A stretch of DNA of 40,285 nt. It comes from an uncultured Bacilli bacterium. GTDB lineage: Bacteria > Bacillota_I > Bacilli_A > RF39 > UBA660. Below, in pieces: positions 1 through 40,285 of this stretch. A model generated the notes under the pieces. It worked only from the letters and a program-made list of their open reading frames with translations, was not told where the DNA came from and searched no databases. Every line of letters begins with the position of its first letter. Position 1 is the stretch's first letter. The position numbers and the translations under genes were made by a program. Location of the stretch: the NCBI GenBank assembly GCA_944331935.1, contig CALVIV010000007.1, forward strand, positions 1 through 40,285, written 5' to 3'.

Positions 1-24
1 TGTTATGATGTCTTTTTTTGGTAT

Positions 25-53
25 AAAAAAGAATGCTGAAAATTTACTCAGCA
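25..53 (-). terminator. Rho-independent terminator after rmuC
   Basis: On the minus strand a TGCTGA / TCAGCA stem (forward 34-39 and 48-53) with an 8-nt loop is followed by TTCTTTTTT. The stem overlaps the last codons of rmuC. Confidence 0.7.
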
Positions 54-1147
54 CCCTTTAATGTCGAAGAACCTTTATTTGTATCTATTTCTTTAGCATC
101 TTTAAACTCTACTTTATTAATACTTTCAAATTTTTTACTAATTTTATCTGTAGTAATAGAGACATTCTCAACATCCTTGTTAACTGCTTGAATACTACGA
201 GATAGTTTATCCCAACGTTCTTTATATCTAGCAAACTCTAGGCTTAGTTTATTTAACTCTTCATGAATAATAGAGGTATACTTATCTTTTTCCATATTTT
301 TAATAATCATTTGGATAACAGTTAGAGTTGACATTAAAGTAGTTGGACTAGTTAACCATACTCTTTTTTTATAAGCATATTCTATTAAATCAGGATGATA
401 TGCATTAATCTCTGCAAATATCGCTTCTGCAGGCAAAAACATAATCGCTTGATCACTTGTAACACCATCTATAATATATTTACTGCTAATAGCATCTATA
501 TGCTTTTTAACATCATTTTTAAAAGCTTTAGTAGCAGCATCTCTTTCCGCTTTAGATAAATCTTTATCTACCATAATCTGATAATGTTCTAGTGGAAATT
601 TAGAGTCTATGGCAATAGTACCTAATGGTTCAGGTGCAAAGAGAATAGAGTCTGCAATAGTACCATTAGGAAGAGTATATTGTAATCTATAAATAGAATC
701 ATTTCCTTCACCAAATATATTTACTAAGATGTGTTTTAGATTAACTTCTCCATAAATACCCCTTGTCTTTTTATCAGTTAAAATACTTTGCAAAGAGATA
801 ATATCAGTAGATAGTGTATCTATCTTCTTTTGTGCTTCATCTATTTTACTAAGACGTTCTATTACAGAGGTAAAAGTCTTATTTGTCTTTTCAAAATTCT
901 GATTAATTCTCTCATTAACTGCCTCATTAATTGCCAGTAATCTTTTCTCTAATCCTTCATTTAATTTAGTAAAATCTTCAGTTAAATTTCTAGTTAAACC
1001 ATCTTTAAATTCATTTAACTCTTTTATTGTCGTAATCTCTAAATTATTAAGTCTATCTGTTATTTTAGACTCATTAATATTTTTCATAAGTGATATAACT
1101 ATTAAAATAATTATTAATATAAGTAATCCTATAATTAAGTAATCCAT
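44..1147 (-). CDS. rmuC: RmuC family DNA recombination protein
   Basis: The 367-aa protein has an N-terminal membrane segment (about residues 3-21), then a long charged coiled coil (about 22-120), then the RmuC domain (about 130-330) with the family stretches around GIYGEVNL, AIDSKFPLE and IMFLPAEAIFAEI. This order is the standard RmuC architecture. RmuC proteins limit recombination between short inverted repeats and carry a restriction-nuclease-like fold; the biochemical role is poorly defined. The start is fixed by AGGAGG about nine bases upstream of the ATG at 1147. The gene appears to be monocistronic and ends in its own terminator. Family assignment is secure; precise function is from the family only. 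Confidence 0.93.
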   Translation of the reverse strand: MDYLIIGLLILIIILIVISLMKNINESKITDRLNNLEITTIKELNEFKDGLTRNLTEDFTKLNEGLEKRLLAINEAVNERINQNFEKTNKTFTSVIERLSKIDEAQKKIDTLSTDIISLQSILTDKKTRGIYGEVNLKHILVNIFGEGNDSIYRLQYTLPNGTIADSILFAPEPLGTIAIDSKFPLEHYQIMVDKDLSKAERDAATKAFKNDVKKHIDAISSKYIIDGVTSDQAIMFLPAEAIFAEINAYHPDLIEYAYKKRVWLTSPTTLMSTLTVIQMIIKNMEKDKYTSIIHEELNKLSLEFARYKERWDKLSRSIQAVNKDVENVSITTDKISKKFESINKVEFKDAKEIDTNKGSSTLKGAE

Positions 1148-1192
1148 AAATAAATCCTCCTATATATAATATACAGGTAGAACAAATTTTCG

Positions 1193-1465
1193 TCAAGAAC
1201 TTTTTTCATATCCTGATTTAATACTATAAGTATGATAACCCTTATTATTTAAAATAGTTGACAGTCTTTTACTATTAAAACCTGTTTCACAGATTAAATA
1301 ATATGTTTTATCAAAAGACAAATATTTATCAGGCATAGTTCTTAATATTCTTAAGGGTATATTAATAGAATTTTTAATATGTCCCCTTTCATACAAATAA
1401 TGTTCTCTTATATCTATTATATTAATATTATTTAAATATTTTATTTCTTCATAATCAATTTCCAT
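1193..1465 (-). CDS. Single-domain rhodanese-like protein
   Basis: This 90-aa protein is a minimal rhodanese domain. It has the GHIKNSINIP stretch (residues 28-37) typical of the fold and an active-site loop starting at Cys59 (CETGFNSKR), where family members carry a persulfide. Single-domain rhodaneses transfer sulfane sulfur to varied acceptors; nothing here identifies the acceptor. The upstream Shine-Dalgarno is weak (GGTG). It lies between rmuC and the RNase J gene without obvious functional linkage. The C-terminus is slightly short compared with a usual 100-residue domain, but the active loop is intact. Confidence 0.85.
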   Translation of the reverse strand: MEIDYEEIKYLNNINIIDIREHYLYERGHIKNSINIPLRILRTMPDKYLSFDKTYYLICETGFNSKRLSTILNNKGYHTYSIKSGYEKSS

Positions 1466-1489
1466 ACTAACACCAATATTATTATATGA

Positions 1490-1524
1490 TAAGAGAAAAA
1501 AAGAAGTACATTTCTATACTTCTT
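1490..1524 (-). terminator. Terminator of the RNase J paralogue gene
   Basis: Minus-strand stem AAGAAGTA / TACTTCTT (forward 1501-1508 and 1517-1524) with an 8-nt loop, followed by TTTTTCTCTT. It overlaps the last codons of the gene. Confidence 0.75.
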
Positions 1525-3166
1525 GTATTACTGTAATAATCATAGGTTTTGTTTCCATAGTTTTATAAAAGTATTTACCTAATACGTCTCTTACTTCTGT
1601 TTTTATAGTAGAATACTCTACCCTTTTACTTCCTTCACTTATATTTTTCTCTATTATTTCTAAAGACATCTTTTTAATCTCATCTACTAAATCTAAGTTA
1701 TCTTTAACATAAATAAAGCCTCTTGTTAATACTTCTGGTCCTGCTAATATCTTTTTAGTTTCTCTATCTAGAGTACAACTTATAATAACAATACCATTTT
1801 CTCCTAACATCTCTCTATCTTTTAAGACCAAATCTCCTATATCACCATTACTTTTACCATCTATTAAAATCTCATCAGTCTCTATATGTTCATTAGTAGG
1901 AACAAGATTACCTTTAATAAATAGTGTTACATCTCCATTTTGCTTTAAGATGATATTTTCTTTTGGGATACCAAGAGATTCTGCTACTTCTGCATTAGCA
2001 TATTGATTACGATATTCTCCTTTAACAGGGAAATAATACTTAGGATTCATTATATTTATTAAAAGTGATAAATCTTCACGTGATGCATGATGTAATAAGT
2101 GTTTCTTACTAGATAAACTAATAGCATTAACTCCAAGCATTGCTATTTCATCCATAACAGTTGCAAGACGTTTTTCTATCCCTTCATAAGCAGGTTCTGT
2201 TATAAAGATAGTATCATTAGTATTAAGCTTAATAAACTTATCATAACCTTTAATAATTCTTTCTAAGTTTGCAAAAGGTTTTTCTTTCTCATCTGATATT
2301 AATACTACAGCATCTTTATCTTCTAAATTATTTAAGTCACCTATTACTCTTCTATCAATAGTTAAATAATTATTTTTCATTGCATAATTAATAGTATTTT
2401 GTAGGGAATGACCCATAATAACAATCTTTCTATGTGTCTTACTTACTTCATTAAATATCTCTTGAATTCTATAAAAATGTGCTGGAAAGACTGTTGCAAT
2501 AATTCTACCTCTATTTTTAGCAAGAACATTTCTAATAAAATCACTTACTCTATTACTTGGACTAGTATAACCTTCACGTTCTGCATACATAGATTCTGCA
2601 AGTAGACAAAGGACACCTTGTTTACCAACATAAGCAAGTTTACCTATATCTGTTTTATATAGACCAGTCTCTTTATGATCAAATGTAAAGTCTCCTGTAT
2701 AAACTATCGCTCCATCTTTAGTATATAAAACATAACACAAAGCATCAGGAATAGAATGAGTCATAGAAATAGGAAAGATACTTTCACGACCAAACTCTAA
2801 TTTATGATGAGGTTTAATCTCTATTAAATGACTCTTTTTAATTTCAGTATCAGTTAAATCTTGTTTTAATATTTCTAGAGTTAGTTTCGCTCCATAAATA
2901 TTAACTTCAGGAATAGATTTTAAAATATCAGGAACTGCTCCCATATTACCTTCATGACCGTGACTTAAAAAGATACCTTTTATTCTTTTTCTATTTTTTA
3001 TTAAATAATCAAAGTTAGGAATAATATAATCTATTCCCAGATTTTTCTCATTATCAAATTTACTTCCGGCATCAAATACATAGATGTTTTTATCTACTTC
3101 AACAACATACATATTTTTACCATTTTCGTTTAGTCCACCTAAACTAAATATTTTTATTTTACTCAT
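1514..3166 (-). CDS. rnjB: Ribonuclease J2-like protein with degenerate metal site
   Basis: The 550-aa protein aligns over its length with RNase J: N-terminal metallo-beta-lactamase fold, beta-CASP insert and C-terminal domain. RNases J act in mRNA decay and rRNA maturation as 5'-3' exonucleases and endonucleases. The start is residue 11 of the open frame (ATG at 3164-3166), because AGAAAGGAGAA precedes it. The catalytic residues are damaged. The HxHxDH motif reads HGHEGN (residues 69-74), losing Asp and the third His. The usual GHAS near the C-terminus is HHAS, and the HGEYR motif is KGEYR. MTHSIPDA and TGDF are kept. This suggests a partner of an active RNase J1, as proposed for the weakly active RNase J2 of Bacillus subtilis. 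The J2 label is inference from the degeneracy. Confidence 0.85.
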   Translation of the reverse strand: MSKIKIFSLGGLNENGKNMYVVEVDKNIYVFDAGSKFDNEKNLGIDYIIPNFDYLIKNRKRIKGIFLSHGHEGNMGAVPDILKSIPEVNIYGAKLTLEILKQDLTDTEIKKSHLIEIKPHHKLEFGRESIFPISMTHSIPDALCYVLYTKDGAIVYTGDFTFDHKETGLYKTDIGKLAYVGKQGVLCLLAESMYAEREGYTSPSNRVSDFIRNVLAKNRGRIIATVFPAHFYRIQEIFNEVSKTHRKIVIMGHSLQNTINYAMKNNYLTIDRRVIGDLNNLEDKDAVVLISDEKEKPFANLERIIKGYDKFIKLNTNDTIFITEPAYEGIEKRLATVMDEIAMLGVNAISLSSKKHLLHHASREDLSLLINIMNPKYYFPVKGEYRNQYANAEVAESLGIPKENIILKQNGDVTLFIKGNLVPTNEHIETDEILIDGKSNGDIGDLVLKDREMLGENGIVIISCTLDRETKKILAGPEVLTRGFIYVKDNLDLVDEIKKMSLEIIEKNISEGSKRVEYSTIKTEVRDVLGKYFYKTMETKPMIITVIQEV

Positions 3167-3223
3167 AAATTCTCCTTTCTTTTTATATAGAAACAAAACT
3201 TTACTAATTATACACTATTTCTA

Positions 3224-3694
3224 TTATATTTTCAAATCAAAGTTTTTAATTAATACTTTATCTCTTTCTTTAATCTCTTTTTCAATACTTAAAGATTCTA
3301 ATTTATTATCTACTAAATATTTAGAATGATATCTATCTAATTTATAAACTCTATAATTACCTAATAAATCAAGGTACTTATCATGGGCAATATATAGATT
3401 TCCTATTAAAAGAGAATTATTATAATTACGTCCTAAATTAGTAACATCTTCTTTTTCATAGTCTTGTTCAACAGATTCAGTGAGTATAGACAATGATGTT
3501 TTTATAATAGTAGAACTCTCCACTAAAATGGATAGCCTTTCACATATTTCAAAATCTTTTAACATTTCACTGCTAGTTATAATATTTTCAAGCACAAATG
3601 AAACTATCTTTTCTCTATTTTCATAACCTTCTAATTCTAAGTTTATAAGCAACTTTATTAAATTATTATATATTCTTAACTCTTTTGTATTCAT
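3224..3694 (-). CDS. Hypothetical protein, 156 aa
   Basis: I do not recognise this protein. It is 156 aa, mostly helical by composition, acidic in the middle (EQDYEKEDV) and lysine-rich at the end, with no membrane segment and no signal peptide. Its ATG comes two bases after the stop codon of rnc, with no good Shine-Dalgarno of its own, so translation is probably coupled to RNase III. It sits between rnc and the RNase J paralogue gene in the same direction. A role linked to RNA metabolism is suggested only by that position. Confidence 0.6.
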   Translation of the reverse strand: MNTKELRIYNNLIKLLINLELEGYENREKIVSFVLENIITSSEMLKDFEICERLSILVESSTIIKTSLSILTESVEQDYEKEDVTNLGRNYNNSLLIGNLYIAHDKYLDLLGNYRVYKLDRYHSKYLVDNKLESLSIEKEIKERDKVLIKNFDLKI

Positions 3695-3696
3695 AA

Positions 3697-4362
3697 TTAT
3701 ATAGCAAGCTTCTCTAAAGCATTTTTAGCTGCTAACTGTTCTGCTTCTTTCTTACTACTTCCTACTCCTTCTCCATAGATAATACCATCTACTCTTACTT
3801 GCATTTTAAAGGTTTTATCATGAGGAGGACCTGATTCAGAGATTAATTCATAATAAAGACTCTTTTTAGTAGTTTGAACGGCTTCTTGTAAAGCAGATTT
3901 ATAATCAGAGAAAAATGTTACATTAGGGTTAGTTACATAAGGAACAATAATATCTAAAATAACTCTTCTAACAGTAGCATAACCTAGATCTAAGTAAATC
4001 GCTCCCATAAGTGATTCAAAGATATCAGCGACAATTGCTTTTTTATGTTTACCGCCATTTAACTCTTCTCCATGTCCTACTTTTATATATTTATTAAGTC
4101 CAAGTCCTAAGGAATACTCATATAAAGCATTCTCACATACATAACTTGCTCTTACTTTAGTCATAGTACCTTCATTCTCATCATGATTACGATATAGGTA
4201 ATCAGCCATAACAAGGTCAACAACTGCATCTCCTAAAAACTCTAATCTCTCATAATCTTTTTTCGCTCTATGTTCATTTGCATATGATGAATGAGAAAAT
4301 GCTACTTCATAAAGTTTTAAATTTTTAGGAGTTATATTAAGCTTTTTAAATAATTCATCCAT
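3697..4362 (-). CDS. rnc: Ribonuclease III
   Basis: The 221-aa protein has the RNase III signature ERLEFLGDAVVD near residues 42-53, a second acidic cluster (DIFESLMGAIYLD) near residues 113-125, and a C-terminal double-stranded RNA-binding domain (about 150-220, ending KKEAEQLAAKNAL). RNase III cleaves double-stranded RNA in rRNA precursors and structured mRNAs as a homodimer. Length and domain order are normal. The first codons overlap the end of the ArsC/Spx-like gene by eight bases, so the two are co-transcribed and probably coupled. The 156-aa hypothetical gene follows two bases after the stop. Confidence 0.96.
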   Translation of the reverse strand: MDELFKKLNITPKNLKLYEVAFSHSSYANEHRAKKDYERLEFLGDAVVDLVMADYLYRNHDENEGTMTKVRASYVCENALYEYSLGLGLNKYIKVGHGEELNGGKHKKAIVADIFESLMGAIYLDLGYATVRRVILDIIVPYVTNPNVTFFSDYKSALQEAVQTTKKSLYYELISESGPPHDKTFKMQVRVDGIIYGEGVGSSKKEAEQLAAKNALEKLAI

Positions 4363-4714
4363 TGATTATCACTTCTTTCCATATATCTTCTTTAAATCCA
4401 GTTAAAACAATAGTTTCTCCCACTAAAAGAGGCCTTTTAACAAGCATACCATTACTAGATAGTAATTCTAACTTTTCATCTAAAGTCATGTTAGGTAATT
4501 TATCTTTTAAATGTAGTTCTTTATATAAATTACCACTAGTATTAAAGAAAGTCTTTATATCTTTACCACTAACTTCAAGAAACTTCTTTAATTCTTCTTT
4601 AGTAGGATTATCAGTTACGATATTTCTATCAGTATATTTAATATTATTATCATCTAAAAACTTTTTAGCTTTCCTACAAGTACTACATTTTGGATATTCT
4701 ATAAATAAATACAT
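4355..4714 (-). CDS. ArsC/Spx family thioredoxin-fold protein
   Basis: This 119-aa protein has the thioredoxin-like fold of the ArsC/Spx/YffB family. Cys10 and Cys13 form a CSTC motif, and the C-terminal half carries KRPLLV, a conserved family element. Members are either arsenate reductases or RNA-polymerase-binding regulators such as Spx. The NTSG-LYKEL stretch and length of about 119 aa look more like the YffB/ArsC-like branch than Spx (131 aa), but I cannot separate them by eye. An in-frame ATG at 4732 exists, but AGAGGG lies between it and the ATG at 4714, so 4714 is the start. The gene overlaps rnc by eight bases. Confidence 0.8.
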   Translation of the reverse strand: MYLFIEYPKCSTCRKAKKFLDDNNIKYTDRNIVTDNPTKEELKKFLEVSGKDIKTFFNTSGNLYKELHLKDKLPNMTLDEKLELLSSNGMLVKRPLLVGETIVLTGFKEDIWKEVIING

Positions 4715-4755
4715 ATTAGTCCCTCTTTCCATACTTATTATACATAAATTTAGAA

Positions 4756-4789
4756 CAAAAGAAAAGTAGTGATTGATATATTCACTACT
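4756..4789 (-). terminator. Terminator of the GntR-ABC operon
   Basis: Minus-strand stem AGTAGTGA / TCACTACT (forward 4765-4772 and 4782-4789), loop of nine, followed by TTTTCTTTTG. Confidence 0.65.
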
Positions 4790-5576
4790 CTAGATTAAGT
4801 TTATTTTTAAGAATATAGTTAGTTATAGGAGTAATTATCGCTGTAATGATAATTACAAGTCCAATTAGTATTCCAAATAAGATATTAACTGATGCTATTG
4901 CACCTATTTCATTATCTAAACTTCTTACAAAATCTGGACTAACCATTCCAACAAAGGTAAGAGCGAATGTAAAGTACATCTCATAGATAACATAAAGAAT
5001 GATGTAGGCAAGGAAACTAAAGCCTAGTTTATTAGTATTTTTTAATTGTCCTAAAGCGATAGATAAGAAACACACAGCAAGTCCTGAGATATAGGCTACT
5101 ATCATAAGAACTGCCATTAGTATTAACATAACCACTGCATCAGTTGGTATATCTTTAAAGAAGTTAACTACACCATTTGCAAAACTAGTCCATTCTCCAT
5201 TACCTATTACTAGTATTATAATAGATACGAACATAACGATAAGACTTGTAATCATCGTAGTTACACCTGTTATAAATTTAGATGTGATAATAGTACTTTT
5301 CTTAACAGGTAAAGTATTAATTAAATAACCCCTCTCTGTTGCAAAGTCTAAATAAAAATCTCTAATACTTAAGAAGAATGTTCCTACTATTAATACCATT
5401 AATATTACAACATAACTTAATATCATAAGGGCATTTAAAGTTGAAAATAAGTTAGAGGTATCAGATAGATTATTAAGTATTACAGTTAAAATAGTAATAA
5501 CAACTGTAATTAAATATATTGGTAATAAAGTCTTATATAGATTTTTAAAATCATATTTCAATAGTTTACCTAACAT
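4785..5576 (-). CDS. ABC transporter permease, GntR-ABC operon
   Basis: The 263-aa protein has about six hydrophobic membrane segments and a short basic N-terminus (MLGKLLKYDFKNLYK), typical of ABC-2-type permeases found beside YtrA-type GntR regulators. RGYLINTLPVKKSTI near residues 81-95 is a cytoplasmic loop also seen in such permeases. It follows the ATPase gene with a seven-base overlap and has a GGAGG Shine-Dalgarno. In this operon type the transporter often answers cell-envelope stress or antimicrobial peptides; the substrate here is unknown. Confidence 0.85.
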   Translation of the reverse strand: MLGKLLKYDFKNLYKTLLPIYLITVVITILTVILNNLSDTSNLFSTLNALMILSYVVILMVLIVGTFFLSIRDFYLDFATERGYLINTLPVKKSTIITSKFITGVTTMITSLIVMFVSIIILVIGNGEWTSFANGVVNFFKDIPTDAVVMLILMAVLMIVAYISGLAVCFLSIALGQLKNTNKLGFSFLAYIILYVIYEMYFTFALTFVGMVSPDFVRSLDNEIGAIASVNILFGILIGLVIIITAIITPITNYILKNKLNLE

Positions 5577-6265
5577 TTAAATTCCTCCCTAAATAAATCA
5601 TTAATAGATAATTTTGTCTCTTTTCTAATCTCATCTGTACTACCACTTCTTACTACTTTACCATTTTTTAAGAATATTACTTCATCTAATACTTTCTCTA
5701 AATCACTAATTAAGTGAGTTGAAATAAGTAGTGAAGCATCATCACTAAAATTAGTTAATATTGTATTAATAATATAGTCTCTAGCCGCTGGGTCAATCCC
5801 TCCAATAGGTTCATCTAAAATATAAAGTTTCGCTTTCCTACTCATAACAAGAATTAATTGTACTTTTTCTTTAGTACCTTTAGACATTGTCTTTAATTTT
5901 TGATTTAAATCAAGGTCTAACTTACCTATTAACTCTTTCGCTTTATCTATTCTAAAATCTTCATAAAAGTCTTTAAAATAGTTAAGTAACTCTAATACTG
6001 TCATATTATTATTTAGATAGTTTTTATCAGGCAAGTAAGAGATTATCTTTTTAGTTTCAACTCCAAGGTCTAAGCCATTTACTTTAATAGTACCAGAATC
6101 TTCTTTTAATAAATCATTTATTAATTTAATAAGGGTCGTCTTACCACTTCCATTTGGTCCTAAAAGTCCTACTATCTTACCTTTAGGAATACTAAAAGTA
6201 ACATCATCTAAGACTTTGTTATTACCATAACTTTTAGTTATATGACTAACTTCTAATAAAGCCAT
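5570..6265 (-). CDS. ABC transporter ATP-binding protein
   Basis: The 231-aa ATPase shows a Walker A (GPNGSGKTT, residues 35-43), a signature motif in the modified form MSKGTKEK near 128-135, Walker B and D-loop LYILDEPIGGIDP near 148-160, and an H-loop in STHLISDLE. The MSKG form of the signature is usual for ATPases paired with ABC-2 permeases in YtrA/EcsA-like systems. Its ATG overlaps the stop of the GntR gene (TAATG) and its end overlaps the permease gene, so the three genes form one operon. The substrate is not predictable. Confidence 0.93.
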   Translation of the reverse strand: MALLEVSHITKSYGNNKVLDDVTFSIPKGKIVGLLGPNGSGKTTLIKLINDLLKEDSGTIKVNGLDLGVETKKIISYLPDKNYLNNNMTVLELLNYFKDFYEDFRIDKAKELIGKLDLDLNQKLKTMSKGTKEKVQLILVMSRKAKLYILDEPIGGIDPAARDYIINTILTNFSDDASLLISTHLISDLEKVLDEVIFLKNGKVVRSGSTDEIRKETKLSINDLFREEFKC

Positions 6266-6633
6266 TAAATTTCACTCTCCTTTAATATTTTCTTAATATC
6301 AGTATCACTATATCCTAAAGATTTTAAATTATTAATAAAATCTTGATATAGAGTTTTAGCAACTAATCTTTTTTCTTTTAAGATAAACTCCTTATCTTCA
6401 GTAACATACTTACCACTAGTTCTAACAGTATAAATAAATCCCTCTTCTTCTAATCCTTGTAAAGCTTTCTGCATTGTATTAGGATTTACTTGATATTTTA
6501 AGGCAAAGTCACGAACAGAAGGTATTTTACTACTTGGAAGTAACTCTCCTTTAAATATCTCTTTTTTAATTATCTCTTCTAGTTGTAAATAGATGGGTTT
6601 ATCATTATCAAAAACATAACTTATAATTATCAC
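6265..6633 (-). CDS. GntR family regulator, YtrA type
   Basis: The protein has a winged-helix GntR domain beginning at DKPIYLQLEEIIKKEI, with the recognition region SVRDFALKYQVNPNTMQKAL, and a short helical tail of about 45 residues as in the YtrA subfamily. Such regulators repress their own ABC operon and release DNA on an unknown envelope signal. The start is uncertain. The annotated GTG at 6633 lies inside the only Shine-Dalgarno (AGAGGTG), so initiation is more likely at an ATT or ATA codon five to eight bases downstream. No ATG in this frame precedes the conserved domain. A 7+6+7 dyad and a promoter lie directly upstream. Confidence 0.9.
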   Translation of the reverse strand: MIIISYVFDNDKPIYLQLEEIIKKEIFKGELLPSSKIPSVRDFALKYQVNPNTMQKALQGLEEEGFIYTVRTSGKYVTEDKEFILKEKRLVAKTLYQDFINNLKSLGYSDTDIKKILKESEI

Positions 6634-6639
6634 CTCTTT

Positions 6640-6659
6640 TGTATTACTTACTTAATACA
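6640..6659. promoter_or_regulatory. Probable operator of the GntR regulator
   Basis: A perfect dyad TGTATTA - six bases - TAATACA sits between the promoter at 6660-6688 and the GntR start, overlapping the expected transcription start. Its position and symmetry fit an autorepression site of a dimeric GntR protein; binding itself is inferred. Confidence 0.6.
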
Positions 6660-6688
6660 GTTATACAATAAATATATGTTAATGTCAA
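6660..6688 (-). promoter_or_regulatory. Sigma-A promoter of the GntR-ABC operon
   Basis: On the minus strand TTGACA (6683-6688) and TATAAC (6660-6665) are separated by 17 bases. The -35 is a perfect consensus and the -10 matches five of six. Confidence 0.7.
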
Positions 6689-6705
6689 TAGAAATATGAT
6701 TCTAA

Positions 6706-6734
6706 TTGTACTATTTATAATAATTAGATATAAT
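6706..6734 (+). promoter_or_regulatory. Promoter of the 523-aa gene
   Basis: TTGTAC (6706-6711), 17-base spacer, TATAAT (6729-6734). The predicted start leaves a leader of under 20 bases containing the AAAAAGGAGAG ribosome binding site. The -10 is perfect, the -35 weak. Confidence 0.5.
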
Positions 6735-6758
6735 AAGTGAAAAAGGAGAGCTTTACAT

Positions 6759-8330
6759 ATGGAACATGAATTATGTAATTACAAAAGAATAAATATTAAA
6801 GATATATATAGAAGTGATGATTATACTTTTGTATATTTAGATAACGAGCAAAAACTATTAGTAAAGGATAAAAAAATATATGATATTTCCTGCTATAGTT
6901 CTTTTCATAAAGTTATTACTATGAATAATATAGACTATGCTGTAGTAATAAAAGATAATACTTTGCATTTAATTAATATTGAAACTAAGACAATAGTTTT
7001 TAAAGATTTTAAAGCTTATGATATTAATAAAGAAGATGAAAAATGTCTAAAAGTAATTATGAAAATAGGTGGTGGAGATGATGCTATCTATAATATTGAG
7101 ACAAAAGAATATTTAAGTATCCCTACTGATTATGAATTTGAACATTCTCTAGAAAATAATTTATATGTTTTTAGTGAAAAAGATAATAGTTTTGAAAAAA
7201 AGTTTAAAGATAGAAAAAGAGTTATTCTTAATGCTAATGGAAAAGAATTGTTAAAAGACATTACAGGATGGATTAATTATAGTGGTAATTATTTAGTTAT
7301 TGATAATAATGATAAAATAAGGATTATTAACTTAAATGACGAAGGCAATATCATAGAAAAAACAGTAGAGTCTAATGACAAATTACTTACTAAGCCCATA
7401 TATTATGATGAAAAAATAGTATTAGTTAAAAATGAATTAATAGAAATATATGATTTAGATTTAGAGTTAATTAACAGTATTGAAGTAAATGATTTAAATA
7501 ACGTTGTAGATTATGAACTTACTAACAATACATTAAAATTTTATATTTCCTATCAAGATACTAATAAACATCTTTTTGTTAATTTAAAAAATGGAAAGAC
7601 TATCTCTCATGTTAGAATAGAGCCATATCCATGGTGGATTCCTACTACTTATATAGGTAGAGAAAAAATAGAAGATGAAAAACAAGATTATTATTTTTAT
7701 GATGAAGAGTTTAATTTCAAAAGAAAAATAAATGGAGAAAAAGTTTATAGTATTGATAGTAAAAAAGAGTGTATGTTTTATATAGAAAGCGATAAAAGAA
7801 AACAATTTCTTAATATGGAAACAGGTCTATTAAAAGATATTTCTTATGATAATATGTATTTTCATTTATCCCTTCCCTATGGTTATGGAGTTAACTTTGA
7901 TAGTGAAACAATGGATTTCTTTGATGAAGAATTAAACATTATTATAAAAGATTTTAATTATAAAAAATATAATATAAGTCCATCACATACAGAGTTTAGT
8001 TATTTTATTATTAATGATTATCTTTGTATTTCAAAACATGTTATCGATGGTGGTGGTTTATCCCATTTTAGAAAAATCATTGAAAGAAACGGAGGACAAG
8101 TTATATTAGATACCTATGACTGTAAAGTTTATCCTTTAGGTAACTATATTCAAATAATTAAAGATGGAGAAACTAAATACTTTAATACTGAAACTGGTGA
8201 GTTTACTTCTCTTACTATAGAGGTTCCTGTTAATGAAAATGGAAAAATAGATATTAACAAAACACATAACTTAAATGAATCTTTATCTTTAGTAGATAAA
8301 AGTTATCAGAAAACTAAAAAGATGCTTTAA
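6759..8330 (+). CDS. Unknown 523-aa protein, probably repeated beta-strand fold
   Basis: I do not recognise a family. The protein has no signal peptide and no membrane segment. It consists of many short alternating strands and turns, with recurring units of the form 'NxxxxxIYDLDLELINSIE' or 'LFVNLKNGKTISH', rich in Asp, Asn, Ile and Tyr, which suggests a beta-propeller or similar solenoid. A PYPWW stretch lies near residue 290 and a GGGLSHFRK stretch near residue 430. It has its own promoter and an AAAAAGGAGAG ribosome binding site, and shares a bidirectional terminator with the convergent ABC permease gene. It is one of few plus-strand genes. Function is unknown. Confidence 0.75.
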   Translation: MEHELCNYKRINIKDIYRSDDYTFVYLDNEQKLLVKDKKIYDISCYSSFHKVITMNNIDYAVVIKDNTLHLINIETKTIVFKDFKAYDINKEDEKCLKVIMKIGGGDDAIYNIETKEYLSIPTDYEFEHSLENNLYVFSEKDNSFEKKFKDRKRVILNANGKELLKDITGWINYSGNYLVIDNNDKIRIINLNDEGNIIEKTVESNDKLLTKPIYYDEKIVLVKNELIEIYDLDLELINSIEVNDLNNVVDYELTNNTLKFYISYQDTNKHLFVNLKNGKTISHVRIEPYPWWIPTTYIGREKIEDEKQDYYFYDEEFNFKRKINGEKVYSIDSKKECMFYIESDKRKQFLNMETGLLKDISYDNMYFHLSLPYGYGVNFDSETMDFFDEELNIIIKDFNYKKYNISPSHTEFSYFIINDYLCISKHVIDGGGLSHFRKIIERNGGQVILDTYDCKVYPLGNYIQIIKDGETKYFNTETGEFTSLTIEVPVNENGKIDINKTHNLNESLSLVDKSYQKTKKML

Positions 8331-8349
8331 GAAATATGAGCATCTTTTT
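8316..8349. terminator. Bidirectional terminator
   Basis: AAAAAGATGCT (8316-8326) pairs with AGCATCTTTTT (8339-8349). The A and T flanks make it work in both directions, ending the 523-aa gene (plus) and the ABC permease gene (minus). Confidence 0.8.
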
Positions 8350-9928
8350 AATTCTTTAATTTAAAAGTTTTAGGGGCATAGTTATATATTAAGAATAGCG
8401 ATATCACAGAATAAAGTATGACAAAGATTATCATGATAATTCCAAAGATAAAGGTAGAAACTTCTATTCTTGAGATATAATAACAGGCCCAGTAAGTTAT
8501 TAGGCTAGCAATTGTATAAGTTGTACTTTTCATTTCCATGCCAATATTATAAGGTTGTAATAAATAATATAAGACTAAGTTATGGATAGAAAAGAATATA
8601 GACATAGAGATAATTGATAATATGATAATTATATAGTTTAAAGGATTAGAGGTTCCTCCACTTAAGAATAAAAGTATGGCAAGAACTAGAGCAAGAACCA
8701 CTGTTGGTAATAAGTTAATGACTATTACTGTTTTTAATCTTTCTCTAAATAAAGATAAAACTATTTTAGGCTCTCTATAAAATCTATAAAATAACATCGA
8801 ATGGTCACAGTTCATAAACATAGCATTAGTAATATTTTTACCTGTATTAATAAAGTACATTATAAATAACATATAAGGTAGTAGTAATAAAGCAAAGGTA
8901 TTGATACCTTGTTTTAAGACAGGAACAAAGAAAATAAGTATTCCTAAGATTATTCCTATTACCAAGATAATAACAGTCATCTTTTTAGCACTATCGATTA
9001 AGAGTTTCCTATGTCTTTTTACAAATAAATCATGAAAATAGGCAAAGCCACTCTTATCACTAGTTATACCTTTATCAAGAGTAATCTGTTCCCTACTCGT
9101 TTTTGTTAATTGTTCCCTATTATTAGATGCATTAACAACAAAGATATTATCATGCTTTAATAATTCTTTACATAGATATTGATAGTTATTATAAGTTAAT
9201 ACTTTTCTAAAAGAGATAATTCCAAGTATAAAGGTAATAACAAAAATTATATAGAAAACATTAACTGGTATAACTAGATTAAAGTATGGTAATAAATATC
9301 CTATTAATAAAAGAGAGATTATTAAGAAAAAATATAAAGCCCATGATTTAGGTTTATTCTCATTTATAATGATATTACTCTTTTTCATGCGATAAAAGTA
9401 GAAGGCAATAGCAATTGATTTAACACATAATGTAAATATTACTAACATTAAGGCTTGATACCATGTAATAACATTAAAGAATAAGAGAATTAAGGATACT
9501 AATTGTCCTACAAAGATACTTCCTAAGAAATAAATAAAGTTAGGAACAATATAGTCTTTTGCCTTCATTTTCATTAAGACGATTAAATAATATTTATCTC
9601 TTGTAGGATTAAATATTTCTGTATTAGCAAAAGAACCAATTAAAGCTAGAAAGATATAGATATGTATTATGTAACTAACATCAAAACTTTTATAAAGAGT
9701 TAATGGTAATAACAAGAATATATAAATATAAAGTAGTTTATATCCAAAAGTCCTAATTAATTCTCTTATAATAAAGATTATAAAACTAATTACTTTAAAA
9801 CTCTTAAAGCCATAAAACTTAGCAGGTATTAACTTACCTATTAAAGGCAGTTTACTAAAACCATAAATAATCTGATTAACAGTATAAGCATTTTTTACTC
9901 TTAAAGATATTAAAAATTTATTAAGCAT
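8348..9928 (-). CDS. Large multi-pass ABC transporter permease
   Basis: The protein of about 526 aa has roughly twelve hydrophobic segments in two groups separated by a soluble stretch near residues 255-300 (NASNNREQLTKTSREQ). It directly follows an ABC ATPase gene and overlaps its end, so it is the membrane partner. The ORF can begin at GTG 9937, but AAAGGTGA lies just before the in-frame ATG at 9926-9928, so that start is preferred. The transported substrate is unknown; the size resembles permeases of peptide-export or envelope-stress transporters. Since its ATPase gene carries a premature stop, the transporter may be non-functional in this genome. Confidence 0.8.
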   Translation of the reverse strand: MLNKFLISLRVKNAYTVNQIIYGFSKLPLIGKLIPAKFYGFKSFKVISFIIFIIRELIRTFGYKLLYIYIFLLLPLTLYKSFDVSYIIHIYIFLALIGSFANTEIFNPTRDKYYLIVLMKMKAKDYIVPNFIYFLGSIFVGQLVSLILLFFNVITWYQALMLVIFTLCVKSIAIAFYFYRMKKSNIIINENKPKSWALYFFLIISLLLIGYLLPYFNLVIPVNVFYIIFVITFILGIISFRKVLTYNNYQYLCKELLKHDNIFVVNASNNREQLTKTSREQITLDKGITSDKSGFAYFHDLFVKRHRKLLIDSAKKMTVIILVIGIILGILIFFVPVLKQGINTFALLLLPYMLFIMYFINTGKNITNAMFMNCDHSMLFYRFYREPKIVLSLFRERLKTVIVINLLPTVVLALVLAILLFLSGGTSNPLNYIIIILSIISMSIFFSIHNLVLYYLLQPYNIGMEMKSTTYTIASLITYWACYYISRIEVSTFIFGIIMIIFVILYSVISLFLIYNYAPKTFKLKN

Positions 9929-10628
9929 CTTCTTCACCTTTTAAGACATTAATTATCTTATTCTTTAATTCTTTATCTGTTAATTCATCTCTTTTTATTT
10001 CTAAAAGCTCCCCTTTATTTAATACTACTATCTCATCACATAAATCTAGAGCAAGTTCCATAATATGGGTAGAAAAGATAAGAATTCTATCCTTCTTCAT
10101 TTTCTTTAATAACTCTTTCATCTCTTCTGCTACTACAACATCAAATGATGTTAAAGGCTCATCAAGTAATAAGATATTAGGACTTGCTATTAAATAGATT
10201 AACATCTGCATTTTATTCTTCATACCATGAGAATAATCTTTCATTAATTTATCTCTATCTTCCACATCTATCTTAACTATATCAAAATATTCATCTATAG
10301 TTTTTTAATCTTTAATATTATCTTTATTAATATCTATAAAGTATTTTAAAAACTCTCTTCCTGTTAAGAATTCAGGAACAACAGGAGTTGATAGAACATA
10401 GCCTATATCACTACTTTCTATTTTTTTATTAGACTTACCATCACTTAAATAAAACTCTCCACTATCACATTTTAAATCTTCATTTAAGCAGTTAAAGAAA
10501 GTTGTCTTACCTGCTCCATTTCTTCCTAATAATCCATAAATCTTACCACTTTCAAATGTAAAATTAATATTTTTAAGAACGCACTTTTTATCAAAGTTTT
10601 TACTTAGATTTTCTATTACTAACTTCAT
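9921..10628 (-). pseudogene. ABC ATPase interrupted by an in-frame TAA
   Basis: Two open segments in the same frame together make one ABC ATPase. The first (10305-10628) holds Walker A (GRNGAGKTT, near residues 35-43) and ends at TAA 10305-10307. The second resumes thirteen codons later and holds the signature (YSHGMKNK), Walker B (ILLLDEPLTSFD) and the H-loop (STHIMELA). The reading frame does not change, and the codons between the stop and the second segment continue a plausible protein (KTIDEYFDIVKID). A single substitution, for example GAA to TAA, explains it. Either this is a nonsense pseudogene, a sequencing error, or a readthrough case. Without a joined protein the Walker A and signature motifs would be on separate chains. 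Confidence 0.85.
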
Positions 10629-10692
10629 AATTACTCCTCATTTCTTTTTTAAGTCTATCATAGGTAAATCTAAATATCAACAACTATAATTA

Positions 10693-11577
10693 CTACTTAA
10701 AATTATATACTTTATAGTTATTTATAATATCTTTACTTATCTTAAGATTTCCCCTACCAACACCTAAATTATAGTTCTCTTTTCTTGTACCGTGATAGTC
10801 ACTTCCTCCTGATATTAATAGATTTCTTTTCTTTGCAAAATTAATTAAATAATTAGTTTGTTCCCCAGTAAAAGTTGTATAGAAGCATTCTATTCCATCT
10901 AAATTAATCTCATTATAAAGTTTATCTAGGAACTTTTCTGTATCAGTAAATTTATATTGATAAGGATGTGCTAAAAAAGCAATACCTCCATTTTCATGAA
11001 TAATACGAACCACTTCTTTAACTTTCAAATAAAAATTTGATTTATCAATAAATAAAACACTATTCTTATTATTTATCCCTCTTCTTAAAAAGTCACTAAA
11101 ATCATCCCAAATATTTTCTTTTATTTTCTCTTTATTACTTTCGTATTTAATTAACTCATTATAAATACCACGTTCAAAGAATTCACTTTCAAACTTTTTA
11201 TATCTTTCTTGGTGAAACTCTAGTCCTAATTCTTCTATCTTATCAAGTAATTTATTATATAAAGAAGAAGTATTTTTACTAATTTTCTCAGCATTATAAA
11301 ATTCTTCTAAATATTTATTAACATTCTTATAATCAAAACCATAGCCTAAAATTTCTATTAATCTATTATCAAAAATAGTAGTAAATTCACATCCTACTAT
11401 AATATCCCCCTGATATATTTCTTTTACATTAAAATTTTCCATTTCAAAGTAAGCTTTACAAGTATTATGGTCTGTAATAGAAATAACCTCTAAGCCTAAG
11501 TCTTCCGCTTTCTTTAGTAGTTCTGTAACTGTATCTGTTCCATCAGAATAAGTTGTATGCATATGTAAATCTATCAT
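10693..11577 (-). CDS. PHP-domain metal-dependent phosphoesterase
   Basis: The 294-aa protein begins with the PHP motif MIDLHMHTTYSDG and continues with SITDHNT, GCEFTT, FLAHPYQ and SGGSDYHG, the metal-binding set of the family. It resembles the TrpH/YciV group, which includes a 3',5'-nucleotide bisphosphate phosphatase and a 5'-3' exonuclease acting on short RNAs. The mid-region insert (about residues 90-165) is long and lysine/glutamate-rich. The gene overlaps the Nudix gene by one base at its start, so it belongs to the 10.7-13.0 kb operon. The exact substrate cannot be assigned by eye. Confidence 0.88.
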   Translation of the reverse strand: MIDLHMHTTYSDGTDTVTELLKKAEDLGLEVISITDHNTCKAYFEMENFNVKEIYQGDIIVGCEFTTIFDNRLIEILGYGFDYKNVNKYLEEFYNAEKISKNTSSLYNKLLDKIEELGLEFHQERYKKFESEFFERGIYNELIKYESNKEKIKENIWDDFSDFLRRGINNKNSVLFIDKSNFYLKVKEVVRIIHENGGIAFLAHPYQYKFTDTEKFLDKLYNEINLDGIECFYTTFTGEQTNYLINFAKKRNLLISGGSDYHGTRKENYNLGVGRGNLKISKDIINNYKVYNFK

Positions 11578-12062
11578 TATTTATTCACTCCTTGATATAT
11601 CTTTAAAGCATCACCTAATATATCTCCATATTTTTCAAGATAGTTTTTAGTATGTTCAGTCATGTTAGATGGTAAGTCATCTACATTAAACCACTCTAGT
11701 TTCTTACTTTCATTATCATTTACTCTTAACTCACCACTGTACTTTTTTACTACAAAGATAGCAGTAATATCATATAACTTATCTCCATTAGGATACTCTC
11801 TATAAGTATCTTTTCCTGATAATACTTTTACCATCTCTAAATCAATAATATCTAAATTTGTCTCTTCTTTTAATTCTCGTCTTGCCACTTCTTCAAAGCT
11901 TTCTCCTAATTCCATCGCTCCACCTGGAAAACCATACTGATTATAATCAGTTCGAAGTTGCATTAATACTTCATCTTTATCATTAAAAACAAATAAACCT
12001 ACTCCTGCAGTTAAAATTGGATTATGCCCTACATATTTTCTTAAATCTTTAATATAACTCAT
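11577..12062 (-). CDS. Nudix hydrolase
   Basis: The 161-aa protein holds a full Nudix box: GGAMELGES followed by REL-KEET (about residues 46-68). Nudix enzymes hydrolyse nucleoside diphosphates linked to another moiety. The N-terminal YVGHNPILTAGVGLFVFN and the later tail resemble the family often annotated as ADP-ribose or MutT/YjhB-like. It overlaps GNAT upstream by four bases (ATGA) and PHP downstream by one base. Substrate is unknown. Confidence 0.92.
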   Translation of the reverse strand: MSYIKDLRKYVGHNPILTAGVGLFVFNDKDEVLMQLRTDYNQYGFPGGAMELGESFEEVARRELKEETNLDIIDLEMVKVLSGKDTYREYPNGDKLYDITAIFVVKKYSGELRVNDNESKKLEWFNVDDLPSNMTEHTKNYLEKYGDILGDALKIYQGVNK

Positions 12063-12574
12063 ACTAATTCCTTTCTCATTATATATCTAATTTTACCACC
12101 ATACATTAACTTCTCTTTATATTTTTTATAACCTGTCTTTTCTAATGTTTTAAGGCTTGCTAAATTATCAGGATGAACAGTTGCATAAGAGTATTTTATA
12201 CTAGCATCTCTTTCTTTCATTATAGATTCTGCTTTTAAAATTAAACTCTCTTGTAAATGATTTCCTCTATATTTTGGTAATACTCCAGCATTATCCATTT
12301 CAATAGATAAAGATAACTCATCTTTAGGTATTTCTTCTGCAAGTTCACCAGTTGGATTAATATGTCGCTCTGCTATTAGAAAGCCTGCTAAAGTATCTTT
12401 ATATAAAGCTTTAACAATAATAGCATTATCCTCTAGTTTCTTTAATATCTTATCATATTCCATTAAATCAATAGAATACCATTCTTTATGTTCCAAGTTT
12501 TCATAAATTATTTTACAAACTTCAATAACCGTTTCTATATCATTACTATTTCCTTCTTTGATAATAAATTCCAT
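12059..12574 (-). CDS. GNAT family N-acetyltransferase
   Basis: The 171-aa protein has the GNAT fold. The acetyl-CoA binding loop region is GVLPKYRGNHLQESL (about residues 106-120), followed by the late motif HPDNLASLKTLEKTGY (about 142-157), where family members end their core. Its TGA stop overlaps the Nudix ATG. The acceptor substrate cannot be deduced; the neighbours (Nudix, PHP) give no firm clue. Confidence 0.88.
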   Translation of the reverse strand: MEFIIKEGNSNDIETVIEVCKIIYENLEHKEWYSIDLMEYDKILKKLEDNAIIVKALYKDTLAGFLIAERHINPTGELAEEIPKDELSLSIEMDNAGVLPKYRGNHLQESLILKAESIMKERDASIKYSYATVHPDNLASLKTLEKTGYKKYKEKLMYGGKIRYIMRKELV

Positions 12575-12583
12575 AACATCCTC

Positions 12584-13009
12584 CTAAAATGGGTAAACAA
12601 AATTACCATTATCATAATCATCCATCAATTCAAAAAAATAATCCATATTTTCTTTTATCTCTTCACATAAATCCTCATATATTTCACTACTAATATGATT
12701 ATTCTCATTCATACATTTATAAAACTTCTTAATACTAGTAGAATATTCTTTGATAGATGATTTACTAGACCACATACATTTTCTAATAAACCAATCACTC
12801 AAAAATTCAAATACTTTATCCGGACCATCTTCCATTTTAGTAGGTTCATAGTAATTTAAATAAGTATTAAGAAAAAACTCCATATTATATAAATGTTTCC
12901 TTATCGTCTTTTCAGCTAATCCTTTATCTTTTAAATATTTTTCAAACTCTAAAAGAAAGATATCATTTCTTTTAACATTTTTATTAACTTCTTTTTCATA
13001 ATTATCCAT
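12584..13009 (-). CDS. Recombinase N-terminal SAM-like domain protein without catalytic domain
   Basis: The 141-aa protein contains FLLEFEKYLKDKGLAEKTI-KHLYNMEFFL (about residues 19-48), which matches the core-binding (SAM-like) N-terminal domain of tyrosine recombinases. It then ends in an acidic tail. There is no room for the catalytic domain with its R-H-R-Y residues, so this is not an integrase. Stand-alone proteins of this sort occur in Bacillota and may bind DNA; the function is not known. The start is supported by GGAG eight bases upstream. It lies between the GNAT operon and the IS110 element, ten bases from the GNAT gene, and may be the first gene of that operon. Confidence 0.6.
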   Translation of the reverse strand: MDNYEKEVNKNVKRNDIFLLEFEKYLKDKGLAEKTIRKHLYNMEFFLNTYLNYYEPTKMEDGPDKVFEFLSDWFIRKCMWSSKSSIKEYSTSIKKFYKCMNENNHISSEIYEDLCEEIKENMDYFFELMDDYDNGNFVYPF

Positions 13010-13173
13010 ATATTATCACTCCAAACTTCTTATATATTAACTTTATCATATTTATTTATCAGTTACTAGTTAATTTAGAGTTTTCTTGAATAGGAATAAC
13101 ACTAATTCTAATAATATTCATATAAAGCTTCATTCCTTTCACTTCGTTCAAGGCACACATAGGAATTAAAACC

Positions 13174-13201
13174 TTGAACTAAATTTATTTTCCCATATAA
13201 T
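13174..13201 (+). promoter_or_regulatory. Promoter in the IS110 left end for the bridge RNA
   Basis: TTGAAC (13174-13179), 16-base spacer, TATAAT (13196-13201). A start about seven bases downstream (near 13208) coincides with the beginning of the 9-bp closing stem of the RNA at 13211. Confidence 0.7.
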
Positions 13202-13207
13202 AACAGT

Positions 13208-13401
13208 CATGAAGGAGTGTGTACTACAAAGCACGGAAGGAGGAGTTGCAGACTTCCTGTAACTCTTGGGATTAAACCAGTATATAAAGCAGTGCAAATG
13301 CAGTTGTTTCAAGCACACATAAGTAGTTCCTTTGAGACTGTAGATTAATCATTGACTTTAGTTAATTCTTAGTGTTAACTGCATAGACAACTCACTCCTT
13401 C
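13208..13401 (+). ncRNA. Putative IS110 bridge RNA
   Basis: The region folds by eye into a nested structure. An outer stem pairs GAAGGAGTG (13211-13219) with CACTCCTTC (13393-13401). A 5' hairpin of 9 bp with one wobble pairs 13243-13251 with 13257-13265 around the loop ACTTC. A second closing stem pairs ATGCAGTT (13298-13305) with AACTGCAT (13377-13384). Inside it lie two hairpins: 13307-13337 with a 19-nt loop, and about 13342-13369 with a 13-nt loop. This layout (5' stem-loop, target loop, donor loop) and the length near 190 nt match the described bridge RNA of IS621. Loop 1 carries GCACACATA, identical to the left flank 13153-13161. Loop 2's 3' side (13362-13369) is complementary to the left end 13162-13169. 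Ends of the transcript are inferred. Confidence 0.75.
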
Positions 13402-13430
13402 AAAAATATTTTGAAAGGAAGGGTTTATTT

Positions 13431-14717
13431 ATGGAAGTTATTTATCCAAAAGTATGTGGAGTTGATGTTCACAAAACTTTTATTGTCGCAGTTATTTGTG
13501 ATTCAACTAACCAAATACCTAAATATCTTAAAAAACGTTTTTCTACCTTTAATAACAGTTTAATTGGTTTTAGAGAATGGCTTTTAGAAAACGACTGTCA
13601 AAATGTATGTATGGAATCTACCGGCAAGTATTATATTCCTGTATACAATGCATTAGAAGGTTTTATTTCTAATGTCGTCGTTGCCAATCCTAAATGGGTT
13701 AAATGCATCAAAGGTGAGAAAGACGATAACAAGGATGCAAAATGGATTGCAGACTTGTTTAAGTTAGGTATTGTTCGTTCTAGTTTTATTCCTTATAAAG
13801 ACTTTAGAGTCTTAAGAGAATTTACTAGATATCTTTACAAACTTACCTGTAATAAAACATCTGAAAAGAATAGGTTTATTAATGCTCTTACTGTTGGTAA
13901 TTGCAAACTTGATATGGTTTTCTCTGATATCTTTGGTAAATCTAGTCAAGATATCATTGATATCATATTAAATAATGATTCTTTTTCAGATGAAGATATT
14001 ATAAATTGTCTTCGTAAAAATTGCAAATCATCTAAAGATGACATTATATCTTCTATTACTGGTATTACTTTTACTAATGAACAAAAACTAAGAATTAAAC
14101 ATATCAAAGATCACATTGATTATTTAACTAACGAAATTAATGATTTAAGAGAAACTGTTGATACTTTAGTTGCTCCTTATGAAGATTATATTAATCTTCT
14201 TATGATAATTCCTGGTATTGATAGAAATTCTGCAATTACTATTATTTCTGAAATAGGAACTGATATGTCACAATTTTCTAGTCATCATAGACTTGCTTCT
14301 TGGGCTGGACTCGCTCCAGGTTGTAATGAGTCTGCTGGTAAAAAGAAATCTGTTAAAATATCTCGTGCTGGTGTTTATCTTAAACCTTGTCTAGTTGAGG
14401 TCGCACATAATGCTGTTAAAGATAAAACTAACACTTACTATGCTAATAAATTTAATAAGATTTCTAAACGTCGTGGTAAGAAACGTGCCCTCATTGCTAT
14501 TGCTAGAAAGATTTTAGTTGCTATCTATCATATGCTATCTACTGGTGAGGCTTGGAATCCTTGTGACTTATCATCTAATGAAACCTCTGATAAAGATAGA
14601 ATAAAATATACCAAAAACAACTTTAAACAATCTCTTAAACAATTACTTTCTTTAGGGCTTACATCTGATGAACTATTAGAAATACTTAATCAGAATGCCT
14701 CTATTTCTGATAGTTAA
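13431..14717 (+). CDS. IS110-family transposase (DEDD recombinase)
   Basis: The 428-aa protein has the N-terminal DEDD RuvC-like domain with Asp12 (GVDVHK), Glu62 (CMESTGKYY), and Asp99/Asp102 (KDDNKDAKWIA). The C-terminal Transposase_20 domain has IPGIDRNSAITIISEIG (about residues 258-274) and SWAGLAPGCNESAGKKKS, whose serine is the probable nucleophile. Both domains look complete, without frameshift or stop, so the enzyme may be active. IS110 enzymes excise a circular intermediate and integrate it under guidance of a bridge RNA. The ATG follows AAAGGAAGGG at normal spacing, just after a 7-bp hairpin (13399-13415) at the end of the RNA region. Confidence 0.95.
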   Translation: MEVIYPKVCGVDVHKTFIVAVICDSTNQIPKYLKKRFSTFNNSLIGFREWLLENDCQNVCMESTGKYYIPVYNALEGFISNVVVANPKWVKCIKGEKDDNKDAKWIADLFKLGIVRSSFIPYKDFRVLREFTRYLYKLTCNKTSEKNRFINALTVGNCKLDMVFSDIFGKSSQDIIDIILNNDSFSDEDIINCLRKNCKSSKDDIISSITGITFTNEQKLRIKHIKDHIDYLTNEINDLRETVDTLVAPYEDYINLLMIIPGIDRNSAITIISEIGTDMSQFSSHHRLASWAGLAPGCNESAGKKKSVKISRAGVYLKPCLVEVAHNAVKDKTNTYYANKFNKISKRRGKKRALIAIARKILVAIYHMLSTGEAWNPCDLSSNETSDKDRIKYTKNNFKQSLKQLLSLGLTSDELLEILNQNASISDS

Positions 14718-14738
14718 ATTTTCGACTTAACTTGGGGT

Positions 14739-14777
14739 AAGGGGAAGTCTGCCCTTTTTTAGGTTTTTCCCTAAAAT
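14739..14777 (+). terminator. Hairpins after the transposase gene
   Basis: AAGGG (14739-14743) pairs with CCCTT (14752-14756) and is followed by TTTT; directly after, TTTTAGG pairs with CCTAAAA (to 14777). The first resembles a short terminator; it also lies in the IS right end. Confidence 0.45.
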
Positions 14778-14907
14778 AAATTTAGTTTTATTTTTCAGAT
14801 TAATTCTCCTTTAACACAAAACTTAATGTAATTATACTAATTAATCTATTACTTTTACAAGTATTTACATTTTAATTAGGCGGAATTCCACCGATTTAAA
14901 ATATCTG

Positions 14908-15795
14908 CTATTTATATAGCACTTTATGTACCTGCTTTATCAGTTCCTTTTTTACTCCACTATCTCCTATTAAGGTAATAGAAAAAGTTTTATAACCTAT
15001 TCTATTTATACTAGCACCACAGTGATATACTATCTCATCATCTATAATAAAATATCTATCATGAAATGTATTATTATATATAACAGTTAGGTTTTTATAT
15101 TGTTTATTATATCTTTCTATATCTTGTAATGTGAGTAAATTATTAGATTTAGTTATAATTGTTACATCTGCCTTTAATCTTTTTACAATATCTAATATTG
15201 TATTGTCTGCATAAGCATCTATTATTGTCAGTTTCTTTTTAGCACTATTTAATATTTCTTGTATTTTAGAATAAGCATCATATATTTGTCCGTTAAAATA
15301 GACTTCCGTAGACTTTCTTTTTTCTTCAAACTTTTGAAATGAATCTTCTAATGTTCTAATTTTATCATGATCTTCTAGTACCATATTATATATATATTTT
15401 TGCTCTAACAAATTAGTTGAGACATATTTTCTCATTGCTACAAAAGCATTAATTATTTTAATGCTCATGTTTATTGCCATTTCAGAATGCAATACACTAG
15501 AAAGCATCGCAACACCTTGTTCTGTAAAAACATATGGATTATATCTTCTTCCACCTCTTATGTTTGAGGTTCCAATTTGGAACCTCAAAGCATTATATTC
15601 TTCATCAGTTAATCTAAACATAAAACTTTCAGGAAATCTTGCTATATTCCTTTTTACTGCTTTATTTATATCTTTTGTACCATTTACACATTCGTAAAGT
15701 CTTGCTAAATCACTATCTAGCATCACTTGAACACCACATACTTCATAGATTAAATTTTCTATATCAATATTATCCTTTAGTATAACTTCATTCAA
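14908..15795 (-). CDS. ORF6N-domain protein with PLD-like C-terminus
   Basis: The 295-aa protein starts with an ORF6N domain (about residues 10-115): EVCGVQVMLDSDLARLY, KRNIARFPESFMFRLT, then YVFTEQGVAMLSSVL, a DNA-binding domain common in phages and mobile islands. After a helical linker comes a segment of about 120 residues (SAKKKLTIIDAYAD ... HDRYFIIDD) that resembles half of a phospholipase D-like domain, with an H-x-x-x-x-IID pattern. Such ORF6N proteins are frequent near phage or defence genes. The start is TTG (15793-15795), chosen because AAGGAGG lies ten bases upstream and no in-frame ATG precedes the domain. It sits alone downstream of the IS110 right end. Confidence 0.82.
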   Translation of the reverse strand: MNEVILKDNIDIENLIYEVCGVQVMLDSDLARLYECVNGTKDINKAVKRNIARFPESFMFRLTDEEYNALRFQIGTSNIRGGRRYNPYVFTEQGVAMLSSVLHSEMAINMSIKIINAFVAMRKYVSTNLLEQKYIYNMVLEDHDKIRTLEDSFQKFEEKRKSTEVYFNGQIYDAYSKIQEILNSAKKKLTIIDAYADNTILDIVKRLKADVTIITKSNNLLTLQDIERYNKQYKNLTVIYNNTFHDRYFIIDDEIVYHCGASINRIGYKTFSITLIGDSGVKKELIKQVHKVLYK

Positions 15796-15843
15796 CTTTA
15801 CCTTACCTCCTTACTTTTTAACTTATAAAATTTGTATAGTTTA

Positions 15844-15872
15844 AATATACTGGTACTTTATCCTTGAATCAA
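15844..15872 (-). promoter_or_regulatory. Promoter of the ORF6N gene
   Basis: On the minus strand TTGATT (15867-15872), 17-base spacer, TATATT (15844-15849), ahead of the AAGGAGG ribosome binding site. Confidence 0.55.
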
Positions 15873-15968
15873 CGATATTTTACCTCCATTTTTGTAATTT
15901 AATACCATAAAAAACAATTCAGCGAATGTCGTAAGAAATGTCGCAAGAAGTGTCATAAGAAATGCCAT
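15858..15968 (-). CDS. Possible 36-aa hydrophobic peptide
   Basis: An open frame of 36 codons reads as a single hydrophobic helix (MAFLMTLLATFLTTF then AELFFMVLN) followed by a polar tail (YKNGGKISLIQG). The helix is built from the 12-bp tandem repeat, which keeps the frame. There is no good ribosome binding site: AAAGG lies about 20 bases upstream. It could be a small membrane protein such as a type I toxin-like peptide, or only the chance translation of a repeat. Confidence 0.25.
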   Translation of the reverse strand: MAFLMTLLATFLTTFAELFFMVLNYKNGGKISLIQG

Positions 15969-15971
15969 AAG
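15924..15971. repeat. Four tandem copies of a 12-bp repeat
   Basis: Units GAATGTCGTAAG, AAATGTCGCAAG, AAGTGTCATAAG and AAATGCCATAAG stand head to tail. Differences are mostly transitions, indicating an old array. A period of 12 keeps the reading frame of the hydrophobic peptide on the minus strand. Confidence 0.9.
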
Positions 15972-16014
15972 AAAAATATATAAATAGCCTTTCACTTATA
16001 TGATATACTGTTTA

Positions 16015-17211
16015 TTATTTTTTCTTTCGCAAATTTAATAAAGTTATAGATTCTAAATGATAAGTATTTGGAAATTCATCTACTAGTTTGATGTAATTTA
16101 GTTCGTAACAACTATCTAAAAGATTAATATCACGAGCAAGGGTTAAGGGATTACATGAAACATAGATAATATTTTTTACTTTTAATGATAAGAGAAACTC
16201 TATTAAATCTTTAGAAATACCACTTCTTGGAGGGTCTAGAATAATAGTATCAGGAACAAACTTTAGTTTATTAATAACTTTACTAACATCTCCTAAATAA
16301 AACTCTGTATTAGTAACATTATTTAACTTAGCATTATTTCTAGCATCCCTCACTGCATCTTCAACTACTTCAATACCAATTACTTTTTTAGCATAGTCAC
16401 TTACTAATAAACTAATTGTACCTGTTCCACAGTATAAGTCATAGATAATACTACTATTTAGTTTTTTTACTATATCAATAACTTCTTTATATATTAAACT
16501 AATCCCCTCTTTGTTTACTTGAAAGAAAGAATCTTTTCTTACCATAAACTTTTTAGATAAAACTTCTATCATTAAAGATGGAACACCACTGATTAGTTCA
16601 TCATTATAGTATAAAGAACTAACCAAGGATGAGAAGAACTCTTTAATTGATTCTTTAGATTCATCTCCCTCTAATATTAACATAAGCTTACCATCTAAAG
16701 ATTTAATAATCGCTTTAGTTAGTTTCTTATGTACTTTAATAAAAGAGTTTAAAGAGGCAGTTAAAGTTATAATATCACTATCTAATAAATTACATTTATC
16801 AATTGATATCAAATTATTAGACTCTTCTTCATAATAGCCAAGCCTTTCTTCCTTAATATGATAAGTTACTTTATTACGATAGTTATAACATTTAGTAGGA
16901 ATTATTTCTAGATTATCTAAATTATAATTTGTATATTTAGAGAAAATATTCTTAACTGTATTTTTCTTAAACTCTAACTGTTCATCATAAGTTAAATGTC
17001 CTATCTGGCATCCACCACAAGTTTGATAATAAGGGCAATATTTTACTTTAAGATGGTTACATCTTTTACCTATAGAATACCTTTTCTTATCTTTTACAAT
17101 ATTAATAGATACTTCTTCTCCCACTTTTACTTTGGGTATAAATACTACTTTATTATCTATTTTGGCAATACCTCTACCTTGATGGTCATAATCTATTATT
17201 TTAACTTCCAT
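16015..17211 (-). CDS. rlmD: 23S rRNA (uracil-5-)-methyltransferase, RlmD/RlmCD type
   Basis: The protein of 398 aa has an N-terminal TRAM domain (about residues 1-55) and a cysteine cluster for an iron-sulfur centre (CPYYQTCGGCQIG). The methyltransferase domain follows, with DLYCGTGTISLL for SAM binding, DPPRSG, and the catalytic YVSCNPLTLARD. These enzymes make m5U in 23S rRNA; Bacillus subtilis RlmCD modifies two positions, so specificity is not settled from sequence. A GTG at 17220 opens the frame, but AGGTGA lies just upstream of the ATG at 17209-17211, so that is the start. The gene is divergent from the germination operon with about 100 bases between them. Confidence 0.92.
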   Translation of the reverse strand: MEVKIIDYDHQGRGIAKIDNKVVFIPKVKVGEEVSINIVKDKKRYSIGKRCNHLKVKYCPYYQTCGGCQIGHLTYDEQLEFKKNTVKNIFSKYTNYNLDNLEIIPTKCYNYRNKVTYHIKEERLGYYEEESNNLISIDKCNLLDSDIITLTASLNSFIKVHKKLTKAIIKSLDGKLMLILEGDESKESIKEFFSSLVSSLYYNDELISGVPSLMIEVLSKKFMVRKDSFFQVNKEGISLIYKEVIDIVKKLNSSIIYDLYCGTGTISLLVSDYAKKVIGIEVVEDAVRDARNNAKLNNVTNTEFYLGDVSKVINKLKFVPDTIILDPPRSGISKDLIEFLLSLKVKNIIYVSCNPLTLARDINLLDSCYELNYIKLVDEFPNTYHLESITLLNLRKKK

Positions 17212-17312
17212 AAACTTCACCTAATAATAGGTTACTACAAAATCGGTTAAAGAAAAAGAAATTTATAATATTTTTCATTTTGGTAATACTAAAAGTGAAA
17301 TGAGGTGAACTT

Positions 17313-18731
17313 ATGCTTGTAGATGAGATAAAGAAGGCTTTTGGTAATGCCACTGATTTAATTGTTAGACCTTTTATTATAGATAATAGAAAAATAACTC
17401 TTGTGATGAGTGAAGTTTTAGGTAGTTCTGATTACGTAAATGACTTTATTTTAAAAAAACTTTTGACTATCAAGTTTCAAAGTAATGATATTGGTAATGA
17501 ACTTCTTAACTTTATTCCTACTAATAATGGAAAAATATTAAATAAACTAAGTGATATGAATGACTATATTTGTATGGGCTTCGCTCTTTTAATTTATAGT
17601 GATAATGAGGCCATTGCTATAGAAGCTCGTGCTAGTGTTGATAGAGGTATAGGTGAAGTTAATAATGAAGCTAGCATAACGGGAAGTAAAGATGCTTTTA
17701 ATGAGAATTTTAATACTAATGTGGGACTTATTAGAAGAAGAATAAGAGACTGTAATTTATATGTAGATGGTATGTTTGTGGGAAGGTCTAGTAAGACTAA
17801 AGTTGGTGTTTTATATATGAACAATATTGCTATTAAGAAAAACGTTGATGATATTAAGAAGAAACTTAAAAAGATTAATGTTGATGGCATAATTGATTCT
17901 GGTAACTTAAAGAGTTATTTAGATAGTAAGACTAACTTTTTCTTTCCTACAATTACATCTACAGAACGTCCTGATAAAGTTGCCCAAGCCCTACTTGAAG
18001 GTAAGATTGCTATAGTCTCTGATAACTCTCCTTTTGTTTTAATTACCCCTACCTTTTTTGTTGACTACTTACATACTAGTGATGATTATTATGAGAAAGC
18101 GATTAACACTTCTTTTATTAGAATCGTAAGATTTCTTGCGCTTTTTATCGCTATCTTTACTCCGGCATTATATATCGCTTTAACTACTCATAATCAAGAT
18201 ATATTACCATTATCGTTATTCTTAAACTTTATGGAACAAAGAGAGTCTGTTCCCTTCTCGGCTTTAATAGAAGCACTATTTATGAGTATATCTTTTGAAA
18301 TATTAAGAGAAAGTGATATTAGAAAACCTGCTAGTATGGGAACATCTGTCTCTATTTTAGGAGGACTAATTCTAGGAGATGCCGCTGTTAGTGCCGGTAT
18401 TATCTCTCCTATTATGATTATAGTCATATCAATATCAGCAATATCTGGTCTTGCTTTCTCATCAGTTGAAATGATTTATGCTCTTAGATGGTGGAGATTT
18501 ATTATGTTATTTCTTGCTATGTTCTTTGGCCTATTTGGTATCTTTGTAGGGTTCATTATTCTTCTAGCCTCTTTAGTTACAACCTCTTCTTTATCTTTAC
18601 CATACCTCGCCCCTTTTTCACCTTTTATTAAAGAAGAGATTAAAGATACTATTATTAAAGGAAGCCATAAAAAGGTAAGATTTAGGAATCCACTTCTTAC
18701 TAAAAATAAAATAAGGGAGAAAGAGATATGA
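17313..18731 (+). CDS. gerA: Spore germination protein, GerA family A subunit
   Basis: The 472-aa protein has the GerAA soluble N-terminal region with the hallmark stretches DRGIGEVNNEASITGSKDAF and IRRRIRDCNLYVDGM, the IVSDNSPFVLITPTFF motif, and a C-terminal membrane domain of about five segments including SIPF-like PFSALIEALFMSISFEILRE and GGLILGDAAVSAGIISP. GerA A subunits form the channel of the nutrient germinant receptor in the spore inner membrane. An AATACTA at 17285-17291 resembles a sigma-G -10 element, as expected for forespore expression, but no convincing -35 was found. The gene overlaps gerC by four bases (ATGA). Confidence 0.95.
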   Translation: MLVDEIKKAFGNATDLIVRPFIIDNRKITLVMSEVLGSSDYVNDFILKKLLTIKFQSNDIGNELLNFIPTNNGKILNKLSDMNDYICMGFALLIYSDNEAIAIEARASVDRGIGEVNNEASITGSKDAFNENFNTNVGLIRRRIRDCNLYVDGMFVGRSSKTKVGVLYMNNIAIKKNVDDIKKKLKKINVDGIIDSGNLKSYLDSKTNFFFPTITSTERPDKVAQALLEGKIAIVSDNSPFVLITPTFFVDYLHTSDDYYEKAINTSFIRIVRFLALFIAIFTPALYIALTTHNQDILPLSLFLNFMEQRESVPFSALIEALFMSISFEILRESDIRKPASMGTSVSILGGLILGDAAVSAGIISPIMIIVISISAISGLAFSSVEMIYALRWWRFIMLFLAMFFGLFGIFVGFIILLASLVTTSSLSLPYLAPFSPFIKEEIKDTIIKGSHKKVRFRNPLLTKNKIREKEI

Positions 18732-19690
18732 AAAAGATTATTATATTATTAATAGTATTGTTAATATTTTTAGGATATACTCCATATAACGAATTAAATA
18801 GTCTAGCAGTTGTAGATACTTTAGGTATAGAATTTACTGATAATAAATATTATCTTTATCTAAATGTTATTAATGATGATAATAAAGTCTATAAAGTTAC
18901 GGGTGATAGCCTTGGTGAAGTATTCTTAAAAGCAAGAAATATTGATAATAAAAAGACTTATTATAAACATCTAGAAGTAGTAATATTTAATACTAATATT
19001 TTAAATGATACTACTCTTAACTTCTTTAAAGATGAATTTACTTCTATTGATTATCTAGTACTTGCAACTTCTGATAATTTAAGTGATTTATTTAATAAAT
19101 ATCATAAAAGAAGTGATTATAAAAGCTTTATTAGAAAAGAAAAAGAGTCATCTGCATCTATTATAAATACTACTTTTAAAGAATTATTAAGTAGCAGTTT
19201 AGATGATGTTAAAGACTCATTTTTACCCCTTGTTAGTTATAAAGATAATCTTATCAGTAAAGGAGTTTATATACCAAGTAAAGCTATTACTTTAGATAAT
19301 GGGATGGCAAGAGCTAATTACTTACTTAATGGGAAAATAGATACTTTTAATACCAAGATAGAACTTGATAATAAGAGTTATGAAGTAGTCTTATATGATT
19401 TAAAAGCTAGTACTAAGTATAAAGATAATACTATTAAGATAAAGATAACAGGTAATATTGACTCTCCTGATAGTAATGATTTAACTAAATTAAAAAAGAA
19501 AGCTTCTAAGATGTTAGAAAATAATATAAAAGAATTATTAAACAGTGAAAAAGATAATAAATATAACATCTCTAATACTATTAATCATATTTATTTAAGA
19601 AAAAGAAAACTTGATTATAATACTTACAAAAATACTAATATAAGTATAGATATTAATCTATTAGAAAAGGAGAAGAACAATTATGACTAA
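18728..19690 (+). CDS. gerC: Spore germination protein GerC, lipobox cysteine absent
   Basis: The 320-aa protein matches Ger(x)C by position in the operon and by ELNSLAVVDTLGIEFT, the normal N-terminal motif. In known GerC proteins the signal peptide ends in a lipidated cysteine (GCWDxxELN). Here that position reads GYTPYNELN, and there is no cysteine in the N-terminal region, so the protein is probably anchored by its uncleaved hydrophobic helix (about residues 3-17) or not lipidated. It is shorter than the usual 370-400 aa. Its role is to partner the A and B subunits in the germinant receptor. Confidence 0.88.
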   Translation: MKKIIILLIVLLIFLGYTPYNELNSLAVVDTLGIEFTDNKYYLYLNVINDDNKVYKVTGDSLGEVFLKARNIDNKKTYYKHLEVVIFNTNILNDTTLNFFKDEFTSIDYLVLATSDNLSDLFNKYHKRSDYKSFIRKEKESSASIINTTFKELLSSSLDDVKDSFLPLVSYKDNLISKGVYIPSKAITLDNGMARANYLLNGKIDTFNTKIELDNKSYEVVLYDLKASTKYKDNTIKIKITGNIDSPDSNDLTKLKKKASKMLENNIKELLNSEKDNKYNISNTINHIYLRKRKLDYNTYKNTNISIDINLLEKEKNNYD

Positions 19691-20555
19691 TAAAAAAATA
19701 GGATTATTACAACTAGCAAGTCTAACCTTTTTTCTTTCTATATCATCTTTTCCTCTATTTATAGAAAAAATTATTAAAATAAGTAAAAGTGATACTATTA
19801 TTAGTATTATCTTAGGCTCTCTTTTAACTTTAATTATATTTAAAGTAATATTATCTCTAAGAAAAAAAGTAAAACCCAAAAACAAGTATTTAAAAATCTT
19901 TATATCTATATTATTATCTATTATCTTTATATATTTATTATTAGAGACTACTACTTTTATTAAAGATACTTATTTAAGTAGTGGTAACTTCTATAGTATT
20001 CTTATTCTTCTTTTATTAATGTGTCTAGTTATATCTTTAAGAGAGTTTAGGGAACTTACTAGTTTATCTTTAATACTTTTATTTATCTTTATACCTTTAT
20101 TTATAATTAATATTATAGGTAGTTCTTTTAGTATAGATTTAACTTATTTAAAAGTACCTTTTACAAGTAGTATTACTAATATAATTAATGGTGGCCTCCT
20201 ATTTTTTGTTTATGAAATAATTCCTTTATCACTACTTTTATTTATTCCTTATAAAGAGATTGATGCATTAAAAAAGCAAGATAAGTATTTATATCTTGCA
20301 ATAATTTCTGGTATTATAGTAATAATTATAGATTACTTATTATTATATTTCTCTTCTAGTATTAATGTCTTAACTAGTTATAACTATCCTTTTATGTTAA
20401 CGATAAATAGTCTTTCTAGTACCTTCATTTTGGGTAGACTAAGTTATCTAATAAGCTTCTATTTATTATTCTCACAACTTATTACTCTATCGCTAATTAT
20501 TTGTGTAATTAAGCAGTTAATGTGGAACAAGTATAACCTAAAGACTCAAGAGTAG
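19683..20555 (+). CDS. gerB: Spore germination permease-like B subunit
   Basis: The 290-aa protein has about eight to ten hydrophobic segments and the APC-type permease look of GerAB. The N-terminus KKIGLLQLASLTFFLSIS corresponds to the start of the family. It is shorter than typical GerAB (about 365 aa). B subunits bind the germinant in known receptors. The gene overlaps gerC by eight bases and its end overlaps the convergent gene at 20509 by 47 bases. Confidence 0.85.
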   Translation: MTNKKIGLLQLASLTFFLSISSFPLFIEKIIKISKSDTIISIILGSLLTLIIFKVILSLRKKVKPKNKYLKIFISILLSIIFIYLLLETTTFIKDTYLSSGNFYSILILLLLMCLVISLREFRELTSLSLILLFIFIPLFIINIIGSSFSIDLTYLKVPFTSSITNIINGGLLFFVYEIIPLSLLLFIPYKEIDALKKQDKYLYLAIISGIIVIIIDYLLLYFSSSINVLTSYNYPFMLTINSLSSTFILGRLSYLISFYLLFSQLITLSLIICVIKQLMWNKYNLKTQE

Positions 20556-21033
20556 TAGTCTGAGTATCTAATGGTTGAAAGAAAGTATCTAAGCTAGTAT
20601 TAGTAGGATTAGCTTCTTTCATCTCTCTTGTTAAAGTAAAGATAGTAGATAAGCCATTAGTAGTCTCTTCTACTAATCCTGAATTTCTTATTGTAGCCAT
20701 TTCTGTTAGAACAGGATTATCTGTAACAGTATTATCTACTACTTCAGGAGCTTCATATGTAAAGGTTACTTTATTTAAGGTATTATCTCCATAATTACTA
20801 GTAATAGTAACGTTATAAATCATTGTTCCCACTGTAACTTCTCTTCTACATGTTAAAGCTGTCGCACTGCTTACTCCCGCATCATTATTATTAGAAGAAT
20901 TTATATTAGTATCAGTTGTACTTTCATTAAAGAATACTCTAAATAATGGAGGAAGAGCGATTAAAATAATTAAAACTACTATTAATAGATATACAAAGAT
21001 ATTTATAATAGAACTTTCTTTTTTTTCTTTCAT
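20509..21033 (-). CDS. Single-pass membrane protein with extracellular domain
   Basis: I do not recognise this 174-aa protein. It has a basic N-terminus (MKEKKESS), one membrane helix (about residues 10-33), an Asn/Ser/Thr-rich linker (about 38-55) and an outer domain of strands with two cysteines (near residues 62 and 169) that may form a disulfide. It begins where the 134-aa membrane protein gene ends, so the two form an operon. Its 3' end overlaps gerB convergently. A role in the envelope is likely from topology only. Confidence 0.65.
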   Translation of the reverse strand: MKEKKESSIINIFVYLLIVVLIILIALPPLFRVFFNESTTDTNINSSNNNDAGVSSATALTCRREVTVGTMIYNVTITSNYGDNTLNKVTFTYEAPEVVDNTVTDNPVLTEMATIRNSGLVEETTNGLSTIFTLTREMKEANPTNTSLDTFFQPLDTQTTTLESLGYTCSTLTA

Positions 21034-21437
21034 TATTCATCCTCACTTTCTTGCTTATCTAGTTTTTCTTTTCTTCTGATATTAATAATAAACTTAGAAA
21101 TATAAAAGATTAAGAAAAATAATGGGAATACTGGAAATACCATAAAGAAATAATAAAAGAATATATTTTCATCAATAGCATTTAAAGCTCTAACATTCTC
21201 TGTAAAAGCTAGAGAAAAACCAATAGAAACTGATAAAAGTATGGCCGTAAAAATTATTCCCATAACATTACTCCAATAATTAATTACAAAATTAGTTCTA
21301 TTTAGGTCTTTCTTCTTATTATGATGTTCATATATCTTTGTTCCTATAAAAAATAAAATAAGAATTACTATTAAGGGAATTATTACATAATAAAGTAAAA
21401 CCCTCATATTTTCTTCACTATAAACCGTTTGTGTCAC
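21033..21437 (-). CDS. Three-helix membrane protein, unknown
   Basis: The 134-aa protein has three hydrophobic helices (about residues 11-32, 56-76 and 92-115), a basic loop after the first and a charged C-terminal tail (KEKLDKQESEDE). No family is recognised. The start is GTG, with AGGTGAT about seven bases upstream; an ATG ten codons later is possible. The last codon overlaps the next gene by one base, so the pair is co-translated. Confidence 0.65.
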   Translation of the reverse strand: MTQTVYSEENMRVLLYYVIIPLIVILILFFIGTKIYEHHNKKKDLNRTNFVINYWSNVMGIIFTAILLSVSIGFSLAFTENVRALNAIDENIFFYYFFMVFPVFPLFFLIFYISKFIINIRRKEKLDKQESEDE

Positions 21438-21487
21438 TTATCATCACCTATTATAATAATAACACAGTCTTAATTCTACTTCAACTT

Positions 21488-21528
21488 AAAAAAGAGAACT
21501 TTTTTGTTAGTTTACATGTTCTCTTTTT
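21488..21528 (-). terminator. Terminator of ogt
   Basis: On the minus strand AAAAAGAGAAC pairs with GTTCTCTTTTT (forward 21518-21528 and 21489-21499), followed by T residues. The 5' arm lies in the last codons of ogt. Confidence 0.75.
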
Positions 21529-21973
21529 CTAAATTTAATAAATATTCTTTTTTCTCTATGTCAGAAACATAAGTTCCTATTGTCTTATCATCTTTAACTA
21601 CTCTATGGCATGGTAGAAGAATAGGACAAGGATTTTCGTTTAATACGGCAATAACAGGACTTGTCATTTCTTCATTTCCTAAAAATCTAGCGACATCTTT
21701 ATAAGTTAATGTTTCTCCATATGGTATATGACTTACTACTTCTAAGACTCTTTTTTCAAGTCCTGATACTAAATAATTATAAAAGGAAAATGAAGTAAGT
21801 TCTCCTTTAAAATATAAATCTAATTCTTCCTTGACTTTAATACTTAATCTATTCTCTCTTTCTTCTTCAGTTTGTTCATCAATAAAAGTTAATGATAAGA
21901 CATCATAATGACTAGTATTAATTCTAATTATTCCAATAGGGCTCTCATAAAAAGAAAGATAACTAACATGCAT
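21512..21973 (-). CDS. ogt: Methylated-DNA--protein-cysteine methyltransferase
   Basis: The 153-aa protein carries the active-site motif PCHRVV (about residues 118-123), with PYGETLTYKDVARFLGN before it as the helix-turn-helix part of the DNA-binding domain. These suicide enzymes move the alkyl group from O6-methylguanine to the cysteine. Length is at the short end of the family but all core parts are present. An AAGGAG ribosome binding site supports the ATG. It follows the TVP38-like gene by about a dozen bases, so the two may be co-transcribed. Confidence 0.95.
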   Translation of the reverse strand: MHVSYLSFYESPIGIIRINTSHYDVLSLTFIDEQTEEERENRLSIKVKEELDLYFKGELTSFSFYNYLVSGLEKRVLEVVSHIPYGETLTYKDVARFLGNEEMTSPVIAVLNENPCPILLPCHRVVKDDKTIGTYVSDIEKKEYLLNLEKENM

Positions 21974-21985
21974 AATAACTACTCC

Positions 21986-22558
21986 TTAAAACAATTTTAC
22001 AAATAGACTATAGAATATCAAGGTGAGTGGTTTACCTACTAATATTATAATAAGAAATTTTCTAAAGGTCAAATTACTTATGCCTGAAATATAACATAAT
22101 AAATCATCTGGGGCTCCTGGTAAAAGAATTCCCCAAAAGAATATTGCTTCAAACTTTTTTGTTCTAATATATTTTAAGTATTTATTAATTGTCTCTTCTT
22201 TAAATAGTTTTTTTATAAGAGGAAGACCAAAGTTTCTACTTAGCATATAGGCAAATACACTACCTAGTGTTAGACCTAAGTAATTATAGATAAAGCCTTC
22301 TATTGGTCCAAAAGCAAGAGTTCCTGCAAGACAAGAAGCACCTCCTGGTATAACAGGGAATACTACTTGAACTATTTGAATAAGTAAAAAGATTATGGGA
22401 CCGATAATACCATAAGATTTTATTTTATCTACTAAAAGTTCAGGACTCGTCAAAAGATTCATCTTGATAGCATAGATGATAAAAGCCACTAGAAGTATAG
22501 TTATGATAACTGTCATAATTGTCATTATTCTCTTTAATCTTTGTCCATCTTTATCCAT
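21986..22558 (-). CDS. TVP38/TMEM64 (DedA-like, VTT domain) membrane protein
   Basis: The 190-aa protein has about five membrane segments and the VTT-domain stretches GPIIFLLIQIVQVVFPVIPGG, the glycine-rich re-entrant loop (GTLAFGPIEGFIYNYLGLTLG) and FWGILLPGAPDDLLCYISG. Members are thought to act in lipid transport or membrane homeostasis. It lies upstream of ogt in the same direction. The function in this organism is inferred from the family only. Confidence 0.88.
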   Translation of the reverse strand: MDKDGQRLKRIMTIMTVIITILLVAFIIYAIKMNLLTSPELLVDKIKSYGIIGPIIFLLIQIVQVVFPVIPGGASCLAGTLAFGPIEGFIYNYLGLTLGSVFAYMLSRNFGLPLIKKLFKEETINKYLKYIRTKKFEAIFFWGILLPGAPDDLLCYISGISNLTFRKFLIIILVGKPLTLIFYSLFVKLF

Positions 22559-22609
22559 CTTTATTCCTCCATTTATTATTGTAACCCAAACTATTATTAA
22601 TTACTACTA

Positions 22610-23521
22610 TTATTCTTTCTCATTTACATCTAAAGCGATTTCTGCAAGTTTTTTAGCAGTATCTAAAGTACTCGCTGTCATTAAAAATCTATTAGTATGA
22701 CAAAATAATGAGCCTTTTATTCCTGTTACTTCTTCTAAATCACTATTAGAAAGACCTCCCCAGCTCTTTGGAAAATAGACTCTACTAGTTTTATCAGTAG
22801 TACTAATAGGAACTGTTTTAATACCATAACCTCCTCTATTAGAAGGATAGATTACAAATTTTATTTTTTTACCAGCAAGAGATGTTAAGACTGTCTCTTC
22901 ATAAGGTAAATATTCATCTAATATAAGTAGTGGTCCTTTAGTTTTATTAAGAAGTTTTTTTACTTTATCCCCAGCTTCTACTTTACCTACTACATTCTTT
23001 AACTCTTCAGTTAATATAGACTCTGCAAGATTAACGGCTTTAATAAACTGTTCATCTTCATTATCATTACTTAAGTAACTAGGATTATATATTTTAATAA
23101 TATCGCTTACTGTCTTTACTTTATAATTTGCTTTCACATCAGGAAAAATACCATTATCGATGGCATCTATTCCTTCTATAAAGTCTTTTACAAAATAATT
23201 ATAGATAGCTTTAGTATTTTTTAGTTTCATTTTCTTTAAAAAGTCTATACCAAACTTTTCAAAAAGGAGTCCAAATGATGAGTATTTTATTCCATTATCT
23301 CTAACTCTAGCATCACTTTGATGATGGTCAAACTTACCTTTGCCAATATCATAAACAAGGGTATTAGGTGAGATATCTATAGGTACTTCACTTACTCTTA
23401 TGACTTTAAAACTACCAAAATAAAGAGAAAGAAAAGCAGTTGCAAAAACTTCATCAGCATGCATTGTACCATTATGAGTAATACCATTTGCTTCCTTTAT
23501 ATCTTTAACTAATGTAATCAT
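22610..23521 (-). CDS. MYG1 family protein
   Basis: The 303-aa protein shows the MYG1 motifs HNGTMHADEVFATAFL near the start and YDIGKGKFDHHQ near residue 62, followed by later GLFEKFG-like and GIKGSLFCHTNRF segments. The family has a DHH-like metal site, and eukaryotic MYG1 is a 3'-5' RNA exonuclease; the bacterial role is not established. The ATG overlaps the TGA of the glycosyltransferase gene by four bases, so translation is coupled. Confidence 0.9.
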   Translation of the reverse strand: MITLVKDIKEANGITHNGTMHADEVFATAFLSLYFGSFKVIRVSEVPIDISPNTLVYDIGKGKFDHHQSDARVRDNGIKYSSFGLLFEKFGIDFLKKMKLKNTKAIYNYFVKDFIEGIDAIDNGIFPDVKANYKVKTVSDIIKIYNPSYLSNDNEDEQFIKAVNLAESILTEELKNVVGKVEAGDKVKKLLNKTKGPLLILDEYLPYEETVLTSLAGKKIKFVIYPSNRGGYGIKTVPISTTDKTSRVYFPKSWGGLSNSDLEEVTGIKGSLFCHTNRFLMTASTLDTAKKLAEIALDVNEKE

Positions 23522-24765
23522 TTTTCAACCTCCTTTTCTATATTACCAGTATGTTCTATTTTTTCCCAAGTTAAATCTTTATTTTTCAAAGCCAAATACA
23601 AACACTTTACATAGCTTGCTAAAAATAAAGGGTTAAAAAACAAGGATTTTATCTTCATCTTTCTATTTAGTCTTAGATTATCTTTTTCTTTTATTAAAAG
23701 TATTCCTGTAAATAGTAATAGGACAATGTAAATTGCAAGTATTATTAAGAAAAATTGTAATAGTAAAGTATAAACTTCTATCTTTACAATAGAATTAGAT
23801 ATTATTCTAAAGATTAGATTTGCAAGGTATAAAATAACACTAATAACAAACAAAACATAGGGTTTTACTCCTACTAAAGCAATATAGACAGAAGGATAGT
23901 TATTATCTTTTCTACTTGCTTTATTCTTTAGTAAAGGATAATACTTTCTTCTTGAATCAAAATAACCTTTTACCCATCTTGTTCTTTGTTTAATCGTCGT
24001 AGCATAATCAGTTGGTTGTTCATCAAAGTACTTGGCTTTAGTATTGTAAAAAGAAGTTAAATCATTTAGAGTAGCATATAAAGTAAATTCATAATCTTCT
24101 GTTAGACTATTAAAGGGATATCCTCCTAGTTCTTCTAATATTTCTCCTTTAATATAAAATCCTGTACCACTAACAGTTAGAGTTAGATTATGTTTCATTT
24201 TATAATTATTAGAGAAGGTATTAATCATCGAAAAAGTTAGAGAAGAACATGCGGAAAAAATACTAGAATTACCATTTTTAGTATTACGATAACCTATACC
24301 TATATCATACCCTTCTTTATAAGTTTTAACCATTTCTTTAAAATAATTTCTATCTAAAACATTATCAGCATCGAAGATAAAATATGCATCATAGTGCTTT
24401 TTCTTTTTTAATATCTCTTTAATCGCATCGTCAAGGGCATAACCCTTTCTTCTTCTATTAGTTAAATTCTTACGATAGATAATATTAATACCTCTTTCTT
24501 TGGCAATAGAAACAGTCTTATCTTTTCTACTTTCAACAATAATATAAATATCTTTAGAATCTATCTTAAATGTTTGCTTTTTTATACTGTCTAAGAGATT
24601 AGAGATTACTTTAGATTCATCTCTTGCCGGTATTAAGACAACAAAAGAAGGTTCATCATAAGTTCTTTTTAGTTTTATTTTAGAACCTTTTAAAGCGACT
24701 ATATATTCTTTAATTAATAAAAACCAAGCAATAAATATTAGAATTAAACAAATTAATGTTATCAT
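23518..24765 (-). CDS. Membrane glycosyltransferase family 2
   Basis: The 415-aa protein starts with a membrane helix, followed by a GT-A domain: VLIPARDESKVI, FIFDADNVLDRNYF (the DxD-like site), the SGTGFYIKG stretch and the acceptor motif QRTRWVKGYF (QxxRW). Two or three membrane helices close the protein. This is the plan of processive or exporting GT2 enzymes such as those making polysaccharide or glycolipid. An upstream ATG at 24873 would make a 451-aa product overlapping the previous gene by over 100 bases, but AGAAAGGA stands just before the ATG at 24765, so that start is used. Confidence 0.9.
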   Translation of the reverse strand: MITLICLILIFIAWFLLIKEYIVALKGSKIKLKRTYDEPSFVVLIPARDESKVISNLLDSIKKQTFKIDSKDIYIIVESRKDKTVSIAKERGINIIYRKNLTNRRRKGYALDDAIKEILKKKKHYDAYFIFDADNVLDRNYFKEMVKTYKEGYDIGIGYRNTKNGNSSIFSACSSLTFSMINTFSNNYKMKHNLTLTVSGTGFYIKGEILEELGGYPFNSLTEDYEFTLYATLNDLTSFYNTKAKYFDEQPTDYATTIKQRTRWVKGYFDSRRKYYPLLKNKASRKDNNYPSVYIALVGVKPYVLFVISVILYLANLIFRIISNSIVKIEVYTLLLQFFLIILAIYIVLLLFTGILLIKEKDNLRLNRKMKIKSLFFNPLFLASYVKCLYLALKNKDLTWEKIEHTGNIEKEVEK

Positions 24766-24766
24766 A

Positions 24767-25450
24767 CTACTTATCCTTTCTAACTTTAAAGTCCATATTA
24801 GGAAAACTTTTAGATAGAACACTATCAGGATAGACTCTATCATATAATCTACCAACTGGAGTGATAGGTTCAATACTCTCTCTTCTCATAGCACTTCTAA
24901 ATAAAGCAGTCCATGATATAAACATATCAATTATTAAGAATATTAGCAAGAAATAATAGATGATATTACCAATATTTACAGGTATTTTTTCAATTAATTT
25001 AGATATAAAAGGATAAATTATTTTGGCAAAGATAAGAGCGAAGGCTCCCCATACTAACATATAAGGAATTGTAGTTCTTCCTCCAATATTTAAAAAGTAA
25101 CTAGAGTAATCCCAAGACCTCGTATGAGTAAATATTTCTTGTAATAAACTTATTAAGTATTCAAAACCTCCTCCTAATAGGCATCCATAAATATAGGTTT
25201 TAATATTAGAATAGTTTGGTTTAACTAATAAATAAACAAAAAGTACTGCCCCTGCTCCATAGATAGGGCTAAAAGGACCATAAATTACTCCTCGTCTTAG
25301 TTCCCAGACAATATCTCCTGTGGCAAGATAAACTTTAACTAAATTAAGAATTTGTTCATAAAAAGCTCCAAAGATAGAACCTATTACAAATATTAAAAAT
25401 AATTTCTTACCACAAAATCCTTTTGCAAATACTTCTCTTTTACTACTCAT
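24767..25450 (-). CDS. CmpB-like putative ABC-transporter type IV membrane protein
   Basis: The 227-aa protein has about five membrane segments and the family stretch GSIFGAFYEQIL followed by RRGVIYGPFSPIYGAGAVL. It matches the group annotated as putative ABC-transporter type IV (CmpB). No ATPase lies beside it. Its TAG stop is one base from the glycosyltransferase ATG, so the two are probably in one operon with MYG1. The function is not established. Confidence 0.8.
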   Translation of the reverse strand: MSSKREVFAKGFCGKKLFLIFVIGSIFGAFYEQILNLVKVYLATGDIVWELRRGVIYGPFSPIYGAGAVLFVYLLVKPNYSNIKTYIYGCLLGGGFEYLISLLQEIFTHTRSWDYSSYFLNIGGRTTIPYMLVWGAFALIFAKIIYPFISKLIEKIPVNIGNIIYYFLLIFLIIDMFISWTALFRSAMRRESIEPITPVGRLYDRVYPDSVLSKSFPNMDFKVRKDK

Positions 25451-25504
25451 ACTACATACCCCTTCAATTTGGTGTTATAATACCATATTTTATGTGAATT
25501 AGCA

Positions 25505-25531
25505 AGGAAAAGCAACCAAATAATGGTTGCA
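25505..25531 (-). terminator. Terminator of the three-gene cassette
   Basis: Minus-strand GCAACC - seven bases - GGTTGC (forward 25512-25517 and 25525-25530), followed by TTTTCC. Confidence 0.6.
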
Positions 25532-25550
25532 TATGTTAATTATCAATTGC

Positions 25551-26126
25551 TTACATAAATATTTCTTTTGACCTTGAGTTAAAATTATCATAATTTTCTA
25601 CTCTTAAATAATAAACTGATATCTTACTACATAGAAAATAAAAACCAAATTGACTAAGAGAATGAATTCTTTTTATTTTTCCCTTTTTATATAAATCAAC
25701 AATTATATTTCTAACAAAACTACTACTTCTTGAAAAATCAATGTAATAATTATCCAAATAACAATTAGTTAAACACATTTTACCACTTATAATATTATTT
25801 TTTATATTTAGCATTGTCTCTTCTTTAAAATCATGATTAAAAGGTATAAATGGAGCAATCATGATATACTCATCTCTAGTCATATCACAAGTATTGGATA
25901 AAATCATTCCTTTAGTAATAAAAGTAACTTCTTCACCATCTTGATTTGTATATGAAAATGGAATATTTTCTAAAATATCACCTTGAGATAATATATCTAA
26001 AGGTCTAGAAAACCAATTAGGTTTTGTAGTATCAAATTGTTTCATTAAGTCTTTTATCCCATTCTTAATATTTGTATCTATAGTTGGAAATATCTGATAA
26101 GTATAATCAATAAATTTTTCAAGCAT
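25551..26126 (-). CDS. Unknown cassette protein with NTCD motif
   Basis: The 191-aa protein is not one I can name. Its central segment, LSQGDILENIPFSY through KGMILSNTCDMTRDEYIMIAPFIPF, has the look of proteins in which a 'GDI..nip' turn is followed by a 'vlSntCDi' strand and an 'iaP' strand; I have seen this pattern in sporadically distributed accessory proteins but cannot tie it to a function. No membrane segment or signal peptide is visible. It overlaps the 93-aa gene by eight bases and is last of the cassette, followed by a terminator. Confidence 0.65.
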   Translation of the reverse strand: MLEKFIDYTYQIFPTIDTNIKNGIKDLMKQFDTTKPNWFSRPLDILSQGDILENIPFSYTNQDGEEVTFITKGMILSNTCDMTRDEYIMIAPFIPFNHDFKEETMLNIKNNIISGKMCLTNCYLDNYYIDFSRSSSFVRNIIVDLYKKGKIKRIHSLSQFGFYFLCSKISVYYLRVENYDNFNSRSKEIFM

Positions 26127-26400
26127 AATAATCGTAAAAATTTCCTTTTTTTTCTACAGAAAGTCTCTTTATTTCTTTTTCTGCTGCTATTTCATCATCT
26201 TTATCAAAACTTATTTCATTATCAAATAATTGTAATATTTCCTCTTTGGTAGTTTTATTTTTAACATAATAGAATACAAAATACTCATCTGGATTTAAAT
26301 ATGTGCCATTACAATTCGCATTACCTATTGTATTGATTGTTTCGACAATAGGATTTGGAGAATATATTTGTGGACTAGTTGTTTGATTTATCATAAACAT
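26119..26400 (-). CDS. Unknown small cassette protein, 93 aa
   Basis: The 93-aa protein has a polar N-terminal part and an acidic/basic C-terminal half (KTTKEEILQLFDNEISFDKDDEIAAEKEI). It is not recognised. A strong AGGGGGTGG ribosome binding site precedes the ATG. Its stop overlaps the ATG of the 191-aa gene, and it starts 17 bases after the 252-aa gene, so the three are one transcription unit. By size it could be an adaptor or antitoxin-like partner, but nothing proves it. Confidence 0.6.
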   Translation of the reverse strand: MFMINQTTSPQIYSPNPIVETINTIGNANCNGTYLNPDEYFVFYYVKNKTTKEEILQLFDNEISFDKDDEIAAEKEIKRLSVEKKGNFYDYYA

Positions 26401-26417
26401 TTATTACCACCCCCTAA

Positions 26418-27176
26418 TTATATTATTTTATTATTATCTATTTGTTCTTTTAAATTTATATTCTTGTTATAAAATGTTTTAAACATTTCTTCTAAATTTG
26501 CTAATTCAGTATTATAATCATCAAAATTATTAAAATTACACTTATCATTAACTTCTATAGAAAATGCTAATAACATTTTTTCTATTCTTAATTTTTTTTC
26601 TGATATTAAAGGTATAATAATATTTTGGTTTAAAGCTCCTTGTTCTATTTTCTTAGTAAACGAAACCATCTTTGCATCATTCAAAGATATAATGTAATAA
26701 TATTTATTATTTATTTTTTGCGAAAGTTTTACTCCAACTTCACAAATATCTTTACTATTTACATTAGTATTGAATATATTAGTTAATATTTTTTCTATAG
26801 GGTTTGCATCTTCTTTTTCACAATTAAGGTTAATAGCAGAATATAATATTTTTAAATTGCATTTATTTTTCAAAACATTGAAAACCATGAATGCTCTATT
26901 TTTTACATATTCATAACATTTATCAAAATCATCTATAAAATCATTATCAAAGCGAGTAACCAATTGAACATTTATTTTTGACATATTAAATTTTGTATGG
27001 CCACCTATAGTATCTGACGTAATTCTTGGAATTATAAAATCTACATTTGTAGGAACTCCTGTCAAATTAAATGGAGAAAAATCTTTATTAAGTTCTTCAT
27101 CTAAGATTTTCTGGTACTTTTTAAAATCATCTATTTCATTAAACCAAAATGTTACTTGCATAAAATTATATTTCAT
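26418..27176 (-). CDS. Unknown cassette protein, 252 aa
   Basis: The 252-aa protein lacks signal peptide and membrane segments. The N-terminal half reads as strands (KYNFMQVTFWFNEIDD, GGHTKFNMSKINVQLVTRF) and the C-terminal as helices ending in a coiled region (NLEEMFKTFYNKNINLKEQI). In general shape and length it is reminiscent of TIGR04255-type sporadic proteins, but this is not a confident match. AAAGGAG lies twelve bases before the ATG, a long spacing. It is first in the cassette. Confidence 0.65.
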   Translation of the reverse strand: MKYNFMQVTFWFNEIDDFKKYQKILDEELNKDFSPFNLTGVPTNVDFIIPRITSDTIGGHTKFNMSKINVQLVTRFDNDFIDDFDKCYEYVKNRAFMVFNVLKNKCNLKILYSAINLNCEKEDANPIEKILTNIFNTNVNSKDICEVGVKLSQKINNKYYYIISLNDAKMVSFTKKIEQGALNQNIIIPLISEKKLRIEKMLLAFSIEVNDKCNFNNFDDYNTELANLEEMFKTFYNKNINLKEQIDNNKII

Positions 27177-27228
27177 TAATATTTGTATCTCCTTTCAATG
27201 CTATTGTATCAAATAAATATATATAAGT

Positions 27229-28113
27229 CTACAAATTATATTTAATATTTTCTATATAATTAATAACTTCATTTATTGTTTTATTAAAATCATCATAATT
27301 AGTATTAAACCACCTAAGATTAAACTGATGATTAAAGAAAGTATATTGTCTTTTAGCATAATGTCTTGAGTTTTTCTTGATATCATCTTTTACTTCATCT
27401 AAAGTTTTTTCATGATTAAAGTATGGAATAAATTCTTTATAACCTATCGCAGTATTTAAAGCTTTAGAAGTATTAAACTCATCTTTTAAAGATTCTACTT
27501 CTTCTAATAGACCATTATTAAACATGATATCTACTCTTTTATTAATCTTATCATATAAAGTATTTCTATCAGTAGTTAATCCTATAAAGATAGTATCTTT
27601 ATATAAAAGGTTATTCCCATTATTAGTAATAGTCTCATTATTTTCTAGTTTATTTAAGAGCCTTACTAATCTTTTTCTATTGTTTACATGAGGTAATTCT
27701 TCTACATTATAAGATTTTATTTTATTAAGTATCTCTTCATTAGTTAAATCATTATAAAGATTATTAGTTGTACCTTCTGTAAAATTATAATCATAAAGTG
27801 TTGCTTTTAAATATAGACCTGTCCCTCCTACTAAGATAATATTTTTATTTTCTTTTAGAAGCTTATCTATTAAACATCTTGCTTCTTTTTGATAATCATA
27901 AACAGAATAGTTTTTATCAAGTGATACATTACTAAGTAAATGATGAGGTACTCCTTCCATTTCTTCTTTAGTTACTTTAGCAGTACCGATATCCAACTTA
28001 ACATAGACTTGCATAGCATCAAAATTAATAACTTCGGCATTGTATTTTTTAGCTAAAGCTATACTTAAAGCAGTTTTACCAACAGCAGTTGGTCCTAATA
28101 TGGCAATTATCAT
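27229..28113 (-). CDS. miaA: tRNA dimethylallyltransferase
   Basis: The 294-aa protein has the P-loop GPTAVGKTALS (residues 6-16), followed by NFDAMQVYVKLDIGTAK (substrate site) and GGTGLYLKA. In MiaA the dimethylallyl group is added to A37 of tRNAs reading UNN codons. Length and motifs are normal. It follows the AAA_14 gene by seven bases on the same strand, so translation is probably coupled, although the functions are unrelated. Confidence 0.96.
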   Translation of the reverse strand: MIIAILGPTAVGKTALSIALAKKYNAEVINFDAMQVYVKLDIGTAKVTKEEMEGVPHHLLSNVSLDKNYSVYDYQKEARCLIDKLLKENKNIILVGGTGLYLKATLYDYNFTEGTTNNLYNDLTNEEILNKIKSYNVEELPHVNNRKRLVRLLNKLENNETITNNGNNLLYKDTIFIGLTTDRNTLYDKINKRVDIMFNNGLLEEVESLKDEFNTSKALNTAIGYKEFIPYFNHEKTLDEVKDDIKKNSRHYAKRQYTFFNHQFNLRWFNTNYDDFNKTINEVINYIENIKYNL

Positions 28114-28120
28114 AATATCA

Positions 28121-29440
28121 CTATCTTTCTATATTATCTTTATTAAGGCAAAATACTGCATACAAAGGAACAGACTTTATATTATTTTTAAAGCCAAAGT
28201 TTTTGGAAGATATTCTAATAGCATACTTAGGATTATATAATTTAATATAATTATTTAAGCTTCTAGATTTAACGTGATTACTAGATTTTACTTCTAAAGG
28301 GATAATACTTCCTTTTTCTCCTTGTAAGATAAAATCAACTTTACTTTCATAATCGCCTTTCCAATAATTTAAATTAAGATTATTAATTTTTAAAGAAGTA
28401 GCAACATAATTTTCAGTTAACATTCCTATCATAACTTCATTAACCGCTTCTCTATTTTTTATTAAATAAATTGGATATTCACTTAAGTTTGTTAAAAGTC
28501 CTACATCATTCATATATAATTTAAAAGAATCTAACTCTTCATACATTTTAAGAGGAACACCTATTTTTGTCTTAACACATTTATTTACGATACATGCATT
28601 AACTAACCAATTAATAGCATCTCCAAAAATAGAACTAGAACCACCACTTTTAATTAGTTTATATTGAAACTTTTTATTATCTTTAGCAAGTTGTACTGGA
28701 ATAGAGTCAAACGTTGCTAAAATCTTATTCGCTTCATTTCCATCTTCACAATATTTTGTAATATCATTTTTATAAGACTCTATTATACTTTTTTGATAAT
28801 CAATAGCATTAATAAAAGAATTACTATTAATATACTCTTTAACTACTTCTGGCATACCACCAACTACTAAGTAATCATAATATAAATCAAGGGCTTTCTT
28901 ATGTTGTACTTCTGGCATTTCTTTATTACTATCAAAATGTTCTTTTATAGAATCAAGTAATAAAGAGTTACCTGTATTAATTAAAAACTCATCAAAAGAC
29001 ATAGGATATATTGTTAGAAAATCTACTTTACCCACTGGAAAAGAAAAGTCTTTTTTATTTATATGAACACCAAGCAAAGAACCTGCTCCTATTACATAAT
29101 ATTCACTTGCTTCCTCGCAGAAATATTTTAAGGAAGTTAAGGCTCTTGTATTCTTTTGTATCTCATCAAAGAATATCAAAGTATTATCTTTATCTATTTT
29201 TTTATTAAAGACAATTTCTAAATTTTTAATAATATAATCTGGTTCAATATTTTCATCAATAATATTACTAACAATATTATTAGTCTCAAAATTAACATAG
29301 ATAATATCTTTAAAACATCTATTACCAAACTCTTTTACTAAATATGTCTTACCTACTTGTCTTGCTCCATATAGAAGTAAAGGTTTTCTATTCTTTTTAT
29401 TTTTCCAATTAATAAGACTTTGCATAGCATTTCTTTCCAT
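28121..29440 (-). CDS. AAA_14/DUF4143 ATP-binding protein
   Basis: The 439-aa protein has a Walker A (YGARQVGKT) and Walker B (LIFFDEIQ) of the AAA_14 family and a C-terminal DUF4143 domain with VDFIL-(10)-IPLEVKSS, which resembles a restriction-endonuclease-like core. Such proteins are common and multiply copied in gut bacteria and archaea; function is unknown. The start is the ATG at 29440, since AGAAGGTGATAAT precedes it and the longer ORF start has no ribosome binding site. It lies between a 16-bp inverted repeat and miaA. Confidence 0.88.
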   Translation of the reverse strand: MERNAMQSLINWKNKKNRKPLLLYGARQVGKTYLVKEFGNRCFKDIIYVNFETNNIVSNIIDENIEPDYIIKNLEIVFNKKIDKDNTLIFFDEIQKNTRALTSLKYFCEEASEYYVIGAGSLLGVHINKKDFSFPVGKVDFLTIYPMSFDEFLINTGNSLLLDSIKEHFDSNKEMPEVQHKKALDLYYDYLVVGGMPEVVKEYINSNSFINAIDYQKSIIESYKNDITKYCEDGNEANKILATFDSIPVQLAKDNKKFQYKLIKSGGSSSIFGDAINWLVNACIVNKCVKTKIGVPLKMYEELDSFKLYMNDVGLLTNLSEYPIYLIKNREAVNEVMIGMLTENYVATSLKINNLNLNYWKGDYESKVDFILQGEKGSIIPLEVKSSNHVKSRSLNNYIKLYNPKYAIRISSKNFGFKNNIKSVPLYAVFCLNKDNIER

Positions 29441-29471
29441 ATTATCACCTTCTTTAGCAAAATTATATAGC

Positions 29472-29516
29472 ATAACTCCAAAAAAATCAATTATTTTAGT
29501 ATTTTTTTGGAGTTAT
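29472..29516. repeat. 16-bp perfect inverted repeat between mutL and the AAA_14 gene
   Basis: ATAACTCCAAAAAAAT (29472-29487) pairs with ATTTTTTTGGAGTTAT (29501-29516) around a 13-nt loop, just after the mutL stop at 29519. Its T run lies inside the stem rather than after it, so it may be a terminator of mutL or a hairpin of another kind. Confidence 0.85.
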
Positions 29517-29518
29517 AG

Positions 29519-31312
29519 TTAATTCATCGCTCTTTTAAATAATCTTTCTAAATCATAATTACTATATGTAATAATAGTAGGTCTTCCATGAGGACAAGTA
29601 AAAGGATTGTCAGTTCGTCTTAAGTTATCTAAAAGGATTTTAGCAGTATCTAAGTCTAAATAATCATTGGCTTTTATACTCATTTTACAAGCCATAGTAG
29701 ATGCTGTCTTATAGATGAATTTCTCTTTATCAAATTCACCTTTTTCTAGGGTGATAGCAATTATCTTTTCAATGGCTTCTCTCTCATATCCTTCAAAAAA
29801 CCAAGTAGGATGACTTCTAACAATGAAAGTATTATCACCAAACTCTTCTAAAGAAATACCAATACTCTTTAGAATATCCATATGTTCTTTAATTCTAATA
29901 AACTCATCTTTAGGATATTCTAATCTAATAGGTACTAATAAATCTATAATTTTATAATCGTCTTTTAATAGAGCATTTAAGACTTTTTCATAGTTAATAC
30001 GTTCTGCCGCTGCATGTTGGTCTATTATATACATACCACTTGAGTTTTCAGCGATTATATAAGTCTTATGAACAATACCTACAGGTATCATTTCTTTGAT
30101 ACGATAGTCATCTTTTTTCTCTTTTTCATCTTCAACTACTTCTTCAGTCTTAGTACCCGTTATCTTATTATCATTATCAAAGTCAAAAGATAATTCTTCT
30201 AGATTAGGAGATGCTTCTTTAATAGGTTCTTCTTCATCATCTAATTCATAGTTAATAGTATTAACAGGAAGAGAGTCTTCTACTTCATAAATAGTATTTA
30301 AATCCCTAATATTAGCATGAGGTACTAGTAATACTTCTTTTAGTTTAGAACTAATTACTTTCGTAATTAACTCTTTTAGACTATCTAATTTAGAGAACTT
30401 TATATCCATCTTTTGGGGATGTATATTAATATCTATTAGAATTGGGTCGACATCTATATTTAAAACTATCATAGGAAACTTATCTTTAGGTATATAAGTA
30501 TGATAACAGTCTATTAGACATCTATTTAAATCTAAATTCTTAATAACTCTACCATTTACTAAAGTAGTAATAACATTACGAGAAGTCTTGGCTATTTCTG
30601 GATAACCAATATAACCTGATATTACATAATCATCGTTTTCACCACTTATCTCTATCATTTTTTTAGCAACATCTATGCCATAGACAGCATAAATTACTTT
30701 TAATAAATTACCATCACCACTTGTATTTAATAACTCTTTTTCATTATTAGTTAAAACAAATCTAATAGATGGATATGATAGAGCCATTTTATTAACATAT
30801 TCGATTATTAAAGCAAGTTCTGTATAAAGATTCTTTAAATACTTTAATCTTACTGGAGTATTATAGAATAAATCTCTAACTTCAATAGTTGTACCCACAC
30901 TTAAATCACTATTTTCTACACTCTCTATTACACCGCCATTTAAAGAGATACTTGTTCCTACTCCATCTTTACTAGTCTGTAAAAAAACATGAGAAACTGA
31001 AGCGATAGATGGTAGGGCTTCTCCTCTAAAACCTAATGTTTCGATATTAAACAAATCATCTAAGTTTTTTAATTTACTAGTAGCATGACGTGAGAATGCA
31101 AGCATAGCATCTTCTTTATTCATGCCAATACCATTATCACTTACTACTATTTTCTTAGTACCGGAATCTATTAAGTTAATCTTAATCTCTGTAGACTCAG
31201 CATCTATAGAGTTTTCTACTAATTCTTTAACAACATTTAAACATCTTTCTACTACTTCTCCTGCTGCTATCTTATTGGCAAGTATTTCATCCATTACTTT
31301 AATAGTTGCCAT
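29519..31312 (-). CDS. mutL: DNA mismatch repair protein MutL
   Basis: The 597-aa protein has the GHKL ATPase domain (NKIAAGEV, ELVENSIDA, DNGIGM, GFRGEALPSIASV) and a C-terminal endonuclease/dimerisation domain with DQHAAAER, ACKMSIKAN and CPHGRPTII, so it is the nicking type of MutL. MutS is not in this window. The gene overlaps the pseudopilin stop region by one base and lies two genes below uvrC on the same strand. The N-terminal VVER motif is followed by C rather than the usual P. Confidence 0.97.
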   Translation of the reverse strand: MATIKVMDEILANKIAAGEVVERCLNVVKELVENSIDAESTEIKINLIDSGTKKIVVSDNGIGMNKEDAMLAFSRHATSKLKNLDDLFNIETLGFRGEALPSIASVSHVFLQTSKDGVGTSISLNGGVIESVENSDLSVGTTIEVRDLFYNTPVRLKYLKNLYTELALIIEYVNKMALSYPSIRFVLTNNEKELLNTSGDGNLLKVIYAVYGIDVAKKMIEISGENDDYVISGYIGYPEIAKTSRNVITTLVNGRVIKNLDLNRCLIDCYHTYIPKDKFPMIVLNIDVDPILIDINIHPQKMDIKFSKLDSLKELITKVISSKLKEVLLVPHANIRDLNTIYEVEDSLPVNTINYELDDEEEPIKEASPNLEELSFDFDNDNKITGTKTEEVVEDEKEKKDDYRIKEMIPVGIVHKTYIIAENSSGMYIIDQHAAAERINYEKVLNALLKDDYKIIDLLVPIRLEYPKDEFIRIKEHMDILKSIGISLEEFGDNTFIVRSHPTWFFEGYEREAIEKIIAITLEKGEFDKEKFIYKTASTMACKMSIKANDYLDLDTAKILLDNLRRTDNPFTCPHGRPTIITYSNYDLERLFKRAMN

Positions 31313-31773
31313 TAGTCTACCTCACAACTTGAAGATGCTTTTAGTCTTGTAATACCCGAAATAGAGTTAGAACAAGCTGGGCTTTTATAGCCTTTGCATA
31401 CTAAACAAGCTTCATAATCTATATCCATGTTATATCCAGTATCATTATTTCTCTTAACTATTGCATAACTTTCTAAATTACAAGTCTTACTAGATTCATT
31501 AGGATCTTGTAAGCTTTCTACATAACCTTCACAAACTAATTTTTTTACATCAACTACTAAAGATTTACCCTCACTTGGAATAGAACCAGTATGATCAATT
31601 AAATAGTTAGTAACACCATCTTTAATATTTTGTTCAAAGTCTTCATAAGTAGCATCTCTAGCTTGTTCTAAATATTTGGATATAGATGTATAAGCAAGAG
31701 TCATTAATATACCTAATATAATTATAACAGCAAGTAATTCTAGCATTGTAAATCCTTTTTTATTCATTTTCAT
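31312..31773 (-). CDS. Type IV pilin-like (ComGC-type) protein
   Basis: The 153-aa protein begins MKMNKKGFTMLELLAVI, with the prepilin cleavage site after Gly7 and the conserved Glu at +5, followed by a hydrophobic helix (to about residue 30). The mature part has about six cysteines, some in a CLVC-type pair, suggesting disulfides. It is a class III/IV pilin or competence pseudopilin. The start is chosen at 31773 because AGGAGG stands six bases before it. The gene overlaps the uvrC 3' end and the mutL start, so it is embedded in a DNA repair operon. The prepilin peptidase and other pilus genes are not here. Confidence 0.85.
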   Translation of the reverse strand: MKMNKKGFTMLELLAVIIILGILMTLAYTSISKYLEQARDATYEDFEQNIKDGVTNYLIDHTGSIPSEGKSLVVDVKKLVCEGYVESLQDPNESSKTCNLESYAIVKRNNDTGYNMDIDYEACLVCKGYKSPACSNSISGITRLKASSSCEVD

Positions 31774-33538
31774 TTTTATCCTCCTCATGCAAGACATTAT
31801 AGAGATTTAAGGCTACAGTATCTCCTACTATTTCACTTAAATCTTCTATACTTGCTTCCCTCATTTTTTTCATAGAACCAAATTTCTTTAATAATTCTTT
31901 ACGTCTTACTTCACCTATTCCTGGTATTAAATCAAGGTAACTTGATAGTAGTCCTTTACTTTTAATATTACGATGATAACTAATGGCAAAGCGATGGACT
32001 TCTTCTTGAATTTTAGATAAGTAAAGAAATAGATTACTATCACTTTTAATATCTAAAACTTTATAATTACTATCTATAACTGTATTAGTACGATGATGAC
32101 TATCTTTCTTAAGACCTATTATTGGTATTGATAGATTTAAACTAGAAAGTATCTCTTTACAGACATTTACTTGTGTTTCTCCTCCATCCATAACAATTAA
32201 ATCAGGTAAGACTTCATTATCCATAATCGCTTTATAATATCTTCGATATAATACTTCTCTCATCGCTCCTAAATCATCTTTAACATCAGTACTTATTTTA
32301 TATTTACGATAATCATTCTTTAAAGGCTCAAAGTCACGAAAGACAACCATAGCCCCTACATAGTATGTTCCAAATAAATGAGAGTTATCAAAGCTTTCCA
32401 TACGAGATACACTATCTACTCCAAGAAGTGTTTTAAGTTCGTTTAAAGCTTCCATCTTTTTATTATCATCTTTCTTAAGTGTTTCTAACTCTTCATTTAA
32501 AACTACTTTAGAGTTTTCTTCGGCAAGGTCAACTAGTTTCTTTAACTCACCTCTTTTAGGAACATGGACCTTTACTTTTAAGTATTCACTAAGTAGTCCG
32601 GCATTTAAAGTATCAGGTATTAATATCTCATGGGCAAGAATATTTTTATCATAGAATTTAATAATGTACTCTTCCATATCATCAACGACATTATCTAGTG
32701 TCTGTAATGTTTCATGGTGTCTACCAAAAAGTATTCCTTCTCTTATAAAGAAAACTGTTATCGATAAGTAGTTATCAACTACTGTATAATTAAAGATATC
32801 AAAGTTATAATTTTTCTTTAAGTCTATCTTTTGTTTAGTTAAAGTTATATCTATATCTGTTAACATTTCTCTTAATTCTAAAGCTTTCTCATAATTTAAA
32901 GCATTACTTGCTTTTTCCATCTCTTTTGTAATTTTCTCTTTAATAAAACTACTATTACCTTTAAGAAAGCTTGTTATCTCATCAGTCATAGATTTAATAG
33001 TATCTTTATCTATTTCTTTAATACAGTAACCTAAGCATTCATTTATATGGTAATAAAGACATTCTTTTTTAGGTAATTTCTCACACTTTCTTAAAGGGTA
33101 TAGTCGATTTATCATATTAACTGTCTTTCGGGCTGAGCCTACATTAGGATAAGGTCCAAATAGTTTATGGTCTTTTTTCTTTCTTTTAACATTTCTAACT
33201 ACTCTAAGCCTAGGATATTTTTCATTAGTAAGCTCTATATAAGGATAACTCTTATCATCTTTAAGTAAGATATTATATTTAGGGTCATATTTTTTAATTA
33301 GGTTAATCTCTAATATTAAACTCTCTAACTCACTATCAGTTACGATATATTCAAAGTCATCTATATCTTGTACTAACATTGCAGTCTTTCCTGTTACATT
33401 ACCTCTAAAGTAACTACTAACCCTTTTCTTCAAGTTCTTAGCTTTACCTACATAGATAATATAACCATTCTTATCTTTCATCTGATAACTTCCAGGCAGT
33501 TCTGGAACAAGTTTTAATTTTTCCTTAAAGTCTTTCAT
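31760..33538 (-). CDS. uvrC: UvrABC system protein C
   Basis: The 592-aa protein has the GIY-YIG N-terminal domain (GSYQMKDKNGYIIYVGKAKNL), a UVR motif near residues 200-235, the RNase H-like endonuclease domain (SFDNSHLFGTYYVGAMVVF), and C-terminal helix-hairpin-helix motifs (LIPGIGEVRRKELL). UvrC makes both incisions in nucleotide excision repair. The start is the ATG at 33538, with AGGTG nine bases upstream; the ORF opens earlier at MLVIM. Its stop overlaps the start of the pseudopilin gene. Confidence 0.96.
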   Translation of the reverse strand: MKDFKEKLKLVPELPGSYQMKDKNGYIIYVGKAKNLKKRVSSYFRGNVTGKTAMLVQDIDDFEYIVTDSELESLILEINLIKKYDPKYNILLKDDKSYPYIELTNEKYPRLRVVRNVKRKKKDHKLFGPYPNVGSARKTVNMINRLYPLRKCEKLPKKECLYYHINECLGYCIKEIDKDTIKSMTDEITSFLKGNSSFIKEKITKEMEKASNALNYEKALELREMLTDIDITLTKQKIDLKKNYNFDIFNYTVVDNYLSITVFFIREGILFGRHHETLQTLDNVVDDMEEYIIKFYDKNILAHEILIPDTLNAGLLSEYLKVKVHVPKRGELKKLVDLAEENSKVVLNEELETLKKDDNKKMEALNELKTLLGVDSVSRMESFDNSHLFGTYYVGAMVVFRDFEPLKNDYRKYKISTDVKDDLGAMREVLYRRYYKAIMDNEVLPDLIVMDGGETQVNVCKEILSSLNLSIPIIGLKKDSHHRTNTVIDSNYKVLDIKSDSNLFLYLSKIQEEVHRFAISYHRNIKSKGLLSSYLDLIPGIGEVRRKELLKKFGSMKKMREASIEDLSEIVGDTVALNLYNVLHEEDKNENE

Positions 33539-33552
33539 AATTACCAACACCT

Positions 33553-33588
33553 AACTAAAAAAATAAGTTATTTTACATAACTTATTTT
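33553..33588 (-). terminator. Terminator upstream of uvrC, ending the island
   Basis: AAAATAAGTTAT (33560-33571) pairs with ATAACTTATTTT (33577-33588), five-base loop; on the minus strand the stem is followed by TTTTTTTAG. It would end transcripts coming from the 33.6-35.1 kb island. Confidence 0.75.
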
Positions 33589-33614
33589 AGACTACATTCA
33601 TTATTTTTACAAGT

Positions 33615-34196
33615 TTAAATAATATAATTATGAAATATTAAAGCACCATTTAAAGGATTCTTAAAGTAATCTTTCTTAAACCAATTTAATAGACAAATTA
33701 TATTATCCTCTATTGGGTGAAAATCCATAAATACTTTAAAAGGCTTTATACCAAGTCTATATTCACCATAATGTTTACAATGATGCTTTAAAATTATGTT
33801 CTTCTTCTCTAGTACAATTCATCACTCTAGTTTCTTTAGGCTCTTCCATATTAACAATATTTTCCTTATTCTTATCTAAATAGATTTTCCATTTTTCTTT
33901 AGGATAATTATAATCTAGGGCATCAAGCATATAGAAAGAATTAGGTGTTAAATCTATTTTTGATGATATTTCTAAATATAGATTTTGAATATTTTTATTA
34001 AAAATATCTTTTTTAAGTGATAAAACTACTTCTTTACTATTCTTTTTAATATTATAAAGTTTTAAATCAACAAGTTTACTAAAGATTCTATAATATTTTT
34101 AATATCTTCATCACTAAAATAACCATCTTCAAAAAGGCCTAAAGGTCTAGTAACTCTTAAAGAAAGAGCCACACTACAATATAATGCTCCACCCAT
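33615..34196 (-). pseudogene. Twice-frameshifted unknown gene
   Basis: Reading the minus strand from ATG 34196 gives MGGALYCSVALSLRVTR and PLGLFEDGYFSDEDIKNIIESL, then a stop in that frame. A shift of frame continues SKLVDLKLYNIKKNSKEVVL and runs to about MNCTREEEHNF. A second shift continues KHHCKHYGEYRLGIKPFKVF and ends ...FHNYII at 33615. Joined, it is about 190 aa. The family is not recognised. With two lesions it is a pseudogene. The region up to uvrC has no other open frame of note. It follows the broken Rpn gene directly, so both probably belong to one degraded island. Confidence 0.75.
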
Positions 34197-34203
34197 AATA
34201 CAC

Positions 34204-35124
34204 CTACATTAATCTTGCAATTTGAGTTTCACTTAAACCAGTAGCTTGCATTATACTCTCTTTAGGTATACCTATATTAAGAAGATTCTTAGCAATAGAT
34301 TTCTTCTCATTATTAGCACCTTGTTTAATTCCTTTTTTAATGCCTCTTTTCTCTCCTAACATTTCACCTTCTGCTTTAAGACTATTCATCATCTTTTCCA
34401 TCTCTTCCGCTTCATCATAAAACCCTACTGTATTAATATCTAAACTTAATTCTTTTAATTTATTAGCAACTTCCATTAACTCAACATCTCCTTCTGCTAT
34501 TCTTTCTATTTCTTCTATTTTTCTTAATCTTAGTATTAACAGTTCTTTTTCTAATTTAGTAAGTACTAATCCTTTCTTGTATTTAGTATAAACTTGTAGA
34601 AAACTTATATGATTTTTTCCCATTTAACATTTTCTACTACTCCATTTTCATCTCTTGATTTAAATACTTCTATTACATTATTCTTATTAAGATGATTAAA
34701 ATTATTTAAATTAATCTGGATTGCTTTTGGCATTGTATCATAAGTGTATGTATGATTTGATATATCCACTTTCATTTTATCTAAATAATTATCATTTCTT
34801 ATTATTAATGTTACACTATATTCATTATTTAATTCATAGTTTATTAAATATCCTTCAACACCAAATAATATATCAGATCTTTTCCCTCGTTCTATGGCAT
34901 TACTTATAACAAATTCTGTATTTTTCTCATAATAAGTATTAAGTATTAATTCTTTTGGTATACCAGTTATCCTATGAGTCATATCTGCCCTGAAAAGAAC
35001 ACAATCAGACATAACGGATTTAAAGATATAATCATTATTAGCTTTTCAAGCAGGGAATACTTCTCCTTTTTCTTGTAGTTCTTTTATTCTCTCTTCAAGA
35101 GTCATCTTTTTTTTTAGAACTCAT
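34204..35124 (-). pseudogene. Broken Rpn/PD-(D/E)XK family transposase-nuclease
   Basis: Three lesions break one Rpn-family gene (recombination-promoting nuclease/PD-(D/E)XK transposase family). The first is a one-base excess in a run of nine A just after ATG 35124; removing one A joins MSSKKK to MTLEERIKELQEKGEVFPA. The second is an in-frame TGA at 35046-35048 followed in frame by KANNDYIFKSVMSDCVLFRA. The third is in a run of six A near 34611, where a -1 shift joins VKWEK to NHISFLQVYTKYKKG. The C-terminal part (about 34204-34600) has the typical EEMEKMMNSLKAEGEMLGEKRG coil and a terminal ARLM. The upstream half (34605-35012) is otherwise intact. Confidence 0.82.
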
Positions 35125-35180
35125 AAATATTATCTCGTTGCAATACTTATAACATAGTCTATAAAACATTGCAAAAAGGC

Positions 35181-35279
35181 AATTTTGAAAATTCGTCTCT
35201 AAAATAGGGGTCAATTTAGTAAATTCACTAGGGGAAAATGTAAAATTTACCCCAAAAAGTACCTTGAATTTTCAAAATT
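35181..35279. repeat. 14-bp inverted repeat with inner stem-loops upstream of the Rpn gene
   Basis: AATTTTGAAAATTC (35181-35194) is matched perfectly by GAATTTTCAAAATT (35266-35279). Within the 71-nt interior a GTAAATT / AATTTAC pair (35219-35225 and 35244-35250) and GGGG/CCCC runs suggest further stems. This is the gap between the broken Rpn gene and the PBP terminator and holds no gene. It could be a regulatory RNA structure or the end of the degraded island. Confidence 0.6.
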
Positions 35280-35375
35280 CACATAAATTTAAATTTTTTC
35301 AAATTTCCTCCTTTCCCCATCTTTTATACATCGCCTCTTATATCTACAATGTATCACAACAGATAATATTAAGTC

Positions 35376-35422
35376 AACAAAAAAGTAACTATTTTTACTT
35401 TATACTATTTAATAGTTACTTT
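35376..35422 (-). terminator. Terminator of the PBP gene
   Basis: AAAGTAACTATT (35382-35393) pairs with AATAGTTACTTT (35411-35422), a 12-bp perfect stem with a 17-nt loop, followed on the minus strand by TTTTG. It covers the stop codon of the PBP gene. Confidence 0.8.
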
Positions 35423-37589
35423 AAAATTTTGGACTTAAGTTTAAAGTTATTTCCATGTTATCTGTTATAGGTGTTCCTGCTCCTATACTTTGTCCTGTTA
35501 CATAACCATTGCCTTCTAACTTAACACTAATACCTAAAAGTTTTAACAAATCTTCTGCCTGTTTACTAGATAAGCCATTTACATCAGGAACAGTTAAATT
35601 ATTATCATTAGTAACAAGGAATACTTTAGTTCCTGCTGTTACTTTATCTCCTTTAGAAGGATATTGTTTAACTACTTTATTACCATTTCCAATAACTGTT
35701 ACAGACATACCCATATTTTCAAGGTCGGTTTTTGATGAAGTTGCATCTTTATTTTTATATGAAGTTAAACTATATTCAGACAACTTCTCTTCGCTAGTTG
35801 TTTCAGGGTCTGTTCCATAATATTTACTTATATTAACAACTATATCTTTAATAGCAGTCCAAATAACTTTTTGATTACCACCCTCTGGTCTTTTAACTGA
35901 TGCATAAATAATTACTTTAGGGTCATCATTAGGATAAATTCCTGCAAAAGATGAGATAATATCAGATTCACCTGTTAAGTAACCGCCTCCGTTTTCATCT
36001 GCTATCTGAGCAGTACCTGTTTTACCTATTAAGTTATAACCATCAAGGCGATATCCTGCTCCAGTCATTCCCGGTACGTTAACAGTATTCCACATTAGTT
36101 CTCTAATTTTATTAACTGTAGTTTCACTAGCGACGGTATCTACTTCAGTTCTTTTACCTTCATAGACTACTTCTCCAGTATCAGGGTCTACTATTTTTTC
36201 AACTAAATATGGTTTTAACATTACTCCTCCATTAGTAAGAGAAGTCAAAGCTTGAATATTTTGAACAGGTGTTGTCGTAATACCTTGACCAAAACCAGCA
36301 TTAAATATTTCGGTTTCGTACTTAAAGTCAACTTCTCCTGTCGCTTCATTTGGAAGTTCAATACCTGTTTTTTTACTAAAGCCTAGTTTTTTAAAATAAC
36401 TTCTAAGAATATCTGCAGATAAATGTCTATCTATTAAGTTAATAACACCAACGTTACTAGATAAAGCGAATCCTCTATCAAAAGTAATATCACCCCAACC
36501 TGCTCTATTCCAGTCACCTATTTCTGTACCATCACTTGTTGTATAAACACCAGAGTGATATGTTTCATTACCATTATAAACTCCTTGTTCCATTGCAGCC
36601 ATATAAGTAAATATTTTCATAGTAGAACCAGGTTCATATGGACTAGAGATATTCATATCTAAGTAGTTTGTAATATCTCTTTTATTAGGGTCGAATGATG
36701 GAGATGTACTAGATGCTAATATCGCTCCAGTCTTAGCATCTGCAATCATGATTGTAAACCATTCATATTTATAGTTAGCTTCAGCATCACTTAAGGCCTG
36801 TTCTACAAAAAACTGAATGCTACTATTAAGAGTTAGATATATATCTTTTCCATCACTAGCTTCTTTACTTATCTCATTAGCACCTGCTATCTTATAACCA
36901 CGTAAATCTTTTTGATAAGTAGTATACCCATCTTCACCTTTTAAGGTACTATCATAATACTTTTCAATCCCCATCTCTCCAGTCATATTAGTTTCTTCAT
37001 TACCGTCATCATCAGTAGTAACTTCTTCTTTAGCATAACCTAAGACATAGGAAGCAAAGTCTCCTTTAGGATAATATCTTTTAAAACTTTCTATAAAGTC
37101 TATTCCTGGTAAATTTAACTCTTCTATCTTACTTTTAGTAATCTCTGTTAATCCTTTACCTATAGTACCAAATTCAGTTTGATAGACTCCTTCTTTATTT
37201 AAGTATTTTAATATTTCTTCTTTACTACAACCAAGGACACCTGCAAGTTTTTCGGCTGTCATTTCTTTATCTACAACATGCTGGGGATTATCTTCATCTG
37301 TAGTTCTAGATGGTGATAAATAAGCGATTAATTTATAGGAAGAAACATTTTGTGCTAAAGCTTCTCCATCACTACTATAAATATTACCACGTTCTGCTTT
37401 TATAATATCTGTCTTAGTAGTACGTTTTCTTGCTAAAGCCTGTAAATTTGTATCATCAATTTCTTTAGATAGAGCAAGTTGGGTTACTCTTGCAATCATT
37501 AAGGCAAACAAAAAAAGAGAAGCAATTATTAAAAGTTTACTATATCTTATATTATTTTTTCTTCTCTTTTTTCTTTTCAAGTTTACCAC
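35421..37589 (-). CDS. pbpB: Class B penicillin-binding protein with PASTA domains
   Basis: The 722-aa protein has one N-terminal membrane helix, a PBP dimerisation domain (RGNIYSSDGEALAQN), and a transpeptidase domain with STMK near residue 321, SSN near 380 and KTGTAQ near 523. Two PASTA domains follow from about residue 600 to the end (VTVIGNGNKVVKQYPSKGD and VPDVNGLSSKQAEDLL). Position in the dcw cluster behind ftsL fits the septal FtsI/PBP2b-type enzyme; SpoVD-type proteins have similar structure. It ends the minus-strand cluster here; mraY and murD are not in the window. Confidence 0.93.
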   Translation of the reverse strand: MVNLKRKKRRKNNIRYSKLLIIASLFLFALMIARVTQLALSKEIDDTNLQALARKRTTKTDIIKAERGNIYSSDGEALAQNVSSYKLIAYLSPSRTTDEDNPQHVVDKEMTAEKLAGVLGCSKEEILKYLNKEGVYQTEFGTIGKGLTEITKSKIEELNLPGIDFIESFKRYYPKGDFASYVLGYAKEEVTTDDDGNEETNMTGEMGIEKYYDSTLKGEDGYTTYQKDLRGYKIAGANEISKEASDGKDIYLTLNSSIQFFVEQALSDAEANYKYEWFTIMIADAKTGAILASSTSPSFDPNKRDITNYLDMNISSPYEPGSTMKIFTYMAAMEQGVYNGNETYHSGVYTTSDGTEIGDWNRAGWGDITFDRGFALSSNVGVINLIDRHLSADILRSYFKKLGFSKKTGIELPNEATGEVDFKYETEIFNAGFGQGITTTPVQNIQALTSLTNGGVMLKPYLVEKIVDPDTGEVVYEGKRTEVDTVASETTVNKIRELMWNTVNVPGMTGAGYRLDGYNLIGKTGTAQIADENGGGYLTGESDIISSFAGIYPNDDPKVIIYASVKRPEGGNQKVIWTAIKDIVVNISKYYGTDPETTSEEKLSEYSLTSYKNKDATSSKTDLENMGMSVTVIGNGNKVVKQYPSKGDKVTAGTKVFLVTNDNNLTVPDVNGLSSKQAEDLLKLLGISVKLEGNGYVTGQSIGAGTPITDNMEITLNLSPKF

Positions 37590-37595
37590 TTCCTA

Positions 37596-37892
37596 TTATT
37601 CATCGATATTCTTAATGTTATCATTATTATAACTTAATCCTTGTTCTTTGGCAACTTCTTCTATTTTATCTAGGGATGCTAACTCATTTATTTTCATAGA
37701 TAAACTCTCATTTGTTTTTGTTTGCTCACTTATTTCTTTTTTAGTCTTTTCAACTTCAAAGTTTATTTTAGATAATGTTGCTTTAGAAAAAACGATTGTT
37801 AAAGGGGCACTAATGGCTAATACTAAAGCGAATGTATAGATAAGACGTTCAAATTTACTCATTTTAACTCTTTTTTTAACTTTTCTAGCCAT
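37596..37892 (-). CDS. ftsL: FtsL-like cell division protein
   Basis: The 98-aa protein has a basic cytoplasmic N-terminus (MARKVKKRVKMSKFER), one membrane helix (about residues 17-36), and a coiled-coil periplasmic-side domain (KTKKEISEQTKTNESLSMKINEL) with LASLDKIEEVAKEQGLSY at the end, as in FtsL/DivIC-type septum proteins. Identity is set mainly by position between rsmH and the PBP gene, where FtsL is expected, because the sequence of this family is poorly conserved. Confidence 0.82.
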   Translation of the reverse strand: MARKVKKRVKMSKFERLIYTFALVLAISAPLTIVFSKATLSKINFEVEKTKKEISEQTKTNESLSMKINELASLDKIEEVAKEQGLSYNNDNIKNIDE

Positions 37893-37906
37893 TGCATCAC
37901 CTTCTT

Positions 37907-38830
37907 TTATTTTATTCTTTCTATAACTCTAAGTGTAGCGGAATGTGCTCTATTATTATGTTCTAACTCTTCGCTACTAGCTTTTATTCCTTTTTTAGTA
38001 ATTAATTTAAAGTCTGGTAGTTTATCCAAAGGTATATTAGGTAATCCTTTAGACAAAGGATCTATCTCACACATTTCATTAAACTTTTTCTTAACTATTT
38101 TATCTTCTAAGGAATGAAATGTTATAACAGCAATTCTTCCTCCGATATTTAACATAGATAAACTATCATCAAGAGATTTCTTTAAGACATTTAACTCATC
38201 ATTAACTTCTATTCTTAAAGCTTGAAATATTTGTTTAGCAGGATGTTTTTTAACTCTTTCTTTATACGGAACAGATGATTTAATGATATCTACTAATTCT
38301 AAAGTAGTCTCTATTTCCTTAGTTTCTCTATACTTAACAATATTTCTTGCGATAGATGATGAGAATTTACTTTCACCATAGTCTTTAAAGATTCTCTTTA
38401 ACTCATCATAACTATAAGTATTAACTATTATTTTAGCAGTTAACTTATTATCTTTATCCATCCTCATATCAAGGGGAGCATCAAGTCTATAAGAGAAGCC
38501 ACGATAGTCTTCATCTAACTGCGGACTTGATACTCCAAGATCGTAAAGGATAGCATCTACTTTCTCTATGCCTAATGATTTTAGTTTATCTTTAGCATAG
38601 ACAAAGTTAGAATCAATTATTTGGAAGTTATCACCGATAGTAGAAAGTTTATCTTTACTATAGGCAAGTGCTTCCTCGTCTTGGTCAAAGGCGAATAGAT
38701 ACCCATTTTTAATTCTTTTTAAAATTTGACTACTATGTCCGGCAAAACCTAAAGTCATATCAACAGCGATACTGTCATCTTTTAGATTTAAAGATTCTAT
38801 TGTTTCCTTAAGTAAAACTGATTCATGCAT
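37907..38830 (-). CDS. rsmH: 16S rRNA (cytosine(1402)-N(4))-methyltransferase
   Basis: The 307-aa protein starts MHESVLLKETIE, with the SAM site DMTLGFAGHSSQIL and the motif GVSSPQLDEDYRGFSYRLDAPLDMRM, then FHSLEDKIVKK and the C-terminal NNRAHSATLRVIERI. RsmH makes N4-methyl-C1402 in 16S rRNA. The gene sits in its normal place between mraZ and ftsL and overlaps mraZ by one base. Confidence 0.96.
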   Translation of the reverse strand: MHESVLLKETIESLNLKDDSIAVDMTLGFAGHSSQILKRIKNGYLFAFDQDEEALAYSKDKLSTIGDNFQIIDSNFVYAKDKLKSLGIEKVDAILYDLGVSSPQLDEDYRGFSYRLDAPLDMRMDKDNKLTAKIIVNTYSYDELKRIFKDYGESKFSSSIARNIVKYRETKEIETTLELVDIIKSSVPYKERVKKHPAKQIFQALRIEVNDELNVLKKSLDDSLSMLNIGGRIAVITFHSLEDKIVKKKFNEMCEIDPLSKGLPNIPLDKLPDFKLITKKGIKASSEELEHNNRAHSATLRVIERIK

Positions 38831-39261
38831 TATATCTTCTCCTCGAATAGATTTTCAGCAATATCGGACATTTCATCATTACAAGAACTCATAAACTCGT
38901 TAAATGCTTCCTCATCCCATATCTCTAATCTATCTCCCGTTCCTACAATTACACATTTCTTAGATAGATTAGCATAAGTAATAAGGGGCCTTGGAATATT
39001 AACTCTTCCTTGTTTATCAAGTTCAATGGCAGTAGCACCAGACATAAAGAAGCGAGTGAAAGCTCTAGCATCTTTTTTAGTAAATGGTAAGCCTTCTAAT
39101 TTAGTAACGATATGGTTAAAAGTGTCATTTGGATAAACATAGATACAATGTTCTATACCACGAGTAATAACAAAGCTATTACCAAGAATATCACGATATT
39201 TAGATGGTATAGCAATTCTACCTTTATCATCGATATTATGATGAAATTCTCCTATAAACAT
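38830..39261 (-). CDS. mraZ: Transcriptional regulator MraZ
   Basis: The 143-aa protein starts MFIGEFHHNIDDKGRIAIPSK and has two SpoVT/AbrB-like halves, the second around DKQGRVNIPRPLITYA. The length equals typical MraZ. The ORF opens at 39294, but the ATG at 39261 follows a G-rich ribosome binding site (GGGGG) and gives the family N-terminus, so it is the start. MraZ is a DNA-binding repressor of its own dcw operon; a three-fold box lies just upstream. Confidence 0.96.
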   Translation of the reverse strand: MFIGEFHHNIDDKGRIAIPSKYRDILGNSFVITRGIEHCIYVYPNDTFNHIVTKLEGLPFTKKDARAFTRFFMSGATAIELDKQGRVNIPRPLITYANLSKKCVIVGTGDRLEIWDEEAFNEFMSSCNDEMSDIAENLFEEKI

Positions 39262-39268
39262 ATTTATC

Positions 39269-39294
39269 CCCCACTTTTCCCCACAGTCTACCAC
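39269..39294 (-). promoter_or_regulatory. MraZ box: three GTGG repeats at 10-bp spacing
   Basis: On the minus strand GTGGTA, GTGGGG and GTGGGG begin at forward 39294, 39284 and 39274, exactly ten bases apart, just before the mraZ ATG. Repeats of GTGG(G/T) at 10-bp spacing are the described binding site of MraZ. Part of the last repeat overlaps the ribosome binding site, so bound MraZ could also block translation. Confidence 0.8.
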
Positions 39295-39384
39295 TGCTTA
39301 TTTATATGTTACACAAAATTATTAAAAATGTAAATAAAATAAGGAATATTTAATTAGACAAAAAAGGAATTTGACAGAAAAAAT

Positions 39385-39421
39385 GTAAACAAAAAGAAAA
39401 AGACTCTTGACAAGAATCTTT
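39385..39421 (-). terminator. Terminator of the FGE-like gene
   Basis: AAAGACTCTTG (39399-39409) pairs with CAAGAATCTTT (39411-39421), eleven pairs with one mismatch or wobble; on the minus strand it is followed by TTCTTTTTG. Confidence 0.7.
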
Positions 39422-39436
39422 TGATTATATTGAAAG

Positions 39437-40285
39437 TTATGGAGCGATAACGAGACGGAAAGAAACATTAGATACAGCTGCACCAGCAATATTGCCATTA
39501 GTAAAATGGAAAATACCAGCACCATTATTTCTATAATAACCACCACCACGTACAAACCATTGATATAACTCAGTTACCATACCATGGTAATCATCATACC
39601 AACCATTCGTTTCTGATAAAGCATGAGATAAACATGCACTTCCATTACAAGCAGTAGTTACATCATCAGTTGTATATTTATTATAGTATTTTAATTCTGG
39701 CATTGTCTCAAATCCAGAGCCCCCTATTACATCATTATAATTTCCCATGACATATTCCCAAGCTCCGCCACTCATATCATAGACTCCATAAATATTTCCT
39801 GTTGTTGATGCTCCTGTTCCACTTACATTTACATCATAAGTATATTGGCAACCATAGTCGTTTTCAGTTTCACTACCCGTTTTTCCTAAACTACATCCTG
39901 TTATATATTGATCTGATTTATTTTGATATACTTCTTTATTCGCTCCATTAAAATTAGTATTTCCTAACTTTCCATAGGCACTCTGTGAAAGATATGCTAC
40001 TGCTGCCCATTCACTATTCTTCATCATATGTGTATCTGCACTGCTAGTAAATCCATATCTATTGCCATTATCATTCATCTTTTGGGATACTGTAAAAGCA
40101 TTACTTACATTTATATTTCTCCAACTGGTTACATTTGGTTTTATCATCGCATCTAAGCTTGTAGTATTTCCTCCTCCATTACTTGCTGAAGGATTATTAC
40201 TACTTGTCTCAAACTTTCCTACCCAGATTCCTGATAGTTCTGTATCTCCAAAGGTAAAGGCATCTGGGGTGTACCAACTATTGTC
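39437..40285 (-). CDS. Partial secreted protein with FGE-sulfatase-like fold
   Basis: The gene runs off the right edge: in-frame codons continue from 39437 to 40285 without a stop or a good start, so at least 282 codons are present and the N-terminus is missing. The segment has GIWVGKFETS, MMKNSEWAAVAYLSQS, GVYDMSGGAWEYVMG and the C-terminal RGGGYYRNNGAGIF ... SFRLV, the course of a SUMF1/FGE-like fold. Formylglycine-generating cysteines are not seen, so enzyme activity is unlikely; such domains also serve as extracellular ligand-binding modules in gut Bacillota, sometimes behind a pilin-like N-terminus. The unseen N-terminus could show whether this is one. Confidence 0.75.
   Translation of the reverse strand, partial: DNSWYTPDAFTFGDTELSGIWVGKFETSSNNPSASNGGGNTTSLDAMIKPNVTSWRNINVSNAFTVSQKMNDNGNRYGFTSSADTHMMKNSEWAAVAYLSQSAYGKLGNTNFNGANKEVYQNKSDQYITGCSLGKTGSETENDYGCQYTYDVNVSGTGASTTGNIYGVYDMSGGAWEYVMGNYNDVIGGSGFETMPELKYYNKYTTDDVTTACNGSACLSHALSETNGWYDDYHGMVTELYQWFVRGGGYYRNNGAGIFHFTNGNIAGAAVSNVSFRLVIAP

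What the first reader, a model, noticed from the sequence alone, without database searches (positions are those of the whole stretch)
13208..13401. A readable IS110 bridge RNA with its own promoter
The left end of the IS110 element contains a consensus-like promoter (TTGAAC, 16 bases, TATAAT at 13174-13201) and, starting seven to ten bases downstream, a nested fold: an outer 9-bp stem (13211-13219 with 13393-13401), a 5' hairpin (13243-13265), an inner 8-bp stem (13298-13305 with 13377-13384) and two hairpin loops. The stems and the distance of about 190 bases are directly visible. This equals the layout reported for IS621 bridge RNAs, which are about 177 nt. That this is a bridge RNA of this element is inference.
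Basis: partly seen in the sequence, partly recalled or inferred. Interest (0 to 1): 0.85.

Follow-up and report, generated by a model that had tools for sequence, protein, structure and literature searches.

The report
Bridge RNA aiming at gene starts
This jumping gene carries a guide RNA whose two target-reading stretches spell out a gene's start codon and its ribosome-binding site, so it and its relatives insert just in front of genes; it is a new variant of the recently discovered IS110 bridge RNAs, and it offers an RNA-level explanation of a kind of targeting described in 1997 for IS900.

Summary
13208-13401 is a bridge RNA (bRNA) in the left end of a 1,677-bp IS110 element (13126-14802). 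In 38 relatives 97% of predicted pairs hold and 22 of 33 show compensatory changes. An all-against-all scan found three guides: LTG 13281-13287 matches the left flank (z 9.1), LDG 13341-13347 matches the right end (z 6.4), and RTG 13237-13247 matches the right flank (weaker; permutation p 0.0002). Empty sites in congeneric genomes give the original target, CATAT-AA-ATTCTCCTTT: a reversed start codon plus a reversed Shine-Dalgarno. In 46 of 50 relatives the flanking CAT is the start codon of an ORF of at least 50 aa or one running off the contig, some of them housekeeping genes. Five identical copies in one genome all sit at CATAATA followed by a Shine-Dalgarno complement. The layout does not equal IS621: guide order in the target loop is reversed (as reported for IS1111), the promoter lies inside the left end, and many copies have 10-16-bp subterminal inverted repeats. 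Translation-start targeting is known for IS900; I found no report of its RNA basis. Transcription and transposition were not tested.

The parts
13126..14802 (+). IS110 element, 1,677 bp (left end 13126-13430, transposase, right end to donor core TA)
   Evidence: Ends from alignment of about 50 relatives and from empty sites in congeneric genomes
13119..13125 (+). Left target CATAT (reversed start codon ATG + 2 nt) and target core AA, genomic flank
   Evidence: Uninterrupted as CATATAAATTCTCCTTT in relative L182
14803..14813 (+). Right target ATTCTCCTTTA (reversed Shine-Dalgarno AAAGGAG), genomic flank
13174..13201 (+). Sigma-70-like promoter TTGAAC-16-TATAAT inside the left end
   Evidence: Sequence; conserved in 30 of 37 relatives
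13208..13401 (+). Bridge RNA, about 194 nt; true 5' and 3' ends not measured
   Evidence: Covariance model and pair counts
13211..13219 (+). Outer stem P1, 5' arm (3' arm 13393-13401)
   Evidence: All 7 modelled pairs have compensatory changes
13231..13234 (+). Stem P2 GCAC, closes the target-binding loop (3' arm 13292-13295)
   Evidence: 3 of 4 pairs compensatory, 99% paired
13237..13247 (+). Right target guide (RTG) AAGGAGGAGUU, resembles a Shine-Dalgarno; 9 Watson-Crick + 1 G-U of 11 with the top strand of core+right target; its 3' part overlaps P3
   Evidence: register varies by 1-2 nt among relatives
13243..13265 (+). Hairpin P3 inside the target-binding loop
   Evidence: 97% paired, mostly conserved
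13281..13287 (+). Left target guide (LTG) UAUAUAA, same sequence as CATATAA including target core AA (U opposite G at the first position)
   Evidence: z 9.1 in unbiased scan; 103 of 114 variable bases exact vs 60.7 +/- 5.0 in stratified permutations
13288..13290 (+). Handshake-type guide AGC matching the first bases of the element (13126-13128)
   Evidence: 13289 matches in 37 of 38 relatives (z 7.2)
13298..13305 (+). Stem P4, closes the donor-binding loop (3' arm 13377-13384)
   Evidence: All 8 pairs compensatory
13313..13316 (+). Stem P5 (3' arm 13372-13375)
   Evidence: 99% paired, weakly covarying
13341..13347 (+). Left donor guide (LDG) UAGAUUA, matches right-end CAGATTA 14796-14802
   Evidence: z 6.4, 5-mer matched in 23 of 23
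14796..14802 (+). Left donor CAGAT + donor core TA (right end of element)
13177..13191 (+). Subterminal inverted repeat, left copy AACTAAATTTATTTT (inside the promoter spacer)
   Evidence: 15 bp exact vs shuffled mean 6.7
14773..14787 (-). Subterminal inverted repeat, right copy
13431..14717 (+). IS110 transposase (DEDD + Tnp_20 domains), 428 aa
   Evidence: PF01548 8e-21, PF02371 3e-17; NF033542 211 bits; IS621 in PDB
13126..13140 (-). Outer left end read on the minus strand: GAAAGGAATGAAGCT ahead of the target ATG, possible replacement ribosome-binding site (inference)
   Evidence: Conserved GAAAGGAATG in relatives; in the 45-48% clade TGGAGGAAAA-NN-ATG
14739..14757 (+). Terminator-like hairpin after the transposase

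Best explanation
13208-13401 is the bridge RNA of this IS110 element. The transposase would bind it. In its target loop the LTG reads the complement of a start codon plus four bases (CATNN + core) on the bottom strand, and the RTG reads the Shine-Dalgarno complement on the top strand. In its donor loop the LDG reads the right end (CAGAT-TA). After top-strand exchange, handshake bases would pair with the element's own first bases. The element thereby inserts between the Shine-Dalgarno and the ATG of a gene, always antisense to it, and its outer left end probably offers a replacement ribosome-binding site, so that insertion in front of housekeeping genes is tolerated. Shown from sequence: RNA structure, guide-target and guide-donor matching, insertion site, orientation. 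Inferred: transcription, RNP formation, strand exchange, replacement translation signal.
For: Structure: 22 of 33 pairs compensatory, far above shuffled and slid controls. Guides: LTG is the top hit of an unbiased scan (z 9.1; 94% vs 70%) and beats 20,000 permutations stratified by element type (103/114 vs max 82). LDG z 6.4. RTG best-register p 0.0002, single register p 0.003. Handshake base 37/38. Empty sites: L182 reads CATATAAATTCTCCTTT, and the LTG carries A at the core base where the donor has T, so it matches the target, not the donor. Five identical copies at five sites in one genome (G937) all at CATAATA + Shine-Dalgarno complement. Two copies with identical RNA in G538 (L040, L041) both at CATTATAA + CCTCC. 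In 14 copies of a 48%-identical element in G937, guide changes accompany target changes, e.g. L156 GGCAGAG with TGCAGA, L155, L145. 46 of 50 flanking CATs start an ORF of at least 50 aa or one running off the locus.
Against: No RNA was seen. RTG covariation is weak because all targets are alike there, its register shifts by 1-2 nt, and its 3' part lies in the P3 stem. No right donor guide was found. Relatedness inflates covariation z-scores; only the LTG test was stratified. The window's own replacement Shine-Dalgarno stands 12 nt from the ATG, which is long.
Confidence: 0.93

Rival explanations
1. The conserved left end is a cis-acting regulator (5' leader or attenuator) of the transposase, not a guide; start-site insertion reflects survival of harmless insertions only.
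For: The RNA lies directly upstream of the transposase with no terminator between them, so it is probably co-transcribed.
Against: A leader would not match the flanking genome base by base in varying ways. Survival selection cannot explain why identical copies share CATAATA, nor guide changes that accompany target changes.
Confidence: 0.03
2. The LTG match is a by-product: the element copied a piece of its left junction into the RNA region (gene conversion), so the match records past insertion and does not direct it.
For: LTG plus handshake bases reproduce the left junction product (CATAT-AA-AGC) contiguously.
Against: LDG and RTG match other DNA ends on other strands. Five identical copies at five sites share the guide-defined 7-mer. 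The match is placed in a covarying internal loop as in IS621.
Confidence: 0.03
3. The Shine-Dalgarno-like stretch 13236-13245 is not a target guide; any element aimed at start codons by its LTG will have a Shine-Dalgarno next to it by default.
For: Per-position RTG covariation is weak (z 3.3, N 23) and its register varies.
Against: Own guide beats permuted guides (p 0.0002 all; 0.0004 and 0.0014 in two clades apart). CATATAA occurs 22 times in the 40-kb window, so a second specificity is needed. L156 has a non-Shine-Dalgarno guide with a matching non-Shine-Dalgarno target.
Confidence: 0.1

Closest known systems
IS621 bridge RNA (IS110 group; PMC11208160, PMC11208158)
   Same: bRNA in the left end upstream of a DEDD/Tnp_20 recombinase; target and donor loops; guides include a dinucleotide core; no target duplication; handshake bases on the 3' guide of the target loop
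   Different: Guide order in the target loop reversed; core TA (target AA tolerated) instead of CT; promoter inside the left end instead of across the RE-LE junction; outer stem encloses the RNA; target is a translation start instead of a REP element
IS1111 group seekRNAs (PMC11187229)
   Same: Top-strand match lies 5' of the bottom-strand match; subterminal inverted repeats of 10-16 bp in many copies (7-17 bp in IS1111)
   Different: The RNA is upstream of the transposase (left end), not downstream
IS900 of Mycobacterium avium subsp. paratuberculosis (Doran 1997, cited in PMC8141618)
   Same: IS110 family member inserting at translation initiation signals, motif CATGNNNNNNTCTCCTT: start-codon complement then Shine-Dalgarno complement
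   Different: IS900 bRNA not described in the papers found; IS900 has an antisense hed ORF, none evident here; host phylum differs
ISEc21 (IS110 type, PMC11187229)
   Same: Upstream non-coding region gives the guide RNA
   Different: Opposite guide order; target lies inside IS3 transposase genes

Membership tests
IS110 family | Recombinase with DEDD RuvC-like domain and Tnp_20 domain | tested here: met
   PF01548, PF02371, NF033542, PDB IS621
IS110 family | Site-specific insertion without target duplication | tested here: met
   Empty site L182 against the window: no bases duplicated
IS110 family | Excision as a circle | not testable with these tools
   Needs reads or PCR; a tandem pair L141/L142 is only compatible with it
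Bridge RNA | Conserved structured RNA in a non-coding end | tested here: met
Bridge RNA | Loop with two guides matching left and right target on opposite strands | tested here: met
   LTG strong, RTG weaker
Bridge RNA | Loop with two guides matching left and right donor | tested here: inconclusive
   LDG found, RDG not found
Bridge RNA | Transcribed and bound by the recombinase | not testable with these tools
   Only a conserved promoter
IS110 group (as against IS1111) | bRNA in the left end, left end longer than right end | tested here: met
   Left end 305 bp, right end 85 bp
IS110 group (as against IS1111) | Bottom-strand match 5' of top-strand match in the target loop (IS621, ISEc21) | tested here: not met
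   Order reversed
IS110 group (as against IS1111) | Promoter formed across the RE-LE junction | tested here: not met
   bRNA promoter at 13174-13201, 48 bp inside the left end, conserved; a further junction promoter was not excluded
IS1111 group | Subterminal inverted repeats of 7-17 bp | tested here: met
   15 bp in the window; 10-16 bp in 15 of the 29 relatives tested (window included), absent in several subclades
IS1111 group | bRNA in the right end | tested here: not met
   It is in the left end

The most novel reading that the evidence does not exclude
A widespread Bacillota clade of IS110 elements (RF39-like and other MAGs, Clostridia, Thomasclavelia, Roseburia, Enterococcus, Lactococcus) carries a bridge RNA programmed for the translation start signal itself (start codon + Shine-Dalgarno), a target present before nearly every gene, and replaces the ribosome-binding site it splits; its mix of IS110 features (left-end RNA) and IS1111 features (guide order, subterminal repeats) makes it a form between the two groups.
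Probability: 0.5. Interest if true: 0.75.

Novelty: new variant of a known kind. Interest (0 to 1): 0.62.

Why it matters
It ties a 1997 observation, that IS900 targets translation initiation signals, to an RNA-guided mechanism that can now be tested. It shows natural reprogramming among near-identical elements, including two or more guides in one genome. Aiming at a signal shared by most genes, with weak sequence demand on each side, is a different strategy from REP or single-site targeting, and is a naturally relaxed bridge-RNA system. The reversed guide order with a left-end RNA does not fit the published two-group scheme and bears on how IS110 and IS1111 arose. Relatives on Enterococcus and Lactococcus plasmids make bench tests feasible.

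Tried and rejected
Rfam: no match in the window. Viral contigs: no relative. Near-identical plasmid copies: none. RDG: searched on both strands over the first bases of the left end, no convincing diagonal. I considered that the Shine-Dalgarno-like stretch pairs with 16S rRNA or is a ribosome-binding site for a peptide, and rejected it because it varies with the target and sits in a closed loop. RTG at a single fixed register: only weak, so variable registers were tested openly. A first attempt at the left-end/RNA repeat statistic used a wrong register and was redone. A minus-strand promoter in the left end to drive the target gene: no scan hit there. The three other IS110-type relatives sampled from the genus (L002, L003, L017, and their cousins) do not carry this RNA.

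Full report
Check of the observation. On its own the fold is only moderately stable (z -2.5), and promoter-like hits in this AT-rich region are no more frequent than chance, so the claim needed comparison. The ORF 13431-14717 is an IS110 transposase, with IS621 and ISCro4 as the only solved relatives by sequence.

Relatives. A genome scan gave 54 loci with related transposases, mostly uncultured Bacilli and Clostridia; searches by kinship added more. Blastn similarity stops at about 13117 on the left and 14802-14812 on the right, so the promoter and the RNA lie inside the element.

Structure. In 38 distinct left ends RNAalifold predicts 33 pairs, 22 with changes on both sides. Named-structure counts: 97.3% of cells paired against 88.1% in shuffles and 28-42% when arms are slid; 141 doubly changed cells against 37. 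A new 4-bp stem P2 (13231-13234/13292-13295) closes an internal loop that holds hairpin P3. The covariance model finds the RNA in the left ends of 45-55%-identical relatives (E down to 1e-33), weakly in a few (E about 0.01), and not in the other IS110 groups sampled. It also finds it in Roseburia, Enterococcus and Lactococcus plasmid copies. The internal promoter is kept in 30 of 37.

Guides. All RNA columns were scanned against all junction positions in both pairing senses. For the left flank the best diagonal of the whole scan is RNA 13282-13288 (94% matched, 70% expected, z 9.1). For the right end of the element it is RNA 13341-13347 (up to 100% vs 91%, z 6.4). For the right flank the only pair-sense diagonal near the top is RNA 13240-13245 (z 3.3) (single positions). 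Relatedness is a concern, so the LTG test was repeated with flanks permuted only among elements of the same left-end type: 103 of 114 variable target bases match exactly, permutations give 60.7 +/- 5.0 with a maximum of 82 in 20,000. The RTG was tested on 50 guide/flank pairs: own pairs beat permuted pairs (best of four registers p 0.0002; the register that puts RNA UU on the core p 0.003), and separately in two clades (p 0.0004, 0.0014). The RNA base just 3' of the LTG (13289) matches the element's own second base in 37 of 38 copies. In IS621 the corresponding position of the target loop is the handshake guide that pairs with the donor after strand exchange (PMC11208158). I did not find the right donor guide.

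Target and junctions. The left flank of nearly all copies ends in CAT and the right flank carries CCTCC-like sequence. The reading is a gene on the opposite strand: Shine-Dalgarno, element, ATG. In 46 of 50 left junctions that ATG opens an ORF of at least 50 codons or one running off the contig; by their N-termini (my reading) these include glyceraldehyde-3-phosphate dehydrogenase, lactate dehydrogenase, RluD, YbaB and CarD-like proteins. In two annotated plasmids an opposite-strand CDS ends at the left junction. Empty sites exist in seven congeneric genomes; the closest (L182) reads ATTCATATAAATTCTCCTTTACC. The window copy therefore sits in CATAT-AA-ATTCTCC, with target core AA on the left and donor core TA on the right, and nothing duplicated. 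The LTG carries the A of the target core, not the T of the donor. The gene behind the window's target is a 20-codon ORF conserved in those relatives, which is why it looked like an exception.

Natural experiments. In G937 five identical copies share one guide (UAUAAUA) and all five sit at CATAATA followed by TATCCCC, ATCACCTC, TCTCCTTG, GAACCTC and GCCTCCTG. In the same genome 14 copies of a 48%-identical element, core TT, carry several guides that change with the flanks. Two copies with identical RNA in G538 sit at different sites sharing CATTATAA and CCTCC.

Comparison with known systems. By recombinase, position of the RNA, loops, guides and handshake base this is an IS110 bridge RNA (PMC11208160, PMC11208158). 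It departs from IS621 and ISEc21 in guide order: here the top-strand match is 5' of the bottom-strand match, as reported for IS1111 seekRNAs (PMC11187229). It also has IS1111-like subterminal inverted repeats: 15 bp in the window, 16 bp of quite different sequence at a similar place in L053, absent in other subclades. So it is a member of the IS110 family, but neither published group fits it fully. I could not see the figures of those papers, so I cannot exclude that reversed order was shown there. Targeting of translation starts is known for IS900 (motif CATGNNNNNNTCTCCTT, PMC8141618, citing Doran 1997). Neither bridge-RNA paper searched mentions IS900 or start-codon targeting, and my literature searches found no RNA explanation; the library holds open-licence papers only.

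What remains inference. Transcription, RNA processing, binding, the replacement ribosome-binding site (clear in the 45-48% clade as TGGAGGAAAA-NN-ATG, weaker in the window) and how the split gene is transcribed.

Noticed in passing
window 13153-13161 and 13312-13320: The left-end DNA 28-36 nt inside the element repeats, on the same strand, a stretch of the donor-binding loop (GGCACACAT / AGCACACAT); the motif changes together across the clade (CACACAT, CACAAAT, CACAAAC, CACAAC; 3.41 vs 2.75 of 4 variable bases, not corrected for relatedness). Unexplained.
   Followed up: partly
window 13059-13121, minus strand; L177-L184: A 20-codon ORF (MNIIRISVIPIQENSKLTSN) with a good Shine-Dalgarno is conserved in frame in seven relatives; in L183 about 190 further codons lie inside it.
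   Followed up: partly
window 13177-13191 and 14773-14787: 15-bp subterminal inverted repeat whose left copy lies between the -35 and -10 of the bRNA promoter, so binding there could regulate bRNA transcription.
   Followed up: partly
L141/L142 (G937): Tandem copies: one element inserted in the right junction of another at GATTA-TA, as if the LTG tolerated the donor-like site.
   Followed up: partly
L133, L136, L138 (G946): Three identical related transposases at a 3,582-bp spacing, apparently a tandem array; ends not resolved.
   Followed up: no
window 14908-15795: ORF6N-domain gene beside the element belongs to a large paralogous family in this genus, many hits per genome.
   Followed up: no
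L045, L064: Two elements whose LTG lacks the start-codon complement (AGGATAA) sit in sites without CAT (TTACAGGATAA) and have a non-Shine-Dalgarno RTG (GAAACC / AAAACC): natural reprogramming to another target.
   Followed up: partly
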